Shown here one piece after another: positions 1-64,000 of a stretch of 64,000 nucleotides of DNA. The stretch covers positions 2,471,001 to 2,535,000 of the forward strand of contig NC_019974.1 in the NCBI RefSeq assembly GCF_000328685.1. The letters are read 5' to 3'. Numbering within the stretch: the first letter of the stretch is position 1; each line of letters opens with the position of its first letter. Both the position numbers and the translations under genes were made by a program. Below the pieces are notes generated by a model that was not told the DNA's origin, searched no databases, and saw only the letters and a list, made by a program, of their open reading frames with translations. Source of the stretch: Natronococcus occultus SP4 (lineage in GTDB: Archaea; Halobacteriota; Halobacteria; Halobacteriales; Natrialbaceae).

Positions 1-57
1 CTCACCGAGGAGGCGTTCGCGAAGTTCGACTCCGTCGACGCCGAGACGAGCCACTGA
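1..57 (+). CDS. C-terminal end of a truncated upstream gene
   Basis: The window opens inside a reading frame that encodes 18 residues (ending DAETSH) and stops with TGA at 55-57. The codons are typical of the surrounding genes, with acidic residues and G/C third positions. Too little is visible to name a family, and the gene continues to the left of the window. Confidence 0.5.
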   Translation, partial: LTEEAFAKFDSVDAETSH

Positions 58-229
58 GACGGTCACCGACGGGCGGTTTCGACACACTCTTCCGCCGGTC
101 CGTCTCGACACCGGGACGACCGATCCGTTCGACGCAACCGCGGGTCCGACGGTCGGCCGACGTGTGTCGGACGTTACGTTAGTTTATTTGAATGTCAAGG
201 TTTACATACATTCAGAACTATGTTGACGT
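58..229. other. Intergenic region with promoter of the AI-2E family gene
   Basis: About 170 bases without a gene. The right half is AT-richer and holds two TATA-like stretches near 181-189 and 201-208. Nothing resembling an RNA gene is visible. Confidence 0.4.
201..208 (+). promoter_or_regulatory. TATA box for the AI-2E family transporter
   Basis: TTTACATA is centred about 25 bases before the ATG at 230. This is the usual archaeal spacing for a leaderless transcript. Confidence 0.45.
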
Positions 230-1312
230 ATGGACGTCAGAACCACGTTCTTCGCCCTCCTCCTTCTGTCCCTCGCGGCGGTCACGACGCTTATCCTCGC
301 GCCGCTGTTGCAGTACGTGCTCGCCGCCGCGTTGCTCGCGTTCGTGCTCTTCCCGGCCCACGAGCGCCTCGAGCGACGGATCGGCTCCCGGCCGTCGGCG
401 CTCGTCCTCACCGGCGTCGCCATCGTCGCCGCGGTCATTCCGCTTCTCTATCTCTCGATCGTCACCGTCCAGACGGTGTTTACCTTCCTGAATCGGTTCG
501 ACGAGGCTGCAGCCATCGAGACGGCGAGCGAGTGGGCGGTCGAACTCGGAATCGATCCCGAACTTGTCGCGACGATGCGCGCACAGCTGCTCACCGAAGT
601 GAACGGACTGTTCGACGGCGCCGTCGACGTCGCGCTGGGGGAGCTGGTCGGGTTGCTCGACGCGAGCGTCCGAATGGGGTTAGGGATGCTGGTGCTCGTC
701 TTTCTGCTGTACTACCTGCTCGCCGACGGTCGGACGTTCGTCGGCTGGCTGGCGGAGGTGTCGCCACTCGAGAACGAGGTGCGCGACGAGCTGTTCACCG
801 AGGTCGACGTCGTCACCTGGGCGGTGATCAAGAGCCACGTCTTCGTCGCCGTCGTCGAGGGGCTGCTCGGCGGACTCGGGTTCTACCTGCTGGGCGTCCC
901 CAACGTCGCCTTCTGGACGATCGTTATGGTCGTCGTCTCCTTCCTGCCGGCGATCGGCGTCTGGCTCGTCTGGGGGCCTGCGGTTGCCTACCTCCTGATG
1001 ACCGCCGGACCGCTCCCGGCGATCGCGCTGTTGCTGTACGGGATCGCCGTCCTCTCAGTCGTCGACAACTACCTGCGGGCGATCTTCGTCGACCGGCGAA
1101 CCGGACTCCACCCCGCGGTCGTCCTGATCGGCGTCATCGGCGGGATCTACCTGCTGGGGATCATGGGACTGTTCCTCGGCCCGGTGTTGCTCGCGGTGTT
1201 CAAGGCCGGCCTGAACGTCTTCAACGAGACCGCGCTCACGACGGACGATCTCCACCTGGAGTCGTCAGCCACGGAGCGTCCGAACACCGATCCCGGGACC
1301 GCCGACGATTGA
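230..1312 (+). CDS. AI-2E family transporter (PerM/YdiK type membrane protein)
   Basis: A 360-residue polytopic membrane protein. Two hydrophobic helices lie in the first 50 residues, a soluble stretch rich in Asp and Glu spans about 85-140, and several helices follow to about residue 340. The pattern, and the motif DNYLRAIFVDRRTGLHP before the last helices, fit the AI-2E/PerM exporter family. Members include the quorum-signal exporter TqsA and Na+/H+ antiporters, so the substrate cannot be stated. The length is normal for the family. The gene stands alone on the plus strand with its own TATA box. A longer overlapping plus-strand frame is only a shadow. Confidence 0.85.
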   Translation: MDVRTTFFALLLLSLAAVTTLILAPLLQYVLAAALLAFVLFPAHERLERRIGSRPSALVLTGVAIVAAVIPLLYLSIVTVQTVFTFLNRFDEAAAIETASEWAVELGIDPELVATMRAQLLTEVNGLFDGAVDVALGELVGLLDASVRMGLGMLVLVFLLYYLLADGRTFVGWLAEVSPLENEVRDELFTEVDVVTWAVIKSHVFVAVVEGLLGGLGFYLLGVPNVAFWTIVMVVVSFLPAIGVWLVWGPAVAYLLMTAGPLPAIALLLYGIAVLSVVDNYLRAIFVDRRTGLHPAVVLIGVIGGIYLLGIMGLFLGPVLLAVFKAGLNVFNETALTTDDLHLESSATERPNTDPGTADD

Positions 1313-1383
1313 CGTCAGTCGGAGCCGTCGGCGTTGTAGCAGCTTCAATGGCCACGAAAAGCAAGCCGAAGGTGGAAGACTGG

Positions 1384-1572
1384 TTACCGGTCCTCGTCGG
1401 CGGGGACCGAAGGCTGCTCGTCCTCGAGTTCCGCTAGCCGTTGCTTGGCGTCGTAGCGGATGTATCCCGAGAGGACCGCAAGCACAACCACGACAAAGGC
1501 GGGGACGCCGAACAGCAGGGTTACCATTGCCAGAACCGACAGCAGCTCCGTACTGACGAGCGCGATCCACAT
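1384..1572 (-). CDS. Small two-helix membrane protein
   Basis: A 62-residue protein with two closely spaced hydrophobic segments (about 5-20 and 24-40) and a charged C-terminal tail of about 20 residues ending ADEDR. It starts 25 bases after the nreA stop on the same strand, so it is probably cotranscribed with that repair gene. No family is recognised. The hydrophobic pattern and codon choice favour a real gene over a chance frame. A role linked to NreA is only suggested by position. Confidence 0.6.
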   Translation of the reverse strand: MWIALVSTELLSVLAMVTLLFGVPAFVVVVLAVLSGYIRYDAKQRLAELEDEQPSVPADEDR

Positions 1573-1597
1573 GGGTCCCCGAACGGGCCCGACGGAT

Positions 1598-2968
1598 TTA
1601 GTTTCGCGGGTCAGACGACCCGCCGGAGAACGCCCCTAGACTCGACTGGACGCCGGCCGCCAGCTCCGACTTGCGCCGCAGGCGCTCGAACGATATTGGC
1701 AGCTGTGGCGCGATCGAGGCGATCGCACCGTGGAACGTCTCGGCCTCGCCGTACTCGCCGGCGAGCGTCTCCCTGCTCTCGGGGGCTAACCCGCTTGCCT
1801 TCCCAGGGACGCCGTCGAAGGCGTTGCGGACGCTCTCGCGGACCTGCCAGACGCCGACCGGTGCCCAGTAGTCGTCGCTGACTTCCCGGAGGACCAGACA
1901 CTTCGCCTGGCGGCCGATCGACTCGAGGTGCTCCAAGACGCCCAGGCGGGCGGCGTAGTAGGCGCCCGCGGTCTCCTCGACGTAGCTGGTCCGGCCCTCG
2001 TACCCCTCGCTTGCGCTCTGGAGCCAGATCTCGTCGTCGGGGTTGGGGTTCCAGATGCTGCCCGGCGCCTTCATCTCGACGAGCTCGAACTCCCAGCTTC
2101 CGGGCGCCAGGACGATCCAGTAGCGGTTGCCCATGTACTCGTTGACCCGGACCTGGACCTCGTCGATGCTGGGCTCGTTGCGGATGCGTCCTCGCAGGAA
2201 CTGCCCGACAGTGTCGTCGACGGCCGTGATCGACCACCGCGTGGGGACGAGCCGGCGCTGGTCGCGTTCCCCCAGGGCGCCCGCCGAGAGGATCGAGTTG
2301 ATCTCGTAGACGTCGAACCCGCGCCGGTAGAGGTAGGTCATCGCGCCCTGTGCCTGCCAGTCGTCGTCCTCGAGGGTCTTCTTCACCGGCCGCGGAACGT
2401 GGGGGTTCTCCCGGAGCTCGGCGTTCCGGGCGTTCGCGCGGGGTCCCCGCGGGGTGGCGACGTCAGTGCCCGGATCGAGGCCGAGATCGGGTTTGTCGTC
2501 CAGCCCGATTTCGAGGTCGACGGGTCGGTCCGCGATGGCGACCTCCCGCTGGACGCCGACGAATCCGTCCCAGCTGTCGTGAACCGACGGCGTCAGACGA
2601 CTCGCGATGCTCGGGGAGTCGACGTTGGCTCGCTTGTTCGAGTTCAGCAAGCCGGTGCGGCGCTGGAGAACGTCGTCGATCCCGTACCCCTGTCGGTACC
2701 ATTCCCCGTCGGTGACGTAGGACTCGGCCGCGTCCTCGTCGCCGACCGGCGAGAGCACCCCGATCGGGATGTCGGGGTAGTTCGACCGCCCGACGAAGAT
2801 CGAGGGCGCCGTCGACCCGACGAGGCTGTCGCCCGACAGCGCCCGCTCGAAGTTGCGCTCGAACTCCTCGAGGTGGTCCGTGATCGCGTAGGACTTCTCC
2901 TTCGCGAGCCGGCGTCGCTCGGCCTCCTCGTCGGGTTCGAGGCTCTCGATGTAGTCGTCGAGGCGCAT
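1598..2968 (-). CDS. nreA: DNA repair protein NreA (archaeal Nre family, PCNA-interacting)
   Basis: A 456-residue protein recognised as archaeal NreA. The family is known to act with PCNA in repair of DNA damage such as that from mitomycin C. The start is placed at the internal ATG ([10 protein letters not shown]), because a further 31 upstream residues are Arg/Ser/Pro-rich and look untranslated. The body has the conserved [16 protein letters not shown] stretch near residues 57-72 and the [14 protein letters not shown] region. The C-terminus carries a PCNA-interacting (PIP-like) box, QSSLGAF, at about 441-447, with Ser where a second aromatic is common. A small membrane gene follows 25 bases downstream. 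Confidence 0.9.
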
Positions 2969-3063
2969 TCGACGACGGTTGGAGCCGAGCGAAGTTGAAT
3001 GTTGAGTTCGCCGTGGGCGGCGGGGTCGAGACGGCGCCTCCCGGCCGGAGCAACCTCGCAAGG

Positions 3064-3071
3064 GTTAAAAA
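3064..3071 (+). promoter_or_regulatory. TATA box for zinc-finger protein / aEF-1-beta unit
   Basis: GTTAAAAA is centred about 27 bases before the ATG at 3094. A purine-rich Shine-Dalgarno-like stretch, GGGAGGGG, lies at 3085-3092 directly before the start. Either leaderless or short-leader initiation is possible. Confidence 0.5.
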
Positions 3072-3093
3072 CGACGGGCAAAAAGGGAGGGGT

Positions 3094-3273
3094 ATGAGTA
3101 CGACGGACGAGCAGGATCGACGCTCCTGTGTCTCCTGTGGGATCAACATTGCGGGCACGAACGCCGCGGCGTTCAGCTGCCCCGACTGCGGAACGCGGAT
3201 CTTCCGCTGTGCCAAGTGTCGCAAGCAGAGCAACCTCTACAAATGTCCCGACTGCGGATTCACCGGACCCTGA
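3094..3273 (+). CDS. HVO_2753-type zinc-finger micro-protein
   Basis: A 59-residue protein with four C(P)xCG-like knuckles in order: CVSCG, CPDCG, CAKCR and CPDCG. This arrangement could bind two zinc ions. It matches the haloarchaeal HVO_2753-type zinc-finger micro-proteins, small conserved proteins studied in Haloferax volcanii for effects on swarming and biofilm formation. The start at MSTTDEQ is chosen from the TATA box and the Shine-Dalgarno-like GGGAGGGG just upstream. It lies 7 bases before the aEF-1-beta gene, so the two are almost certainly cotranscribed. Its molecular partner is unknown. Confidence 0.9.
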
Positions 3274-3280
3274 TACTACC

Positions 3281-3547
3281 ATGGGAAAAGTCGCTGCCAA
3301 GATCAAGGTCATGCCGGACAGCCCCGAGATGGACCTGGACGCACTCCAGGAGCGCCTCGAGAGCTCCCTCCCCGAGGGCGCGAAGATCAACGGCGTCGAA
3401 CGCGAGGAGGTCGCGTTCGGTCTCGTCGCGCTCATCCCGACCGTCATCGTCCCCGACGGCGCAGGCGGCACCGAGGCCGTCGAGGAGAACTTCACTGAGG
3501 TCGAGGGCGTCGAAAGCGTCGACGTCGAGAACGTCGGCCGTATCTGA
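3281..3547 (+). CDS. ef1b: Translation elongation factor aEF-1-beta
   Basis: An 88-residue protein matching archaeal elongation factor 1-beta, the nucleotide exchange factor for aEF-1-alpha. It has the compact ferredoxin-like fold of this family: the first strand is [13 protein letters not shown], the middle holds [14 protein letters not shown], and the end is [12 protein letters not shown]. The length is normal (about 88-91 residues). It follows the zinc-finger protein by 7 bases and shares its promoter. A T-rich stretch at 3553-3563 just after the stop may help termination. Confidence 0.93.
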
Positions 3548-3662
3548 ACGCGAACGCGTCTTTTCGTCGCGCCGCTCGCCGTAACCCGCGAGCCCCGCGT
3601 CCTTGCGGCAACCGTCTCGTTCTTCCAACGCTTTACGTACGTCCTCGAGAAACCGCTCCGGC

Positions 3663-4934
3663 GTGAACGCGCTGTCGGACCCGACGAAACGGCGGTGGCT
3701 CGCGTGGGGAGCGCTGGCGACGGTCTTCCTGCTCGTCAACCTCCACCGGCTCTCGACGGCTGTCATCTCCGAGGAGCTGACCGTCGACTTCGAGACGACC
3801 GCGGCCCAGCTGGGGACGCTTCACGCCTCTTTCTTCCTGATCTACGCGGCGATCCAGATCCCGACCGGCGTCCTCGCCGATCGGGTCGGCCCCCGCTACG
3901 TCGGCTCGATCGGCGGCGTCGTTCTCAGCCTGGGCGCGGTCGGGTTCGCGTTAAGCGGGAGCTACCTCACGGCGTTCGCCGCCCGAGCGCTCATCGGCCT
4001 CGGCAGCGGCGTCATCTTCGTCTCGATCCTGCGCTTCTGTGCCAACTGGTATCGCCCGGACGAGTTCGCGACGATGGCCGGACTCACCGGCAGTATCGCC
4101 GGACTCGGCGCGATCCTCGCGACGACGCCGCTCGCGGTCACCGTCGGCCAGTTCGGCTGGCGAGCGACGATCCTCTCGCTTGGTGGCGTCGGAATCGTCG
4201 CCGCGGGTGCCGTCTTCGTTCTGGCGCGTCAGTCCCCGTCCGCCGCGGGCCTCGAGCCGATCGAGGACGTCCCCGAACAGCCCGAGATCACGCTCGCGGA
4301 GCTGGGGGGCCACCTGCGGACGCTCGCGCGGGACCTCGACCAGTGGCTGCTGTCGATCGTCTTCTTCGCGGGCAACGGTGCGATGCTGACGCTCGTCGGG
4401 ATGTGGGGCGTTCCCTACATCGTCGTCGTCTACGAACTCGACGTGACGACGGCCTCTTACTTCACCCTGCTCGCCTCGGTCGGCGTCCTGCTCGGGCCGA
4501 CGACGATCGGCTGGTTCTCCGATCGGATCGAGCAACGACTGGTGCCGATGGCGGCCGGAACGGGGCTGTTCGCGGTCGCGCTGACCGCTATCCCCGTCTT
4601 CGGTCGCCCGCCCCTCGCCGTCGTCGCCGTCTCCTATCTGGCCTGCGGATTCCTGTTTGGCGCCGCAATGCTGTCGCTGTCGGTCGTCAAGGAGCGGTAT
4701 CCGGCGGGCGCGAGCGGGGTCGCGACCGCGACGGTAAACACCGCGGGGTTCGTCGGCGGCACGGTCCTGCCGGCGGCGATGGGGGTCGCGCTCGACGCCT
4801 ACCAAACCGGCGAGACCGTCGAGGGGACCGTCGCCTACACCGAGTTCGGCTACCGGATCGCCTTCGGGATCCTCGCGGCGACGGTGCTCGTTGGCTTCTG
4901 CTGTGCGTGCTGGCTGCTGGTTCGGGACCGATAA
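3663..4934 (+). CDS. MFS transporter
   Basis: A 423-residue major facilitator protein with about 12 hydrophobic segments. The loop between helices 2 and 3 reads GVLADRVGPRYVG, which matches the MFS signature (G-x3-D-R-x-G-R-R). The half-way loop near residue 190 is long and acidic, as usual. The start is set at GTG 3663, which gives VNALSDPTKRRW just before helix 1; an in-frame TTG at 3603 adds 20 Arg/Ser-rich residues and is less likely. The substrate is unknown. The overall pattern resembles oxalate/nitrate-type MFS permeases, but this is a weak inference. It stands alone. Confidence 0.85.
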   Translation: MNALSDPTKRRWLAWGALATVFLLVNLHRLSTAVISEELTVDFETTAAQLGTLHASFFLIYAAIQIPTGVLADRVGPRYVGSIGGVVLSLGAVGFALSGSYLTAFAARALIGLGSGVIFVSILRFCANWYRPDEFATMAGLTGSIAGLGAILATTPLAVTVGQFGWRATILSLGGVGIVAAGAVFVLARQSPSAAGLEPIEDVPEQPEITLAELGGHLRTLARDLDQWLLSIVFFAGNGAMLTLVGMWGVPYIVVVYELDVTTASYFTLLASVGVLLGPTTIGWFSDRIEQRLVPMAAGTGLFAVALTAIPVFGRPPLAVVAVSYLACGFLFGAAMLSLSVVKERYPAGASGVATATVNTAGFVGGTVLPAAMGVALDAYQTGETVEGTVAYTEFGYRIAFGILAATVLVGFCCACWLLVRDR

Positions 4935-4980
4935 CGGCACAAAACGCGCGAGCGACGGCCGACGACCGCGATCCGAACCG

Positions 4981-5991
4981 TTACTCGTCGTCCTCGATCT
5001 GCTGTTGGAACTCCTCGAAGTCGATGTTCGCCTCGAGCTCCTCGACAGCTCCCTCCATATCCTCGGCGGCCGCGTCCATGTCACCGAACTCGAGGATGTT
5101 GCCCGTCTCCTCGGCCCACTCCTCGGCGTCCTCGTGGGTCGCGGCGTGTTCGGTCGCGGCCTCGAGCTCCGCACGAACGTCCTCGGGGGTCCCCGGCGGC
5201 GCGATCTGGGTCAGGCGGAACTCGGTGAGGTAGGACATGCTATCGCCGTAGTCGGTGATCTGGTCGATCTCGGGGAAGGCGTCGATCTCGGTGTCCATCA
5301 GGTTGACGACCGTCGAGACGTTACCCGACTCCTCGGCCGTGATCGCGGAGGTGTTCGTCGCGATTCCCGCGGGCGCCTCGCCCGAGATGACCGCCTCGTT
5401 GACCTCGCCGCCGCCGTCGTAGGGGACGACGTTGTCCCACGCGAGGTCGTAGTCGTCCCGGAGCAGGTAGGCCGCGACGTGGCTGTCGTGGCCGACCCCC
5501 TGGACGGCGAAGTTCTCGATCTCGCCGTCGGCGTAGGCGTCCTGCAGGTCGGCGTAGTCCTCGATGCCGTAGTCGTCGTTGACGATGATCGTGTAGCCGA
5601 AGACGGCGAAGTACGCGATCGGCTCGAACTCCGTTGGCTCCCAGCCGTCGGTGCCCTCCATCCGCCAGGCGAACTGCCAGCTCGGGGTGTTGGCCGTCCC
5701 GAACGTGTAGCCATCGTCGTCCTGCCCGTGGAGCCACTCGATTCCAAGCAGGCTCGCCGCACCGGCCCTGTTGTCGATCTCGATCGGCTCGCCCAGCTCC
5801 TCGCTCATCAGCGGCTCGAGCTGGCGGGCGTAGGTGTCCGTCCCGCCCCCCTCAGACCAGGGAACCATCCAGGTCAGCGAGTCGGAGGGGAACTCCCCGC
5901 CGTCCGACTCGTCGTCGAGACACCCCGCGAGTCCGGTAAGCGAGATCGCAGACGTTGCACCGATCCCCTTCAGAAGATTGCGTCGGTTCAC
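4981..5991 (-). CDS. TctC-type tripartite tricarboxylate transporter binding lipoprotein
   Basis: A 336-residue extracytoplasmic solute-binding protein of the Bug/TctC family. The start is the GTG at 5991: it gives VNRRNLLKG, a twin-arginine signal, followed by the lipobox LAGC with the acylated Cys at residue 24. A longer frame upstream only adds unlikely residues. The core shows TctC hallmarks: WMVPWSEGGGTDTYAR near 35-50, the small-residue stretch NRAGAASLLG, and APPGTPEDV near 265. No tctA or tctB membrane gene lies next to it, so its permease must be encoded elsewhere if it works as a transporter. The ligand is probably a carboxylate, by family knowledge. Confidence 0.87.
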   Translation of the reverse strand: MNRRNLLKGIGATSAISLTGLAGCLDDESDGGEFPSDSLTWMVPWSEGGGTDTYARQLEPLMSEELGEPIEIDNRAGAASLLGIEWLHGQDDDGYTFGTANTPSWQFAWRMEGTDGWEPTEFEPIAYFAVFGYTIIVNDDYGIEDYADLQDAYADGEIENFAVQGVGHDSHVAAYLLRDDYDLAWDNVVPYDGGGEVNEAVISGEAPAGIATNTSAITAEESGNVSTVVNLMDTEIDAFPEIDQITDYGDSMSYLTEFRLTQIAPPGTPEDVRAELEAATEHAATHEDAEEWAEETGNILEFGDMDAAAEDMEGAVEELEANIDFEEFQQQIEDDE

Positions 5992-6016
5992 GACCCACCG
6001 TAGCCGCCGAAGCGGT

Positions 6017-6025
6017 GATAAGTAT
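6017..6025 (-). promoter_or_regulatory. TATA box for the TctC-like gene
   Basis: The minus strand reads ATACTTATC, centred 30 bases before the GTG at 5991. This supports that start and a leaderless transcript. Confidence 0.5.
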
Positions 6026-6169
6026 GACCGCACCTGCAAGAGTTACAGCTACTTAGTACACGAACGTCCGTAGAACCGTGTCGAAGATAAACAATTGTAT
6101 GGGAATATCGGACAAGGTAATTCGTTCCACGGGTGTGTATCACTACCGCTGATCGAACCGCTCCCGCGA

Positions 6170-6844
6170 TCAGTCGATCGTCCGTTTCGAGTCGGAGTCG
6201 ACTGCGGTGAGGTACTGTTCGAGCAGATCCGGGAACTCCCGCCCGCGGATGTACCGCAGCCCGAAGTCCTCCGTCCAGTCGATGATCCCCCGGTCCTCCG
6301 TGACGACGCCGGCCTCGAGCTCGCGGGCCAGGATAAGGAGGTCGAAGTCCTCGCGGGAGTCTAACACCCCGGTGCGCATCGCGTCGCGGTACTTCTCCCG
6401 GAGCTCCGAGATCACCGCGTCGACCTCGGTCTTGTGGTCATGATCCTCGAGGAGTTCGTCGGTGCTATCCTCGGCGCGACGAACCGCCCGCTCGGAGACC
6501 CGGAGCCCGCGGTCGACCCGTCCGCTCATCTCGTCGACGAAACTGTAGACGACGTTTGCAGGAATCGAGACCGCGTACCGGTCGGGGTGTTTGCGGATCA
6601 CCCAGGTATTGAGCTTCGAGTAGACCTCGTCGTCGACATCGCGGGCCTCGAGCATCGTCGTCAGCTCGTTGTGAATCGTCGGCGGAACGTAACAGGAGAT
6701 CCCGAGGTTGAGGCGGGCGTTGGCGATCAGCTCGAGCAGCCGGAGCACCGCGTCTTCGAGCGACTCGCCGTCCCGGCGGATCTCCTCGGTGAAAAACAGC
6801 GACGTGTCGAGGACGAACCGCTGTTTGAACGCGTCGACAGACAT
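6170..6844 (-). CDS. RNA ligase partner protein (PIN-domain nuclease-like)
   Basis: A 224-residue protein matching the archaeal RNA ligase partner family, which has a PIN-like fold. The N-terminal strand FVLDTSLFF carries the first acidic residue (Asp13). Further conserved acids lie in the helix around [15 protein letters not shown] and in [11 protein letters not shown], as expected for a PIN active site that binds Mg or Mn. The family is named for its usual neighbour, and an RNA ligase indeed lies about 600 bases away on the opposite strand. I infer that the pair takes part in RNA end processing; the RNA substrate is unknown. Confidence 0.88.
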
Positions 6845-6887
6845 GAACGGAGGTACGTCCTCGAGGAGGAAATAGCTGGGTTCGAGA

Positions 6888-7328
6888 TCAGGGTTCGTCG
6901 GCGTTCGGTCCCCGCGCCCCGAGGTCAGCCTCCGAGATCATCTCCGCGCTGGTCGATGAGAGGTCGACGGTGACGTCCTCGTGGACGGCCTTGCTGATCT
7001 CGTCGACGTTGCCCGCGAGGACGGTCATGATGTCCTGGGGTTGGATGTAGATGAGCATGTTCCCGTCGGGCCCTTCCGTGACGAGCTGGAGGTCGTTAAG
7101 CACGATCTGGTCGTCCTGGATCGTCGCCGAGACGACCGGCAGCGCCTCGGGTTTCCCCTGGTCGGTTTCGGTCACTCTGCGGATGACGACCTCGTCGAGG
7201 TCGATGACGTCCTTGTGCTCGCGGATCCGCTCCGCGCAGTCGACCATGTCGTTGATGACCGCGGTGCGCTGGTCGTTGCCGTGGTCGCCCTCGAGACAGT
7301 GCTGGCAGACGCGGAGTTCGATTCGCAT
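6888..7328 (-). CDS. Conserved haloarchaeal protein of unknown function between RNA ligase and its partner
   Basis: A 146-residue acidic protein. The start is the ATG giving [11 protein letters not shown]; the frame extends upstream but becomes Arg/Gly/Ser-rich. A CxxC pair ([13 protein letters not shown]) near residues 8-18 with nearby His could bind metal, though no second pair is present. The rest looks like a compact alpha/beta domain with a [19 protein letters not shown] stretch, and the last 20 residues are acidic. I recognise no named family. It is 43 bases upstream of the RNA ligase partner on the same strand and its start faces the RNA ligase gene, so all three may act together. Confidence 0.7.
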
Positions 7329-7418
7329 GGCCGCGAGTTGTCGCCGCGCACCGATGAGAATTCCGCTTCGACCACACCCGAGGCGGATCGGAGCGCCGGT
7401 CGAGAATCCGCCCCGGCA

Positions 7419-7425
7419 GTTATCC
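7419..7425 (+). promoter_or_regulatory. TATA box for the RNA ligase gene
   Basis: GTTATCC is centred about 28 bases before the ATG at 7450, in the 121-base gap between divergent genes. It fits a leaderless start. Confidence 0.4.
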
Positions 7426-7449
7426 CCTTCGCCGTGGTAGCCTCTCACA

Positions 7450-8565
7450 ATGGATGATACCGAGTACCACAGGGCGCTCGGCATCGGGGCGTCGGCGTTC
7501 GAGGCCCTCGAGGATCATCTCGAGCGCCACACCCACGAGGACGTCGAGTACCGCCACGTCCCCGACTACCGTCGCGGGATCGAGCGGGGGACTGCCCTGA
7601 TCGAAGGCGAGGTCGTCCGCGGGTTCCCGAAGGTCCCTCGCACCCTCGTCCTCGAGACGGGGATCCCGACCCAGTTCGACGGCCCGGTCGCCGTCGAGGA
7701 GAAGCTCAACGGCTACAACGTCCGGATCGTCCGGCTCGAGGGCGAACAGCTGGCGTTTACCCGCAGCGGGATGGTCTGCCCGTTCACCACGCGCATCCTC
7801 GGGCGGCTGGTCGACCTCGAGGCGCTGTTCGACGACCACCCGGAGGCGATGGTCTGTGGCGAGATGATCGGTCCGGAGAACCCCTACACGGCCCACGACT
7901 ACCCGGACGTCGACTCCCTCGCCTTTCGAGCGTTCGACTGGCGGGATCGACAGACGGGCGACCCCCTCGACGTTGCGGATCGCCGCGAGCGATACGAGCG
8001 CTACGGCGTCCCGCAGACGCGACTGTTCGGCGAGTACACGCTCGAGAACGCGGCAAGCGAGGTCGAGCGAATTATCGAGACGCTCGACGCCGACGGTCGC
8101 GAGGGCGTCGTGATGCGCTCGTCCGACGCGACGACGCTGCTGAAGTACACGACGCCGTCCTCGACCCGGGACGACCTCGCCTACGCGTTCTCGCTGCCGT
8201 TCGACTACGGACAGGCGTTCATGTTTCGACGGCTGCTCAGGGAGGGGTTTCGCACCGTCGAGTGTGACGAGGACGACGCCGCCCGCGAGCGCGCCCACGA
8301 GCTCGGCGAGGCGATCCTGCTGTCGATGCGCGAGGCCATCCAGACTGTCGACGAAGGTGGATCTGTCGGCGAGCGCCACACCGTTCGGGCCAGTTACGAG
8401 ACCGTCGAGGTCCTGCTCGAGCACCTCCGCGATCAGGGGCTGACCCTCGAGGTCGAGGCCGATCGCCGCGAGGACGGCGACCGCGTCCTCACCTTCCGCA
8501 AGCGGGTCCAGTCGAGCAACGACAAGATCGAAAACTACCTCGAGGGCCACATCGTCACGGAGTGA
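7450..8565 (+). CDS. ATP-dependent RNA ligase, Rnl3 (Pab1020/MthRnl) family
   Basis: A 371-residue nucleotidyltransferase matching archaeal Rnl3 RNA ligases, which join or circularise RNA ends. Motif I is EKLNGYN with the AMP-accepting Lys at about 85. Motif III is VCGEMIG near 135-141, motif IV is EGVVMR, and motif V is LLKYT with its Lys. The C-terminal third, after about residue 250, is the helical dimerisation part of this family. The length (about 370-380) is normal. The stop overlaps the convergent DUF3995 gene by 11 bases. The divergent neighbour is the RNA ligase partner locus. Confidence 0.92.
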   Translation: MDDTEYHRALGIGASAFEALEDHLERHTHEDVEYRHVPDYRRGIERGTALIEGEVVRGFPKVPRTLVLETGIPTQFDGPVAVEEKLNGYNVRIVRLEGEQLAFTRSGMVCPFTTRILGRLVDLEALFDDHPEAMVCGEMIGPENPYTAHDYPDVDSLAFRAFDWRDRQTGDPLDVADRRERYERYGVPQTRLFGEYTLENAASEVERIIETLDADGREGVVMRSSDATTLLKYTTPSSTRDDLAYAFSLPFDYGQAFMFRRLLREGFRTVECDEDDAARERAHELGEAILLSMREAIQTVDEGGSVGERHTVRASYETVEVLLEHLRDQGLTLEVEADRREDGDRVLTFRKRVQSSNDKIENYLEGHIVTE

Positions 8566-9052
8566 ACCGCGGCTCGCTGCGGGCAGAGGTGCGGGACGAG
8601 AACGCCGCCGCACACAGCAGGACGCCGCCGGTGACCCAGACGGGATCCCAGAGAAGCAGGTGTCCCCAGAACCCCTGCGGGTCGATTCCGTCGGGAGCGA
8701 TGACGCCGACCAGAACGAGCAGCTTCGTCGCGATCCCGATCCCGCCGTACAGCGCCGAGAGGACGCCCAGCCCGCCGACAGCGGCGAGACGCCATCGGAG
8801 CGAGACGCGATCCCCCCACGGGCGAACCAGCGAGAGCGCGAGCGCTGCGGGGACGAGTTTCAGGACGCCCGTCGCCGCTACCGTCGCCACGAACCAGGAA
8901 TCGCGCTCCGCGGCGAGCGAACGGATCCCCTCGCCGAGCGTGGCGAGCCCGACCGTTCCGCCGGCAGCCCAGTAGAAGCTGAGCGCCGCGAACGCGACCC
9001 ACCAGACAGTCGCCGCGTACGCGATCCGTACTGACGCCCGATCGGGTGACAT
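8555..9052 (-). CDS. DUF3995 family membrane protein
   Basis: A 165-residue protein with four hydrophobic segments (about 8-30, 50-72, 85-110, 125-147). The first is FAALSFYWAAGGT, the Trp-Ala-x-Gly-Gly turn typical of DUF3995 proteins. The function of the family is unknown. It is the last gene of a probable minus-strand unit after the PLP enzyme and the MBL hydrolase (62-base gap), and its 3' end overlaps that of the RNA ligase gene. Confidence 0.75.
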   Translation of the reverse strand: MSPDRASVRIAYAATVWWVAFAALSFYWAAGGTVGLATLGEGIRSLAAERDSWFVATVAATGVLKLVPAALALSLVRPWGDRVSLRWRLAAVGGLGVLSALYGGIGIATKLLVLVGVIAPDGIDPQGFWGHLLLWDPVWVTGGVLLCAAAFSSRTSARSEPRFTP

Positions 9053-9114
9053 GCCGAGTCGTCCCTACTCGGGCGGACAGCATAGTCGTAGTCGCACCGA
9101 ACGCGACCGCCGAC

Positions 9115-9795
9115 CTACTCGTGCAGTTCGGCGTGGATCTCCGCGATCCGCTCGTCGTCGGCCTCGGCGTGGCCGCCGTGGAAACAGACGACCTGCTCGA
9201 CGTCGAGGTCGGCGAGCCGACCGACCGACTCGGCGGCGCGCTCCATCTCGGGCGTGAACTCCGGTTTCGGGCCCGACAGCGGCGCCGATCCATCGGCGAC
9301 CAGCGCGTCCCCGGCCAGCAGCAAGTCGTGGTCCGAAAAGTGGACGGAGACGTGTCCCGGCGAGTGGCCGGGTGTCTCGACGATCTCCATGGGTCCCGCG
9401 ACCGTCGACAGTCGGGCACCGTCGACGAGCTCGAGATCGACCCCGACCGGGCGGTAGTCGTCGGCGTCGCCCTTGATCGGTTCCTGCTCGCCGCGAACGT
9501 ACGGCGCCTCGGCGGGGTGGGTCGCGACGACCGCGTCGGTGTGCTCGAGCAGTTCCGCGAGCCCGCCGACGTGGTCGCCGTCGTGGTGGGTCACCAGGAC
9601 GCACCAGACGTCTGCGAGCCCGAAGCCGAGCTGGCGGAGGTGGGTTCGGAGCCCGTCGACGGCGCCGGGCGGGCCGACGTCGATCAACACCAGTCCGCGG
9701 TCGGTCTCGACGGCTGTCGGGGTGATCGTCAGCTCGCGGCCGCCGTAGTCGACGGTGATCGGGAGCACGTAGACGCCGGGGTCCTCGTCTGTCAT
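9115..9795 (-). CDS. MBL-fold metallo-hydrolase
   Basis: A 226-residue metallo-beta-lactamase fold protein. The metal motif reads THHDGDHVGG, so the usual HxHxDH appears as HxDxDH, a variant found in many MBL proteins. The next His is in ETPGHSPGHVSVHF, the bridging Asp is in LLAGDALVADG, and the last His is probably in VVCFHGGHAE. The substrate is unknown; glyoxalase II-like or thioesterase-like hydrolysis is possible. It starts 44 bases after the upstream PLP sulfur-enzyme gene, which makes a role in sulfur or thiol chemistry conceivable. Confidence 0.85.
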   Translation of the reverse strand: MTDEDPGVYVLPITVDYGGRELTITPTAVETDRGLVLIDVGPPGAVDGLRTHLRQLGFGLADVWCVLVTHHDGDHVGGLAELLEHTDAVVATHPAEAPYVRGEQEPIKGDADDYRPVGVDLELVDGARLSTVAGPMEIVETPGHSPGHVSVHFSDHDLLLAGDALVADGSAPLSGPKPEFTPEMERAAESVGRLADLDVEQVVCFHGGHAEADDERIAEIHAELHE

Positions 9796-9839
9796 AACTC
9801 GCGGTTCGGCGAGGCAGGAGGAAAGCGTTGCGTCCGGGC

Positions 9840-11024
9840 TCAGTGCAGCGCCGACTCGATGGCCGTCTCGAGGTCGGCGATCAGGTCCTCGGCGTGCTCG
9901 ATGCCGACGCTGACACGGACGAGCCCGTCGGTGAGGCCGGCCTCGAGCCGTTCCTCGCGGGGGATGGCGGCGTGGGTCATCGGCGCGGGCTGTTCGATCA
10001 GGCTCTCGACGCCGCCGAGGCTCTCTGCGAGGGTAAAGACCTCGGTGTTCGAGACGACCTCGCTCGTGTCCTCGAGGCTCGCGTCGAGTTCGAAGCTCAG
10101 CATGCCGCCGAAGTCGTCCATCTGCTCGCGGGCGATCTCGTGGCCGGGGTGAGAGTCGAGCCCGGGGTAGTAGACCCGATCGACGTCCGGGTGGTCCGCG
10201 AGCCAGTCGGCGATCTGCCGGGCGTTCTCGCAGTGACGATCCATCCGAACGGGAAGGGTCTTCGTGCCCCGGAGGACGAGGAAGCTCTCGAAGGGACCCG
10301 GCGTCGCGCCCACGGCGTTCTGGTAGAAGCCAAAGCGTTCGTCGAGCTCCTCGTCGTTGGTCAGCAGGGCGCCCCCGACGACGTCGGAGTGGCCGCCGAG
10401 GTACTTCGTCAGCGAGTGCGAAACGATGTCCGCACCCAGCTCGAGGGGCCGCTGGAGGTACGGCGTCGCGAACGTGTTGTCGATCGCACAGAGCGCGCCG
10501 TGAGCGTGGGCGATCTCGGCGGCGCCCTCGATGTCGACGATCGACATGAGCGGATTGGTAGGTGTCTCGAGCCACAGTAGCTCGGTCTCCTCGCGAAACG
10601 CCGCCTCGATGGCGTCGAGATCGGTCATGTCGACGAACGTAAAGTCGATGTCGTAGTCCTCGTACACCTGCGTGAAGATCCGGTGAGTCCCGCCGTAGAC
10701 GTCGTTGCCCGTCACGACGTGGTCGCCGGAGTCGAGGAGGTTGAGGACGGTGTTGATCGAGGCCATCCCGCTGGCGAAGGCCCGACCGTACTCGGCGTCC
10801 TCGAGGGAGGCGAGGTTCGCCTCGAGGTCCGTTCGCGTGGGGTTGCCGGTCCGGGAGTACTCGTAGCCGCGGTGTTCGCCGGGGGCGTCCTGTTCGTAGG
10901 TCGAGTTGGCGTGGATCGGCGTCATCAGCGCGCCGGTGTCCGCGTCGGGCTCCTGGCCGGCGTGGATCGATCGGGTCTCGAACCGGAAGCGCTCGTGCTC
11001 GTCGCTTGCGGGGTCGTCGTCCAT
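9840..11024 (-). CDS. Cystathionine gamma-synthase/lyase family PLP enzyme
   Basis: A 394-residue member of the Cys/Met metabolism PLP-enzyme family. The start is the internal ATG giving MDDDPASDEHERFRF. The N-terminal region holds TRSIHAGQEPD, YEYSRTGNPTR contributes phosphate-binding Tyr/Arg, and the PLP-binding Lys lies in SHSLTKYLGGHSD at about 207. The LAESLGGVESLIEQP stretch near 330 is typical of cystathionine gamma-synthases and gamma-lyases; the direction of the reaction cannot be read from sequence alone. It probably leads an operon with the MBL hydrolase and DUF3995 genes. Confidence 0.9.
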   Translation of the reverse strand: MDDDPASDEHERFRFETRSIHAGQEPDADTGALMTPIHANSTYEQDAPGEHRGYEYSRTGNPTRTDLEANLASLEDAEYGRAFASGMASINTVLNLLDSGDHVVTGNDVYGGTHRIFTQVYEDYDIDFTFVDMTDLDAIEAAFREETELLWLETPTNPLMSIVDIEGAAEIAHAHGALCAIDNTFATPYLQRPLELGADIVSHSLTKYLGGHSDVVGGALLTNDEELDERFGFYQNAVGATPGPFESFLVLRGTKTLPVRMDRHCENARQIADWLADHPDVDRVYYPGLDSHPGHEIAREQMDDFGGMLSFELDASLEDTSEVVSNTEVFTLAESLGGVESLIEQPAPMTHAAIPREERLEAGLTDGLVRVSVGIEHAEDLIADLETAIESALH

Positions 11025-11107
11025 ATCCGGGCCAACGAGACCGGGAAGGGTTACTCTTGCCGTTCGTTCTCGGTCGGCGACGGGCGCGCTCGAGGAACAA
11101 ACGTGCG

Positions 11108-11116
11108 TTTTATAAC
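11108..11116 (+). promoter_or_regulatory. TATA box for the L21e-Rpo4 unit
   Basis: TTTATAACT is centred about 33 bases before the ATG of the L21e gene at 11145, allowing a leader of a few bases. Confidence 0.5.
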
Positions 11117-11144
11117 TGTCACGAGGTAAGGGAGCCGTACGACT

Positions 11145-11453
11145 ATGCCGAACTCTAATGGACCTCGCCAAGGAACCAGGGACAAGCTTTCGAACAATCC
11201 GCGAGATCGTGGCGCTTCGCCGCCCCAGCGCGCGATCCAGCAGTACGACGAGGGACAGAAAGTCCACCTGAAAATCGACCCCAGCGTCCAGGACGGACGC
11301 TTCCACCCGCGCTTCGACGGCCTCACCGGCGAAGTCCTCGGGAAACAGGGCAACGCCTTCAAGGTGCAGATCAACGACGGCGGGAAAGAGAAAACCGTAA
11401 TCGTCACCGCCGCCCACCTCCGCGCACAGGACCAGGACGAAGTCAGCGTCTGA
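11145..11453 (+). CDS. rpl21e: 50S ribosomal protein L21e
   Basis: A 102-residue protein matching archaeal/eukaryotic L21e. It begins [20 protein letters not shown], followed by an SH3-like core with [17 protein letters not shown] and [19 protein letters not shown]. The length is normal. It leads the conserved archaeal order L21e - Rpo4 - DUF655 - RsmA, which is found in many Euryarchaeota. The next gene begins 5 bases after its stop. Confidence 0.95.
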
Positions 11454-11458
11454 AACGC

Positions 11459-11815
11459 ATGACGATCTTCAAAGAGATCGTCGACGAGGAGTACCTGACC
11501 GTCTCGGAGACGAAGGAGCTCCTCGCCGACATCGAGACCGAGCGGGCGATGGACGAGGAACGGGAGCTGCGCTACGAGCTCGCGCGAGCCATCGAGCACG
11601 CCAACCGCTTCGCCGTCCTCGAGCCCGAGGAGTCCCGGCAGCTCGTCGAGGACCTACAGGAACTCGAATACGTCGACGAACCGACCGCGTACAAGATCAC
11701 CGACCTCCTCCCGCGCAACCGGGACGAGCTCCGATCGGTGTACGCCCAGCAGCGCTACTCGCTGTCGGGCGACGAGCTCGACGAGATTCTCGACATCGTC
11801 GCGCAGTACGCCTGA
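11459..11815 (+). CDS. rpoF: DNA-directed RNA polymerase subunit Rpo4 (RpoF, Rpb4-like)
   Basis: A 118-residue, largely helical, acidic protein of the Rpb4/RpoF family, which forms the polymerase stalk with Rpo7 (RpoE). The conserved opening EEYLTVSETKELL and the C-terminal HRDC-like helix (DELDEILDIVAQYA) are visible. It follows L21e by 5 bases in the standard archaeal cluster. Confidence 0.93.
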   Translation: MTIFKEIVDEEYLTVSETKELLADIETERAMDEERELRYELARAIEHANRFAVLEPEESRQLVEDLQELEYVDEPTAYKITDLLPRNRDELRSVYAQQRYSLSGDELDEILDIVAQYA

Positions 11816-11827
11816 CGGCGAGCCGAT

Positions 11828-11835
11828 TCTTTAAG
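11828..11835 (+). promoter_or_regulatory. TATA box for the DUF655 gene
   Basis: TCTTTAAG is centred 29 bases before the ATG at 11861. It gives this gene its own start site inside the translation cluster. Confidence 0.5.
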
Positions 11836-11860
11836 TGCAACGTCGCCGTACCAACATCCA

Positions 11861-12451
11861 ATGAGCGAAGCCGATAGCGACGAGACGGACGTACGCCGCG
11901 CAGTCGTGTTGGATTACCTCGCACACGGGCTCTCGGACGACGGCCGACCGCAGTACGCGAAGTCACCCGCGGGGTACGCCCTCGACGTCGAGGACTTCGA
12001 GCTCTACCAGGTCGCGTTCGACGAGGACACCCGGCTTACCATCGGTAGCGAGGTCGCAATCGAGCCGACGGGGGAGCGCGACGCCGTCGTGGAGTGCCAG
12101 GCGGTCGAGTACGAGGAGCTCTCCTCGGGCGCCCAGACCGAACTCGAGTACGTCGTCGAGGACCTCGTCGAGGAACACGAGGAGCGGTTCGTCGACTTCT
12201 ACAACGACGCCCAGCCGATCACGCTGCGGCTCCACCAGTTGAACCTGCTGCCGGGGATCGGCAAGAAGCTTCGCAACGGCATCCTCGAGGAGCGAAAACG
12301 CAAACCCTTCGAGAGCTTCGAGGAGCTCTCCGAGCGGGTCTCGGGGCTACACGACCCCAGCGACATCCTGGTCGAGCGTATCCTCGAGGAGCTTCGCGAC
12401 GACGACCTGAAATACCGAACGTTCGTCGGCCGCCAGCAAGCGGAGGAGTGA
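11861..12451 (+). CDS. DUF655 protein with helix-hairpin-helix motif
   Basis: A 196-residue archaeal DUF655 protein. The N-terminal half (to about 90) is a beta-rich, OB-like segment. The C-terminal half carries a helix-hairpin-helix, LNLLPGIGKKLRNGILEER, near 128-146, suited to nucleic acid binding. The family is a constant neighbour of rpoF and rsmA in archaea and is suspected to act in RNA or ribosome metabolism, but no activity is established. The length is normal. Confidence 0.9.
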   Translation: MSEADSDETDVRRAVVLDYLAHGLSDDGRPQYAKSPAGYALDVEDFELYQVAFDEDTRLTIGSEVAIEPTGERDAVVECQAVEYEELSSGAQTELEYVVEDLVEEHEERFVDFYNDAQPITLRLHQLNLLPGIGKKLRNGILEERKRKPFESFEELSERVSGLHDPSDILVERILEELRDDDLKYRTFVGRQQAEE

Positions 12452-12492
12452 ACCCGGTCGGTGGCGGCGCGTGCGAGAGCCGCCGTCCATCA

Positions 12493-12500
12493 CATTTAAG
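12493..12500 (+). promoter_or_regulatory. TATA box for the universal stress protein gene
   Basis: CATTTAAG lies about 28 bases before the ATG at 12525 and implies a leaderless transcript. Confidence 0.5.
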
Positions 12501-12524
12501 AGACGATCGCGTCAATCAGTACCA

Positions 12525-12998
12525 ATGCTCTCGACGATTCTGCTCCCGGTGGGTACGGGTGACAACGAACGGGTCGACGACCTCGTCTCACACACGATCG
12601 ACGTCGCCGAACCGGCCGACGCCACGGTTGTCGTAGCCCACGTCGTCGGCTCCGACGAGTACGATGACGACGTACAGAGCTACCCCGACGCGGTCGCACA
12701 GATCGGATTCGACATCCAGAGCCGAGACCTCCCGGCCGAGAAGGTCGCCCGGGAGACGGATCCGATCGGCGAGATCGTCGATCGACTGGAGGAGGCCGGC
12801 ATCGACGTCGAGGTCAGGGCTTCGGTCGGCAACCGACAGTCGGAGATCCTCCGAATCGCCGAGGAGACCGGTGCGGACAACATCATCGTCGGCGGACGAA
12901 AGCGCTCGCCCGCGGGGAAGGCAGTGTTCGGCAGCACCGCCCAGCAGATCATGCTCAACGCGCCCTGTCCGGTAACCTACGTTCGCGACCAGTCGTAG
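12525..12998 (+). CDS. Universal stress protein (UspA family)
   Basis: A 157-residue single Usp domain. It starts MLSTILLPVG. The C-terminal ATP-binding signature G-x2-G-x9-G-S/T is present as GGRKRSPAGKAVFGST near 125-140, so it is of the nucleotide-binding type, and it ends with CPVTYVRDQ. The start is fixed by the TATA box 28 bases upstream. It lies between DUF655 and rsmA, genes that are usually adjacent, so it looks like an insertion in the conserved order. Confidence 0.9.
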   Translation: MLSTILLPVGTGDNERVDDLVSHTIDVAEPADATVVVAHVVGSDEYDDDVQSYPDAVAQIGFDIQSRDLPAEKVARETDPIGEIVDRLEEAGIDVEVRASVGNRQSEILRIAEETGADNIIVGGRKRSPAGKAVFGSTAQQIMLNAPCPVTYVRDQS

Positions 12999-13096
12999 CC
13001 GGCCGTCCGCCACAGCCACAGCGGTCCGCACTCGAGTCGAAACGGCATCGGAGTCGAGACGGTGCGTTTACACCGTCCCCGTCGCTAGCACGGGCG

Positions 13097-13987
13097 ATGA
13101 GAGATCCCGACGACCTGATCGCCCGCGCCGGCGTTCGCGGCGATCCGGACCACGACCAGCACTTCCTGGTCGACGACCGCGTCCTCGACCGGCTGCCGAC
13201 CTACCTGGAAAGCGAGGCACAACGCGCCTCGAGAGACGCGAGCGGGAGTGACCCGCTCGACGAGATCGACGCGGAGACGAGCCACGTCCTCGAGATCGGG
13301 GGCGGAACGGGCGCATTGACCGACCGACTGCTTGCGGTCGCCGACGAGGTGACCGTCGTCGAGCGCGACCGCGTCCTCGCGGCCTTCCTCCGCGAGGAGT
13401 TCCGCGAGGAGATCGACGCCGGACGACTGACCGTAATCGAGGGCGACGCCCTCGAGGTGGAGCTCCCCGACTTTTCGGCGTCGGTATCGAACCTCCCCTA
13501 CGGCGTCTCGAGCGAGATCACGTTCCGGCTGCTGCCCGAGAAGCGCCCGCTCGTACTGATGTTCCAGCAGGAGTTCGCTGAGCGGATGGTCGCCGAACCC
13601 GGCACCAGCGAGTACGGCCGGCTCTCGGTCTCGACCCAGCACTACGCCGAGCCGGAGCTGGTCGAGACGATCCCGAAGGAAGCGTTCTCACCACCGCCCG
13701 CGGTCCAAAGCGCCGTCGTCCGGCTCGAACCCCGCGATCCCGACTACGCGGTCGACGACGAGGACTTCTTCCTTCGGTTCGTGAAGGCGATGTTCACCCA
13801 GCGACGGAAGACGATCCGGAACGCGATCCGGAACACGACCCACATCACGAACCTCGGAGCGCCCGACGCGGTCGTCGAAGCGGCCGACGACGAGCTCCTG
13901 CAGAAACGCGCCGACGCGATGACCCCGTCGGAGTTCGCCGAACTGGCGACGCTGGCGCTCGCGGTCGGCGAGCCGGAGGGCGACTAA
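13097..13987 (+). CDS. rsmA: 16S rRNA dimethyladenosine transferase RsmA (KsgA/Dim1)
   Basis: A 296-residue SAM-dependent methyltransferase that dimethylates two adjacent adenines near the 3' end of 16S rRNA during small-subunit maturation. The N-terminus has DQHFLVDDRVLDRL. The SAM loop is VLEIGGGTGALT, with Gly-Thr where Pro-Gly is common, and the catalytic motif IV is NLPYGVSS. A short acidic insertion near 48-58 (DASGSDPLDEIDAE) separates the first motifs. The C-terminal helical domain is complete. It is the expected partner of the L21e/Rpo4/DUF655 cluster. Confidence 0.93.
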   Translation: MRDPDDLIARAGVRGDPDHDQHFLVDDRVLDRLPTYLESEAQRASRDASGSDPLDEIDAETSHVLEIGGGTGALTDRLLAVADEVTVVERDRVLAAFLREEFREEIDAGRLTVIEGDALEVELPDFSASVSNLPYGVSSEITFRLLPEKRPLVLMFQQEFAERMVAEPGTSEYGRLSVSTQHYAEPELVETIPKEAFSPPPAVQSAVVRLEPRDPDYAVDDEDFFLRFVKAMFTQRRKTIRNAIRNTTHITNLGAPDAVVEAADDELLQKRADAMTPSEFAELATLALAVGEPEGD

Positions 13988-14066
13988 TACAACCGAAACC
14001 AGCCGTGAAACGATCTGACCGACGGATACAGGTGGCTGGACCGTCGACTCGAGCGGGAACGGAACG

Positions 14067-15224
14067 ATGACCGACACAGTGGCCCTCGACTGGCTATCCG
14101 ACGTCTTCCAGACGACGCCACCCCGAATCGCGGTGACGCTTCTCGCCGCGGCCGCGCTGGTTGCCGTCTTCCTCTCCTTTCGGCGCCTCCAGGAGCGGCT
14201 CAACGAGCGGCTGCGGCCGCTGTACAGCGACATCGTCGCGACGACGCTGCTGGTCGGTACCTGCGTGCTCAGCCTGGCTGTGATCGTCGGCGTCTGGGGC
14301 CAGACGAACAATCTCCAGTACCTCTACACGGAGTACGACGTCGGCGGCGACGCCGTCGCCCGCGGCGTCTTCACGTTCGTCCTCGCGCTCGCGGCGCTGA
14401 TTATCATGCGGGTCGTCCAGCGAGTGATCGACGAGCTGCTGGGCTCGGCCTCGGCGGTCACCGACCACCAGCGCGAGGTCACCCACCGGCTCTCGCAGGT
14501 GATCATCCTGACGGTGACCGTGATCGTCATCCTCGCGCTGTGGGTCGACGACCTCGGCGGACTGCTCGTCGGAGCCGGCTTCCTGGGGATCATCATCGGG
14601 ATGGCCGCCCAGCAGGTTCTGGGCACCGTCCTCGCGGGGTTCGTATTGATGTTCGCCCGCCCGTTCGAGATCGGCGACTGGGTCGAGGTCGAGGACGACC
14701 AGGGGATCGTCACCGACATCTCGATCATCAACACGCGCATCCGCTCGTTCGACGGCGAGTACATCATGATCCCCAACGACGTCGTCGCCTCCGAGGTCGT
14801 CACCAACCGCTCGAAGCGGGGCCGCATCAGGGTCGAGGTCGACGTCGGCGTCGACTACGCGGCCGACGTCGACCGGGCCAGCGAGCTCGCGGAGTCGGCG
14901 GTCGCGGAGCTCGAGGACTCCCTCGGGGCCCCCTCTCCGCAGGTCGTCACGAAGTCCCTCGACGACTCGGCGGTACTTCTGGGGGTGCGGTTCTGGATCG
15001 ACAAACCGAGCGCCAGGCGGGAGGCCGAGGCCCGGACCGCGGCGATCCACGCGATCAAGGCCGCGTTCGACGACGCCGGGATCAAGATCCCCTACCCCCA
15101 GCGGGAGCTCACCGGTCGCGAGGAGGCCGGCGGGTTCCGGATCGGCGGCGGACGGACGGGACGGGCGGAGGCGGAACGGGAACCGAAGGACCGACGTCAG
15201 TACACACCACCGGAGGACGAATAA
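14067..15224 (+). CDS. Small-conductance mechanosensitive channel (MscS family)
   Basis: A 385-residue MscS-type channel. Hydrophobic helices lie at about 18-35, 52-75, 92-115 and 147-165. The pore helix and first MscS strand follow as GFLGIIIGMAAQQVLG and ARPFEIGDWVEVEDDQG. The beta domain contains IRSFDGEYIMIPNDVVASEVV, and the C-terminal cytosolic domain ends with a charged tail of about 45 residues. It would release ions upon hypo-osmotic shock. The stop codon overlaps the next start (TAATG), so translation is probably coupled to the methyltransferase gene. Confidence 0.92.
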   Translation: MTDTVALDWLSDVFQTTPPRIAVTLLAAAALVAVFLSFRRLQERLNERLRPLYSDIVATTLLVGTCVLSLAVIVGVWGQTNNLQYLYTEYDVGGDAVARGVFTFVLALAALIIMRVVQRVIDELLGSASAVTDHQREVTHRLSQVIILTVTVIVILALWVDDLGGLLVGAGFLGIIIGMAAQQVLGTVLAGFVLMFARPFEIGDWVEVEDDQGIVTDISIINTRIRSFDGEYIMIPNDVVASEVVTNRSKRGRIRVEVDVGVDYAADVDRASELAESAVAELEDSLGAPSPQVVTKSLDDSAVLLGVRFWIDKPSARREAEARTAAIHAIKAAFDDAGIKIPYPQRELTGREEAGGFRIGGGRTGRAEAEREPKDRRQYTPPEDE

Positions 15225-15820
15225 TGGAGCTTCAGGACCGACGCGGTATCGAAACGGACGTCTACCAGCCCGCCGAGGACTCGCAGCTGCTCGCGGACGC
15301 GGTCTGTGAACGGCTCGGACGGGACGCGGGCGACACAGCCGAGAAACGACGCACCGTCCTCGAGGTCGGGACGGGATCGGGGTACGTCGCCGACCGCATC
15401 GCCGAGGCGACCGACGCCCGCGTGATCGCCTCTGATCTCAACCCCCACGCCGTTCGACAGGCCCGAGAGCGGGGACTCGAGACGGTTCGGGCCGACCTGG
15501 TCTCGCCGTTCGTCGACGGCGCGTTCGACGCCGTCGCCTTCAACCCGCCGTACCTGCCGACCGAGCCCGACACCGAGTGGGACGACTGGATGGAGCGGGC
15601 GCTGTCGGGTGGCGAGGACGGACGCGAAATCATCGACCCCTTTCTCGAAAGCGTCGGCCGCGTCCTGGCTCCCGACGGGGTCGTCTACCTGCTTGTCAGC
15701 AGCCTCACCGACGTCGACGCGGTCGCCGAACGCGCCGGCGAGGCGGGCTTTAGCGCCGCCGCAGTCGCCGACCACTCGTTTCCCTTCGAGACGCTGACCG
15801 TCCTCGAACTGTTTCGCTGA
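15224..15820 (+). CDS. HemK2/Mtq2-type protein (N5)-glutamine methyltransferase
   Basis: A 198-residue SAM-dependent methyltransferase. The opening TDVYQPAEDSQLLADAV is characteristic of the archaeal/eukaryotic HemK2 branch. The SAM site is VLEVGTGSGYVA and the catalytic NPPY lies at about 107-110. Homologues methylate the Gln of the GGQ motif in release factor aRF1, or lysine residues in other partners. The gene belongs to the translation cluster and overlaps the MscS stop by one base. Confidence 0.9.
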   Translation: MELQDRRGIETDVYQPAEDSQLLADAVCERLGRDAGDTAEKRRTVLEVGTGSGYVADRIAEATDARVIASDLNPHAVRQARERGLETVRADLVSPFVDGAFDAVAFNPPYLPTEPDTEWDDWMERALSGGEDGREIIDPFLESVGRVLAPDGVVYLLVSSLTDVDAVAERAGEAGFSAAAVADHSFPFETLTVLELFR

Positions 15821-15872
15821 CCGGCTCGGACGGGCAGAAAATACTTGCACGCCACGGCAGCAGGGAGAGACG

Positions 15873-17099
15873 ATGACTCCCTCGCGACGTGCGTTTCTCG
15901 CGGTCGTTGGGTCCGGTAGCGCGCTGCTCGCCGGCTGCTCGCAGTTTCCGGGCGACGACTCCGGAGCGTCACTCGAACCCAGCGAGCCGCCCGAGTCGGG
16001 CGTCGACGAGGCGCCCGATCCGAGAAACGATGTCCACGGCGCCGACGGCTCGTGGTCGAGTTTCGGCTGCAACGCGGCCAACACGCGCGCCGTGGGGGAC
16101 GGCGAGGCGCCCGTCGACGGCGTTTCCGAGCGCTGGCGCGTCCCGGTTGCCGAGGTCGGCTTCACCGAACCGATCGTCGCCGACGAGCGTGTCTACTTCG
16201 TCGAGAACAGGGGACTGCGCGTCTTCGATGCCGACGACGGGAGCGAGCTGTGGACGGTCGAGGACGTGGAGAAACCGCCGCTACTCCTCGAGGGAACGGT
16301 CTACGTCGCGACGTACGAGGGCGTCTCCGCTCTCGATATCGACACCGGTAACGAAATCTGGAGCCGAGAGCTGGACGCGCCGGGTAGCGTTACGGCGCCG
16401 GCAGCGATCGGAACGCACACCGTGAGCTGCGGAATCGGCGAGCGCGTCGTCGCGCTCGATCCCGAGGACGGCACGGAGCGCTGGCACCGCGACGCGTTCG
16501 GACAGCTCCTCGATCACCCGGCCGCGCTCGGCGTTCGCGGCGTCGCCGTCGCGACGGAGGCCGGGATGGTCGATGCGGTCGGCGAGCGCGGCGTCGCGCA
16601 CGACCGCTGGGAGCTGCCGGCTCGTCCGAGCGGTCCCCTGACAGCAGACACGGACACCGTCTACGTCCCATGTGACGACGGCGAGACGTACGCGCTGGCG
16701 GTCGGCGACGGCGGCGATACCGTCTCGAAGACGGCCTGGTCCGCGGAAACGGGACACGTCTCGACGGGCCTCGCCGTTGCGGACGACGTCGTCCTGGCTG
16801 TCGCCGGGAATACGTTGCGCGCGATCGACGCCGACTCCGGGCAGCGCCGCTGGGAGTTCGGCGTCGGCGACTCGAGCCGGACGGCGCCGATCGTCAGCCG
16901 CGAGACGGTATTCGTCGGCGGCGATCGCCTCTGGGCGCTCGACCCCGCACCGACCGGCGATCCGAGCGACGGGCCGGCAGTCAGGTTCGAACGCGAGTTC
17001 GAGGGCTCCGTCGGTCGCGGCCCGGTACTCGACGACGGCGTGCTCTACGTCGTCGCGGAGGTCGACGACGGTGAGGCCGCGTTGCTGGCGCTCGAGTAA
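15873..17099 (+). CDS. PQQ-like beta-propeller lipoprotein
   Basis: A 408-residue exported protein. The N-terminus SRRAFLAVVGSG is a twin-arginine signal with lipobox LAGC (acylated Cys at 22), followed by an acidic linker rich in Pro and Glu. From about residue 60 there are repeated blades with the pattern DGSELWTV, TGNEIWSREL, DGTERWHRD and SGQRRWEFG, typical of PQQ/BamB-like eight-bladed propellers. No enzymatic residues are obvious; a surface scaffold or binding role is likely. A TATA-like AAAATACTT lies about 30 bases upstream. It converges on the frameshifted VOC gene. Confidence 0.88.
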   Translation: MTPSRRAFLAVVGSGSALLAGCSQFPGDDSGASLEPSEPPESGVDEAPDPRNDVHGADGSWSSFGCNAANTRAVGDGEAPVDGVSERWRVPVAEVGFTEPIVADERVYFVENRGLRVFDADDGSELWTVEDVEKPPLLLEGTVYVATYEGVSALDIDTGNEIWSRELDAPGSVTAPAAIGTHTVSCGIGERVVALDPEDGTERWHRDAFGQLLDHPAALGVRGVAVATEAGMVDAVGERGVAHDRWELPARPSGPLTADTDTVYVPCDDGETYALAVGDGGDTVSKTAWSAETGHVSTGLAVADDVVLAVAGNTLRAIDADSGQRRWEFGVGDSSRTAPIVSRETVFVGGDRLWALDPAPTGDPSDGPAVRFEREFEGSVGRGPVLDDGVLYVVAEVDDGEAALLALE

Positions 17100-17124
17100 G
17101 CCGACCCGAATTCGGTCGCCGTTC

Positions 17125-17953
17125 TCAGACCCGTTCGAGGACGCCCAGCCGTCGGCCGAGCGCCTTGGAGTCGAAAAAGGCGACCCGGCCGTCGGGCCAC
17201 TCGACGGGTTCGCCCAGCGGGTGTGTCTCCCGTGCGGCCGCGAGGTCGTCGGTCGCGAGGAGGCAGCTACAGGGGCCGTCGGGGAACCGCTCGAGGCGGT
17301 CGGCGATCCAGCCGTCCTCGGTCGTAGCGAACGCGACCGGCTGGCCGGGCACCGACGCGACCGTTCCGAAGGCAGGGACCTCACTTCGGACTGGCGTCGG
17401 GAAACGGTACGCAGCCTCGAACGACTCGATCGCGTCCTCGAGGTCCGACACCCCGAGGACGACCTGGCCGATCCCCGCGAGCGGACCGTCGGCGACGCTC
17501 GGACTGGGTTCGACTCGATACGAGAGCGGGGTCCGATCCGCGATGGCGAACGGGAACAGCAGTCGCTCGGCTTCGGCGCCGAACTCCGCACGATCCCACT
17601 CGACGAGGACGCCGTCCTCGCGCTCGCGGGCACCGGGGATCGGGCCGCGAACCGGGACACCGCGCTCGAGCAACCGCTTGCACTCGTCGACGATATCGGG
17701 GACGCGAACGCACCACGCCGCCGGCCCCGCGTCCGCGCGGATGTGCGCGGGGCCAGAACCCGTGGTCGCCGTCGCCGCGTTCGGCGATCAGTTCGACGTA
17801 CGATTGGTCGTCGAAACCGAGGACAGCCATGTGGGTAACCCCGTTGTCGTGGACGCCGCCGTACTCGGGGGCGAGCCCGAGCCGGGCGAACTCGTCGCTG
17901 ATCGCCTCGAGGTCCGCGAACGCGAACGGAACGTGGTCGACGGTGAGCGCCAT
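17125..17953 (-). pseudogene. VOC-family (glyoxalase-like) protein, frameshifted
   Basis: Two frames together make one vicinal-oxygen-chelate protein. The first starts at 17953 with MALTVDHVPFAFADLEAI and runs well through SYVELIAERGDGDHGFWP. It then degenerates, while the second frame takes over (AHIRADAGPAAWCVRVPDIVDEC) and runs to the stop at 17125, including a second VOC-like half with GIGQVVLGVSDLEDAI. Removing one base from the run of four G at 17749-17752 restores a single frame of about 275 residues. This may be a recent mutation or a sequencing error in a homopolymer. The substrate is unknown. Confidence 0.8.
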
Positions 17954-18061
17954 ACCGGGCGTCCGGAGGCCAACGAGATAACTCCTCGTCCGCCGCGGGC
18001 GCGATCGAACGTCGTTACGAGAACGCGAAATAATTACTGCTGTGTATTCGGCCGTATGGAA

Positions 18062-18070
18062 AATATTAAG
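18062..18070 (+). promoter_or_regulatory. TATA box for the methionine synthase pair
   Basis: AATATTAAG is centred about 33 bases before the ATG at 18099, in an AT-richer stretch. It probably drives both methionine synthase genes. Confidence 0.45.
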
Positions 18071-18098
18071 CGTCGGTATAGCCTAGCCGAGATCACGA

Positions 18099-19103
18099 AT
18101 GACCGACTACGTCTCGACCACGCCGGGGCTGTTTCCGCTCCCGGACTGGGCGAAAGAGGACCTCTCGGACCTGAAGGGCCACCAGAAAGGCGACCTCATC
18201 AGCGGCGACGAGGACGCGGAGATCGCTGCGGCCTACGAGGACGCTCGCGAGGAAGTGACCGGCGTCCAGCAGGAGGCCGAGCTCGACCGCGTCTCGGAGG
18301 GCCAGCTGCGCTGGGACGACATGCTCGCACATCCCCTGGCGGTCCACGACGCCGTCGACACCCAGGGGATCGTCCGCTACTACGACAACAACAACTTCTA
18401 CCGCGACCCGGTCGTTCAGGGTGAACTGGAGTTCTCGGGCGACGTCGCCGAGGAGCTCGAGGCTGCAAGCGAGTTCGTCGAGGACGACGAGCTCCAGGCA
18501 GTGCTGCCGGGGCCGTACTCGCTGGCCGACCTCGCGACCGACGAACAGTACGGCGACGAGGCCGAGTTCCTGGCGGCCGTCGCGGAGTTCCTCGAGGGCG
18601 AGGTAGACGCCTTCCCGGCTCACGAGACGCTGTTCCTGCTCGAGCCGTCGCTGGTCGAGTCGACCCCCGAGGACGGCCTCGACGAGCGCGCCAGCGAGGC
18701 GATCGACCGGGTCGCCGGCGCCACGGACGCCGACGTCGTCGTCCAGCCCTACTGGGGCGCCTTAGAGGAGAAGGTGTACGCCCACCTGCTCGACGCCGAC
18801 ATCGACGCGGTCGGCTTCGACTTCGTCGCGAACCAGGAGGACAACCTCTACAACATCCAGGAGTACGGCGCGACCGACGACGTCTCGCTGGGACTTGCCG
18901 ACGGCCAGAACACGCTCGTCGAGGACCCCGAGGCGATTCGGGACCGCGTTGACTGGGTCTACGAGCAGATTCCGGTCACCAACTTCGACACCGTCTACCT
19001 GACGACGAACACGGAGACGTTCTACCTCCCCTACGCCAAGTTCGAGGAGAAACTCGCCGTCCTTGCGGAAGCCGCGGATCTCGCGGAGGTGAAAGCAGCA
19101 TGA
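18099..19103 (+). CDS. Methionine synthase-related protein, N-terminal partner (UROD/MetE-like)
   Basis: A 334-residue protein of the MetE/UROD-like TIM-barrel family, annotated in haloarchaea as a methyltetrahydropteroyltriglutamate-homocysteine methyltransferase subunit. It shows LPGPYSLADLA near residue 130, the family's phosphate/substrate loop, and DAVGFDFVANQ. It has no cysteine at all, so it lacks the zinc-site Cys needed for homocysteine activation. That site is in the next gene, which overlaps it by 4 bases (ATGA). I infer that the two proteins work as a complex, this one perhaps binding the methyl donor. Confidence 0.85.
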   Translation: MTDYVSTTPGLFPLPDWAKEDLSDLKGHQKGDLISGDEDAEIAAAYEDAREEVTGVQQEAELDRVSEGQLRWDDMLAHPLAVHDAVDTQGIVRYYDNNNFYRDPVVQGELEFSGDVAEELEAASEFVEDDELQAVLPGPYSLADLATDEQYGDEAEFLAAVAEFLEGEVDAFPAHETLFLLEPSLVESTPEDGLDERASEAIDRVAGATDADVVVQPYWGALEEKVYAHLLDADIDAVGFDFVANQEDNLYNIQEYGATDDVSLGLADGQNTLVEDPEAIRDRVDWVYEQIPVTNFDTVYLTTNTETFYLPYAKFEEKLAVLAEAADLAEVKAA

Positions 19104-20173
19104 CAAACGAAAACAAGGACCAGTTCCGACCCGAAGACCACGAGAACGATCACTTCCTGCTAACGACCGTCGTCGGCTCCTACCCGAAGCCCAAGTGGCT
19201 CAACCGCGCGAAGGAGCTCTACCAGGACCCCGACCACGGGTTCGACGACGACGACTGGCAGGAGGCGAAAGACGACGCCGCCCGACTCATCACGGACGAA
19301 CACGAGCGCGCCGGACTGGACGCCGTCGTCGACGGCGAGATGCGGCGCAACGAGATGGTCGAGTTCTTCGCCCACCGCATCGAGGGCTACGAGTTCAACG
19401 GCCCCGTCAAGGTCTGGGGACACAACTACTTCGACAAACCCTCCGTCGTGAGCGAGGTCGAGTACGACGAGAGCTGGCTCGTCGACGAGTACGAGTTCAC
19501 CGCGAGCGCGACCGACCGTCCCGTCAAGGTCCCGATCACGGGTCCCTACACCCTGGCGAACTGGTCGTTTAACGAGGCCTACGACGACGACGACGAGCTC
19601 ACCCTCGATCTTGCCGACCTCGTCAACGAGGAGATCGAGAAGCTCGTCGACGCCGGCGCCCGCTACATCCAGATCGACGAGCCCGCGCTGGCGACGACGC
19701 CGGACGACCACGCGATCGTCGGCGAGGCCCTAGAGCACATCGTCGCCGACATCCCCGAGGAGGTCCGCATCGGCCTCCACGTCTGTTACGGCGACTACTC
19801 TCGGATCTACCCCGAGATCCTCGAGTTCCCCGTCGACGAGTTCGATCTCGAGCTCGCCAACGGCGACTACGACCAGCTCGACGTCTTCAAAGATCCCGAC
19901 TTCACGAAGGACCTCGCGCTGGGCGTCACCGACGTCCACGTCGGCGAGGTCGAGTCCGTCGAGCAGATCGAGGAGAACATTTTGAAGGGACTCGAGGTCG
20001 TCCCGCCGGAGCAGCTGGTCGTCTCGCCGGATTGCGGCGTGAAGCTGCTGCCCCGCGAGGTCGCCTACGGCAAGATGGCGAACATGGTCGAGGCGGCCCG
20101 GAACGTCGAGGCGAAACTCGACGCGGGCGAGATCGACGTCGAGCGCGGTGAGCCGGCGCCCGCCGACGACTGA
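19100..20173 (+). CDS. metE: Cobalamin-independent methionine synthase, catalytic (MetE C-terminal) protein
   Basis: A 357-residue protein matching the catalytic C-terminal half of MetE, which transfers a methyl group to homocysteine to form methionine. Zinc ligands fit His227 and Cys229 (GLHVCYGDYS) and Cys312 (VSPDCGVKLL). Substrate-binding acids lie in YIQIDEPAL at about 193-194, and the N-terminus has TTVVGSYPKP. Archaeal enzymes of this type are known to prefer donors other than folylpolyglutamate. Its start overlaps the stop of the preceding gene by 4 bases, so the two are translationally coupled. Confidence 0.92.
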   Translation: MTNENKDQFRPEDHENDHFLLTTVVGSYPKPKWLNRAKELYQDPDHGFDDDDWQEAKDDAARLITDEHERAGLDAVVDGEMRRNEMVEFFAHRIEGYEFNGPVKVWGHNYFDKPSVVSEVEYDESWLVDEYEFTASATDRPVKVPITGPYTLANWSFNEAYDDDDELTLDLADLVNEEIEKLVDAGARYIQIDEPALATTPDDHAIVGEALEHIVADIPEEVRIGLHVCYGDYSRIYPEILEFPVDEFDLELANGDYDQLDVFKDPDFTKDLALGVTDVHVGEVESVEQIEENILKGLEVVPPEQLVVSPDCGVKLLPREVAYGKMANMVEAARNVEAKLDAGEIDVERGEPAPADD

Positions 20174-20287
20174 CGACGCGACCTGTTCGGATCCGGCTCT
20201 TTCGTCGACCGAATCGATCCGTCTCGGCTCCCGAGGAGTTCCGCTTTCAGGCTCAACCACTTTTCGTCCGAGGGATGAACGGCAGAT

Positions 20288-21037
20288 ATGGAGAACCCGC
20301 TGTCGACGGACACGCTCAGGGGGCGAACCGGCGAGAGTCGGATCGCACACTGGATCCTCCTCGACACGAGCCGGTGGCTGCTCGCGGGAGTGCTGGCCGT
20401 CGCAACCTTCGCTGCGCTCGTCGGACTCGGAGCGGTCGCCCTCCCGCTTCGGGAGATGATGGAGAACGGATCCCCCGTGGATACGGCGTTCCAGGCGCTG
20501 ATCGCCGCAACTCTCACGGGAGTGACGCTCGTCGTCTCGATCAACCAGCTGGTGCTCTCACAGGAGCTCGGTCGGCTGGGCGACCAGCAGGCGTGGATGA
20601 ACGAAGCGATGGAGTACCGCCGCAGCGTCGAGGAGCTGTTCGGAACGGTCGGTCCGCCTGACCCTTCCCAGTTCTTGCAGGCACTCGTCCAGACGAGCAG
20701 CGAACGGGCCGAGGCGCTCCAGGAGGCCGTCGCCGACAACGCCGACGAGACGCTTTGCAGCCGGACCGATCGCCTGGTCGAGAACGTTTGCCGAAACTCC
20801 GAGGAGATCGACTCCCAGCTCGAGACGTCCGAGTTCGGCGAGTTCGGCGTTCTCCGGTCGGGGTTGAACTACAACTACTCCTGGAAGATATACGCGGTGC
20901 GGCGACTTCGACACGAACACGAGGACAGTCTCGCGGACGACGAACTGGAGACCTTCGACGAACTGATCGACGTGCTGCGGCTGTTCGGTCCGGCACTCGA
21001 GCACTTCAACTTTGTCGAGTGGAGTTCCCGTTCTTAA
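20288..21037 (+). pseudogene. Haloarchaeal membrane protein, 5' part, cut by an IS element
   Basis: A 249-codon frame with two hydrophobic segments (about 28-52 and 66-88) and a soluble helical region. It reads naturally to EHFNFVEW and then enters insertion-sequence DNA and stops. The missing C-terminal portion, with two more membrane segments, lies beyond the element at 22479-22789. Together they describe a four-helix membrane protein of about 350 residues and unknown function. The 5' part could still make a truncated protein. Confidence 0.75.
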
Positions 21038-22480
21038 GGAGCAACGCAGCGACCGAAAGGGAGCGAGTAGCGTTAACGAGAGCAAAGCTCTCGTTCGCAC
21101 ATCAGAACGCTTCGCGTTCTGAGGACGCAGTAGGGCGGGGAGGAAGCGACAACCCCACTATTAACTAACTTCGCTACTACATTGAGCATAGTGTCGGGCG
21201 ACGACTACCACCGCCGAACCGCCATCACACGGCTCGCTGTATCCTCCACCGACGAGTCACTCCTCCGAGATACCATCGAGGAGTGGAAACAAGGATGTCA
21301 GATTGCCGTGGACAAAGCGTGGATGTGGTGTCACTCCAAGTCCGACGTGCAACAACTCGCCTACGACGGCGTACGCGAGAACACGAATCTCGGCAGCCAG
21401 CACGCCATCCTCGCGTGCCACCAAGCTGCTGAAAACATCAAATCCTGCATCTCTCGCCGTCAAGACGGGAAGAAAGCCAGTAAACCCACATACACGAGTC
21501 CGACAATCACCTACGACAGTCGGACGATGACCGTCTTCCCCGAGAAAGAGCAGGTATCGCTCACCACACACGGCGACCACTCGCGCGTTCGAGCCGACCT
21601 CGTGCTGCCCGACGACAAAGACGGGTACCAGCACCAGTATCTTGACAGTGACGAATGGGAGCCGACGGAATCCACGCTTCACTATCGAAACGGAGACTGG
21701 TACTTGCATCTCGGCTTCCGCAAGCCCAAGCAAGACGCTGAGGAAGCGACCGAGAACGGAACGGTTCTCGGCGTTGACCTCGGCGTGAACGAAATCGCTG
21801 TCACCAGCACGGCCCGCTTTTTCTCGGCTGGTGAACTCAACCACAAACGACGGGAGTTCGAGCGCGTGCGTGGCGACCTACAGAAGTGCGGAACGCGGAA
21901 CGCACACCGCACGATGGAAGCCGTGAGCGGTCGGGAAGACAGGTATGTGAAACATGTCCTCCATAGCGTGGCGAACGGTATCGTCGAAGAAGCCCTTGAA
22001 CACGATTGTGACGGTATCGTGTTCGAGGAGTTAGACGGTATCCGTGAGCGACTTCCCGAAGCTGCGTGGCACTCTGAGTGGGCGTTCGACCGTTTGTACG
22101 AGTACGTCGAGTACAAGGCCGAAGCGGAAGGGTTGTTCGTGGAGACGACCAATCCGAAGAACACGAGCAAGCGGTGCGCTGAGTGTGGATTCATCCACGA
22201 TGCCAATCGTCCGTCACGCGATACGTTCGAGTGCCAGCAGTGTGGAAATCGGAATCACGCCGACTACAACGCTGCGAAGAACGTGGCAGATGTGTCTCTC
22301 CGACGCGAGCAACAGTCCTCGCGTGGGAGGGGCGTCAGTCAATACGCCCTCAAGTCTGGGACAGTGACGCCGAATCGGGGATACACCCCGTACTCTACCG
22401 AGTCAGAGGCCGAGTCCACGGACAAGTCCCACCCTCAACGAGCGAGCCCGTCAGGGCGAGCGAAGTAGGGTGGGGTAGTT
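21027..22480 (+). mobile_element. IS200/IS605-family element with TnpB only (IS1341 type)
   Basis: An insertion of about 1.45 kb inside a membrane-protein gene; boundaries are good to about 10 bases. There is no TnpA gene, so mobility would need TnpA in trans. The left end holds two perfect hairpins: 21076-21083 with 21087-21094, and 21102-21110 with 21114-21122. The right end has a long stem, CCCACCCT at 22428-22435 with AGGGTGGG at 22467-22474, enclosing GCCC-GTCA-GGGC. The ends share AGTAGGG(C/T)GGGG. Composition is poorer in GC than the flanks. No target duplication is seen, as usual for this family. Confidence 0.85.
21182..22468 (+). CDS. tnpB: RNA-guided endonuclease TnpB (IS200/IS605 OrfB)
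   Basis: A 428-residue TnpB with an apparently intact RuvC-like site. The first Asp is in GVDLGVNEIAV near 198, the Glu is in IVFEELDGI near 282, and the last Asp is in HADYNAAKNVA near 362. Between the last two is the zinc finger CAECGF...CQQCGN. The start may be the TTG at 21182 or the GTG at 21191, since homologues usually begin just before the DYxRRTA stretch. Family knowledge: TnpB cuts DNA using a guide RNA made from the element's right end. The last codons overlap the right-end hairpin. Confidence 0.93.
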   Translation: MSIVSGDDYHRRTAITRLAVSSTDESLLRDTIEEWKQGCQIAVDKAWMWCHSKSDVQQLAYDGVRENTNLGSQHAILACHQAAENIKSCISRRQDGKKASKPTYTSPTITYDSRTMTVFPEKEQVSLTTHGDHSRVRADLVLPDDKDGYQHQYLDSDEWEPTESTLHYRNGDWYLHLGFRKPKQDAEEATENGTVLGVDLGVNEIAVTSTARFFSAGELNHKRREFERVRGDLQKCGTRNAHRTMEAVSGREDRYVKHVLHSVANGIVEEALEHDCDGIVFEELDGIRERLPEAAWHSEWAFDRLYEYVEYKAEAEGLFVETTNPKNTSKRCAECGFIHDANRPSRDTFECQQCGNRNHADYNAAKNVADVSLRREQQSSRGRGVSQYALKSGTVTPNRGYTPYSTESEAESTDKSHPQRASPSGRAK

Positions 22481-22789
22481 GACATCGCTGTACTTCCAGT
22501 GGGAGCTCGTCCACCTCACGCGGTCGATACTGTACGCCGGCCTCCCGGGCGTGGTCGTCGCGACGGCGACGGTGTTGTATCTCGAGCCGGACTCCGTCCC
22601 GGGACGATCCTCGGCGTGGATAACATGGTGTGGATCGTCAGCGCCAGCACGACGATCACGCTCGTCCCCTTCTTCCTCCTCGCGGCCTACGTTCTGCGAA
22701 TCGCAACGATCTCGAAACGAACCGGTTCGCTCGGACCGTTCATCCTTCGTCAGGCGGAGCGGACTGACGCGATCGACTGGGAGAAATGA
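22479..22789 (+). pseudogene. 3' part of the IS-split membrane protein, also frameshifted
   Basis: Directly after the element a frame reads TSLYFQWELVHLTRSILY and continues through a hydrophobic stretch to about LEPDSVPG. The sense then moves to another frame, giving GTILGVDNMVWIVSAS and a second membrane segment, and ends IDWEK at 22789. One extra C in the CCCGGG run near 22598-22606 would reunite them. This is the missing C-terminus of the gene that begins at 20288. The second lesion may be decay after insertion, or a base-calling error. Confidence 0.7.
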
Positions 22790-22952
22790 CGGTGTCGTGG
22801 CACGTACGTCGTCCAGCCGGCGACCGCCGACCATGATCGTGCGCCTGTAGTTTCTTTCCGCTCGAGGACGTGCGTTCGTCAATGGCTCGCCGAACGCGGC
22901 AGTGGCGTCCCTGTCGGCTCGATACCGGTAGTACGCGACCGCGGTGGAGCGC

Positions 22953-23261
22953 ATGGTAGTCGATTCCGTTATCGGCCTGTTCGGCTCCGATCCCGTAGTT
23001 CACGGCCTCGGCGGCGGGCTCGTCATCGCCGCACTGAACCTGCTGGGCGCGTCGCTGCTCTTCGTCCGGCAGAACCCCTCCGAACGGGCGATGAACGCCG
23101 CGCTCGGGTTCGCGTCGGGGATCATGCTCGCGGCGGGTTTCACGAGCCGCATCGTTCTCAGCGTCGAGACCGCGATCGAACCGAGGAGAGCACCGATCGG
23201 AAGAGCGACGCGAGCGCCACGAGGACGACAGCGACACGAACCGACCCGCGGACAGGAGTGA
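22953..23261 (+). pseudogene. Truncated ZIP-family metal transporter
   Basis: The first 70 residues look like the N-terminus of a ZIP (ZupT/GufA) divalent metal transporter: helix 1 with GLGGGLVIAALNLLGASLLF, then NPSERAMNAALGFASGIMLAAGFTS. Family members are about 260 residues, but here the sequence turns into Arg/Pro-rich text after FTSRIVLSVETA and stops at 102 codons. The metal-binding helices 4 and 5 are absent. The gene is broken and lies just after the IS-damaged gene, suggesting a zone of decay. Confidence 0.55.
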
Positions 23262-23351
23262 GCCGTGTGAACGCGAGTCGACGACGCGACCGTTACCGGG
23301 TGACTCGGCCGTCCGGGAACAGTGATAGGTCGCGAGACCCTCCAAACAGCT

Positions 23352-23966
23352 ATGCAAGAGTCCGCCGAGAAACGCGAGATCCGAGACGAGGTCGCCGACC
23401 ACCGCGAGCCGGACCACGACGTCGACCCCCTGTTCGTCAACCGCTGGTCGCCACGCGCGATGACGGGCGAACCCCTCGACGAGGAGGAGTACCTGCCGCT
23501 GTTCGAGGCCGCCCGATGGGCGCCCTCGGCGTACAACAACCAGCACTGGCGATTCCTTTACGCCGACCGCGAGGACGAGGAGTGGGACACCTTCGCCGAC
23601 CTGTTGCTGGGTGGCAACGAGGAGTGGGCGACCGACGCGGCCGTCCTCGTCGTGATCGTCTCGAAGACAACCTTCGACCACAACGACGAGCCCGCACCGG
23701 TCCACTCCTTCGACACGGGCGCTGCCTGGCAGAACCTCGCGCTCGAGGGGGCCCGCCGCGGCCTGGCCGTTCACGGGATGGCCGGCTTCGACTACGAGCG
23801 TGCGGCCGAGGAGCTCGATGTCCCCGAGGAGTTCGAGGTCGAGGCGATGGCCGCGATCGGCGAGCGCGCACCGCCCGAGAGCCTCCCCGAGGAGCTGCGC
23901 GACCGAGAGGAGCCAAGCGACCGCAAACCCCTCGCGGAGATCGTCCACCGGGGCGGCTTCGAGTAG
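23352..23966 (+). CDS. Nitroreductase-family protein
   Basis: A 204-residue FMN-dependent nitroreductase fold protein. FMN-contact stretches are visible: FVNRWSPRAM near 29-38, the classic EAARWAPSAYNNQHWRF near 52-68, and AWQNLALEGARRGLAVHGM near 125-143. Such enzymes reduce nitro compounds, quinones or flavins with NAD(P)H; the substrate cannot be deduced. The ATG at 23352 is preferred over an in-frame upstream start at 23322. It has no operon partner. Confidence 0.88.
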   Translation: MQESAEKREIRDEVADHREPDHDVDPLFVNRWSPRAMTGEPLDEEEYLPLFEAARWAPSAYNNQHWRFLYADREDEEWDTFADLLLGGNEEWATDAAVLVVIVSKTTFDHNDEPAPVHSFDTGAAWQNLALEGARRGLAVHGMAGFDYERAAEELDVPEEFEVEAMAAIGERAPPESLPEELRDREEPSDRKPLAEIVHRGGFE

Positions 23967-24136
23967 CGGGCGGAGAGCCGTCGTTCGTCGAGCCGAAAGC
24001 CGGCAAGACTTCCAATCAGGCTGCATCTTTTTCCGAGTCCGTAATCCGGTAGCCGGTAGATGACAGTGTCGAATCACGATCGGGGAGACGTTCCAAAACG
24101 ACGAGGACGGTCGCCGACGCCCGCCCGGAGCGAACG

Positions 24137-25555
24137 ATGAGTACGATCGGCTCGGGGGAGAAGGTCGGTCGCTTTTTCACGCAGCTGGGCGACGTCGCGA
24201 GCAGGCTAATCAAGCGGTACCTGCCCGACGCCTTCATTTTCGCGTTGCTGTTGACGCTACTGACGATGGTCATCGCGGTGGTCGTCACCGACGAGGGGCC
24301 GGTCGGCGTCGCGACCCACTGGGGAGAGGGGTTCTGGGAGGTCATCACGTTCTCGACGCAGGCCTCGCTGGCCCTGCTGACCGGGTGGGCGCTGGCCGAC
24401 TCGCCGCCGATCAAACGCGGGCTCCGGCGGATCGCCTCGATCCCGAGCAGTCAGACCCAGGCGATCTTCGTCGTCGCACTCTGTGGCCAGCTGTTCGGGC
24501 TCTTTCACTGGGGCGTCGTCCTGGTCGCCGGTGCGATCCTGGCCCGGGAGGTCGGGATCGCGATGGCCGAGAAGGGAATCGACGTCCACTACCCGCTGCT
24601 CGTCGCGGCCGCCTACGCGGGGCTGTTGCCCTGGCACCAGGGTCTCTCCGGCGCTGCGCTGTTGCTCGTCGCGACCGACGGTCACTTCGCCGAGGAGACG
24701 ATGGGCGTCATCCCGGTCTCGGAGACGATCTTCCACCCGATCAACCTCGTGATGATCGCCGCTATCGTCGCGGTCGTCGTCGTCCTCATGCCGCTGATGG
24801 CGCCCGATCGGGAGAACGTCACGACCGTTCCCGAGGAGAAGCTGCGGGCCGCCCGCGGCGAAGGTGCGCGGGACAGCGACGTCGGCGAGCGCCCCCACAG
24901 GCTGCGGGACTCACGGCTCAAGGCGGCCGTACTCGATAGCACGCTAGTGTGTGTCGGCGTCGGCGCCGCCATCTGGGCCTACCTCATCTACCTGTTCTCG
25001 ACTCAGCCGTTCATGGACGTCCTCGACATCAACGTCCTCATCACGGCGATGTTCGGCCTGGGCTTTCTGGCGCACATGTCGCTGCGAAGCTACATCGACG
25101 TCTTCCACGAGGCGATCCGCGGTGCCAGCCAGATCATCATCCAGTTTCAGTTCTACGGCGGGATCATGGGGATCATGGTGTTCTCGGGACTGGTCGAGCT
25201 GATCGCGACCACGGCCGCCCAGTACGCCACCGATACCACCTGGTACGCGCTCGTGTTCGTCTCCGGCGGGATCGTCAACTTCTTCGTCCCCTCTGGCGGC
25301 GGGCAGTGGGTCGTGATGGGCGAGATCTACGCCTCCGCGACCCAGTCGATCGAGGGCACGCAGATGAACTACATGATGATCGCGTTCGCCATGGGCGACC
25401 AGTGGACGAACATGATCCAGCCGTTCTGGGCGATCCCGGTGCTCGGTATCGCCGGACTAACGATCCGTGATATGATGGGGTACGTCGCCGTGTTGTTCGT
25501 CTTCGCCGGAATCGTGATGGGAACTGGTGCGATCATGATCGGAGTGCTCGGGTGA
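24137..25555 (+). CDS. Short-chain fatty acid transporter (AtoE family)
   Basis: A 472-residue membrane protein with about 10-12 helices, matching the AtoE/short-chain fatty acid permease family. Recognisable stretches are RYLPDAFIFALLLTLLTM near 30-47, ALLTGWALADSPP, the conserved LLPWHQGLSGAALL, and FFVPSGGGQWVVMGEI near 387-402. Family knowledge suggests uptake of acetoacetate, butyrate or similar acids. The stop overlaps the start of a second, more divergent copy, so the two are coupled. Confidence 0.85.
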   Translation: MSTIGSGEKVGRFFTQLGDVASRLIKRYLPDAFIFALLLTLLTMVIAVVVTDEGPVGVATHWGEGFWEVITFSTQASLALLTGWALADSPPIKRGLRRIASIPSSQTQAIFVVALCGQLFGLFHWGVVLVAGAILAREVGIAMAEKGIDVHYPLLVAAAYAGLLPWHQGLSGAALLLVATDGHFAEETMGVIPVSETIFHPINLVMIAAIVAVVVVLMPLMAPDRENVTTVPEEKLRAARGEGARDSDVGERPHRLRDSRLKAAVLDSTLVCVGVGAAIWAYLIYLFSTQPFMDVLDINVLITAMFGLGFLAHMSLRSYIDVFHEAIRGASQIIIQFQFYGGIMGIMVFSGLVELIATTAAQYATDTTWYALVFVSGGIVNFFVPSGGGQWVVMGEIYASATQSIEGTQMNYMMIAFAMGDQWTNMIQPFWAIPVLGIAGLTIRDMMGYVAVLFVFAGIVMGTGAIMIGVLG

Positions 25556-26967
25556 TCACGATGGCGGAAGATCCTACCACGGCCGAGGACGAACGAGCCG
25601 TCAACGCCGACGGCGAGGCCGAGGACGCCCTCCGAACCGCGTTCGTCCCGACCTTCGGGAAGTACTTCCCCGAGTCGCTGGTCGGTGCGCTCGGGCTGGT
25701 CGTCCTCGCACTCGTCGCTACCGTCCCCGAGCTCGAGCCGACGACCCAGCTCGAGCTGCTCGGCGGGGGGTTCTACGTCTACGACCTGTTCGCGTTGCAC
25801 ATGCTGTTGCTCCTCTACTGGATTCTCAGCGCTGCAGCCGTCGAGTCCCCACGGGTCGGCGCCGCCTTCGATCGTCTCGCGACCCTGCTGCCGACGAGCC
25901 AGGCCGGCGTGATCTACGCGACCGCAGTGGTCTCGCTCGCGCTCGGGTGGCTCAACTGGGCGTTCGGCCTGATCGGCGGCATTCTGCTTGGCCAGCGGCT
26001 CTGCCAGCGCGCCCACGAGGACGGCGTCGCGGTTCACTACCCGTCCGTGCTGACGGGCGGGCTGCTGGCGCTGGTCGTGGCCAACCAGGGCCCGTCGAGC
26101 CTCGGCGCGCTGATCGCGGCCGACGACACCGGGCTGGCGAACTTCATGGTCGACGACGTCGGGACGGTCGGGATGAGCGAGTTCCTCAGCCATCCCGCGA
26201 ACGTCGCCCCGACGCTGCTGTTCGTGCTGACGCTACCGCTCTTGTTGGTCTGGCTGGCGCCCGACGACGAGGACGCGATCGACTCGCTCGAGGATCGGGA
26301 CCGCGTCCTCGAGGGCTCGATCGCCGAGACCCTCGACCACTACGCGCCCGTTCGCGACCCCGTCGACTGGGAACCCGGGGATCGCCTTGAGAACGCCGAG
26401 TCGCTCACCTGGATCATCGTCGCGATCGGGATCGCCTCGCTGGGGTGGCACTTCGGGACCGGCGGGGCGTTGACCCTGCCCTGGCTGGCGTTCGGGCTGG
26501 TCGTCGTCGGGCTCGCGGTGCAGGGGCCGCCGATGGCGTTCCGCGAGAAGACCGAGGACGCGACCCGGTGGGCCAACCACATGGCGATCCCGTTCCTGCT
26601 GTACGCGGCGACGTTCGCGCTGTTGATGGAGGCGGAGCTGTACGCGCCGCTGGGTGAGGCGCTGGCGGCGACCGGGCTGCCGTCCGTCGGCGCCTACGTC
26701 GTCGCGTTCGCGCTCGGCCTGCTGGTGCCCGATCCCGGCTCCCTCTGGCTGCTCCAGGGGCCCGCGGTGGCGGCCGCGGGCATCGAGGAGGTCCCCGCAC
26801 TGGTGGCGACGATGTACGGCGCCGGCGTCTCGAACCTCTGGCTCGCGTTCCTCTTCGCCAGCGTGCTCTCGATCTACGGCTTCGACTGGCGGGAGTTCGC
26901 GACCTACGCCGCCGCCGTCACGGCGTACGTCTCGGTCGTCGTGGTGGGGCTCCTGCTCGTCTTCTGA
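25552..26967 (+). CDS. Second AtoE-like short-chain fatty acid transporter family protein
   Basis: A 471-residue polytopic membrane protein of the same broad family as its upstream neighbour. It keeps FVPTFGKYFPESLVGAL at the N-terminus and GLLALVVANQGPSSLGALI and GLLVPDPGSLWLLQGPAV where the partner has its conserved loops. The start may be the GTG at 25552 (GTGA overlap; GGAG 7 bases upstream) or the ATG at 25561. The two proteins may form a heteromeric carrier or serve different acids. The next gene, a sugar kinase, has its own promoter. Confidence 0.75.
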   Translation: MITMAEDPTTAEDERAVNADGEAEDALRTAFVPTFGKYFPESLVGALGLVVLALVATVPELEPTTQLELLGGGFYVYDLFALHMLLLLYWILSAAAVESPRVGAAFDRLATLLPTSQAGVIYATAVVSLALGWLNWAFGLIGGILLGQRLCQRAHEDGVAVHYPSVLTGGLLALVVANQGPSSLGALIAADDTGLANFMVDDVGTVGMSEFLSHPANVAPTLLFVLTLPLLLVWLAPDDEDAIDSLEDRDRVLEGSIAETLDHYAPVRDPVDWEPGDRLENAESLTWIIVAIGIASLGWHFGTGGALTLPWLAFGLVVVGLAVQGPPMAFREKTEDATRWANHMAIPFLLYAATFALLMEAELYAPLGEALAATGLPSVGAYVVAFALGLLVPDPGSLWLLQGPAVAAAGIEEVPALVATMYGAGVSNLWLAFLFASVLSIYGFDWREFATYAAAVTAYVSVVVVGLLLVF

Positions 26968-26986
26968 CCGGGAGCCGTCCGTAACG

Positions 26987-26995
26987 CCTTATCAC
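26987..26995 (+). promoter_or_regulatory. TATA box for the PfkB-family kinase
   Basis: CCTTATCAC is centred about 26 bases before the ATG at 27017, just after the end of the transporter gene. Confidence 0.45.
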
Positions 26996-27016
26996 CGAGA
27001 GGCACAACGGGAGCGC

Positions 27017-27973
27017 ATGACACGCGATATCCTGGTCGCCGGCGAGACGCTGATCGACTTCCTGCCCGAGCGACCGGGTCCGATCTCGACCGTCGAGGGG
27101 TTCGAGCGACGCGCCGGCGGCGCGCCCGCGAACGTCGCCGTCGCGCTCGCGCGCCTCGAGCGGACGCCACTGTTCTGGACCCGTGTCGGCGAGGACCCGT
27201 TCGGTCGCTATCTCGTTGAGACCCTCGCTGACCACGGACTGCCCGAGCGGTTCATCGATCGCGACCCCGACGCGAAGACGACACTCGCCTTCGTCACCCA
27301 CGACGAGACGGGCGACCGCGAGTTCTCCTTCTACCGCGACGACACCGCCGATACCCGCCTCGAGCCGGGTCGGATCGACGACGCCGTGCTGGCGGACCTC
27401 GAGTGGGTCCACGCGGGCGGAGTCGCGCTCTCGACGGGGTCCTCGCGGGAGGCGACGCTGGACCTGCTCGAGCGGGCCGACGCTGCCGGCTGTACCGTCT
27501 CGTTCGACCCGAACGCCAGGCCCGAGCTGTGGCCCGACGACGACGTCTTCCGTGCGGTCGTTCGGCGGGCGCTCGACCACGTCGACGTGCTGAAAGCCGC
27601 CGAGGAGGAGCTCGCGGCACTCGGGTTCGCGGGCGAGGACGTCGAGGCGACGGCCAGGGACGTCCTCGCGATCGAGGGGGGGCCGTCGACCGTGCTGGCG
27701 ACGCGGGGCGGGGAGGGAGCCCTCGCAGTCGCCGGCGACGACGCGCCGTGGTCGGGGACCGCCAGCCACCCCGGCTACGAGGCCGACGTCGTCGACACGA
27801 CGGGGGCGGGCGACGCGTTCCTCGCCGGAGCGATCGCGGCGCTGTCGGAGGGACGGGCGCTTGAAGACGTCCTGGCGTTCGCCAACGCCGTCGGCGCGGC
27901 GGCGACGACGGCTCCGGGCGCGATGACGGCGCTGCCGGACCGGGAGGCGGTCGGGGAGTTCGGAGGCGAGTGA
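27017..27973 (+). CDS. PfkB-family carbohydrate kinase
   Basis: A 318-residue ribokinase-like sugar kinase. The N-terminal PfkB signature is FERRAGGAPANVAVALARL near 29-47, and the C-terminal signature DTTGAGDAFLAG places the catalytic base at about Asp266. Anion-hole glycines and the ATP loop (VLATRGGEGAL) are present. It probably phosphorylates fructose, KDG or a similar sugar; the sequence does not settle which. It ends exactly where the convergent zinc-ribbon gene ends, with no spacer. Confidence 0.9.
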   Translation: MTRDILVAGETLIDFLPERPGPISTVEGFERRAGGAPANVAVALARLERTPLFWTRVGEDPFGRYLVETLADHGLPERFIDRDPDAKTTLAFVTHDETGDREFSFYRDDTADTRLEPGRIDDAVLADLEWVHAGGVALSTGSSREATLDLLERADAAGCTVSFDPNARPELWPDDDVFRAVVRRALDHVDVLKAAEEELAALGFAGEDVEATARDVLAIEGGPSTVLATRGGEGALAVAGDDAPWSGTASHPGYEADVVDTTGAGDAFLAGAIAALSEGRALEDVLAFANAVGAAATTAPGAMTALPDREAVGEFGGE

Positions 27974-28801
27974 TTAGGGATCCCGGTCGAACGTGAACAG
28001 ACGGACGTTACAGTCCGGGCAGAACAGCTTCTCGGCGGGCAGTGACCCGATCGGCGTCACCTCGCCACAGCAGGTCGACTGCGTGATCTCGAGGGGGCCG
28101 TCACAGAGCGGACACGCCTCGAGCAGCGAGCGCAGCGGTTTCCCTGCCGCACGGCGGATCGCGGGGTCGTCGACCCGCGACTCGAGGGCGCGTGCGGCGC
28201 CGAGTTCGGCGACCGCGATCTCCCGGCGGAGGGTGACGATCCCGCCGTCCTCGCCTTGCAAGACGAGGTAGGACCGGCCGAAGCTGCTGCCGACCCGGGC
28301 CTTGGTCTCCGGAGCCGTATGGCGGTCCGCGATCGCGGCCAGCGCCTCGAGATCGCGGTCGCGAAGCGCCCGGATCTCCTCGCGCCAGTCGGCCCTGAAC
28401 CCGTCCCCGAGGCGGAGCTCCTCGCCGTCGGGAACGACGACGTCGGCCTCGATCAGCGCCGCGAGGACATCCTCGCCTGAAACCGCCTCGTCGGCGTCCG
28501 GGGCGTCCTCGGCTGCCGGCACGCCCGAGAGCGAGCCGGGCTCGTCGTCGTCGTGAGGATCGAGTGAGAGCGCCGCGGTCAGCCGCGGGGCGAAGCGCGG
28601 GGTGTAGGGGACGACGTAGCCGCGGGCGCCGATGGAGGCGAGGCCGACGACGCCGACCGCGACGGCAAGCAGCCGGCGCCGGGCGAGCGCGAGCGCGGCG
28701 ACGGCGACCGCGACCAGCGCGCCGTTGGTGATCGTACAGGGCCAACACCGGTTCGGTCCGGTGTACTCCGGGCGACGAATCCGCTCGAGAAGGCGACTCA
28801 T
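27974..28801 (-). CDS. Membrane-anchored protein with C-terminal zinc ribbon, unknown function
   Basis: A 275-residue protein. Near residues 11-24 it reads PEYTGPNRCWPCTITN, a CWPC pair just before two hydrophobic helices (about 27-62). An acidic linker and a helical domain follow (about 105-170). The C-terminus holds CPLCDG, a CC pair and CPDCNVRLFTFD (about 228-272), which looks like a zinc ribbon. I recognise it only as a conserved haloarchaeal protein. It is divergent from the TrmB-like regulator, so regulation could be shared, but no link is shown. Confidence 0.7.
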   Translation of the reverse strand: MSRLLERIRRPEYTGPNRCWPCTITNGALVAVAVAALALARRRLLAVAVGVVGLASIGARGYVVPYTPRFAPRLTAALSLDPHDDDEPGSLSGVPAAEDAPDADEAVSGEDVLAALIEADVVVPDGEELRLGDGFRADWREEIRALRDRDLEALAAIADRHTAPETKARVGSSFGRSYLVLQGEDGGIVTLRREIAVAELGAARALESRVDDPAIRRAAGKPLRSLLEACPLCDGPLEITQSTCCGEVTPIGSLPAEKLFCPDCNVRLFTFDRDP

Positions 28802-28934
28802 ACGGTCGCGTTTCCACCCGACCGCCTTCAGTGTAGCGCCAAAAGGAGTCTTTTTTACAATTCCTGTAGTACCTCGGTGCTATGCGACGACGCGTCACAG
28901 GTTCCGGAGCGTTCGGTCGATCGGTGATCGGTGG

Positions 28935-30011
28935 ATGAACCCGGACGAGCTCGCGGCGACGCTCGAGGAGGCGGGGCTCTCGCCGTACCAGGCCGACGCC
29001 TTCGTCACGTTGCTCGAGCGCGGCTCGGCCTCCGCGACCGACGTCGCACAGGCGAGCTCGGTCCCCGACCCGCGGATCTACGACGTCCTGCGGGGGCTCG
29101 AGGAGCGAGGGTACGTCGAGACCTACGAGCAGGGGAGTCTCCAGGCCAGAGCCCGAGACCCGGCGGAGGTCCTCGAGGATCTCCGCTCGCGGGCGGACCG
29201 GCTCGAGGACGCGGCCGACGAGATCGAGGCGCGCTGGACCCGCCCCGACATCGAGGACCACGCCGTCAGCATCGTCAAGCGGTTCGACACCGTCCTCGCC
29301 AGGGCCGACGAGCTCGTCAGGTCGGCCGACCACCAGGTCCAGATCGGGCTCACGCCCGCGCAGTTCGACGCGCTCGAGGACGCCCTCGGGGTCGCTCGCG
29401 AGGGCGGCGCCGACGTGAAGCTGTGTCTGTTTCCCGAGACGGCCACCGAGCCGTCGCTGCCGTCGACCGATCGTCTCGCCGCGGCCTGTACCGAAGCCCG
29501 GTACCGTCACATCCCCGCCCCGTTCGTGGCGCTGGTCGATCGCGCCTGGAGCTGTTTCGCGCCGAACGAACACTCCGCGAACGAGTACGGCGTCCTTGTC
29601 AACGATCGGACCCACGCGTACGTCTTCTACTGGTACTTCAGCACCTGTCTGTGGGACGTCTACGAACCGGTCTACTCGGCCCGCGACGAACGGCTCCCGA
29701 GGACGTACGTCGACATCCGGGAGGCGCTTCGCCGGATCGAGCCGCTTCTGGCGGAAGGAAAACAGGTCGAAGTCACCGTCGAGGGGTTCGAGACCGACTC
29801 CGGCCGTGAGACGACAGTCTCCGGAACGGTGACCGACGTCGGCTACACCGGTCAGTCGAACACAGAGGGGGAGTCGGTCCCGATCGCACAGTTCGCGGGT
29901 AAGGCCGCGGTCACGCTCGAGAGCGACGGCCGTACACGGACGGTCGGAGGATGGGGTGCGATCGTTGAGGACGTCGAGGCAGTTCGGATCACGCTCGAGG
30001 CGGCCGTCTGA
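28935..30011 (+). CDS. TrmB-family sugar-responsive transcriptional regulator
   Basis: A 358-residue TrmB-like regulator. Residues 1-70 form the winged helix (LEEAGLSPYQADAFVTLLERGSAS, then VPDPRIYDVLRGLEERGYV). A coiled stretch follows (about 70-105), then a phospholipase D-like/sugar-binding domain with QVQIGLTPAQ, and a beta-rich C-terminal domain. TrmB proteins sense sugars and control nearby ABC transporters. The operon for a sugar ABC transporter begins 147 bases downstream in the same direction, making it the likely target. The start is the ATG after a promoter-like T run at 28849-28855. Confidence 0.9.
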   Translation: MNPDELAATLEEAGLSPYQADAFVTLLERGSASATDVAQASSVPDPRIYDVLRGLEERGYVETYEQGSLQARARDPAEVLEDLRSRADRLEDAADEIEARWTRPDIEDHAVSIVKRFDTVLARADELVRSADHQVQIGLTPAQFDALEDALGVAREGGADVKLCLFPETATEPSLPSTDRLAAACTEARYRHIPAPFVALVDRAWSCFAPNEHSANEYGVLVNDRTHAYVFYWYFSTCLWDVYEPVYSARDERLPRTYVDIREALRRIEPLLAEGKQVEVTVEGFETDSGRETTVSGTVTDVGYTGQSNTEGESVPIAQFAGKAAVTLESDGRTRTVGGWGAIVEDVEAVRITLEAAV

Positions 30012-30126
30012 AGGCTCGTCTCTCCTCGGGTACACGCCCAGAACCGTCCGTTCGAAGAGCGACGGCGGCTTGTTGTCCGGCCGGGGTGAAAGAAGTTAAC
30101 TACATCCGTTGTACCCAACCCAGCAA

Positions 30127-30135
30127 TTATAAATA
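30127..30135 (+). promoter_or_regulatory. TATA box for the sugar ABC transporter operon
   Basis: TTATAAATA, the clearest TATA box in the window, is centred 28 bases before the ATG at 30159. The region just upstream (30095-30120) would be the place for a regulator site, but I see no clear match to the TACT-N7-GAGTA site reported for Halobacterium TrmB. Confidence 0.65.
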
Positions 30136-30158
30136 GATACAATTCAATATCCCAGTTC

Positions 30159-31637
30159 ATGAGTGACAGATATTCACGGGGGCGTACCAACGACGAATCC
30201 AGCGTCTCGCGGCGTACCTTCGTCGCCGCAGCCGGAGCGACCGGCGCGACGGCCAGCCTGGCCGGCTGTATCTACGGCGACGGCGACGACGGCGACGGCG
30301 ACGTCGTCATCGCGATGGGGTCGACTACCATCGACGACGTCGAGGACGGGATGCCGGACCTGCTCTACGAGAACGGGCTCGACGAGGACATCGAGATCAG
30401 CTTCAGTTCCCAGTCCGACGACACCGGCGACCAGCGCGACACCTACTCGCAGCTGATCGAGGCCGGCGAGTCCGAGCCGGACCTCATGATGTGTGACACC
30501 GGCTGGACGAACGTCCTCATCGAGAACGGCTACCTCGCGAACCTCTCGGAGGAGCTCGACGACGAGACCCTGGAGCTCATCGACGAGGAGTACTTCGAGG
30601 CGTTCGTCGACACCGCCCGCGATCCCGAGAGCGGCGATCTGATGGCGCTGCCGCTGTTCCCGGACTACGGCTGCCTGTACTACAACAAGAACTACGCCCG
30701 CGAGGCCGGCTACGACGATGACGACTTCGAGGAGTGGGCGACCGAGCCGATGAGCTGGGAGGAGTGGGCCGAGCTGACCGAGGAGATGCTCGAGGCCTCC
30801 GACGCCGAGGCCGGACTCGCGACCCAGTTCGACATCTACGAGGGGACCTCCTGCTGTAGCTTCAACGAGGTCATGACCTCCTGGGGCGGCGCGTACTTCG
30901 GCGGCGAGGAGAACCTCGGCGGCCCCGTCGGCGACCGACCCGTCACCGTCGACGAGGAGGAGTTCATCGACTCCCTTGCGATGATGCGGACGTTCGTCGC
31001 CGACGAACACGACGACGACACTCTCGACGAGTTCCCGACGGGGATCGCCCCGACGGACATCACCTCCTGGGACGAGGAGGGGGCCCGCGAGCCGTTCTCC
31101 TCGGGCCAGACCGCAATGTTACGCAACTGGCCATACATCGTTCCCGGAACGCTCGACGACGACGACTACCCGTTCGACGACGAGAACGACCTCGGTGCGA
31201 TGCCGATCCCGTACGCGGTCGAGGAAGACGAGGCCGCCCAGCCCGGCGCGGGCGGTACCACGTCCGCACAGGGCGGCTGGCACATCGGCCTCAACCCCAA
31301 CTCCGAGCGCACGGAGGAAGCGGTGCAGGTCATGCAGGCAATGACCGAGGACGACTTCAACCTCGGCATGCTCGAGGTCGTCGCCTGGCTGCCGCCAAAG
31401 CCCGACCTGTTCGACGACGAAGAGGCGACCGATCCCGACGACGTCGGGCCGATCGGTCACTACATGGAGACGCTGCGGGTCGCCGGCGAGAACGCGATGC
31501 CACGTCCCGTTACCGAGCAGTGGCCGTCGCAGGCCGAGATCATCGCCGAGCAGGTCAACCAGGCAGTCGCCGGCGACCAGAGTCCAGAAGACACCGCGGC
31601 TGATCTCCAGGACGCGCTCGAAGACAGCGAATCGTAA
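30159..31637 (+). CDS. Sugar ABC transporter substrate-binding lipoprotein
   Basis: A 492-residue extracellular solute-binding protein (family 1 type). The signal is twin-arginine (VSRRTFVAAAGATG) with lipobox LAGC, acylated Cys at 37, then an acidic Gly-rich linker. The mature part has the typical YSQLIEAGESEPDLMMCD near 100, FPDYGCLYYNKNYARE near 165, and MSWEEWAELTEEM. It captures a sugar outside the cell and hands it to the two permeases that follow within 2 bases of each other. The ligand is not identifiable. Confidence 0.92.
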   Translation: MSDRYSRGRTNDESSVSRRTFVAAAGATGATASLAGCIYGDGDDGDGDVVIAMGSTTIDDVEDGMPDLLYENGLDEDIEISFSSQSDDTGDQRDTYSQLIEAGESEPDLMMCDTGWTNVLIENGYLANLSEELDDETLELIDEEYFEAFVDTARDPESGDLMALPLFPDYGCLYYNKNYAREAGYDDDDFEEWATEPMSWEEWAELTEEMLEASDAEAGLATQFDIYEGTSCCSFNEVMTSWGGAYFGGEENLGGPVGDRPVTVDEEEFIDSLAMMRTFVADEHDDDTLDEFPTGIAPTDITSWDEEGAREPFSSGQTAMLRNWPYIVPGTLDDDDYPFDDENDLGAMPIPYAVEEDEAAQPGAGGTTSAQGGWHIGLNPNSERTEEAVQVMQAMTEDDFNLGMLEVVAWLPPKPDLFDDEEATDPDDVGPIGHYMETLRVAGENAMPRPVTEQWPSQAEIIAEQVNQAVAGDQSPEDTAADLQDALEDSES

Positions 31638-31639
31638 GG

Positions 31640-32659
31640 ATGAGCACTGAACAAGATTCGGACACCGCAGCCCGAGAGTCGAGGCGCTCGGGGCCGCTGG
31701 TGACGGTCACGCGGTGGCTGGAAAACCTCGGCGAAACCGCCTTCGCCTACCTGCTGTTGACTCCCGTCTTCGTCATCCTGGGAGCGATCGCGCTCTACCC
31801 GCTGTTGCGAACGTTCGAGCTATCGATGTACATCAACGTCCTCGGCACCGGCGATCCGGAGTTCGTCGGTCTCCAGAACTACGTCGACATGTTCACCGGC
31901 GAGCGCGATCCGGACTTCCCCGGCTCGACGACGTTCCTGCCGGACGTGAGCACGAGTTCGAGCTTCCCGTTCGTCCACGTCAGCGGCTGGTTCCGTAGCG
32001 CGCTGATCGTAACGCTCGTCTTTACCGTCGTGAGCGTCTTCTTCGAGACGATCATCGGGTTCGGTCAGGCGCTGATCCTCGACCAGGAGTTCCGCGGCCG
32101 GCGGCTCGTCCGCGTCGCGATCATCATCCCGTGGGCCGTGCCGCTTGTCATCCAGGGGATGATCTTCTACCTGATGTTCCATCCGAGCACCGGGTTCCTC
32201 ACGGAGTACCTGGCGAACATCGGAATCCTCGAACCGACGAATACGCTCAACGATCCGTTGAGCGCCCTGATCATCGTTACCGTCGCCGACATCTGGAAGA
32301 CGACCGCGTTTATGGCCCTGCTGATACTTGCGGGGCTCCAGAGCGTCGACCGCAGTCTCTACGACGTCGCGAAGGTCGCCGGCGCGAGCCGCTGGCAGCA
32401 GTTCAAGCTGATCACGCTGCCGCTTGTCCTGCCGGCCGTCGCTATCGCCGTGCTGTTCCGGACGATCGACGCAATGCGGGTCTACGGCCTGATCGACATC
32501 GCCTCGAGCTGTACGGTCGTCCCGTCGCTGTCGTGTATGGTCGTCGAAACGTTCAACACGAACCGCGGACTCGCCTCCGCGATCGCGTTCGTGACGGCGG
32601 GGATCATCGGGATCCTCGCGATGATCGTCATCTACAGGCAGTACAAGGAGGGATTCTAA
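31640..32659 (+). CDS. Sugar ABC transporter permease (MalF-like)
   Basis: A 339-residue inner membrane permease with about six to seven helices. The EAA loop that docks the ATPase reads DVAKVAGASRWQQFKLITLP near 248-267. A periplasmic loop between helices 1 and 2 (about 60-110) is long, as in MalF-type subunits. It begins 2 bases after the binding-protein stop and ends 1 base before the second permease. Confidence 0.92.
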   Translation: MSTEQDSDTAARESRRSGPLVTVTRWLENLGETAFAYLLLTPVFVILGAIALYPLLRTFELSMYINVLGTGDPEFVGLQNYVDMFTGERDPDFPGSTTFLPDVSTSSSFPFVHVSGWFRSALIVTLVFTVVSVFFETIIGFGQALILDQEFRGRRLVRVAIIIPWAVPLVIQGMIFYLMFHPSTGFLTEYLANIGILEPTNTLNDPLSALIIVTVADIWKTTAFMALLILAGLQSVDRSLYDVAKVAGASRWQQFKLITLPLVLPAVAIAVLFRTIDAMRVYGLIDIASSCTVVPSLSCMVVETFNTNRGLASAIAFVTAGIIGILAMIVIYRQYKEGF

Positions 32660-32660
32660 C

Positions 32661-33659
32661 ATGGCTACGACAACCGACCAATCGTCCGACTCCTCGGACT
32701 CCGACAAGGGCGTCCTCGCACAGTGGACCCAGGGCGTCATCGGAGACGACGAGAAACGCAGCCGCCTCTACCGGGCGCTGTTTTACGTCGCGTGTGGCTT
32801 TTTCCTCGTGACGACACTGTTCCCGTTCTACTGGCTCCTGGTGCTTGCGCTGACGCCGAACAGCCAGATCCTGACCGGTGACTGGTCGCTTCCGGTTATC
32901 GGACTCGAGTTCCCACACCCACAGGGGTTCAACCCCCAGGCGTTCGTCGAGGTGTTCCAGCAGATCCCGTTCCACCTCTACGTGTTCAACAGCTTCGTCC
33001 TCGCGACGATCACGACCATCATCGTGTTGCTAGTCGCGAGTCTCGCGGGCTACGTCTTCGGGCGACTCGAGTTCCCCGGGAAAGGACCGCTCATGCTCGC
33101 CGTGTTGATGGTGTCGTACTTCCCGCCGGCAGCGTTTCTGATCCCGCTGTTCGACGCGTTCCTCGGGAACGCCGTCGTGATCCCGTTCCTCGGGATCGAG
33201 CTGTTCCAGCCGCCGCGGTTGGTGAACACACCGGGATCGATGATCCTTCCCTTTAGCGCGCTGTTCATGCCGCTGGCGATCTTCATCCTCACCACCTTCT
33301 ACGCACAGATCCCCGACGGGCTAGAGGACGCGGCCCGGGTCGAGGGGACGACTCGGCTGGGCGCGCTGTTCCGGGTCATCATGCCCCTGTCGGCACCCGG
33401 CGTCGCGACGGCGGCCGTCCTGACGTTCATCGCGGTCTACAACGAGTACTTCTTCAGCTCGATCATGGCCCTGGAGAACGTCCCAGAGAACTGGTCGCCG
33501 CTGGTGGGCGGGATCCTGAGCTACCAGGACCAGTATACGACCGACTTCAACCTCATGGCGGCAGCGAGCATCGTCGGGGTTATCCCGATCCTGATCCTCG
33601 TGGTCGTCGCACAGGAACGTATCGTGAGCGGACTAACTGCGGGAGGACTCAAGGAATAA
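32661..33659 (+). CDS. Sugar ABC transporter permease (MalG-like)
   Basis: A 332-residue permease with six hydrophobic helices after a charged N-terminal tail of about 40 residues. The EAA loop is DAARVEGTTRLGALFRVIMP near 223-242. It forms the heterodimeric channel with the preceding permease. The ATPase gene begins 1 base after its stop, so the four genes form one tightly packed operon. Confidence 0.92.
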   Translation: MATTTDQSSDSSDSDKGVLAQWTQGVIGDDEKRSRLYRALFYVACGFFLVTTLFPFYWLLVLALTPNSQILTGDWSLPVIGLEFPHPQGFNPQAFVEVFQQIPFHLYVFNSFVLATITTIIVLLVASLAGYVFGRLEFPGKGPLMLAVLMVSYFPPAAFLIPLFDAFLGNAVVIPFLGIELFQPPRLVNTPGSMILPFSALFMPLAIFILTTFYAQIPDGLEDAARVEGTTRLGALFRVIMPLSAPGVATAAVLTFIAVYNEYFFSSIMALENVPENWSPLVGGILSYQDQYTTDFNLMAAASIVGVIPILILVVVAQERIVSGLTAGGLKE

Positions 33660-33660
33660 C

Positions 33661-34857
33661 ATGGCACGCGTATCACTCAGCAACGTCACGAAACGCTACG
33701 AGGACGTCGTCGCGGTCGACGACATGAACCTCGAAATCGAGGACGGAGAGTTCGTCTGTTTCGTCGGGCCCTCGGGCTGTGGCAAGTCGACGACGATGGA
33801 GACGATCGCCGGCCTGACGAAACCGACGGAGGGGACGATCCGGATCGGCGACGCCGACGTCACGACGCTGCCGCCGAAAGACCGGGGCGTGTCGATGGTC
33901 TTCCAGAACATCGCCCTCTTTCCCCACATGGACGTCTACGAGAATATCTCGTTCGGGCTGCGGCTGCGGAAGTACGACCAGGACGAGATCGATCGTCGGG
34001 TCGACAACGCCGCCGAGATCGTCCAGCTCGAGGGGATGCTCGACCGCGAACCCAACGAGCTCTCGGGCGGCCAGCAACAGCGGGTGGCGATCGCCCGCGC
34101 GATCGTCCGCGATCCGGACGTCTTCCTGATGGACGAGCCGCTGGCGAACCTGGACGCGAAGCTGCGGGTTCACATGCGGACCGAGCTCCAGCGTCTGCAC
34201 AAGCAGCTGGATACGACGATTATCTACGTCACTCACGACCAGGCCGAGGCGATGACGATGTCCGACCGGATCGCTGTCCTCAACGCGGGCCAGCTCCAAC
34301 AGATCGATCCGCCGCTTGTCTGTTACAACGAGCCCGCGAACCTCTTTGTCGCCGGCTTCATCGGCTCGCCCTCGATGAACTTCACCGAGGGCGAGCTCGT
34401 CGACGGCGGGCTCACCACCGAACACTACGATCTCGAGTTCGACACGACCGAGCTCGGCGTCAGTCCCGGCGAGGAGATCACGGCCGGGATCCGTCCGGAG
34501 GACATCCATCTCACCAGAAACTCCGAGGCCGTCGACCACCCCTCCGAGGTGATCGAGGCGACGACGGACGTCCTCGAGCCAATGGGCGACGAGATTTTCG
34601 TCTACCTCTCGCTCGACGGCTCGAGCGGGTCCTCGATGACCAGCGACGAGGCCGCCGGCGCCGCCAACCAGCTGCTGATGAGCGTCGATCCCGACACCGA
34701 TATCGAGGCCGACGAATCCGTCTCGATCGTCCTCGATCGCTCGAAGATCCACCTCTTCGACACCGGGTCGGGCGACGCGCTCGCACACGGCGTCGTCGAC
34801 CTCTCCGAGTCCGAACGAACGAGAGCGGCGGCCGAATCGAGGGGACAGCATGAGTAG
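33661..34857 (+). CDS. Sugar ABC transporter ATP-binding protein (MalK/UgpC type)
   Basis: A 398-residue ATPase. Walker A is GPSGCGKST near 36-44, the signature is LSGGQQQRVAIARA near 136-149, Walker B is VFLMDEPLANLD near 156-167, and the switch His is in YVTHDQAEAM. A C-terminal regulatory/TOBE region (about 240-375) is present, as in MalK-like subunits. It powers the two permeases. Its last 8 bases overlap a small membrane-protein gene. Confidence 0.93.
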   Translation: MARVSLSNVTKRYEDVVAVDDMNLEIEDGEFVCFVGPSGCGKSTTMETIAGLTKPTEGTIRIGDADVTTLPPKDRGVSMVFQNIALFPHMDVYENISFGLRLRKYDQDEIDRRVDNAAEIVQLEGMLDREPNELSGGQQQRVAIARAIVRDPDVFLMDEPLANLDAKLRVHMRTELQRLHKQLDTTIIYVTHDQAEAMTMSDRIAVLNAGQLQQIDPPLVCYNEPANLFVAGFIGSPSMNFTEGELVDGGLTTEHYDLEFDTTELGVSPGEEITAGIRPEDIHLTRNSEAVDHPSEVIEATTDVLEPMGDEIFVYLSLDGSSGSSMTSDEAAGAANQLLMSVDPDTDIEADESVSIVLDRSKIHLFDTGSGDALAHGVVDLSESERTRAAAESRGQHE

Positions 34858-35053
34858 CCTCGTTCCCGTGGTCTACTACGGGGGGTTTCTCGTGTTGTTC
34901 TTCTTCTGGATCTACGGGATCGTCTCGTTCGGTCTGGACGTAAAGAACAAGATCGTTCCCGGAATCAAACAGTACCGCCGCGGACGCAAGCGCCAGAAGG
35001 CAAAGCAAGAACGCGACGAGGAGCAAGACGAGCGAGAACAGCAGCTGTACTGA
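34850..35053 (+). CDS. Small membrane protein at the end of the sugar ABC operon
   Basis: A 67-residue protein with one hydrophobic helix (about 5-27, rich in Phe, Leu and Tyr), a GIVSFGLDVKNKIVPGIKQY segment, and a very charged Lys/Arg/Glu-rich C-terminal tail likely to be cytoplasmic. It overlaps the ATPase gene by 8 bases, so its translation is coupled to the transporter. I do not recognise the family. It may be an accessory subunit, but only the gene order says so. Confidence 0.7.
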   Translation: MSSLVPVVYYGGFLVLFFFWIYGIVSFGLDVKNKIVPGIKQYRRGRKRQKAKQERDEEQDEREQQLY

Positions 35054-35138
35054 GCGGGTGGCGACCCGTCGTGGACGGCCGACCGCTTTCGATCGCCCGT
35101 CCCGAGCGTCGCTGTTTTCGGCGAACTTCGTCTATAGG

Positions 35139-35159
35139 CCGTCTACCTGCAGTAGACGG
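35139..35159. promoter_or_regulatory. Perfect hairpin/operator-like inverted repeat
   Basis: CCGTCTAC and GTAGACGG flank a 5-base loop. The repeat lies 86 bases after the small membrane gene and about 15 bases upstream of the TATA box of the isomerase gene. It may be a regulator site or part of a terminator. No U-run follows immediately, which favours the former. Confidence 0.45.
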
Positions 35160-35173
35160 GAGATGCTCCACCT

Positions 35174-35182
35174 GGATTTATG
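35174..35182 (+). promoter_or_regulatory. TATA box for the TIM-barrel isomerase gene
   Basis: GGATTTATG is centred about 31 bases before the ATG at 35209. Confidence 0.4.
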
Positions 35183-35208
35183 GAGTCTCGTGACGACCGT
35201 TCGGTCGT

Positions 35209-36177
35209 ATGGATATCGGCGTTCACACCCCACCGCTCGCTGACGAATCGCTCGAGGGCGCCCTGGCGTACCTCTCTGATATCGGCGTCGACGCGATCGA
35301 ACCCGGGGTCGGCGGCTTCCCCGGTGACGACCACCTCGTTCGGGAGGAGTATCTCGACGACGAGGACGCCCAGCTCGAACTCGAGGAACTGCTCTCGGAG
35401 TTCGAGATGCACGTGAGCGCGCTCGCGATCCACAACAATCCGCTCCATCCCGACGAAAAGCGGGCCGAGGAGGCCGACACCGAACTCCGCGAGGCGATCG
35501 AGCTCGCCGACCAGCTCGACGTCAACACGGTGACCTGTTTCTCCGGACTGCCGGCGGGCGGCCCCGACGACGAGGTGCCGAACTGGATCACGGCCCCCTG
35601 GCCGACCGAGCACGCCGACGCCCACGACTACCAGTGGGAGGTGGCCGTCGACTACTGGTCGGACCTCGCGGCGTACGCCGACGACCACGGCGTCGACCTC
35701 GCGATCGAGATGCACCCGAACATGCTCGTCTACGAGCCACACGGGATGGCGAAGCTCCGTGAGGAGACCGGCGAGCGCGTCGGCGCGAACTTCGACCCCT
35801 CCCACCTGTACTGGCAGGACATCTCAATCACTGACGCGATTCGGTATCTCGGCGAGCGCGACGCGATCCATCACTTCCACGCCAAGGACACGAAGGTCTA
35901 CGAGGAGCAGGCCCGCGAGAAGGGCGTCCTCGACACGACGGCGTACGACGACGAACCCAACCGCTCGTGGCTGTTCCGCTCGGTGGGGTACGGTCACGGC
36001 GAGGAACACTGGAAGGACGTCGTCTCGACGCTACGGATGGTCGGCTACGACGGCACCCTGAGCATCGAACACGAGGACTCGCTGACCAGCTCCCGCGAAG
36101 GGTTAGAGAAAGCCGTCGAAATTCTCGAACGGGCGATCTTCCGCGAACAGCCCGGCGAGGCGTACTGGGCCGAGTAG
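35209..36177 (+). CDS. Sugar phosphate isomerase/epimerase (xylose isomerase-like TIM barrel)
   Basis: A 322-residue AP-endonuclease-2/xylose-isomerase-like TIM barrel. Metal and substrate residues are seen in VDAIEPGVGGFPGD near 24-37, LAIEMHPNMLVYEP near 164-177, NFDPSHLYWQ near 193-202, IHHFHAKDTK near 221-230, and the final strand LSIEHED near 284-290. The family isomerises or epimerises sugars or inositols. It follows the sugar ABC operon and has its own promoter, so I infer that it acts on the imported sugar. Confidence 0.87.
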   Translation: MDIGVHTPPLADESLEGALAYLSDIGVDAIEPGVGGFPGDDHLVREEYLDDEDAQLELEELLSEFEMHVSALAIHNNPLHPDEKRAEEADTELREAIELADQLDVNTVTCFSGLPAGGPDDEVPNWITAPWPTEHADAHDYQWEVAVDYWSDLAAYADDHGVDLAIEMHPNMLVYEPHGMAKLREETGERVGANFDPSHLYWQDISITDAIRYLGERDAIHHFHAKDTKVYEEQAREKGVLDTTAYDDEPNRSWLFRSVGYGHGEEHWKDVVSTLRMVGYDGTLSIEHEDSLTSSREGLEKAVEILERAIFREQPGEAYWAE

Positions 36178-36261
36178 CCCCCGTTGCTGCGGAACGACGG
36201 GAGAGCCGTCCGGGCGACGACGCCGTCTCCGCGGATCCACCCATTGTCGTTCGCGCACAGG

Positions 36262-36270
36262 CCTTATCCG
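36262..36270 (+). promoter_or_regulatory. TATA box for the PAS histidine kinase
   Basis: CCTTATCCG lies about 27 bases before the ATG at 36292 and supports that start. Confidence 0.4.
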
Positions 36271-36291
36271 CCGTGCAGATGTTGTGTGGAT

Positions 36292-38631
36292 ATGAGTGAG
36301 CGGAGCGCGTCCGAGATGGCGTTCTGGGACGATGCGGCCGAAGACGAGGCCCATCAGCGGTATCGAACGCTTCTCCACACGATCGGCGACGGGATCTTTC
36401 AGCTCGACGTCGAGGGTCGCTTCGTCGCGGTGAACGACGTTCTCAGCGAGTTGACGGGGTACGAGTACGACGAACTTCTGGGCGAACGGATCGCCGACGT
36501 CCTCGAGACCGACGGCTCGGCGGTCGAGCGCGAAATAGCGCGACTCCGGACGAACCCAGCCCAACAGAGCGAGCTTCTCGAGGTCCCCGTCCGGACCGCC
36601 GGCGAGAACCTGGTACTCTGTGAGATCCGAGTAAACCCGTTCGCCGAAGACGAGTCCCTTCGGGGCGCCGTCGGAACAGTCCGTGAGATTGCCGGCCGGA
36701 ACCGAACGGAGCTGGATTGGCGCCGGCAACACCGCGAGTTCGAGTACGAAGGAGAGGGTTACGAGATAACGCGCGACCTGCAGGAGAGCGAGGAACGATT
36801 GCGTCTCGCGCTTCAGGCCGGGGATCTGGGCATGTGGGAGCTCGATCTCCAGACTCGGGATTCGCCCGTCCGTTCCCCCCAGCACGATCGGATCTTCGGC
36901 TACGAAGAGCCCCGCGAGGAGTGGAGCTTCGAAACCTTTCTCGAGCACGTCCACCCGGACGATCGCGAGTTCGTCGAGCGCAGTTTCGAGGACGCCTTCG
37001 AGACGGGGACGTGGGAGTTCGACTGTCGGATCGTCCGAACCGACGGCGAGCAGCGGTGGATTGCGGCCCAGGGCGAGTTCTACTACAACACCGACGGCGA
37101 GCCGGTTCGTGCGATCGGAGTCGTAGAGGACGTCACCGAGCAAAAGGAGAACGCGAAGTACCTCGAAGACGCGAAGTCACAGCTCGAGGCCGCGACCGAA
37201 GCCGGCGCCGTCGGCACGTGGGAGTGGGACGTTCCCGAGGATCGGATGGTCGTCGGCGCGTCGTTCGCCGATCAGTTCGGAGTCGACCCCGACGCCGCCC
37301 GCGAGGGCGTTTCGCTCGAGAATTTCATCTCCTCGATCCACGAGGACGATCGCGACCGCGTCAGGGAGAAAATCGATGCCGCGGTCGAGACGTGCGGGGA
37401 GTACGAGGCGGAGTACCGCGTTCGAAACGCGGACGGCGAACTCCGATGGGTGGTCGCTCGGGGACACGTCGAGTGCGACGAGGACGGGAACCCGCTGACG
37501 TTTCCCGGAGCGCTCACCGACATCACCGAACGAAAGCGAGCCGAGCTCGAGGCCGAAAACCAGTCACGGCAGCTCGAGACGCTGTTTCAGGTGCTGCCCG
37601 TCGGCGCCGTCGTCGCCGACGGAGACGGTTCGTTGCTCAAGGCCAACGACGTCGCCAAGGAGATCTGGGGCGGCGACGTGTTCGACGCGCAGTCAGTCGA
37701 CGACTACGAAAAGTACTCCGCGACGTGGGCCGAGTCGGGCGAGCCCGTCGACCCCGAGGAGTGGACGATGGCCCAGGTGCTTCGCGGCGAATCCGTCGCG
37801 GAACCGAACGTGTACGAGATCGATCCCTTCGACGGCGACCGTCGGATAATCATGGAGCACGGCGAACCGGTGAGAGACGGCGACGGCGACGTGATTCGGG
37901 CGATCGTGACGCTCACCGACATCACCGAGCGGAAAGCGTACGAGCAGAAGCTCGAGGAGTCGAACGAGCGGCTCGAACAGTTCGCCTACGCGGCCTCTCA
38001 CGACCTCCAGGAACCCCTGCGGATGATCACGAGCTACCTCGAGTTACTCGAGCGTCGGTACGGCGACCGCCTAGACGAGAACGGCGAGGAGTTCCTCGCG
38101 TACGCGGTCGACGGCGCCGAGCGGATGCGGGAGATGATCGACGGGCTGCTCGAGTTCGCGCGCGTCGACACGAGAGGTGAGCCGTTCGAACCGGTCGAAC
38201 TGGACGTTGTACTCGAGGAGACGCTCGATACGCTCCGGATAAAAATCGACGAGAGCGGAGCCGAAATCGAGTTGGAGTCGCTTCCCCGGGTGCGGGGCGA
38301 CGAAGCCCAGCTTCGACAGCTCTTCCAGAACCTCCTGAGCAACGCGATCGAGTACTCCGGCGACGAACCGCCGCGAGTCCGCGTCGAGGCCGATCGCGCC
38401 GGCGAAACCTGGACGGTGGCGGTCCGCGACGAGGGGGTCGGAATCGACGCCGACGAGCAGGATCGCATCTTCGACGTGTTCGAACGGCTCCACAGTCAGG
38501 AGGAACACCCCGGAACCGGGATCGGACTCGCTCTCTGTGAGCGGATCGTCGAGCGCCACGGCGGCGAGATCCGGGTCGACTCCGAACCCGGCGAGGGAAC
38601 GACGGTTACGTTCACGCTTCCCGCAGCGTGA
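36292..38631 (+). CDS. Multi-PAS sensor histidine kinase
   Basis: A 779-residue cytoplasmic kinase with no membrane helix. It has four PAS/PAC units in order: about 22-135, 165-285, 290-420 and 425-550. Each of the last three ends with a D(V/I)TE(R/Q) type motif such as LTDITERK. The HisKA domain follows, with the phosphorylated His570 in AASHDLQEPLRM. The HATPase domain has an N box (LLSNAIEYS), a G1 box (DEGVGIDADE) and a G2 box (GTGIGLALCERI). No response regulator is next to it. The signal is unknown; redox or a small ligand is plausible by family knowledge. Confidence 0.92.
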   Translation: MSERSASEMAFWDDAAEDEAHQRYRTLLHTIGDGIFQLDVEGRFVAVNDVLSELTGYEYDELLGERIADVLETDGSAVEREIARLRTNPAQQSELLEVPVRTAGENLVLCEIRVNPFAEDESLRGAVGTVREIAGRNRTELDWRRQHREFEYEGEGYEITRDLQESEERLRLALQAGDLGMWELDLQTRDSPVRSPQHDRIFGYEEPREEWSFETFLEHVHPDDREFVERSFEDAFETGTWEFDCRIVRTDGEQRWIAAQGEFYYNTDGEPVRAIGVVEDVTEQKENAKYLEDAKSQLEAATEAGAVGTWEWDVPEDRMVVGASFADQFGVDPDAAREGVSLENFISSIHEDDRDRVREKIDAAVETCGEYEAEYRVRNADGELRWVVARGHVECDEDGNPLTFPGALTDITERKRAELEAENQSRQLETLFQVLPVGAVVADGDGSLLKANDVAKEIWGGDVFDAQSVDDYEKYSATWAESGEPVDPEEWTMAQVLRGESVAEPNVYEIDPFDGDRRIIMEHGEPVRDGDGDVIRAIVTLTDITERKAYEQKLEESNERLEQFAYAASHDLQEPLRMITSYLELLERRYGDRLDENGEEFLAYAVDGAERMREMIDGLLEFARVDTRGEPFEPVELDVVLEETLDTLRIKIDESGAEIELESLPRVRGDEAQLRQLFQNLLSNAIEYSGDEPPRVRVEADRAGETWTVAVRDEGVGIDADEQDRIFDVFERLHSQEEHPGTGIGLALCERIVERHGGEIRVDSEPGEGTTVTFTLPAA

Positions 38632-38635
38632 CGTG

Positions 38636-38950
38636 CTCCCACAACTTTCGTCGTGGGCTTCCCGAGGTTCCTATGTTACTCCCGTCAATTCGGATAGTTG
38701 GAAATCTAGGCTTTGCGGGCCGACAAACACTGGCAGCGCCACGCTACCACTACTCGTTCCCTCATGGGGGAGCGAGTCATCTGAGTTATTTACTGTCGGC
38801 TGGCGTGGACGGCTTACTTGTTTGATTTCGGCTCTCGCCGTGGCAAACGCCGAGTCAACTGCCAGTTTCCACGCACAACCGGTAGTACTGTAGCAAGCGC
38901 ATTCAACCTTACAGCGCGTATCCCACGACTGAAGTCGTGGATTTTGCGCC
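38636..38950. mobile_element. Probable non-autonomous IS200/IS605-type relic or MITE
   Basis: A gene-free block of about 0.3 kb, AT-richer than its flanks. At the left, CCCACAAC (38638-38645) and GTCGTGGG (38650-38657) form a stem with one mismatch. At the right, CCACGACT (38923-38930) and AGTCGTGG (38933-38940) form a perfect stem. The two hairpins share the same CCACGAC core. Inside, CTGGCAG (38730-38736) is inverted at 38859-38865. Hairpin ends of this kind are typical of TnpB-type elements of haloarchaea, but no transposase frame remains. A structured RNA gene is the main alternative. Confidence 0.4.
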
Positions 38951-39027
38951 TGTACTTCGATAAAGAACCGCGAGCATCACCTCCGGAACGGCGCCGCCGA
39001 TCGGACGATAGGAACCGATCGACTCCG

Positions 39028-40389
39028 TTACGCGACCGTCGCGCTCCGCCCCGCGGCCTCGATTGCCTCGAGGAAGAGCCCGATCCCGAGCTCGATCTCG
39101 CGTGTGCTAGAGTCGAGCGGCGGGAGCAGCCGGATCGTCTTTTTCCCGCAGCCAAGCGTCAACAGCCCGCGGCGCAGCGACTCCTCGACGACGGCGCTGC
39201 GGCGTTCGGCGGTGTCGAACTCGACGGCGAGCATCAGCCCCTTCCCCCGGACGTCGACGACGTGGTCGGGCGCGTCGTCCCGGAGTAACTCCTGGGCCTG
39301 CCGTCCTCGCTCGGTGGCGTTCTCGAGCAGCTCGTACTCGTCGATCGCTTCGAGGGTGAACGCGCCCATCATCGAGCCCAACAGGTCGCCGCCGCCGAAC
39401 GTCGACCCCAGTCGGTTCTTCTCGCTCGGGAAGATCTCCTCGCGCGAAATGGTCGCGCCGACTCGCAGCGCCTTCGCCGCCGAGATGACGTCGGGTTCGA
39501 TCGGGTAGTGATCGGCGGCCCAGAGCTCACCGGTCCGGCCGATACCGGACTGGATCTCGTCGACGACCAGCGGGATGTCGTACTCGTCGGTGACGTCCGC
39601 GACCTCCTGCATGAACGCCTCGCTGGGGAAGCGGTAGCCGCCGACGCCCTGGATCGGCTCGAGGGTCAGAAACGCGATCTCGTCGGGGTTGATGTGACCG
39701 CCCTCGGGCGCGAGCATCCCGCGGAGCTGCGAGTCGCTGCCGGCGAAGAAGCCACAGTCGCAGCTGTCGGCGTCACAGCCCCGATCCGCGCAAAACGGCA
39801 CCGTCTCGATCCCGTCGATCTGGGGGTAGTGGCGCGTGTAGACCTCCTTCGATTTGGTGATCGAGAGCGTCCCGAAGGTGCGTCCGTGGAAGCTGCCGGC
39901 GAAGGCGACGCCGTACTTCGCGGGCGCCCGGTAGTCGTGGGTGATCTTCATCGCGTTCTCCATCGCCTCCGCGCCGGAGTTCGAGAGGAAGACGGTGTCC
40001 ATGCCGTACTGGCTCGAGACGTCAACCAGCGTCTCCATCAGGTGGCTCGATCCCGGAACGTCGGATTCCTCCGGGGTTGGACCCGCACCGAAGTACATGT
40101 CCTGACCGGCGATCTTCATCGGCTCGACGAGATCGAACTCCCGTAGTTTGTCGGTGATCTTCTCGTTGTTGTAGCCAAGCGGCGCGGCGCCGATGTGACA
40201 CGTGAAATCGAGTAAGACGTTGCCGTCGACGTCGGTGACGAACGGACCGTTGGCCTCGCGGGTGACGTCCCAGACGAATTCGTGAGAGTACTCGCTGGGG
40301 GCCGCGTTCTCCCCGTGGAACTCGACCCACTCGCGGGCGTTGGGGCCGGGGAACGCATCCACGTTCGGTTCGGCAGTGTCCCTATCCAT
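39028..40389 (-). CDS. Class III aminotransferase (GABA-aminotransferase-like)
   Basis: A 453-residue PLP enzyme of aminotransferase class III. The cofactor phosphate loop is SNSGAEAMENAMKI near 136-149, the FHGRTFG motif is near 168-174, the acidic pair is in VVDEIQSGIGRTGE near 276-289, and the Schiff-base Lys is about 306 in SAAKALRVG. An unusual Cys cluster, FCADRGCDADSCDCGF, lies at about 199-214. The substrate is probably an omega-amino acid such as GABA or beta-alanine, by family resemblance only. It lies downstream of the BCCT transporter gene but has its own TATA box. Confidence 0.88.
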   Translation of the reverse strand: MDRDTAEPNVDAFPGPNAREWVEFHGENAAPSEYSHEFVWDVTREANGPFVTDVDGNVLLDFTCHIGAAPLGYNNEKITDKLREFDLVEPMKIAGQDMYFGAGPTPEESDVPGSSHLMETLVDVSSQYGMDTVFLSNSGAEAMENAMKITHDYRAPAKYGVAFAGSFHGRTFGTLSITKSKEVYTRHYPQIDGIETVPFCADRGCDADSCDCGFFAGSDSQLRGMLAPEGGHINPDEIAFLTLEPIQGVGGYRFPSEAFMQEVADVTDEYDIPLVVDEIQSGIGRTGELWAADHYPIEPDVISAAKALRVGATISREEIFPSEKNRLGSTFGGGDLLGSMMGAFTLEAIDEYELLENATERGRQAQELLRDDAPDHVVDVRGKGLMLAVEFDTAERRSAVVEESLRRGLLTLGCGKKTIRLLPPLDSSTREIELGIGLFLEAIEAAGRSATVA

Positions 40390-40414
40390 ACACAGATAAT
40401 GTGTACGTCGTACA
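40389..40414. promoter_or_regulatory. Operator-like palindromes at the class III aminotransferase start
   Basis: Two overlapping inverted repeats lie between the TATA box and the start codon: TACAC-N7-GTGTA at 40389-40405, and TGTACG-T-CGTACA at 40402-40414. Such a position suits a repressor that blocks polymerase. The first has a near copy upstream of the BCCT gene. Confidence 0.5.
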
Positions 40415-40420
40415 TTAAAT
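40412..40420 (-). promoter_or_regulatory. TATA box for the class III aminotransferase
   Basis: The minus strand reads ATTTAATGT, centred about 27 bases before the ATG at 40389. A leaderless transcript is likely. Confidence 0.5.
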
Positions 40421-40490
40421 GTTGTTATAGATGGGCACGGAGTCGGGCGGGTCGAGCGACAACGAACGAAAAAACGGCGAAAGACGATCG

Positions 40491-42125
40491 TCAGTCGTCG
40501 TCGCCCGGCTCCGCGGTCGTGGTCGGATCGTCGGAGCGCCGTTCCGTCGAGCCGATGATCACCGTCTCCTCCTGGAGCAACACGCGGCCGTTAGTGCCGC
40601 TGAGGTTCTTGATCAGCGACACCATCGCGAGGAAACAGACGATCGCGAACGGCGCGCCGGTGATGACGACGGCCTGCTCGAGCGCGCCGGCACCGCCCTC
40701 GCCGCCGAGGATCATCAGGATCGCGGCGGTCAGCCCGAGGACGATCCCCCAGAAGACCCGGTTGATCGTCGACGGCGACTCCTTGCCGCCGGTGGTCATC
40801 ATCGAGACGGCGAGCGTCGAGGAGTCGGCGGAAGTGACGAAAAACGTCGTCACGAGCACGAGGAACGCGACCATGAAGATCGCACCGAACGGCAGGGCGT
40901 CGAACAGGATGAACCCGGAGATCTCCGCACCGACCTCCCCCGCGATGACCTCGCCGAAGTCGGCACCGCCCGTATCCTGCAGGAAGACGGCGGTCCCACC
41001 GACGAACGTGAACCAGGGGATGGTCGCAGCGGAGGTCGCGACGATCCCGGTGAAGGCGATTTCGCGGATGGTTCGGCCCTTCGAGATCCGGGCGATAAAG
41101 AGCCCGGCGAACGGCGACCACGAGAGCGCCCACGCCCAGTAGAAGACCGTCCAGCTCTCGACCCAGCCGGTGCCGCCGTCGCCGGCACCCGTGTAGAGAC
41201 TCATCGCCACGAAGTCGCTGATCATCCCGCCGATCGCCTGCGAGCCAAGCAACAGCAGGAACATCGTGGGGCCGAGGATAAACGTCGCGAGCATGATCAG
41301 GACGAACAGTCCCATGTTGAAGTTCGAGAGCCGGCGAATCCCCTTATCGATCCCGAGCACCATCGAGATCGTAAACAGGATCGTCATGGTCGTCACGATC
41401 AGCAGGATACCGGTGTCACCGAAGTTCATCCCCCACTGGTACTCGAGGCCGCTGACGAACTGGCTCCCGATGAACCCAAGCGAGGTCGCGACGCCGCCGA
41501 TCGTCGCAAAGACCGCGAGGATGTCGACGATCTTGGCGACGGGACCGTCCAGATTGTCCTTCCCGATGATCGGCGTCAGCGCCGAGGAAGCCCGCAGGGG
41601 GACCTTCTCGTAGTTGTACGCGAAGTAGCCGATCGCGATCCCCATGATCGTAAACACCGCAAGCTGGGGTAAGGCCCAGTGGAACAGCGTCTGCTGGATC
41701 GCGAGCGGGATGGCCTCGCTGGACCCCCCTTCGGCGCCGAACAGCGGGTTCGGATCGGCGTAGTAGAACAGTCCCTCGGTCGGTCCCCAGAACACGACGC
41801 CCGCGGCGAAACCGGCCGAGTACAGCATCGCGAAAAAGGAGAGGAAGCTGTACTCCGGGTCCTCGTCGCCGAGCTTGAGCTTCCCCCAGGGACCGATGAT
41901 CAGGTACAGCAGGAAGACCACGACCAGGAACACGATCACCAGCAATGCCCAGCTCATGTAGCTGAGCATCTCCCCATGGACGGTCTCGATTCCCCCGGCG
42001 ACGAAGCTCCGATCGATAAAGAAGGCGACGATGACGCCGACAGTGAGGAGGGCGCCGAACACGAACACGACCGGGTCGAGTTCGTCGAGGAACCGACCGA
42101 CCATCCCCGGTTCGTCGTTGCTCAC
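40491..42125 (-). CDS. BCCT-family transporter (betaine/carnitine/choline type)
   Basis: A 544-residue secondary transporter with about 12 helices. BCCT hallmarks are the early GFAAGVVFWGPTEGLFYY near 102-119 and the Trp-rich helix 8 region WTVFYWAWALSWSPFAGLF near 315-333, followed by IARISKGRTIREI. It would import trimethylammonium compounds or related amines, for osmoprotection or as nutrients. Both termini are charged, and the C-terminus is short and acidic. The next gene downstream on the strand is a class III aminotransferase, so use of the substrate as a nutrient is possible. Confidence 0.92.
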   Translation of the reverse strand: MSNDEPGMVGRFLDELDPVVFVFGALLTVGVIVAFFIDRSFVAGGIETVHGEMLSYMSWALLVIVFLVVVFLLYLIIGPWGKLKLGDEDPEYSFLSFFAMLYSAGFAAGVVFWGPTEGLFYYADPNPLFGAEGGSSEAIPLAIQQTLFHWALPQLAVFTIMGIAIGYFAYNYEKVPLRASSALTPIIGKDNLDGPVAKIVDILAVFATIGGVATSLGFIGSQFVSGLEYQWGMNFGDTGILLIVTTMTILFTISMVLGIDKGIRRLSNFNMGLFVLIMLATFILGPTMFLLLLGSQAIGGMISDFVAMSLYTGAGDGGTGWVESWTVFYWAWALSWSPFAGLFIARISKGRTIREIAFTGIVATSAATIPWFTFVGGTAVFLQDTGGADFGEVIAGEVGAEISGFILFDALPFGAIFMVAFLVLVTTFFVTSADSSTLAVSMMTTGGKESPSTINRVFWGIVLGLTAAILMILGGEGGAGALEQAVVITGAPFAIVCFLAMVSLIKNLSGTNGRVLLQEETVIIGSTERRSDDPTTTAEPGDDD

Positions 42126-42235
42126 GCGAACTCACCCCCCGCTTTCGAGCCGAGCGGTCGCTTCGATCCGCGTCGGTGCTCCCGTCCGCTTGCCGTGCGC
42201 TGCGATGGCATACCGAACCCATTGCCAGTATCTCG

Positions 42236-42246
42236 CATAAATATTT
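42236..42246 (-). promoter_or_regulatory. TATA box for the BCCT transporter gene
   Basis: The minus strand reads AAATATTTATG. It lies about 115 bases from the start codon, so the transcript would have a leader, unlike most genes here. Confidence 0.4.
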
Positions 42247-42263
42247 CCTTTTCGTATCTCACA

Positions 42264-42280
42264 TACACAGATTACGTTTA
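42264..42280. promoter_or_regulatory. TACAC-N7-GTTTA site upstream of the BCCT gene
   Basis: It matches the palindrome at the aminotransferase start (TACACAGAT is shared in full) with one change in the second arm. It lies about 18 bases upstream of the TATA box. Confidence 0.4.
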
Positions 42281-42480
42281 TTGTACGGATCAGTACGGAC
42301 GTCTCTCAACAGAACCTATAATCGAACACACGGCCATAGTATATAGATATATCTTCAGAATGTATTGCTGTGACGTCCGATACTCGAACCAGAGGGTCGA
42401 AGTCCGATATCGATGCACTAACTGGCGGACGTGTCAAAAGACGTCGTAATCAGGTACTGTATTCGTCTCGACCGAGCCGA

Positions 42481-43128
42481 TCAGTTCGTCAGCTCCTCGG
42501 CGTTTCGCTCGCGAGCCGCCGCGCTCTCGGCGACGCGCTCGGCGAACTCGTCGACGCGATCCTTGATCTCCTCGCGAGTCGCCTCGGGGGAGAAGGAGTC
42601 GGACATCGTCAACAGTCGGACGAACGCACGCAGCTCCTCGTCGGTGAGCTGAGCGAACTCCTCGTTTTCGAGCTTCTCGACGACCTCGTCGACGTCGATC
42701 TGACCGACCGGTTCGACGTTGAACTCGACGTTGACCATCCGGTAGTTCGACCCCGCGAGGCGCTGTTCGGCCTTGCCGACGCCCTGCGAGAGCATGTCCT
42801 TGAACGGGGTGTGGTACCCCATCGTTCCGAGATGGAGAAAGGCGAGCATGTCGGTGATCCCCTGGGTGTAGGCGTCCCGATCCTCGTCGTCGGGGTCGAA
42901 CACCGTCTCCCGGTCGCGTTCCTCCATGTACTCGAAGAGGATACTGAAATCGAGGACGGCGTTACGGACCCGACGCCGGATCCGGTTGCGCTTCTGTTTC
43001 TTCGAGTGGTCGGTGTAGTCGGTCTTGCGACCGAGAAGGAAATCACGGTCGGAGGGTGTGAGGATCCCGCGGGGGCGATCCGAGTCGGCCGCGGTCCGAA
43101 GCGACTGCGGAACGTCATCCTGGCTCAT
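42481..43128 (-). CDS. Conserved haloarchaeal protein, unknown function (possibly DUF5806)
   Basis: A 215-residue soluble protein without membrane segments. The ATG at 43128 is preferred to a GTG three codons upstream because a TATA-like ATTAACG lies 29 bases before it. The middle has SKKQKRNRIRRRVRNAVLDFSILFEYMEERD, basic then hydrophobic, and the C-terminal third is made of acidic helices. I recall a haloarchaeal family of this type named DUF5806 but cannot confirm it here. No function is known, and it has no close operon partner. Confidence 0.75.
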   Translation of the reverse strand: MSQDDVPQSLRTAADSDRPRGILTPSDRDFLLGRKTDYTDHSKKQKRNRIRRRVRNAVLDFSILFEYMEERDRETVFDPDDEDRDAYTQGITDMLAFLHLGTMGYHTPFKDMLSQGVGKAEQRLAGSNYRMVNVEFNVEPVGQIDVDEVVEKLENEEFAQLTDEELRAFVRLLTMSDSFSPEATREEIKDRVDEFAERVAESAAARERNAEELTN

Positions 43129-43151
43129 AGGGAACACTGGCGGAGCGCGCG

Positions 43152-43160
43152 AATTAACGT
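43152..43160 (-). promoter_or_regulatory. TATA box for the gene at 43128
   Basis: The minus strand reads ACGTTAATT, centred about 28 bases before the ATG. Confidence 0.4.
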
Positions 43161-43215
43161 TTCTGATCCGAGCAACGTGATACGGATCGAACAGGTCCCG
43201 CGCGTCGCGAGAGGG

Positions 43216-44496
43216 TCACACCGGTCGCCGGGAAAGCTCGAGGATCGTCGCCGAGAGCACCCCCGTACCGATCTCGAGACTCCGCTCGTCGATATCGAAC
43301 GTCGGCGTGTGGTGGTTGGTCGGATGATCGGTCCCCACGAGCAGGTAGGAGGTGAGTCCGCCGTTGTCCTGAACGCGGTTCATCAGGTAGGTGACGTCCT
43401 CGCTGACGCCGAACTCCGTCGAGGGAATCACCCGGTCGACGCCGTCGACGTCCCGGGCGACACTCCCGACGAGCTCCCGCAGGGCCGGGTGGCTGTCGGC
43501 CCGAGGGGACTCGCTGACGACCCGCGGCGTGACGTCACAGTCGTGCATCTCCGCGGCGGCATAACAGACACGCTCGAGTTCGGTCCGCATGTACTCCATC
43601 AGCCCCGTCGTCTCGCCGCGGACCTCAGCGTCGATCGTGATCTCCTCGGCGATGACGTTGCTGGCAGTGCCGCCTTCGATCCGTCCGACGTTGACGCGAG
43701 TCTGGCCGTCGCTGTGGCGGGGGATCGCGTAGGCGTTCTGGATCGCCGTCGCCGCGGCCTGCATCGCGTTCCCGCCCTCGTTGGGCGCCTTCCCCGCGTG
43801 GGCGCTTGCCCCCTCGAACGTCGCCGTCAGGTGAGCCATCGCCAGCGGCTTCTCGACGCCGGCGACGATCTCGCCCGTCGGGTGGTCGAGCCCGATATGG
43901 AGCGCCAGCAGGTGGTCGACGTCCTCGAGGTAGCCGCCCTCGGCCATCGCCTTCCCCCCGCCAGAGATCTCCTCGGCGGGTTGGAAGAAGACCTTCAGCG
44001 TCCCCTCGAAATCACTCTCTTCGATCGCCTCGATCGTCCCCAGCGCGATCGCGATGTGGGCGTCGTGGCCGCAGGCGTGCATGTATCCCTCGTGTTCCGA
44101 GCGAAACCCCTCTGCAGCGGGCCGGTGCTCGGCCAGATCGGACTCGGTCATCGAGATCGCGTCCATGTCGACCCGGAGCCCGATCGTCGGCCCGTCGCCG
44201 CGCTCGAGGACGCCGACCACGCCGGTGTGGCCGTTCACGGTCCGCTCGAGGACGTTCTCGCGAACCCCCGCCTCGCGGGCGCGCTCCAGCCAGGGCTCGA
44301 GTTCGTCGGAGTCGGGGACGGCCATCCGCTGGGCGGTCGAGAGCGCCTCCCGGCCGACGGCGATCTCGTCGACGCCGATGCGCTCGAGCTCCTCGACGAT
44401 CCGGGCCGTCGTCTGGAACTCCCGCCAGCCAGGTTCGGGGTGGCGATGAAACGCTCGTCGAAGGTCGCGCAACCGGGTCCGCACGTCGTAGGCCAT
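43216..44496 (-). CDS. M20-family amidohydrolase (aminoacylase/IAA-amino acid hydrolase type)
   Basis: A 426-residue zinc metallo-amidohydrolase. The N-terminus RRAFHRHPEPGWREF is typical of the HipO/IAA-hydrolase branch. Metal ligands are in MHACGHDAHIAIALG near 135-149 and VFFQPAEEISGGGKAM near 167-182, and a late His is in NHHTPTFDIDE. The dimerisation domain (about 200-320) contains FEGASAHAGKAPNEG. It removes acyl groups from N-acyl amino acids or related amides; the exact substrate is open. The start at the internal ATG is supported by a TATA box 29 bases upstream. Confidence 0.9.
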   Translation of the reverse strand: MAYDVRTRLRDLRRAFHRHPEPGWREFQTTARIVEELERIGVDEIAVGREALSTAQRMAVPDSDELEPWLERAREAGVRENVLERTVNGHTGVVGVLERGDGPTIGLRVDMDAISMTESDLAEHRPAAEGFRSEHEGYMHACGHDAHIAIALGTIEAIEESDFEGTLKVFFQPAEEISGGGKAMAEGGYLEDVDHLLALHIGLDHPTGEIVAGVEKPLAMAHLTATFEGASAHAGKAPNEGGNAMQAAATAIQNAYAIPRHSDGQTRVNVGRIEGGTASNVIAEEITIDAEVRGETTGLMEYMRTELERVCYAAAEMHDCDVTPRVVSESPRADSHPALRELVGSVARDVDGVDRVIPSTEFGVSEDVTYLMNRVQDNGGLTSYLLVGTDHPTNHHTPTFDIDERSLEIGTGVLSATILELSRRPV

Positions 44497-44769
44497 TCTT
44501 GGCGCTCCTAGGTGTGGGGGATACTTAATCATGATCAACGTCGCCATTCGGGCGTCGGACGAACGGGGCGTGGTTCGCCCCACGCTTCATGGCGGGCGAC
44601 GACTCTTCAGCGGCAGCCTGAACCGACAGTGAGGGCCCGAATTCGTGTTGGAGCCCGCCAAACTCGCCCGGGGTTATCTCGTGCGCGTCGACGATCCTCA
44701 CATCGATGCCATCCCCCGTATGCTCGAGTCCGAGCGGAGAGTAACGGAGAACGACGAACTCTCGACGAC
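44497..44769. other. Intergenic region with possible gene remnant
   Basis: A 273-base gap. The right part holds a TATA box for the M20 gene. Read on the minus strand, about 44580-44760 gives a protein-like stretch (LRYSPLGLEHTGDGIDVRIVD and on), which lacks a start codon in register and could be the tail of a lost gene. Nothing else is seen. Confidence 0.35.
44521..44529 (-). promoter_or_regulatory. TATA box for the M20 amidohydrolase
   Basis: The minus strand reads ATTAAGTAT, centred 29 bases before the ATG at 44496. Confidence 0.5.
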
Positions 44770-45159
44770 TCAGCCGAGGTAGGCGGTCGCGTCCATCTCG
44801 ACGCGGACGTCCTCGGGCAGCCGCGAGACCTCGACGCAGACTCTGGCGGGCGGCTCGTCGCCGAACCGCTCGCCGTAGGCCTCGTTGACCCGCTCGTAGT
44901 CCTCGAGATCGGTGAGATAGACGGTGACCTTCACGACGTCTGCGAGGCCGTCCCCGCCGGCCGCGTCGACGACCGCGGCGATGTTCTCGAGGACGCGGTC
45001 GGTCTGGGTCCCGATGTCGCCGTCGACGGCCTCGCCTGTCTCGGGATCGACGGGGCCGTAGCCGGAGACGTGGAGCGTGTCCCCGGCGCGGACGCCCTGG
45101 GAGTAGGGGTTGTCGTTGCTCGGTGCGCCGTCGGTACTGATGGGTTCGGTGTCGGACAT
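44770..45159 (-). CDS. RidA-family reactive imine/enamine deaminase
   Basis: A 129-residue Rid/YjgF-type protein. It shows the core GDTLHVSGYGPVDPETGE near 26-43, the DVVKVTVYLTDLEDYERVNEAY stretch, and the catalytic Arg in PPARVCVEVSRLP near 104. RidA hydrolyses reactive imines released by PLP enzymes. It starts 11 bases after a class III aminotransferase gene on the same strand, which fits this role well: the two are surely cotranscribed. Confidence 0.9.
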   Translation of the reverse strand: MSDTEPISTDGAPSNDNPYSQGVRAGDTLHVSGYGPVDPETGEAVDGDIGTQTDRVLENIAAVVDAAGGDGLADVVKVTVYLTDLEDYERVNEAYGERFGDEPPARVCVEVSRLPEDVRVEMDATAYLG

Positions 45160-45170
45160 CGGTCGCGTCC

Positions 45171-46553
45171 TCAGGCTGTCCGTTTGGCCGCGGCGGTCGC
45201 GTGTTCGATCGCGTCGGCGATAACGTCCATCGCCGTCTCCGCGAGCTCGTGGGTGAGCACAAGCGGCGGTAGCAGCCGGAGGACGTTGCTGTGTCGTCCG
45301 GCCGTCCAGACGAGGACGCCGTGTTCGAAGCAGTACTGCTGGATCTCGTCGACGAGGTCGTCGGCGGGCTCGCCGTCACTATCGACGAACTCGGCGCCGA
45401 TGAACAGCCCCTGGCCGCGGACGTCGCCGAGGTGGTCGTTCCCGTCGGCGACCTCCCGGAGTCGGTCGCGGAGGGACGTTCCGAGTTCGCGACCGTGGGC
45501 TAACAGGTCGTGGTCCTGGATGTACTCGATGGCGCGGCTGCCGGCCCGCATCGCGACAACGTGGCCGCGGTAGGTGCCGGCGTGGTCGCCCGAGCCCCAG
45601 GTATCGAGGTCCTCGTGGTACATCGTCGCCGACAGCGGGAAGCCCACGCCGCCGAGCGCCTTCGCCGAGGTCATGACGTCGGGCGTGACGTCGGCCCAGT
45701 CGCTGGCCCACCACTCGCCGGTGCGGCCGAAGCCGCTCTGGATCTCGTCGAAGACGAGCGTGACGTCGTTGTCGTCGGCGAGGTCGCGCAGCCCCTGCAG
45801 GAACCCTTCCGGCGGGGTGACGACGCCGCCCTCGCCCTGGATCGGCTCGACGAAGATGCCCGCGGGGTTCGCGAGCCCGCCGTAGGGGTCCTCGAGGATC
45901 GCCTGGACCTCCTCGAGGGCGTGGTCGACGGCCTCCTGAGGCGTCTTGTCCTGGTCGAACGGGTTGGGGTAGGGCGCGTGGACGACGTCCGAAAGCAGCG
46001 GCGAGTAGTGCTCCTTGAGCTTCGTGTTCGAGGTCAGACTCATCGCGCCGGTGGTCGCGCCGTGGTAGGATCCGCGAAACGCGATCAGCCCGTCACCGTC
46101 GCTGTTGTACTTCGAGAGCTTGATCGAGGCCTCGATGGCGTCGCTGCCGGTCGGGCCGCCGAAGACGACCTTCTGGTTCCCCGCCAGTCCCGCGGGTGCG
46201 ATCTCGTCGAGTTTCTCGATCAGTTCGAGGCGGGCTTCGGTCGGGAAGTCGACCGTGTGGACCAGCTTGTCGGCCTGCTCGTGGACGGCCTCGAGGACGT
46301 AGGGATTCGCATGGCCGACGTTGAGCACGCCGATCCCGGCGAACATGTCGATGTAGGTGTTGCCGTCGACGTCCCGAACCGTCGCGCCCGATCCCTCTTC
46401 GAACGCGACCGGGATGTCCTCGGGGTAGGCGACCGCGCTGCTGTCGATCTCGCGTTGCTTCTCGAGTAGCTCCCGCGATCGTGGGCCGGGGACGCTGTCG
46501 ACGGTCGGTGCCTCGTCGTAGTGGAGTTCGTCGATCGGTGGACTGCTCGTCAT
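45171..46553 (-). CDS. Class III aminotransferase (diaminobutyrate/GABA-type)
   Basis: A 460-residue PLP enzyme. The PLP phosphate loop is [16 protein letters not shown] near 131-146, followed by [13 protein letters not shown] near 162-174, [16 protein letters not shown] near 267-282, and the Schiff-base Lys at about 298 (MTSAKALGG). Pro-Thr-Gly-Ser in the phosphate loop resembles the diaminobutyrate-2-oxoglutarate branch, but 4-aminobutyrate or other substrates remain possible. The start at the internal ATG is supported by a TATA box 29 bases before it. RidA follows in the operon. Confidence 0.9.
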
Positions 46554-46577
46554 ACGTAGGGCCAGGTGGAACAGTGA

Positions 46578-46585
46578 TAAATAAT
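46578..46585 (-). promoter_or_regulatory. TATA box for the aminotransferase-RidA operon
   Basis: The minus strand reads ATTATTTA, centred 29 bases before the ATG at 46553. A TACAC half site (46611-46615) with the same AGA following lies upstream, similar to the sites near the BCCT and first aminotransferase genes. Confidence 0.55.
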
Positions 46586-46772
46586 TTGTCCACAGTATCC
46601 ATAGAGGACGTACACAGAAATCGGTTCGATAGCCGTCGGTCGGCCGTGAGAACGTCTGTCGCTCGATAGTCAATCACTATCGATGAGGAGCACCGATATA
46701 AGCGGGGCGAAAGACGTCGGCGAGCGGCCGTGGAATCGGAATCGACGGACGTCGTTCCGTCGACTCGGGCGA

Positions 46773-47318
46773 CTACCAGGGTTCGTCCTTCAGCCCGAGC
46801 TGGTAGGCGATCATGTTCGTCGTGACGTGCAGGATCGGGGTGAGCACGACGACGACGGCGACCACGCTCCACGTGAACACCTCGAAGAACCACTCGGTCG
46901 CCAAAAGCGCCGTCAGGGGAAGCGAGACGACGACGAAATCGAGCTGGTCCAGTCCGGGAAACATGGCGCCGCGCTGGCGTCCGGTTCGGCGCTTGAGAAA
47001 CGAGGCCATGATGTCGCCGAGCATCGCTCCCGCGGCGAGGCCGACCGCCGCAAGCGGCGTAAACGCCGGGACGTCGATCCCGGTCGCCGCGCTCACGTCG
47101 TCGGCGACGAGGGTCAGTGCGCCCGCGAGGACGACTCCCGCGAGGATTCCCGCGGCGGTTCCCCGCCAGGTCTTCCCGTCGCCGAGCACGCGTTTGTCGT
47201 CCCACGTCCGTCCGCCGTCGATCGGCCGACCGCCACCGGCCAGCACCGCGGCGTTGTTTGGAACGTAGGCCGGCAACATCGCCCAGAAGGCGACGACGAT
47301 CGTCTCGAGTACTGCCAT
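46773..47318 (-). CDS. carS: CDP-archaeol synthase CarS
   Basis: A 181-residue integral membrane CTP transferase. It makes CDP-2,3-di-O-geranylgeranyl-sn-glycerol, the branch point for archaeal polar lipids. It has about five hydrophobic helices, and the conserved signatures are AYVPNNAAVLAGGG near 18-31, DGKTWRGTAAGILAG near 47-61, and LKRRTGRQRGAMFPGLDQLDFV near 109-130. The length is normal for the family. It is divergent from the proline dehydrogenase gene. Confidence 0.93.
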   Translation of the reverse strand: MAVLETIVVAFWAMLPAYVPNNAAVLAGGGRPIDGGRTWDDKRVLGDGKTWRGTAAGILAGVVLAGALTLVADDVSAATGIDVPAFTPLAAVGLAAGAMLGDIMASFLKRRTGRQRGAMFPGLDQLDFVVVSLPLTALLATEWFFEVFTWSVVAVVVVLTPILHVTTNMIAYQLGLKDEPW

Positions 47319-47396
47319 GTTCGGCGGGAGGCACCCGCAGGTCTTAGTCTGGGGTGGTTCGTCCTCGACTCGTCGGGCGAGACGTAGCACTAGTTC

Positions 47397-47405
47397 CATA
47401 TACGG
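47397..47405 (+). promoter_or_regulatory. TATA box for the proline dehydrogenase gene
   Basis: CCATATACG is centred about 24 bases before the ATG at 47425, in the gap between divergent genes. Confidence 0.4.
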
Positions 47406-47424
47406 ACGGTCACCTAGATCGAGT

Positions 47425-48261
47425 ATGATCCCGCCAATCGCGAGCCGGTTCGTCGCCGGGGAGGCGCCTGCCGAGGCCCTCGACCACGTTCGCCAGCTGA
47501 ACGATCGGAACGTAAAGGCGATCGTGAACCTGCTGGGGGAACACTACGACGACCGCGAGGACGCGGACGCCGACGCCCGCGAGTACCGGGAGCTGGTCGA
47601 GGACATCGCCCGCTCGGATCTGGGGGCGACGGTCTCTGTCAAACCCTCCCAGATCGGCCTCGACTTCGGCGAGGACGTCTTTCGGGAGAACCTCGAGGAG
47701 ATCGTCGAGACGGCGGCCGACCGCGGCGTCTTCGTCTGGATCGACATGGAGGATCACACGACGACCGACGCGACCCTCGACGCCTACGAGGAGCTGGCCA
47801 GAGAACACGACGGTGGGGTAGGCGTCTGCGTTCAGGCAAACCTCAGACGGACCCGGGAGGACGTGAGGCGGCTCGCCGACGTCCCCGGGAAGATCCGGTT
47901 CGTCAAGGGTGCCTACGACGAGCCGGCCGAGATCGCCTACAAGAATCGGGAGACGGTCAACCGGGAGTACAAGGCCCTGCTCGAGTACGCCTTCGAGAAC
48001 TTCGAGGACGGGATCGCGATCGGCAGCCACGATCCCGCGATGATCGATCGCGCGATCGAGCTCCACGAGGAACACGGCACTGACTTCGAGATCCAGATGC
48101 TGATGGGTGTCCGGAACGACGCCCAGTTCAACCTCGCCGAGGAGTACGAGGTCTACCAGTACGTCCCCTACGGCGGTCGCTGGAAGTCCTACTTCTACCG
48201 GCGCGCGATGGAGCGCAAGGAGAACCTCTGGTTCGCGGTGCGAGCGATCGTCGGCCGCTAA
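47425..48261 (+). CDS. Proline dehydrogenase family protein
   Basis: A 278-residue FAD-dependent TIM-barrel protein of the PutA/PRODH family, which oxidises proline to pyrroline-5-carboxylate. The family features are VSVKPSQIGLDF near 72-83, VWIDMEDHTTTDATL, VCVQANLRRTREDV near 134-147, IRFVKGAYDEP, and the C-terminal YVPYGGRWKSYFYRRAMERKENLW, whose Arg pair binds substrate carboxylate. It is monofunctional, without a P5C dehydrogenase domain. A partner P5C dehydrogenase is not in the window. Confidence 0.9.
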   Translation: MIPPIASRFVAGEAPAEALDHVRQLNDRNVKAIVNLLGEHYDDREDADADAREYRELVEDIARSDLGATVSVKPSQIGLDFGEDVFRENLEEIVETAADRGVFVWIDMEDHTTTDATLDAYEELAREHDGGVGVCVQANLRRTREDVRRLADVPGKIRFVKGAYDEPAEIAYKNRETVNREYKALLEYAFENFEDGIAIGSHDPAMIDRAIELHEEHGTDFEIQMLMGVRNDAQFNLAEEYEVYQYVPYGGRWKSYFYRRAMERKENLWFAVRAIVGR

Positions 48262-48301
48262 AGGAAAGGGCTCATTAGCCCCTGGTGAGAGGAACGTGAC
48301 A

Positions 48302-49024
48302 ATGGCTTCGTGGAAGCGTGACTTCGCGAGCGGGCTGATCGTCCTCGGCCCGATCCTCGTGACGCTCTATGTCAGCTACTGGCTCTACGGCTTTATCGCG
48401 GGGCTGACGCCAGGGATGATCCTCGACGAAGCCGCGCTTCGACCGCTGATTCCCGGCGACGGGGGCCAGGCCCAGCAGACCCGCGAGGAGCTCGCCCAGT
48501 TCCTCCGCGTGATCGTCGCGCTGACGGTGCTCGTCATCCTCACGTTCTCGGTCGGCTACCTCATGCGAACGACCGTCGGCGGACTGGTCGAACGGCTCCT
48601 CGACAACGTCGCCAACCGGGTGCCCGTGATCCGGGTCGTCTACAACGCCTCGAAGATGGCCGCCGAAACCGCCTTCGGCGAGCAGGACTCCCTGCAGAAA
48701 CCCGTCAAGCTCGAGACCTGGGACGGGCTCCGGATGACCGCGTTCAAAACCGGAAAGGTGACCGAGGACGGCCGCGAGGTGCTCTTCTTACCCACGTCGC
48801 CGAACATCACGACCGGGTTCGTCATCGAGGTCGAGCCCGGCCGGATCACCGAGCTCGACGAGGACGTCGAGGACGCCCTCACCCGCGTGCTGAGCGCCGG
48901 CTTCGGCGACTCGAACCGCAACCGCGACATGGAGGCGGGAGTCTCGATCGACGTCGTCGACGAGGCGACGACCGACGGCGGCGAGGGCGGAACCGACGCC
49001 GACCGACGACGCCTCGAGGACTGA
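48302..49024 (+). CDS. DUF502 family membrane protein
   Basis: A 240-residue protein with two membrane helices (about 9-30 and 66-88). A conserved stretch, RVPVIRVVYNASKMAAETAFG, lies near 106-126, then a beta-rich domain with VLFLPTSPNITTGFVIEVEPG near 160-180, and an acidic tail. This is the DUF502 pattern; plant homologues (LCV/COV1) are membrane proteins of unclear activity. GAGGAAC about 10 bases before the ATG may serve as a ribosome site. A short hairpin, GGGCT-CATT-AGCCC, at 48268-48281 separates it from the preceding gene. Confidence 0.87.
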   Translation: MASWKRDFASGLIVLGPILVTLYVSYWLYGFIAGLTPGMILDEAALRPLIPGDGGQAQQTREELAQFLRVIVALTVLVILTFSVGYLMRTTVGGLVERLLDNVANRVPVIRVVYNASKMAAETAFGEQDSLQKPVKLETWDGLRMTAFKTGKVTEDGREVLFLPTSPNITTGFVIEVEPGRITELDEDVEDALTRVLSAGFGDSNRNRDMEAGVSIDVVDEATTDGGEGGTDADRRRLED

Positions 49025-49085
49025 GAGCAACGTTTTCGACGGGGAAACCAGAAGGCTTTGAGTCGATCCATCCCTCCGGACGAGT

Positions 49086-49523
49086 ATGCAACGACGAGCG
49101 GTACTCGCGGGGGCCTCAAGTCTCGCCGTCCTCGCGGGCTGTCTCTCCGACGACGAGGTCGACGACCGCGGCGACATCGAGATCGTGATCGACGGCGAGC
49201 CGGTCGATCTCTCCGCGGACCGGTACCAGGCCGAACACGCCGCCAACCACTCGATCGACTTCCACCTCCACGAAACCAGCGACCAGTGGTATATGGAAGG
49301 CGAAGAGCGGGTGACGTTCGCAGAGGGGATCGACCTGCTGCCGTACTTCTCGTTCGAGACCGTCGACGGTGACCACGTCCTCGAGTACGACGGCGACACG
49401 TACAGCGAGGCCGACGACGGTACCGAGATGACTGCGCTGGTCGACGACGAGGCGGTCGATCCGACGGAGTACACGCTCGAAGACGGCGACGAGATGATCC
49501 TCGAAGTGTCGACGAACGAGTAA
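49086..49523 (+). CDS. Small haloarchaeal lipoprotein, unknown function
   Basis: A 145-residue secreted lipoprotein. The signal is very short: MQRRAVLAGASS, then the lipobox LAGC with Cys at 19, compatible with twin-arginine export. The mature part is strongly acidic and contains two similar beta segments (IEIVIDGEPVDLSADRY and EMTALVDDEAVDPTEYTLEDG). It resembles small ubiquitin-like or SbtA-type surface proteins of haloarchaea only in general form. No family is recognised. Confidence 0.75.
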   Translation: MQRRAVLAGASSLAVLAGCLSDDEVDDRGDIEIVIDGEPVDLSADRYQAEHAANHSIDFHLHETSDQWYMEGEERVTFAEGIDLLPYFSFETVDGDHVLEYDGDTYSEADDGTEMTALVDDEAVDPTEYTLEDGDEMILEVSTNE

Positions 49524-49675
49524 CAGCGGTCTCACGAAGGGGCTGTCTTCTACCTGCGAGGACGGTCGCCCCTGCGGTGACGACTGTCATCGACGACGAC
49601 AGCCCGAACGGGTCGTCCTCGGATCGCCACCCGTCCAGCGGATCGCGTCGCTCGCGCAGTAGCTCGAACGCAGAC

Positions 49676-50605
49676 CTAGACGTACGTGAACCACTCGTCG
49701 TACTCGTCGGTGCGACGCTCGACGACCTCGAAGAACCGCGACTGAATCTCCTCTGTGACCGGACCTCGCGAGCCGTCGCCGATGACGACGTTGTCGACCT
49801 TCCGGATGGGCGTGACCTCGGCCGCCGAGCCGGTGAAGAACAGTTCGTCGGCGGTGTTGAGCTCGCCCCGCGAGATCGACGCCGTGTCGTGGACGGTGTA
49901 GCCCAGATCCTCCGCGAGCTCGATCACGGTGTTGCGCGTGATCCCCTCGAGGATCGACTCCGAGAGCCCGGGCGTATAGATCTCGTCGTCGCGAACGAGG
50001 AAGATGTTCTCGCCGGGGCCCTCGGCGACGTCGCCTTCCTTGTTCAGGACGATCGCCTCCGCGTAGCCGTTCCTGCGGGCCTCCTCGCCCGCGAGCATGC
50101 TGTTGACGTACAGTCCCGTGGTCTTGGCGTTCGTCGGCACCTGGCTCGAGGCGTGTTTCCGCCAGGACGAGACCATCACGTCGATCCCGTTCTCGAGGGC
50201 GTCCTCGCCGAGGTAGGTGCCCCACGGCCAGGCGGCGATCGCGATCCGGGTCGGACAGTCGCCGGGACTCACGCCGAGGCTGTCGTAGCCGTAGAAGGCG
50301 ACGGGGCGGATGTAACAGGAGGCCAGCTCCTGGCTCTGAACGAGCTCGAGGGTCGCCTCGGTCAGCTCCTCGGCGTCGTAGCCGATCTCCATCTCGTAGG
50401 GCTTGGCCGACTGGTAGAGCCGTTCGAGGTGGGCGTCCCAGCGGAAGATCGCGGGGCCCTCCTCGGTGTCGTAACAGCGCGCCCCCTCGAAGATCCCCGT
50501 CCCGTAGTGAAGCCCGTGGGTGAGCACGTGGATCTGTGCGTCGTCCCAGTCCACGAACTCGCCGTCCATCCAGATCGTGTCGACGTCCATCTCGTCGAAT
50601 CCCAT
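49676..50605 (-). CDS. ilvE: Branched-chain amino acid aminotransferase
   Basis: A 309-residue class IV PLP aminotransferase that makes Leu, Ile and Val from their 2-oxo acids. The start giving MGFDEMDVDTIWMDG is chosen; an in-frame ATG at 50629 adds eight residues. The conserved HGLHYGTGIFEGARCY is near 30-45, the Schiff-base Lys is about 161 in TNAKTTGLYVNSM, then GYAEAIVLNKEGDVAEGPGENIF and the FFTGSAAEVTPI loop. All motifs of the IlvE branch are present. It is monocistronic. Confidence 0.92.
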   Translation of the reverse strand: MGFDEMDVDTIWMDGEFVDWDDAQIHVLTHGLHYGTGIFEGARCYDTEEGPAIFRWDAHLERLYQSAKPYEMEIGYDAEELTEATLELVQSQELASCYIRPVAFYGYDSLGVSPGDCPTRIAIAAWPWGTYLGEDALENGIDVMVSSWRKHASSQVPTNAKTTGLYVNSMLAGEEARRNGYAEAIVLNKEGDVAEGPGENIFLVRDDEIYTPGLSESILEGITRNTVIELAEDLGYTVHDTASISRGELNTADELFFTGSAAEVTPIRKVDNVVIGDGSRGPVTEEIQSRFFEVVERRTDEYDEWFTYV

Positions 50606-50696
50606 AGACGGTGGGACGAATCCCTGCATAATGAACGTTCGCGATTGTCTGGCGTGGACAGGGATCGGGAGCGTCCCGGGGCGGACTGTGAGTCCG

Positions 50697-52721
50697 TTAC
50701 GGATCGCGGTCGCGCACCCGAATCCCCTCGAGGACGACGGCGACGGTGCCGACGATCGCGACGGCGGCGGCGCCGAACTGTAGGAGGACCGTCAGCGGGG
50801 ACTCCTCGTCGCCGTGATCGTGCTCGCCGTCCTCGTGGGAGGCGTGCTCCTCGCCGTGGTCGTGCTCGCCGTCCTCGTGGCCGGTACCGTCGTCGTGATC
50901 GTGCGTCTCGTCGCCGACGACGGTCGCATCGATCCACTCGCTGACGTAGGCGCCGTCGGGAGCCCCGGTCACGCGAAGCTCCCAGTGGCCGTCCTCGGGG
51001 AGCGGCTGGACCGTCGCGTAGCTGCCGTCGTCGGTCGCCTCGAGTTCGACCTCCAGTTCGGTACCGTCCTCGCCGCTCGCGAGCAGCCGAACGGGCTGTT
51101 CGGACTCGGCGGGATCGCCGTCGGCGAGGAAGGTTACCTCGAAAACGACCGGCTCGTCAGCCTCGAGCGGCAGGGGCTCATCCTCGTCGCTCTCGTCGGC
51201 GGCCGGAACCGCGGCGATCTCGAGGACGCCGTCGTCGTACTCGCGTTCGATCGTCGCCTCGACGGGCCCGTCGTCGGCTCCGGCGACGGCTGCGGTCGGC
51301 GCCGACGTCAGGAGTCCGGAGAGCAACAGAACCGCGACGAGGACGGCCAGCTCGAGTCGAACCGTCCGGACGATCGACCGGAGGCTCCCGTCGTCGACCT
51401 CGCCGCCGTCGGTGGCGGTCGGCCGCGAGGACGTCCCGGCGTCCCCGGCGGACGGCGCGAGCCGTCCCAGGAGGACGAAGCGGGTGCGGCCGGCAAGCGC
51501 GAGCGCGAGCGCGATCAGCGCCAGCTTCGCGACGAGGACCAGCCCGTACGTCGTCTCGGTGAGGCCGTCGGCCGTCGGCACGTGCCAGGAGGCCAGGACG
51601 AACCCCGTCGCCGCGACGAGCGTGACGCCGGCGATCGCCAGCACCGAGAACCGCCGGATCGTCGCGGCGACGAGCCACGAGCGGTCGGCCGATGGAGCGG
51701 CCCTGGCCGCGGGGACGACGGCGAGAGCGAGCACCGCAAGTCCGCCGACCCAGAGCCCGGCACCGACGATGTGGACGACGTCGACGACGGTTCCCTGGAG
51801 GCGGTCGATCGCCGTCGCCGAGTGGCTCGTCCAGGCGACCGCACCCGCGAGGCCAAGACCGCCGACGAACGCGCCCGCAAGCGACGGGCGGCGCCCGAGT
51901 CCTCGGGTCGCCCAGGCGGCGATCCCGACGACGACCGCGGCGACGAGGAGCTGGACGATCCAGGCTTGCCCGAGCGGCGTCTCGATGAACTCCCCGAGCG
52001 TCCCGATCGACAGCGGTCCGAGGCTCGTGCTCCGAGCGAGCCCGAGGACGACGGCGCCGACGACCGCGAGTGTGGCGGCGACGATCAGCAGCCGCGTCAC
52101 GCGCCGCTGGAGACGCTCCCGCGGCGACGCGTCAGTCCGGGCGAAGACGGGACCGGCGGCGACGGCAGCGGCTGCTGGGACCCCGAGCAGGCCGGCGATC
52201 CCGACGAGCAACAGTCCCTTCGCTCCCGCCTCGATCGGCGGGATCGATTCGTCGGTCTCGTCGCCGTCCTGAGCCTCGAGGACGGCGTCGCGATCGAGCG
52301 GTTCGTCGCCGACCGCGAAGAAGAACGAGCCCGACGTGGTGTGGCCGTCGTCGGCCAGCACCTCCCAGTCGACGGTGTACATGCCGTCGCCGTCGGCGTC
52401 CTCGATCGGCACGCGGACGATCTGGCTATCGTCGGGATCGATCTCGGGCTCGCCGGCGACGTCCTCACCCTCGGGCCCCTCGACAGAGATATCGGCGGTG
52501 ACGACCCCGTCGCCCGAGAAGGTAAGCGTCACTTCCTCCGGGAGCGTCTCGAGCTGTTCGCCGTTCGCTGGATCCGACTCGCTGAGGTAAGCGTGGGCCG
52601 CGACCGGGGTCGCGACGAGAGCGATCGCGATGCCGACGACGACGAGACACGCCAGTATCGCCGCGACGAGCGATCGCCGCGTGTGCGAGTCGCGTCGGGC
52701 GAACGGCGAGTTCGACGGCAT
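50697..52721 (-). CDS. CopC-CopD fusion copper-handling membrane protein
   Basis: A 674-residue fusion. After a signal helix the mature protein starts HAYLSESDPANG (His43), the N-terminal copper-site His of CopC, with the CopC beta-sandwich to about 135. The CopD part has about eight helices (165-480). A beta domain of YtkA/FixH-like appearance follows (490-610). A His/Asp/Glu-rich segment, with HDHDDGTGHEDGEHDHG type repeats, lies at about 612-645, and one last helix precedes the C-terminus. It probably binds and moves copper across the membrane; the His-rich segment may store metal. It lies 3 bases downstream of the propeller lipoprotein gene. Confidence 0.9.
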   Translation of the reverse strand: MPSNSPFARRDSHTRRSLVAAILACLVVVGIAIALVATPVAAHAYLSESDPANGEQLETLPEEVTLTFSGDGVVTADISVEGPEGEDVAGEPEIDPDDSQIVRVPIEDADGDGMYTVDWEVLADDGHTTSGSFFFAVGDEPLDRDAVLEAQDGDETDESIPPIEAGAKGLLLVGIAGLLGVPAAAAVAAGPVFARTDASPRERLQRRVTRLLIVAATLAVVGAVVLGLARSTSLGPLSIGTLGEFIETPLGQAWIVQLLVAAVVVGIAAWATRGLGRRPSLAGAFVGGLGLAGAVAWTSHSATAIDRLQGTVVDVVHIVGAGLWVGGLAVLALAVVPAARAAPSADRSWLVAATIRRFSVLAIAGVTLVAATGFVLASWHVPTADGLTETTYGLVLVAKLALIALALALAGRTRFVLLGRLAPSAGDAGTSSRPTATDGGEVDDGSLRSIVRTVRLELAVLVAVLLLSGLLTSAPTAAVAGADDGPVEATIEREYDDGVLEIAAVPAADESDEDEPLPLEADEPVVFEVTFLADGDPAESEQPVRLLASGEDGTELEVELEATDDGSYATVQPLPEDGHWELRVTGAPDGAYVSEWIDATVVGDETHDHDDGTGHEDGEHDHGEEHASHEDGEHDHGDEESPLTVLLQFGAAAVAIVGTVAVVLEGIRVRDRDP

Positions 52722-52724
52722 CAG

Positions 52725-53969
52725 TTAGCGGAGGGAGCCGGTGTAGCCGGTGCCCGAGTCGCCGACGTACTGGACCGTATCGACCCCCTCCCCGACCTCG
52801 ACCTGGTCGACGGCCTCCTGGGCCTCCATGTCGACGACGGCGACGGTGCCGTCGGCGTCGGCGGGGCTGACGAAGTAGCCGCCACCGGCGACGGCGGTTC
52901 GGTGGAGGTGGTCGGCGCCCTCGGGACGCTCGATGTCGCCGATCTCGACGGTCTCGACGACTTCGCCGGCCTCGACGTCGATGACCGACGCCTCGTCGGC
53001 CTGGGTGTGAGCCGTGTAGGCGTACAGCGTCCCGTCCTCGCTCTCGTGGTACCGAAGCGCGTCGGGGCCCTCGTCGACCTCGACGACCGCGAGCTCCTCG
53101 CTGTCCTCGCTGGTCGCGTCGAGAAACCGGATCTCGTTGCCGTCGAGGACGCCCATGACGTCCTCGTCCGGAGAGAGATACATCCCGCCCGCGAAATCGA
53201 GCGTATCGACGACCTCGTCGCTCTCGGTGTCGACGACGACGGTCTCGTCTCCGAACTCGAAGTACGCGAGTTCCGTTTCGGGAGCGTAGGCCTTGTAGTG
53301 GGTCCCTTCGTCTTCGTTCTCGAACTCGATGAAGTCGCTTCGCTCGTAGTTCTCGAGGTCGATCACCGGCGCGCCGGGATCGTTGACGTTCGTGGCGTAG
53401 CCCATCGAACCGAAGTCCTCGTGGTAGAGGAGCTTGCCGTGACCCTCCGTCTCGAGGCCCGACTCGACGATCTCGGTGACCTCGTGGGAGTCGGTGTCGA
53501 TGACGTAGAAGGTCCCCTCCTCGTCGCTGTGGGCCCACATCTCGTCGTCGTTGGGGTGGTACATGTGGGTCCCGTCCGGTCCGATGTCGATCTCGTCGAC
53601 GATCTCGCGGGCCGCGGTGTCGATGACGAGCACCTGGGAGGGCGACTCCCTGATGACGTAGATCTCGTCATAGTCGGCCGTGATCCGCGGATCACCCCAT
53701 CCCTCGTCGTCGAGTCCCTCGGTGATCTCGTCGACGACCTCGCCGTCCTCGGGATCGATCACCGCGATCGTCTCCGGCGCGAACGCGTAGATCAGTCCCT
53801 CCTCGACATCCTCGGACGCCTCGTCGCCGTCGTCCTCGTGATCGTCTCCCGCATCGTCGTCACCGGTATCGTCGTCCTCGCCGTTGTCGCCGGCACAGCC
53901 CGCGAGTCCGACTGCGAGTCCGGTTCCAGCAACCTGTACGAAACGCCGTCGCTTCACCGATCGGTCCAT
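52725..53969 (-). CDS. YncE-like beta-propeller lipoprotein
   Basis: A 414-residue exported protein. KRRRFVQVAGTGLAVG is a twin-arginine signal with lipobox LAGC (Cys25), then a run of Asp, Glu, Gly and His. Seven-blade propeller repeats follow, with phrases such as IAVIDPEDGEVVDEI, VLVIDTAAREIVDEI and VIDVEAGEVVETVEI, the YncE/NHL surface type. Its stop lies 3 bases before the CopC-CopD start, so the two genes form an operon. I infer a cell-surface partner in metal handling; no enzymatic site is visible. Confidence 0.87.
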   Translation of the reverse strand: MDRSVKRRRFVQVAGTGLAVGLAGCAGDNGEDDDTGDDDAGDDHEDDGDEASEDVEEGLIYAFAPETIAVIDPEDGEVVDEITEGLDDEGWGDPRITADYDEIYVIRESPSQVLVIDTAAREIVDEIDIGPDGTHMYHPNDDEMWAHSDEEGTFYVIDTDSHEVTEIVESGLETEGHGKLLYHEDFGSMGYATNVNDPGAPVIDLENYERSDFIEFENEDEGTHYKAYAPETELAYFEFGDETVVVDTESDEVVDTLDFAGGMYLSPDEDVMGVLDGNEIRFLDATSEDSEELAVVEVDEGPDALRYHESEDGTLYAYTAHTQADEASVIDVEAGEVVETVEIGDIERPEGADHLHRTAVAGGGYFVSPADADGTVAVVDMEAQEAVDQVEVGEGVDTVQYVGDSGTGYTGSLR

Positions 53970-54090
53970 ATGTACCCTCTATTTTTCGGCTACCACTATC
54001 CTTCTGGTACAGTAGACGAAAGCCCGCTCCGGCCGTCTACCGTCGGTAAAAGAAAGCGGCTCCGCGTTCGGGACGTCGTGACTCCAGTTG

Positions 54091-54618
54091 CTATCTCGAG
54101 GCCGGCTCGCGCTCGAGCAGCCCGTCGACGAGGCGGGTAAACCGGTCGAGCAGCCGGTCGGGAACTGTCGGTTCGACCGTCGACAGCAACTCCCCGGTTA
54201 GCTCGGGATCTGCCAGCCCGAGTTCGACGCGGTTGCGCCGATCGTACGCCTTCTCGACGACGTCTTGCTCGACCAGTCGATCGAGGTGGTACTCGAGCGT
54301 GCTCCGGGCGATCCCCAGTTCGTCGGCGACCGTTCCCGGCGCCGCGGGCTCGTGCTCGATCAGGTAGACGACGATCTCGCGTGCGGTTTCACGCCGGAAC
54401 AGCGCCAGTACGGCCTGTTCGTGCTCGTCGTACTCTGGGGTGTAGTAGTGGGTTCGACCGTAGAACTCGTTGCGGACGACCTCGTCGTCGTCGACCAGTC
54501 GGCGAACGTGGTACTGGACCTGTCCCGGCGCGAACGACGACTCTCTGACGAGCTCATTGAAGTGAATTCCAGCGTTCGTGCGGACGTGGGCTCTGATCTC
54601 TCGTTTCGTATCTGTCAT
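54091..54618 (-). CDS. Winged-helix transcriptional regulator with two HTH units
   Basis: A 175-residue DNA-binding protein. Unit one (about 5-60) reads AHVRTNAGIHFNELVRES, then QVQYHVRRLVDDDEVV. Unit two (about 75-130) reads IVVYLIEHEPAAPGTVADEL, then RSTLEYHLDRLVEQDVV. Both are winged helices of the ArsR/MarR-like sort common in haloarchaea. The start is the internal ATG giving MTDTKREI. It is 122 bases upstream of the CopC-CopD/propeller operon on the same strand, and may control it. Confidence 0.82.
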   Translation of the reverse strand: MTDTKREIRAHVRTNAGIHFNELVRESSFAPGQVQYHVRRLVDDDEVVRNEFYGRTHYYTPEYDEHEQAVLALFRRETAREIVVYLIEHEPAAPGTVADELGIARSTLEYHLDRLVEQDVVEKAYDRRNRVELGLADPELTGELLSTVEPTVPDRLLDRFTRLVDGLLEREPASR

Positions 54619-54820
54619 TGCAATCGGTCCCGTCGGCGAGCGAGCGTTGTTAGCCGGTAGTTGCTCGGGCCGGTAACGGGTTTCGATCCCTCCCGGTCGA
54701 CGGGAACGGTGGCACGTCCCGCGGTTCGGGTCCGGCGGGACCGGTTCGTTCTTCGACGCCGACACCGCCAGTTCGACCGAAGCACATAGGTGACTCACAC
54801 GCCGACGTACGATAACGGAG

Positions 54821-55171
54821 ATGCACCACACGAGCCCGTTCAACCTCGAATGGGTCGACCCCCAGCTGACGCCCGTTCTGCTCGCCGTCATCGTGCTCGC
54901 GGTCGTCGGAACGACCACGCTGTTCTGTATCGGGCTCGTGGCTTACCTCCGCCGGCGATCGACGCGGTACCTGCTGATCACGGTCGTGCTCGGACTGCTC
55001 GTGACCCGTTCGCTCGTCGGGCTGGGGACGCTGTTCGGGCTCGTTCCGATGACGTTCCATCACCTCCTCGAACACGGGGTGGACTTCTCGATCGCCGTCC
55101 TGGTTCTCTACGCGGTGTATCGCAGCGGGCCCGGAGACGAGCGGACGCCGACCGAGAGCAACGGCGACTGA
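54821..55171 (+). CDS. Small haloarchaeal membrane protein, unknown function
   Basis: A 116-residue protein with three hydrophobic helices (about 17-42, 49-71, 84-101). Cytoplasmic RRRST and a C-terminal polar tail (GDERTPTESNGD) give a clear topology. Histidines near the start (MHHTS) and in MTFHHLLEHG are notable for a gene next to a copper locus. It is divergent from the HTH regulator. Proteins of this form occur next to such regulators in haloarchaea, but no activity is known. Confidence 0.75.
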   Translation: MHHTSPFNLEWVDPQLTPVLLAVIVLAVVGTTTLFCIGLVAYLRRRSTRYLLITVVLGLLVTRSLVGLGTLFGLVPMTFHHLLEHGVDFSIAVLVLYAVYRSGPGDERTPTESNGD

Positions 55172-55177
55172 CGCCCC

Positions 55178-55870
55178 TTAGCCCAGCCGCTCGAGGACGT
55201 CCCGGCCCTCGAGGTAGACGTAGTCGTGGCGGTCAGCGTAACCGCGGGCGTCGGCGGGGGTCAGCGCCGCGCCGGTCTGGTCGTCCAACATCTCACAGAC
55301 CACGACGGCCGGCGGGAGGTCGGCGGCGTCGGCGAGGGCGAGCCCGAGTTCGGTGTGGCCCTCGCGCTGGGCGAGCAGGTCGGGGGCGGCCTTCAGCAGG
55401 TGGACGTGGCCGGGAACCCGAAACTCCGTCGCAAAGTCGGTCGCGGCGGGATCGGCAGCGGCCTCGCCGAGCGCCTGGATCGTCCGCGAGCGGTCGGCGT
55501 CGGTGATCCCGGTGTAGGTGTCGCGGTGGTTGACCGTCAGCGAGAACGACGAGCGCTCGTCGTAACCGAGTTCGTGGTCGGCCGCGGCGGGGTGGTCGAT
55601 CTCCTCGGTGTAGAAGGGGAGGTCGAACGCCTCCGCGATCTCGTTGGCCAGCGCCACACAGACCAGTCCGCCGGCATCGTTTCGCATGTGAGCGACGGCG
55701 TCGGACGTGACAGCGTCGGCGTGGTAGATGACGTCGGTCTCGCCCTCCCGGTCGGCCGCGTCGTGGACCAGTACCGGCTCGCCGGCCCGCAGCGACTCGA
55801 GGGCGCGTTCGAACGCTGCCGGGGTCTGTCCGCCCGTCCCGGCGTTCGCGCTGGCGTGGTGACCGGTCAT
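55178..55870 (-). CDS. ribB: 3,4-dihydroxy-2-butanone-4-phosphate synthase RibB
   Basis: A 230-residue enzyme that makes the four-carbon unit of riboflavin from ribulose 5-phosphate. The active-site acidic loop is [13 protein letters not shown] near 41-53, and the conserved PGHVHLL near 152 and [24 protein letters not shown] near 168-191 complete the site. The length is normal for the monofunctional archaeal enzyme. It overlaps the upstream riboflavin kinase/regulator gene by 4 bases. Confidence 0.93.
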
Positions 55871-56574
55871 CGGCGATCACCCACAGTGACCGTCACGTGA
55901 TCCGCGTCCTCGAGATCGAGTGCCTCGCGGAGTTTCTTGGGTGCGATGACCTCGAGCTGATCCTCGTCGTGGTGGGTCCGCTCGGGAGCGATGATGTGAG
56001 CCTCGTCGTAGCTCTCACCGTCTGCGGTTTCGACGGTCGCCGGATGACAGACCGCGGGCCCGTAGGTTCGGTCCTCGTCCTCCCAGCCGTCGATCGGTAC
56101 CGGCTCGAGGGAAGCCAGGGCGCTCCGGCGACGGACGCTGTCCTCGCGGAGGTCGACGTTCAGCGTCCCGGGGAACGGCTCGTACCCGAGCCGGTCCTCG
56201 AACTGGCGCTGGTACCCCGGCAGGGAGATGTAGTGGCGTCCCTCGCCCATCCCGCTGGTGACGGTCCCCTCGAGGGCGACCTCGGCGTCGGTCTCGAAGA
56301 TCCGTCGGTAGTCCTCGTACTCGGCGTGGAGGGCACGTTCGCCCGCGTCGGTCACCGCGACCCACTGGCCGTCGCTGACGGTGTCCCGATCGAGCAGATC
56401 GGCGCTCTCGAGGCGCTGAAGCCGCCGCGAGGCGGTCTGGTTCGAGGCGTCGAGTCGTTCCGCGAGGCGAGAACAGGAGATCTTCACGTCACCCTCGAGC
56501 CCGCCCTCGAGCGCGAGGAGTTTGAGAACGGCGAGCTCGTCGTGGCCGACGGCAGACTCGGCTGTCACTGACAT
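55867..56574 (-). CDS. rbkR: CTP-dependent riboflavin kinase with N-terminal HTH (RbkR)
   Basis: A 235-residue bifunctional protein. Residues 1-85 form a winged helix ([30 protein letters not shown]). Residues about 90-235 form the archaeal RibK domain, with [19 protein letters not shown] near 106-124, [12 protein letters not shown] and the [11 protein letters not shown] stretch. The kinase makes FMN from riboflavin using CTP. The HTH form has been described as RbkR, a regulator of riboflavin genes, so it may control its own operon with ribB. The start is the internal ATG supported by a TATA-like stretch at about 56598-56606. Confidence 0.92.
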
Positions 56575-56762
56575 ACCTAAGCGTTCTGTCGGGGTACCCA
56601 AAAGCGTATCGGATATGGAATGCGTAACAAAACTGTGATGGAGTTGACGGCAGTTTATTCGGTTCCTACGGAACGTCCACCCGACGAAGAGAAAAGTCCT
56701 CCGGCGAACACCTTCGCGCAGCCGAGTGTGTCACGGACCGACCGTGCGGTCCGGCGATCGGC

Positions 56763-57776
56763 TCAATCGCCGGTCATCGGGTCCCGTTCCCAGAACTCGC
56801 TGTCTTTTTTGAGCTTCGGGACCCAGGTGTCGGTCGTCTTCGAGAGCAGGACGACCCGCGAGGACGGAACCCCCTTCACCTCGGTGAACTCGGGCATGTA
56901 TTCTCCGACGCGCTCGGCGAACGCGACGACGTCCTCGTGGTCGGGCATCGAGGATCGGTCGAGCCGCCCCTGGGAGTGGCCGACGTGCATGTACGCCTTC
57001 AGCTCGACGAAATCGGGATCGGCCTGCTGGTAGAAGCCGGCGTACCAGTCGGGGTGGTGCATGTTCTCCCCGTCGACGAGCGTCGTCCGCAGGACCGTAC
57101 GGGTCTCCTCTTTCTCGCTGAGGACGTGCATCGTCTCGAGCAGGCGGTCCCAGGCGTCGTCCTCGACGGCCTTGACCACCTGGTCGAAGGTGTGGCGTTC
57201 TGCGGCGTCGACGCTGACGTACAGCTGTGTCGGATCGCAGTTCCGGAGCATCTCCGGCCGGGTGCCGTTCGAGACGAGGAAGGTGGTGATATCCCGATCG
57301 TGAAAGGCCTCGATGAGCTCCGGCAGGTAGGGGTACAGCGTCGGCTCGCCGTCAAGCGAGATGGCGACGTGGCGGGGCTCCATCGCCTCCTCGAAGACCT
57401 CGCGGGGGACCTCGTCGTTCCCGCCGAACCCCGACAGCAGCTTCTTCTGGAGGCGGATCGAGGCGTCGACGACCGCCTCGGGGTCGTCCCACTCGACGTC
57501 GCCCAGCTCGTAGGCGTGGCCCTGGTGGTCCCGCCAGCAGAAGACACAACGCTCGTTGCACTTGACGACGGGCGTCATCTGGATACAGCGGTGTGACTCG
57601 ATCCCGTAGTAGACCTTCTTGTAACAACAGCCCTCGCCGCGCAGGGCGTTTGCCGTCCAGCCGCAGGTCTGGGCCGCAGTGTGGTTCTCGCTGTGGTAGT
57701 CCGGACTCGAGACCTGTGCCGGCGCGCCGTCCCCGTCGGCGTTGGTCGGGGTCCCGGAATCCGCGGAGTCGCTCAT
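56763..57776 (-). CDS. taw1: tRNA 4-demethylwyosine synthase TYW1 (Taw1)
   Basis: A 337-residue radical SAM enzyme that builds the tricyclic core of wyosine at G37 of tRNA-Phe from N1-methylguanosine and pyruvate. The radical SAM cluster cysteines are 73, 77 and 80 (CNERCVFC). The second cluster cysteines are 38, 51 and 64, with spacings of 13 and 13 as in the Methanocaldococcus enzyme. SLDGEPTLYPYL near 139 and VSNGTRPEML follow. An acidic N-terminal tail of 30 residues is added. A GGGAGG ribosome site precedes the ATG. It is complete and monocistronic. Confidence 0.95.
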   Translation of the reverse strand: MSDSADSGTPTNADGDGAPAQVSSPDYHSENHTAAQTCGWTANALRGEGCCYKKVYYGIESHRCIQMTPVVKCNERCVFCWRDHQGHAYELGDVEWDDPEAVVDASIRLQKKLLSGFGGNDEVPREVFEEAMEPRHVAISLDGEPTLYPYLPELIEAFHDRDITTFLVSNGTRPEMLRNCDPTQLYVSVDAAERHTFDQVVKAVEDDAWDRLLETMHVLSEKEETRTVLRTTLVDGENMHHPDWYAGFYQQADPDFVELKAYMHVGHSQGRLDRSSMPDHEDVVAFAERVGEYMPEFTEVKGVPSSRVVLLSKTTDTWVPKLKKDSEFWERDPMTGD

Positions 57777-57852
57777 GTTGGCCTCCCTTTACACGGCGCG
57801 GGCAAAAGCCGTGCGGTGTCGGGAGCTACTCGAGCGAGTCCGTCCAACGACG

Positions 57853-58158
57853 TCACTTCTGTCCGGGTAGCGTCCCGGGTTCGACCGACTCGTCGCCGTC
57901 CTCGTCGCTCTCGTTTGCGATCTCGCGTTCGAACGTGTACAGCACGATTCCCGTGTTGGCGGTCATAATAACGCCCGTCATCGGCGCCGGCGCGAACAGG
58001 TAGAGGCCGATACCGAGCAGGAACGGGATCGCCGCGACCGCGGCCCAGAGCTGCGGTCGGGAGATCTCCTGTCGGATCGCGTCCCGGTGGGTAAGCACGA
58101 AGATCGCGGCCGTTCCGCTGAGGCCGAACGCTCCGACCGCGACGTCGAATCCGTCCAT
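57853..58158 (-). CDS. Small three-helix membrane protein
   Basis: A 101-residue protein with hydrophobic helices at about 4-22, 36-56 and 60-76 and an acidic C-terminal tail (NESDEDGDESVEPG). The internal ATG (MDGFDVAVGAFG) is favoured, with a T-rich TATA-like stretch about 27 bases upstream. No family is recognised. The gene is divergent from the CMD-like gene. Confidence 0.65.
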   Translation of the reverse strand: MDGFDVAVGAFGLSGTAAIFVLTHRDAIRQEISRPQLWAAVAAIPFLLGIGLYLFAPAPMTGVIMTANTGIVLYTFEREIANESDEDGDESVEPGTLPGQK

Positions 58159-58294
58159 ATCCGAACGTTGGGCGGTTCGTAGAAAAGGGTTCTGTGACCC
58201 GCCCGGCGGACATCGACGACCGGGGAACCCGGTTCCCGGCGACCGGAGTTCGGCAGAAGTATCTTGGTGATCCGAACAGACGCTTCGCACACAG

Positions 58295-58642
58295 ATGGCC
58301 GATCAGATAGACGATCCCGACGAACTGCCGTCGACAGCGGGCGAGTTCGCCGACGACTACCCCGAGGTCTGGGAGGCGTACTCGGATCTCGGCGAGGCCA
58401 CCTCGGAGGCGGGTCCGATCGACGACGAGACGAAACGTCTCGTGAAACTCGCGCTCTCGATCGGCGCACAGTCGGAGGGCGCCGTCCACTCCCACGTCCG
58501 GCGTGGACTCGACGAGGACGTCGACCCCGAGGCGTTGAAACAGGTCGCGGCGCTCTCGATCCCGACGCTTGGCTTCCCGCAGGCGATGGCCGCGATCAGC
58601 TGGATCGAGGACCTGACCGACGAGGACGAGGGCGAGGCCTAA
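58295..58642 (+). CDS. Carboxymuconolactone decarboxylase-like protein without cysteines
   Basis: A 115-residue helical protein of the CMD/AhpD-like family. The core DDETKRLVKLALSIGAQSEGAVHSHVRRGLDEDV near 42-76 aligns with the family's active helix. The usual CxxC is replaced by Ser-x-x-Ala (SEGAVHSH), and there is no cysteine in the protein. The His of the motif is kept. It therefore cannot have AhpD-type thiol peroxidase activity. Its function is unknown. A TATA-like AGTATCTTG lies about 35 bases upstream. Confidence 0.85.
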   Translation: MADQIDDPDELPSTAGEFADDYPEVWEAYSDLGEATSEAGPIDDETKRLVKLALSIGAQSEGAVHSHVRRGLDEDVDPEALKQVAALSIPTLGFPQAMAAISWIEDLTDEDEGEA

Positions 58643-58743
58643 CGGGCCGGCACGACCCGACGTTTTTCCGCGCCCTGCTTTTCCGACCCCGAAGCTGTAT
58701 ACAAAGAGATATGTGTGCCGCGTTTGCACGTTCGGACGACCGA

Positions 58744-60366
58744 ATGGCTAGAGACCGTCTCGACGGCGGAGTTCGGATCGCCCGAACCGAGTGGCGACGC
58801 CACCGCCGCGAGTTCGGCGGTTCCCGAGGACGCCGAGTCGCAGCGGCGCTCGGCTACTGTGCGGTCGCCGTCGCGCTCGGGGCGCTCGCGACTGCGGTCG
58901 GTCGCGACCTGGCCACGGGAACGCCCCTCGCCCTCTCGCTCGCTGCGGCGGTCGCGTTCGCCTGGATCGTCGCGCGAAGCGCCTCGCTGACCGGGTCACG
59001 GTTCGAACAGCTCGCACCCGACGCCCTGCTGACCGCGGTTCCCGTTCGGACGGCGGCGATGGGACTGCTGGTGTTCGTGGCCGCTCGCGTCGGCGCCGTC
59101 CTCGCGGTACCGACCGTCGGCGTCGCCGTCGGGCTCGCACTCGGCGCGAGGACGCCGCTTGTCGCGCTCACAGCGATCATCGCGATCGGGGCGCTCGCGG
59201 CCCTCGCCGTCGGGGTCGGCGTCGCGAGCCGGCTCGGGAGCGCGCTCGTCGGGCGGCGACTCTCCCGGGGTGGGCTCTACCGGGACCTGCTCGTCGTGTT
59301 CGGCTGGCTGCCGCTGGTGGCGCTGTGGCTCCTCCTGCAGGAGCTGTCGGTATCGCTCGAGACGCTGTCGGTGTGGTTCGAGTGGCTCCCCCTCGCCGCG
59401 CTCGCCGACCTCGCCGTTCTGGGTGCGGGTGGGGACGTCGAACCCCTCCGGGCGGTGGTCACGGTCGCCGGCGTCGCCGTTACTGTCCCGCTCCTGGCGG
59501 GGCTGACGACCGCGTTCGCTCGTCGGCTCTGGGTGACCGAACCCGCCGACTCGACCGACGCGTCCCGTTCCGGCTCGCACTCGCTGCTCGACGACGGCCG
59601 ACTCGAGGCGTTGCTCGGCGATCGGGTCTCGCGGCCGACCGTCACCGTCGCCAGGCAACTGCTGCTCGCGGAGCGACGTACCCCGCGCGGACTGTTGAAC
59701 GCTGGCTACGCCCTCGCGTTCGTCGGTCTGGTCGGACTGCCGCTGTTCGGCGTCCTGCTCGGCGCGCCCGGATTCTTGCTCGTCGTCTTCGCCCTCGGGG
59801 TAGCCCCCGGCATCGTCTTCGGTTCCGAACCGATCGGGCGGAACTACCGCGTCCTCCCGCTGTTGCTCACGGCGGTCCACGGACGGGCCTTCGTCGGCGG
59901 CCACGTCCTCGCGAGCCTCGTCCTCGGGGTTCCCCTCGTCGCGATCGTCGTCGTCCCCCTCGGGATCGCGAGCGCTGCGACCCTCGCAGAGACGGTCGCA
60001 CTCGTCGCCACCGGCGTCGCGCTCTGTTGCTGTACCGCGACGGCGCTGCTCGCGTTCGAACTGACCGTCGACCGCGAGGACCTCGCGCCGGTTCCCGCCT
60101 TCTTCTCGAGCGTTCCGGCGTACGCGGAGGAGGGATGGTCGGCCTTCGTCGGACTGGCGAAGACGTTCGCGGTCGTCTCGCTGGTCTTCCTCCCGGCAGC
60201 TCTCGGTAACGCCACAGCGGTGTACGAGCGGGTGGCCGAACTCGGCCTCCCCGTGACGGCCGTCCGCCTCGGCGCCCTGGGCGTGACCTGCGTCCTCGCG
60301 CTCGGCGTCTCGAGGGTCGCCGCTCGAGTCGCCGTCCGACGGTACCGCGATTACCACCTGAACTGA
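58744..60366 (+). CDS. ABC transporter permease, haloarchaeal ABC-2-like exporter subunit
   Basis: A 540-residue membrane protein with about 12 hydrophobic helices. The N-terminus DGGVRIARTEWRRHRREF is typical of ABC permeases whose first helix follows a basic amphipathic segment. The second half contains GHVLASLVLGVPLVAIVV, closely mirrored in the permease at 61303. The ATG at 58744 is favoured because a TATA-like TATACAAAG lies at 58698-58706; an ATG 33 bases upstream is in frame. The ATPase gene begins 4 bases after its stop. The cargo is unknown. Confidence 0.8.
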   Translation: MARDRLDGGVRIARTEWRRHRREFGGSRGRRVAAALGYCAVAVALGALATAVGRDLATGTPLALSLAAAVAFAWIVARSASLTGSRFEQLAPDALLTAVPVRTAAMGLLVFVAARVGAVLAVPTVGVAVGLALGARTPLVALTAIIAIGALAALAVGVGVASRLGSALVGRRLSRGGLYRDLLVVFGWLPLVALWLLLQELSVSLETLSVWFEWLPLAALADLAVLGAGGDVEPLRAVVTVAGVAVTVPLLAGLTTAFARRLWVTEPADSTDASRSGSHSLLDDGRLEALLGDRVSRPTVTVARQLLLAERRTPRGLLNAGYALAFVGLVGLPLFGVLLGAPGFLLVVFALGVAPGIVFGSEPIGRNYRVLPLLLTAVHGRAFVGGHVLASLVLGVPLVAIVVVPLGIASAATLAETVALVATGVALCCCTATALLAFELTVDREDLAPVPAFFSSVPAYAEEGWSAFVGLAKTFAVVSLVFLPAALGNATAVYERVAELGLPVTAVRLGALGVTCVLALGVSRVAARVAVRRYRDYHLN

Positions 60367-60369
60367 GCT

Positions 60370-61212
60370 ATGACACGACCGACGAGCGACGACGCCGAGG
60401 ACCCGGGCGAGAACCCGAGCGACGGTACCGAGATCGATCCGACGGAATCGGCAGACGACTCCGCGGACTCGAACGGCGAGCCGGCGATCGTCGCGACCGA
60501 CCTCACGAGGGTCTACGGCGAGACGACCGCCGTCTCGGGACTGGATCTCGAGGTCGACGTCGGATCCGTCTACGGGTTGCTCGGTCCGAACGGGGCCGGG
60601 AAGACGACCACGATCCGAATGTTGACCGCGCTGACGCCACCGACGCGCGGCTCGGGGACCGTCGCGGGCGTCCCGATCACGGATCGCGAGTCGCTGGTCG
60701 ACCGCGTCGGCTACCTTCCGGAGTCACCACCGATCTACGAGCAGCTCACGGCCCGCGAGCAACTCGAGTACTACGGCGGCCTCTGCGGGATGGACGCCTC
60801 GGCGATCGAGGCCCGGATGGAGCCCCTGCTGGAGCGACTCGACCTCGCCGCGGACGCCGACGACCGGATCGTCACCTACTCGAAGGGAATGCGACGGAAG
60901 ACGGGGCTCGTCCAGGCGATCCTTCCGGCTCCCGACGTGGTATTTCTGGACGAGCCAACCGCCGGACTCGATCCACGCGCCGCGAGGACGGTCCGGGAGC
61001 TCGTCACCGAACTCGCCGACGCGGGGACGACCGTCGTCCTCTCGACACATATCCTGTCCGTCGTCGAGACGGTCGCGACCGAGGTCGGGATCCTGCGGGC
61101 GGGCGAACTGGTCGCGGAAGGCGCGCCGAAGGATCTCCGCGAACGGCTCGAGGAGCGGACGGACCCGACGCTCGAGGACGTCGTCCTCGAGGTGACGACC
61201 GACGCGGAATGA
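60370..61212 (+). CDS. ABC transporter ATP-binding protein (exporter type)
   Basis: A 280-residue ATPase. After an acidic tail of about 38 residues come Walker A GPNGAGKTT near 74-82, a Q-loop in GYLPESPPIYEQLTAREQLEYY, the signature YSKGMRRKTGL near 174-184, Walker B VVFLDEPTAGLD near 194-205, and the switch in STHILSVVE. The YSKGM signature is common in ABC-2-type exporters such as drug or Na+ exporters. It pairs with the permease just upstream. Confidence 0.9.
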   Translation: MTRPTSDDAEDPGENPSDGTEIDPTESADDSADSNGEPAIVATDLTRVYGETTAVSGLDLEVDVGSVYGLLGPNGAGKTTTIRMLTALTPPTRGSGTVAGVPITDRESLVDRVGYLPESPPIYEQLTAREQLEYYGGLCGMDASAIEARMEPLLERLDLAADADDRIVTYSKGMRRKTGLVQAILPAPDVVFLDEPTAGLDPRAARTVRELVTELADAGTTVVLSTHILSVVETVATEVGILRAGELVAEGAPKDLRERLEERTDPTLEDVVLEVTTDAE

Positions 61213-61302
61213 GCGCAGGCAGAGCAACGAGCGAAAGAGCGGACGACTGGGTGCAGCTGTTCGATCATGTTTCGTGTCGCGACGCTGTGGGATCGTGTGC
61301 TG

Positions 61303-63045
61303 TCAGTGCAGTTCGTGACCTTCGAACCGACGTACTGCCCCACGATAGGCGAACAGGGCGACCAGTAGCCCACCGGAAACTAGCAGCATGGCGAACCCGC
61401 TCCGGAAGGCGCCAAGCGGGAGTCCCTGAATCGTTTCGCCAGCGTCAATCAGTGACGATGCGAGGGTGGTGAGCACTCCGCCGTCGGCGACCAGCCCGAA
61501 AACGACTCCCGGAACGTAACCGATCCCGGAGAGCGCCGTCCGCACCAACTCCGGTGTGGCTACCAGTCCAGCCAGCGCCGCGCCGGGAAGCCACACCAGT
61601 ACACCGTGAAGCGCGCCCGCGAGCAACCGGGGTGGTCGTACTCCGTCGCTGTTGCCGATTCGGATGGCGCTATAGCGCGGGAGCCACATCCCGATCAAGG
61701 GTGCGAGTGCGGCCCCAACGACGGTGAGAACGCATCCGATCAACGTCAGTGCTATCGCCGACGGGAGTCCGTATCCACCCACAAGTGCCGCCACGAGCGT
61801 GACGACGGCGACGACAGGTGCAAACAGCAGGCTCGGAACGATGTGTCCACGGACGAACGCTCGACTCGAGACGGCAGTCAGGGTTGCCGGCAGGACAGCG
61901 CCCTCGTCACCGAACGGGTTGAGACCGAACGCCGCACCGGCAACCCACCCCAGCAGTACGGCGCTGGCTGGTCCCAGTATCGCGAGCGACCCGGACCCCA
62001 GTAGCAGCATGTTCAGTAGCGCTGCACCGCCACCGAACACCGGGATCAGCAACACGTTCAACCGCTGAGGTTCTCGCCGAGTCCGCAAAAGGGACCACTC
62101 GGCAATATGCCGGGTCGGACCGGTGGTGAACGGGACACCGAGAGGACTGATGGCCCGCTCGAGGGCACGCTGGTCGTCCGCTATGCGGGTGGGGACAGCG
62201 GCGTCGGTATCCGAAACGGTGATCGGCTCGTCGAACCAGAACGAGGCGGAGATCCGCTCGGCCAGCCAGCACCCACCGATGAGGAGCACGCCAACCGTAG
62301 CCACCCCACCAAGAGCGTGTGTCGACGACCAGCCGATGGGTGTGCCGATCGCCAGCAGATCCGCGAGCCATCCAGTCGGAATCACCCCGAGCGTCGCCTG
62401 GCTGATCGAAAACGGCAGCTGGGGCGTCTGGAACAGGAAGTAGATCCCGAAGAACAGCATCACGACCGTCCCACCCAACACGCCCTTGTGGCGAGCGACG
62501 AACGGGACGGTGGCCACGAGCCATGCAGCACTGTACCCCAGCACGCGCCCGGTCGTGACCGCGCTGGCGACGTAGAGACCACCCACCAGTGGGACGGTCA
62601 GCAGAGGCACCGGCGAACCGAAGGTGTACGCTTCGATGCTGGCAATGAGGAGGCCGAACGGGAGCGCATACGTCATCGTCCGCAAGGTCTCGGCGATAAT
62701 GCCTCCAACGACGGCGGTTCTGGGTGAGACCGTCGTCAGCACGAACGCGTCGGCAACCGGTTTGCTGTGGGCTGCCGTCGTTCGCTGTGCGAGCATGAAC
62801 ACCGCGAACACCCAGAGCATGGCGAACGTGCCTCTGACGACCTGGTTCATCGAGAACTTCGGGTCCGTTCCACGGAGTTCTGGCGCGGCCACGACGGCGA
62901 GTGCCGCGATGACGAGCGTCGGGAACGCCACACCGGCAGCCATCAAGAGTAGCCGACCGGTATCGTCCCGAATCGCCCGGACAGAACGCCGGTAGTCGAA
63001 CCAGCCCATCCGAACGGCATGTCCGAGCCAGCCCGATTCAGCCAT
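61303..63045 (-). CDS. ABC transporter permease, paralogue of the permease at 58744
   Basis: A 580-residue membrane protein with about 12 hydrophobic helices. The start giving MAESGWLGHAVRMGWFDYRR is chosen from the 8-base overlap with the upstream ATPase gene. FVRGHIVPSLLFAPVVAVVTL and the preceding VLPATLTAVSSRA match the same stretches of the permease at 58744. Codon use is less GC-rich than in that copy. It converges on the first system. Confidence 0.82.
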   Translation of the reverse strand: MAESGWLGHAVRMGWFDYRRSVRAIRDDTGRLLLMAAGVAFPTLVIAALAVVAAPELRGTDPKFSMNQVVRGTFAMLWVFAVFMLAQRTTAAHSKPVADAFVLTTVSPRTAVVGGIIAETLRTMTYALPFGLLIASIEAYTFGSPVPLLTVPLVGGLYVASAVTTGRVLGYSAAWLVATVPFVARHKGVLGGTVVMLFFGIYFLFQTPQLPFSISQATLGVIPTGWLADLLAIGTPIGWSSTHALGGVATVGVLLIGGCWLAERISASFWFDEPITVSDTDAAVPTRIADDQRALERAISPLGVPFTTGPTRHIAEWSLLRTRREPQRLNVLLIPVFGGGAALLNMLLLGSGSLAILGPASAVLLGWVAGAAFGLNPFGDEGAVLPATLTAVSSRAFVRGHIVPSLLFAPVVAVVTLVAALVGGYGLPSAIALTLIGCVLTVVGAALAPLIGMWLPRYSAIRIGNSDGVRPPRLLAGALHGVLVWLPGAALAGLVATPELVRTALSGIGYVPGVVFGLVADGGVLTTLASSLIDAGETIQGLPLGAFRSGFAMLLVSGGLLVALFAYRGAVRRFEGHELH

Positions 63046-63862
63046 CGGTGTTCTCCTCGGCGATGCTCTGGGTGGCGCTGTCGGCGGGGCTGGTCTCATC
63101 GTCGGTCTCGTCTCCGATACTGCGTTCGTCGGTCGTAAGCTCGAGGAACGCATCCTCCAGCGAGCGCGTCTCTCCGGTCTCTGCACGGTGTTCGAGAGCA
63201 GCGGGCGGACCTTCTGCGACCAACTCTCCATCGTAGAGGATTCCGACCGTGTCGGCGACTTCTTCGACAACGGGGAGGATGTGCGTCGAGAGGAAAACGG
63301 TCGTCCCCGCGTCGGCGAGATCCGTAATCATCCCTCGGAGCGTCCGCGCAGCGCGTGGGTCCAGTCCGGACGTGGGTTCGTCGAGGAAAACGACGGTGGG
63401 TTCGTGGAGGACGGCCTGTATATAGGCGGTTTTCTGTCGCATCCCCTTCGAATACTCCGCGATCCGGGTGTCGGCATCTGCTGTGAGATCCAGTTCGTCG
63501 AGAAGCGTCTCGATTCGATCGCGTATCGCCTTCCCAGAGAGATCGCGGAGCCCGGCAGCGTATTCGAGCTGTTCGTACGCCGTCGCCTGATCGTACAGTG
63601 GTGGTTCTTCGGGCAAGTATCCGATCTGTGTCCGGAGGTCATCCCGATCCGTGATCGAGACGCCAGCGACGGAACCGGTCCCCCTGGTCGGTCGTGTCAG
63701 TCCAGTCAACAGCCGCATCGTCGTGGTTTTTCCCGCACCGTTTGGGCCGAGAAACCCGTAGACTGTTCCGCTCGGGATCGCGAGATCTAACTCGGCAATA
63801 GCGGTAGTGTCTCCATATCGTTTTGTTAATCCTTCAGCGAAGATAGCAGACCGATCAGTCAT
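63038..63862 (-). CDS. ABC transporter ATP-binding protein (exporter type), second system
   Basis: A 274-residue ATPase. Walker A is GPNGAGKTT near 37-45, YLPEEPPLYDQATAYEQLEY includes the Q-loop, the signature is YSKGMRQKTAY near 137-147, Walker B is VVFLDEPTSGLD near 157-168, and the switch is STHILPVVE. A C-terminal tail rich in Glu, Asp and Thr follows. It is closely similar to the ATPase at 60370 but lacks that protein's N-terminal tail. The permease overlaps it by 8 bases. The start is at ATG 63862 in an AT-rich region. Confidence 0.9.
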   Translation of the reverse strand: MTDRSAIFAEGLTKRYGDTTAIAELDLAIPSGTVYGFLGPNGAGKTTTMRLLTGLTRPTRGTGSVAGVSITDRDDLRTQIGYLPEEPPLYDQATAYEQLEYAAGLRDLSGKAIRDRIETLLDELDLTADADTRIAEYSKGMRQKTAYIQAVLHEPTVVFLDEPTSGLDPRAARTLRGMITDLADAGTTVFLSTHILPVVEEVADTVGILYDGELVAEGPPAALEHRAETGETRSLEDAFLELTTDERSIGDETDDETSPADSATQSIAEENTDG

Positions 63863-64000
63863 GAATGAGTGTCTCTATACACACATCATAATTCTTGTCA
63901 CCACAATATGTATTACAATCGTTACGACAGCGTACGATCCAGTTTCGCGTTTCACTGCGGCTGACCGCTACGTCCTCGATATGACAACAGTCGAGACTTC
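63863..64000. other. AT-rich upstream region at the end of the window
   Basis: It holds the promoter area of the minus-strand ABC operon (a TATA-like TGTGTATAG is close to the start). It is noticeably poorer in GC than most of the window. No complete gene is seen. Confidence 0.4.

Follow-up and report, generated by a model that had tools for sequence, protein, structure and literature searches.

Conserved operator-like sites suggest a common regulator for haloarchaeal genes of predicted ectoine uptake and breakdown

We propose that three motifs before genes of amino-compound metabolism in Natronococcus occultus are operators of one regulator for the uptake and breakdown of ectoine, and probably also of hydroxyectoine, in haloarchaea, and that this regulator is most likely a 215-aa protein encoded in the same cluster; we put the probability of this reading at roughly 0.6. 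The genes, the sites and the promoter elements next to them are arranged as follows:

39028..40389, - strand: AT1, class-III aminotransferase, 453 aa (PF00202, 1.1e-73)
40389..40405, - strand: predicted AT1 operator, TACACATTATCTGTGTA on the - strand, its last base being the A of the ATG
40413..40420, - strand: AT1 TATA-like element ATTTAATG, ending 24 nt before the ATG, conserved in relatives
40491..42125, - strand: BCCT-family transporter, 544 aa, predicted ectoine importer (PF02028, 2.6e-144)
42122..42211, - strand: leader ORF of 29 codons, MPSQRTASGREHRRGSKRPLGSKAGGEFA, whose stop overlaps the BCCT start codon (GTGA)
42237..42254, - strand: BCCT BRE/TATA-like element CGAAAAGGAAATATTTAT, a conserved block in relatives
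42264..42280, - strand: predicted BCCT operator, TAAACGTAATCTGTGTA on the - strand, upstream of BRE/TATA
42481..43128, - strand: 215-aa candidate regulator, matching no Pfam or NCBIfam family
43216..44496, - strand: M20 amidohydrolase, AbgA / N-acetyl-DABA deacetylase-like (TIGR01891 above cut-off; NF038260 2.1e-34, below cut-off)
44770..45159, - strand: RidA-family enamine/imine deaminase, 129 aa (PF01042; TIGR00004 above cut-off)
45171..46553, - strand: AT2, class-III aminotransferase, 460 aa, diaminobutyrate-transaminase-like (PF00202 1.9e-99; NF005393 1.2e-120, below cut-off)
46577..46585, - strand: AT2 TATA-like element ATTATTTAT, conserved in relatives
46589..46603, - strand: second AT2 box TATGGATACTGTGGA, CTGTG 22 bp downstream of the first, beside the TATA element, conserved
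46611..46627, - strand: predicted operator before the AT2-RidA operon, with the - strand reading GAACCGATTTCTGTGTA

As judged from sequence comparison, the three motifs are real, evolutionarily conserved control sites common to haloarchaea. At AT1 the site forms a 17-bp dyad, TANAC-N7-GTNTA, that abuts the start codon. A search within 34 nt placed it at an identical position relative to the ATG in all 21 loci compared (the window plus 20 relatives), and in all 51 named loci that have AT1 the dyad scores at least 7/8. The BCCT site lies 127-163 nt upstream in 18 of 19 loci and 226 nt upstream in the remaining one, several distant ones being weak matches, and the AT2 site lies 55 nt upstream in 13 of 15. 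Moreover, both arms of the dyad have changed together from TACAC/GTGTA to TATAC/GTATA in G031 and G028. In the named loci, where the best match within 220 nt was counted, 49 of 51 BCCT genes have an upstream match of at least 7/8, of which 25 are at the upstream position and 24 nearer the gene; the latter lie within 103 nt of the start, about 35 nt closer to the gene, in a form that overlaps the TATA element, and roughly half of the named loci have this arrangement, among them most of those from Natrinema and Halorubrum. None of the 32 RidA genes has such a match. The named-loci test was only partly held out because at least nine of its contigs were already among the G genomes, and the dyad pattern was chosen after the first sites had been seen; likewise, the genomes are related, so that the conservation counts are not independent. 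The leader ORF before BCCT also recurs: of the 33 leaders that could be read (52 BCCT genes examined), 27 have a frame that ends between -6 and +12 relative to the BCCT start.

A profile built from the sites follows doeA, the gene for the predicted ectoine hydrolase. At E <0.3 it matched in 23 of 23 genomes with doeA and in 2 of 38 others (G045 and G046); with the limit relaxed to E 10, it matched in 11 of the 38 genomes without doeA. Training used N. occultus and 19 others of the 23 doeA genomes, and the three left out gave best E values of 0.04 (G012), 0.03 (G022) and 0.2 (G049). AT1 homologs with 59-64% identity in G038, G041, G040 and G054, which have no doeA at the cut-off used, show no start dyad (G057 and G043, where the gene is on the other strand, were left out of this comparison). 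Cross-genus conservation, fixed spacings, dyad covariation and the site before doeA described below support the proposal of the sequence-only reading that one regulator serves uptake and deamination of the same compound. Its further remark that the second arm decays from AT1 through BCCT to AT2 stood in part: the left arm of the AT2 site is truly weaker, and in relatives TAAAC is what is conserved as the BCCT arm.

The 215-aa protein is most likely the switch that reads these sites, as its distribution and gene starts suggest. Its close orthologs (E <1e-60) occur in the same 23 of 61 genomes as the doeA ortholog and in none of the 38 others; in G056 the co-occurrence holds with the 215-aa gene on another contig. 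The wider family has matches in 42 of the 61 related genomes, and no Pfam or NCBIfam model recognised any of the six members tried. A dyad abuts the ATG of the ortholog in G028, G012, G022, G049, G052, Halalkalicoccus, Haladaptatus, a MAG, Halobacterium sp. and Halarchaeum (where an ABC transporter adjoins the gene), and in G001, G004, G008 and G009 a dyad with one arm off consensus (TAACC/GTGTA) stands at the same place; at the start of the N. occultus gene itself no full dyad was found. Among the named loci, 7 of 62 genes for the 215-aa protein score at least 7/8, six of these at the ATG and five of them perfect.

The paralogs show a related pattern. A dyad with 4 or 5 of 5 pairs ends at the A of the ATG in 14 of 30 paralogs, compared with 24 of 203 control ORFs, among which AT1 and cluster genes are still present. 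Perfect dyads, found in 36 of 504 ORFs, were sorted by gene, and the 30 ORFs with 4/5 pairs were left unsorted. In the loci examined, TANNC-N7-GNNTA-TG stands at the start of 27 of 89 family genes, 54 of 57 AT1 genes and 0 of 668 other genes, one further AT1 with this pattern having been binned as other; the start-codon dyad is absent from the other 62 family genes. The family bin was drawn with a loose text pattern, so that it may hold some non-members, and it missed L177 and L181, both of which have perfect dyads; the ORFs were chosen by length, acidity and GC3 without a gene finder. In addition, TAATC-N7-GATTA has a single copy in the whole N. occultus genome, which abuts the ATG of a paralog of the 215-aa protein (control, 0).

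The structure model of the 215-aa protein is all helical, with a pLDDT of 84 when 37 sequences including paralogs were used and of 45 with 10 similar sequences. Fold searches with the model returned no known DNA-binding fold and no usable match, although a missing listed fold proves nothing. Ten orthologs share the basic stretch HSKKQKRNRIRRR without any change, and its residues R49, I50, R51 and R53 are kept in at least 90% of 37 family members. We lean, by a little over even odds, towards the view that the 215-aa protein founds a new haloarchaeal transcription-factor family with an all-helical, previously unseen mode of DNA binding, in which a basic helix would recognise dyads of the form TANNC-N7-GNNTA. 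Paralog specificity would depend on the middle two bases of each half-site (TACAC at the ectoine genes, TAATC in another subfamily), and many of the proteins would silence their own leaderless mRNA from the start codon.

DNA binding by the 215-aa protein, its effector and the sign of its control are what we infer. The 17-bp dyad TANAC-N7-GTNTA would be the operator of a single regulator from a haloarchaeal family, so far undescribed, whose members would bind TANNC-N7-GNNTA dyads, often across the start codon of their own gene. At AT1 this operator would cover the start codon together with the point at which a leaderless mRNA presumably begins. The position of the TATA-like element is consistent with such an mRNA, and a protein bound to the operator should therefore block transcription. 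At BCCT, AT2 and doeA the operator would lie just upstream of BRE/TATA. There, the distances from site to TATA element, counted by hand, are about 17 nt (doeA), 23 nt (BCCT) and 30 nt (AT2) and show no helical phasing, which speaks against simple activator contact. Most likely the genes are repressed until a product of ectoine breakdown, for example N-acetyl-diaminobutyrate, loosens the regulator, and the upstream sites may also serve activation.

The main alternative, which we consider unlikely but credible, is that the operators are real and that ectoine use is controlled by a winged-helix TrmB, Lrp/AsnC or IclR protein encoded elsewhere, the 215-aa protein being a co-regulated accessory factor. 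TrmB of H. salinarum binds TACT-N7-8-GAGTA, a similar geometry, and is described as activating from upstream and repressing from downstream (PMC4158304), AsnC-type regulators are reported to act on bacterial ectoine genes (PMC5924519), and the 215-aa model shows no known DNA-binding fold. TrmB-family proteins (PF01978) are present in 59 of 61 genomes, mostly in many copies each and with 11 matches in N. occultus, but they occur with or without doeA, a comparison in which orthologs were not separated. The TrmB operator itself is not matched, the conserved arms here being TANAC/GTNTA. The expectation of a local Lrp/TrmB/IclR-type regulator found no support: these families gave no match among the eight genes at 39-48 kb, and no such gene recurred by eye in 15 loci of other genomes; such genes may lie elsewhere in the genome. 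A GntR domain was also lacking among the eight genes, both aminotransferases matching PF00202 only. A winged-helix protein also leaves unexplained why variant dyads of identical geometry stand at the start codons of 215-aa paralogs, whereas 0 of 668 other genes have one.

Other regulator-like genes near the cluster were rejected. A gene for a 117-130 aa regulator-like protein flanks it in L113, L256 and L258 (3 of 15 loci), but does not follow doeA, because it is near-universal (58 of 61 genomes) and lies far from the cluster in N. occultus (C1:3736052); neither the window nor the other loci searched contain it. Inspection by eye also showed, each in a single cluster, a small winged-helix-like gene (L069), a Bat-like gene (L071) and a response regulator (L113), none of which recurs.

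The sequence-only reading named no compound. Ectoine or hydroxyectoine is the most likely one, because doeA, which shares the site, and the gene content of the cluster both point to ectoine. In N. occultus doeA lies 0.73 Mb from the cluster and its promoter carries the site TACACAGTTACTGTAAT, and by eye a site precedes doeA in 20 of 22 readable orthologous promoters, the right arm being mostly relaxed to GTAAT, GTATC or GTAAC; in G006 the profile matches 63 nt upstream. The doeA promoters of G049 and G022 have no clear dyad, and none was found for the distant DoeA paralogs of G003 and G008. Among four DoeA matches in the named loci, L255 alone resembles the operator, and L216, L218 and L254 resemble the downstream TACAC box. 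In G028, G012, G022 and G049 doeA is inside the cluster, and it is also present on the Halobacterium sp. locus. The model 'ectoine hydrolase DoeA' (TIGR02993) is matched by the protein of G012 with an E value of 2.2e-138, and the N. occultus protein is 69% identical to that of G012.

A regulon for another compound, such as an acylated diamino acid or a betaine-like solute handled by BCCT, M20 and two class-III aminotransferases, seems improbable to us. In the PDB the M20 protein is nearest to an aminobenzoyl-glutamate utilization protein (best match 3io1, 1.8e-84); M20 and AT2 resemble the DoeB2 and DABA transaminase models below their cut-offs, and DoeA scores about 462 (G012) and 447 (G028) against an NCBIfam equivalog cut-off of 613. 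The substrate is thus something we infer, because the DoeA, M20 and aminotransferase matches are all below the specific cut-offs, and the ABC transporter of Halarchaeum could likewise point to a different solute. Against this stand the shared operator of doeA, its phylogenetic distribution, which is that of the 215-aa gene, its place within the cluster or locus in the genomes named above, and the independent proposal of Halobacteria ectoine clusters with BCCT and aminotransferase genes in PMC13188858.

Counts within the genome give a mixed picture of the motif on its own. The octamer TACACAGA occurs on the + strand at 40389, 42264 and 46611 and nowhere else in the window (the entire 64,000-nt stretch analysed), three copies against 0.36 expected, and at least three were seen in 0 of 100 dinucleotide shuffles. 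Together with its conservation in relatives, this confirms the TACAC-N7 motif that had been noticed before the three genes, and the motif was not as frequent elsewhere as upstream of them. By itself the octamer is not special, because its genome count (25 in 4.31 Mb) is no higher than that of the reversed control (32), although 3 of the 25 copies fall within one 6.2-kb stretch, the AT1-BCCT-AT2 cluster. Exact TACAC-N7-GTGTA has five genomic places, with TACACAGATAATGTGTA read only at AT1, and the palindrome at up to two mismatches is not significant in the window (13 against 7.2 expected; 6 of 100 shuffles equally high). A whole-genome scan with a 21-nt profile of the sites, at E up to 10, matched only at the AT1, BCCT and AT2 places; this profile includes the genome's own three sites, its scoring covered 150 of the 288 first-look candidates, and it missed the genome's own doeA site, which was found by eye. 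A second, broader profile (R2) recovered the AT1 site alone. ORF cover does not separate the cluster sites from other octamer places, because an ORF of at least 100 codons covers 16 of the 22 places outside the cluster and the three cluster sites likewise. A promoter-like TACACAGA at C1:4004306, by eye before an apparent gene for a metal ABC transporter binding protein, was judged to be chance. That the shared octamer is an after-the-fact coincidence or a core-promoter similarity, as its ordinary genome count and the non-significant relaxed palindrome might suggest, is already refuted by dyad covariation and by the constant position at which the site is conserved, in 21 of 21 loci and again in 51 of 51, against 2-6% in random windows.

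Under our proposal, haloarchaeal ectoine use would no longer be just a provisional annotation but a regulon whose defined sites can be tested. The candidate regulator comes from a family of which the six members tried matched no Pfam or NCBIfam model; if the proposal is correct, a new archaeal transcription-factor family and its recognition rule would be added. A literature search, mostly outside subscription journals, found no earlier report of the operator or the regulator. The putative Halobacteria ectoine clusters of 2026 (PMC13188858) likewise combine EutD/DoeA, an aminotransferase, a peptidase-like gene and BCCT and are conserved between genera; the passages on these archaeal clusters call them provisional and give no operator or regulator for them. 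As in the bacterial EnuR/AsnC ectoine clusters, for which the account in PMC5924519 names catabolic intermediates of ectoine as EnuR inducers, import, a DoeA-type hydrolase, a deacetylase-like enzyme and an aminotransferase appear to be under common control, whereas here the eight cluster genes include neither a MocR/GntR nor an AsnC gene, and the 17-bp TANAC-N7-GTNTA operator, M20-type amidohydrolase, BCCT transporter and several separate promoters differ from that arrangement. The description of H. salinarum TrmB (VNG1451C; PMC4158304) resembles our system in its palindrome, its spacer of about 7 bp and its sites, which are either upstream of the promoter or lie downstream, at the start, but differs in its half-sites, its response to glucose and glycerol, and its winged helix, in contrast to the predicted all-helical model of our candidate. 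Finally, Halobacterium LrpA1, as presented in PMC2894021, shares with the proposed family a leaderless gene, an inverted repeat in its own promoter and autoregulation, but is an Lrp/RAM protein, of which the present cluster has no gene.

The octamer TACACAGA, which the sequence-only reading had taken as a motif shared by three genes of amino-compound metabolism, indeed occurs at 40389, 42264 and 46611 and at no further place in the window, where 0.36 copies are expected and none of 100 shuffles reached three. Across the whole Natronococcus occultus genome there are 25 copies against 32 of the reversed control, so that the octamer is not special by itself; 3 of the 25 copies fall inside one 6.2 kb stretch. 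On the coding strand, the sites before the two class-III aminotransferase genes (AT1, AT2) and the BCCT transporter gene read:

AT1 site, TACACATTATCTGTGTA-TGG, its last A being the A of the ATG
BCCT site, TAAACGTAATCTGTGTA
AT2 site, GAACCGATTTCTGTGTA

The minus-strand gene set encodes AT2, RidA, an amidohydrolase of the M20 type, a protein of 215 aa assigned to no family, BCCT and AT1. The order M20, 215-aa gene, BCCT, AT1 is kept in 16 of 20 loci of relatives, most of which also carry RidA and AT2. AT1 and AT2 have an archaeal class-III aminotransferase (7vno) as their closest solved structure; for M20 it is aminobenzoyl-glutamate utilization protein (3io1), and for BCCT a trimethylamine transporter and BetP. 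A proline dehydrogenase gene (47317-48261, plus strand) lies beside the cluster on the far side of the archaeol synthase gene carS; several relatives have it at the same place. The BCCT leader holds a 29-codon ORF (42122-42211, minus strand; MPSxSMAxGRW-like in relatives), probably at the mRNA 5' end, whose stop overlaps the BCCT start. Of 52 leaders examined, 19 did not match the pattern used to find the leader; in 27 of the 33 readable ones the frame ends between -6 and +12 of the BCCT start, and lengths differ mostly by multiples of three. By eye, an inverted repeat GCCAT...ATGGC is also present in this leader.

Among relatives, the three promoters stand out as islands of conservation. At AT1, a TATA-like ATTTAAT is followed by the dyad, which abuts the ATG and keeps its position in all 21 loci; at BCCT, TAAAC-N7-GTGTA is followed by CGAAAAGGAAATATTTATG; and at AT2, TTTCTGTGTACG is followed by a second TACTGTGGA box 22 bp further and then ATTATTTAT. 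In two genomes (G031 and G028) both arms are altered jointly to TATAC/GTATA, as a protein that binds the dyad would require. Up to E 10, a profile built from 25 sites, including the three found here, had no match in the whole genome other than at these three places, with 150 of 288 candidates scored. Across our set of 61 genomes, 34 have a match at this threshold.

Additional matches in G031, G011 and G027 lie upstream of an M24-family hydrolase gene. The related proteins of G012 and G028 are matched by the 'ectoine hydrolase DoeA' model at 2.2e-138 and 4.6e-134, both short of the equivalog cut-off. N. occultus has one close copy:

C1:1784153-1785319, doeA, about 0.73 Mb from the window

It is preceded by TACACAGTTACTGTAAT and followed by a glutamate-dehydrogenase-like gene (named from sequence by eye), and a nearby D-2-hydroxyacid dehydrogenase gene has TACACAATTGTCGTTAA upstream. 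Of 22 promoters of doeA orthologs that could be read, 20 have the site by eye, mostly with a relaxed right arm (GTAAT, GTATC, GTAAC); G049 and G022 lack it. In all 23 genomes with doeA the best profile match lies in this gene set at E below 0.3, a value that 2 of the 38 genomes without doeA reach, elsewhere. Since doeA shares the site and lies inside the cluster in four genomes (G028, G012, G022 and G049), the compound handled is most likely ectoine or hydroxyectoine.

A search with the 215-aa protein gave 62 named loci (at least 9 of the 62 contigs already among our genomes) from Natronococcus, Natrinema, Natrialba, Natronorubrum, Halorubrum, Halopenitus, Halarchaeum, Halobacterium, Halalkalicoccus, Haladaptatus and others. 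In these we counted TANAC-N7-GTNTA at 7 of 8 matches or better upstream of each gene, where random windows give 2-6%.

Table. Named loci with the pattern before each gene
AT1: 51/51 (48 perfect, all against the ATG)
BCCT: 49/51
AT2: 22/42
D-2-hydroxyacid dehydrogenase: 13/16
M20: 15/57
215-aa gene: 7/62
DoeA: 4/5 (probably only one the operator)
RidA: 0/32
GDH: 0/4

At two loci the genes were named by eye from their sequence. Around 2783 of L118 (genome G009), a second M20 gene and an EutB-like ammonia-lyase gene face a D-2-hydroxyacid dehydrogenase gene across a gap holding TATACACAATCTGTGTGTATG, possibly the hydroxyectoine branch. In L254 (Halarchaeum), the gene of the candidate regulator, which has a perfect dyad, is flanked by genes for a substrate-binding lipoprotein and for an ABC ATPase that may together form another importer of the same compound.

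Which protein reads these sites? Among 15 loci looked through, only one other regulator-like gene recurs (in 3 of them); it is present in nearly every genome (58 of 61), and its distribution does not track that of doeA. The leading candidate is the 215-aa protein (42481-43128, minus strand), because of its co-occurrence with doeA, the dyads at its own ATG and at those of its paralogs, and a lone dyad at one paralog in N. occultus. Its close orthologs (E below 1e-60) and the doeA orthologs are found in the same 23 of the 61 genomes and in no others, and this includes G056, where the gene for the 215-aa protein lies on another contig. The operator dyad abuts its own ATG in G028, G012, G022, G049, G052, Halalkalicoccus, Haladaptatus, a MAG, Halarchaeum and Halobacterium sp., and does not do so in N. 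occultus. Paralogs, 23-39% identical, have start-codon dyads of the same geometry with other half-sites, chiefly TAATC-N7-GATTA, and 14 of 30 show 4 or 5 of 5 dyad pairs. TAATC-N7-GATTA occurs once in the whole N. occultus genome (C1:1976601-1976617; L170, L261), abutting a paralog's start codon. TANNC-N7-GNNTA followed by TG is found in 27 of 89 family genes, in 54 of 57 AT1 genes (and in one more AT1 that had been sorted with the other genes), and in none of 668 other genes; a stricter count agrees, with a perfect 5-N7-5 dyad at the start of 36 of 504 ATG ORFs, of which 29 are AT1 genes and 7 belong to the family. Another subfamily of paralogs (MTxRKNAMLTTEDRRWLTGEK...; L178, L187-L190, L197) had no such start-codon dyad in the members tested (L178, L187-L190). 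The predicted structure of the 215-aa protein is all-helical (pLDDT 84), and fold searches with it returned no known fold. Its basic stretch HSKKQKRNRIRRR, invariant in 10 orthologs and at the start of the long second helix, could, speculatively, be the DNA-reading part.

The ectoine pathway is already proposed in print: such clusters are put forward for Halobacteria, with the label provisional, in a paper of 2026 (PMC13188858). Our literature searches found no published report of the operator, its reach to doeA or the candidate regulator family. The regulator family, if confirmed, would be new.

Relative to the start codon, the AT1 site extends from about -16 to +1, and at AT1 the TATA-like element lies some 7 nt upstream of it. 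Several genera have a site so placed against the start codon of the candidate regulator gene itself. A protein bound at this position would keep transcription of a leaderless mRNA from starting. Hand counting puts the end of the site about 23 (BCCT), 30 (AT2) and 17 nt (doeA) upstream of the TATA core; activation by direct contact from these positions is doubtful, since the spacings are not helically phased, although TrmB of halobacteria reportedly activates from upstream sites and represses from downstream ones (PMC4158304). For 24 of the 49 named loci, including most of those from Natrinema and Halorubrum, the best BCCT match is shifted about 35 nt towards the gene, to the position of the TATA-like element in relatives with the same sequence, which favours repression. 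By analogy with EnuR, for which N-acetyl-DABA and DABA are described as inducers (PMC5924519), a product of ectoine breakdown may act as the effector.
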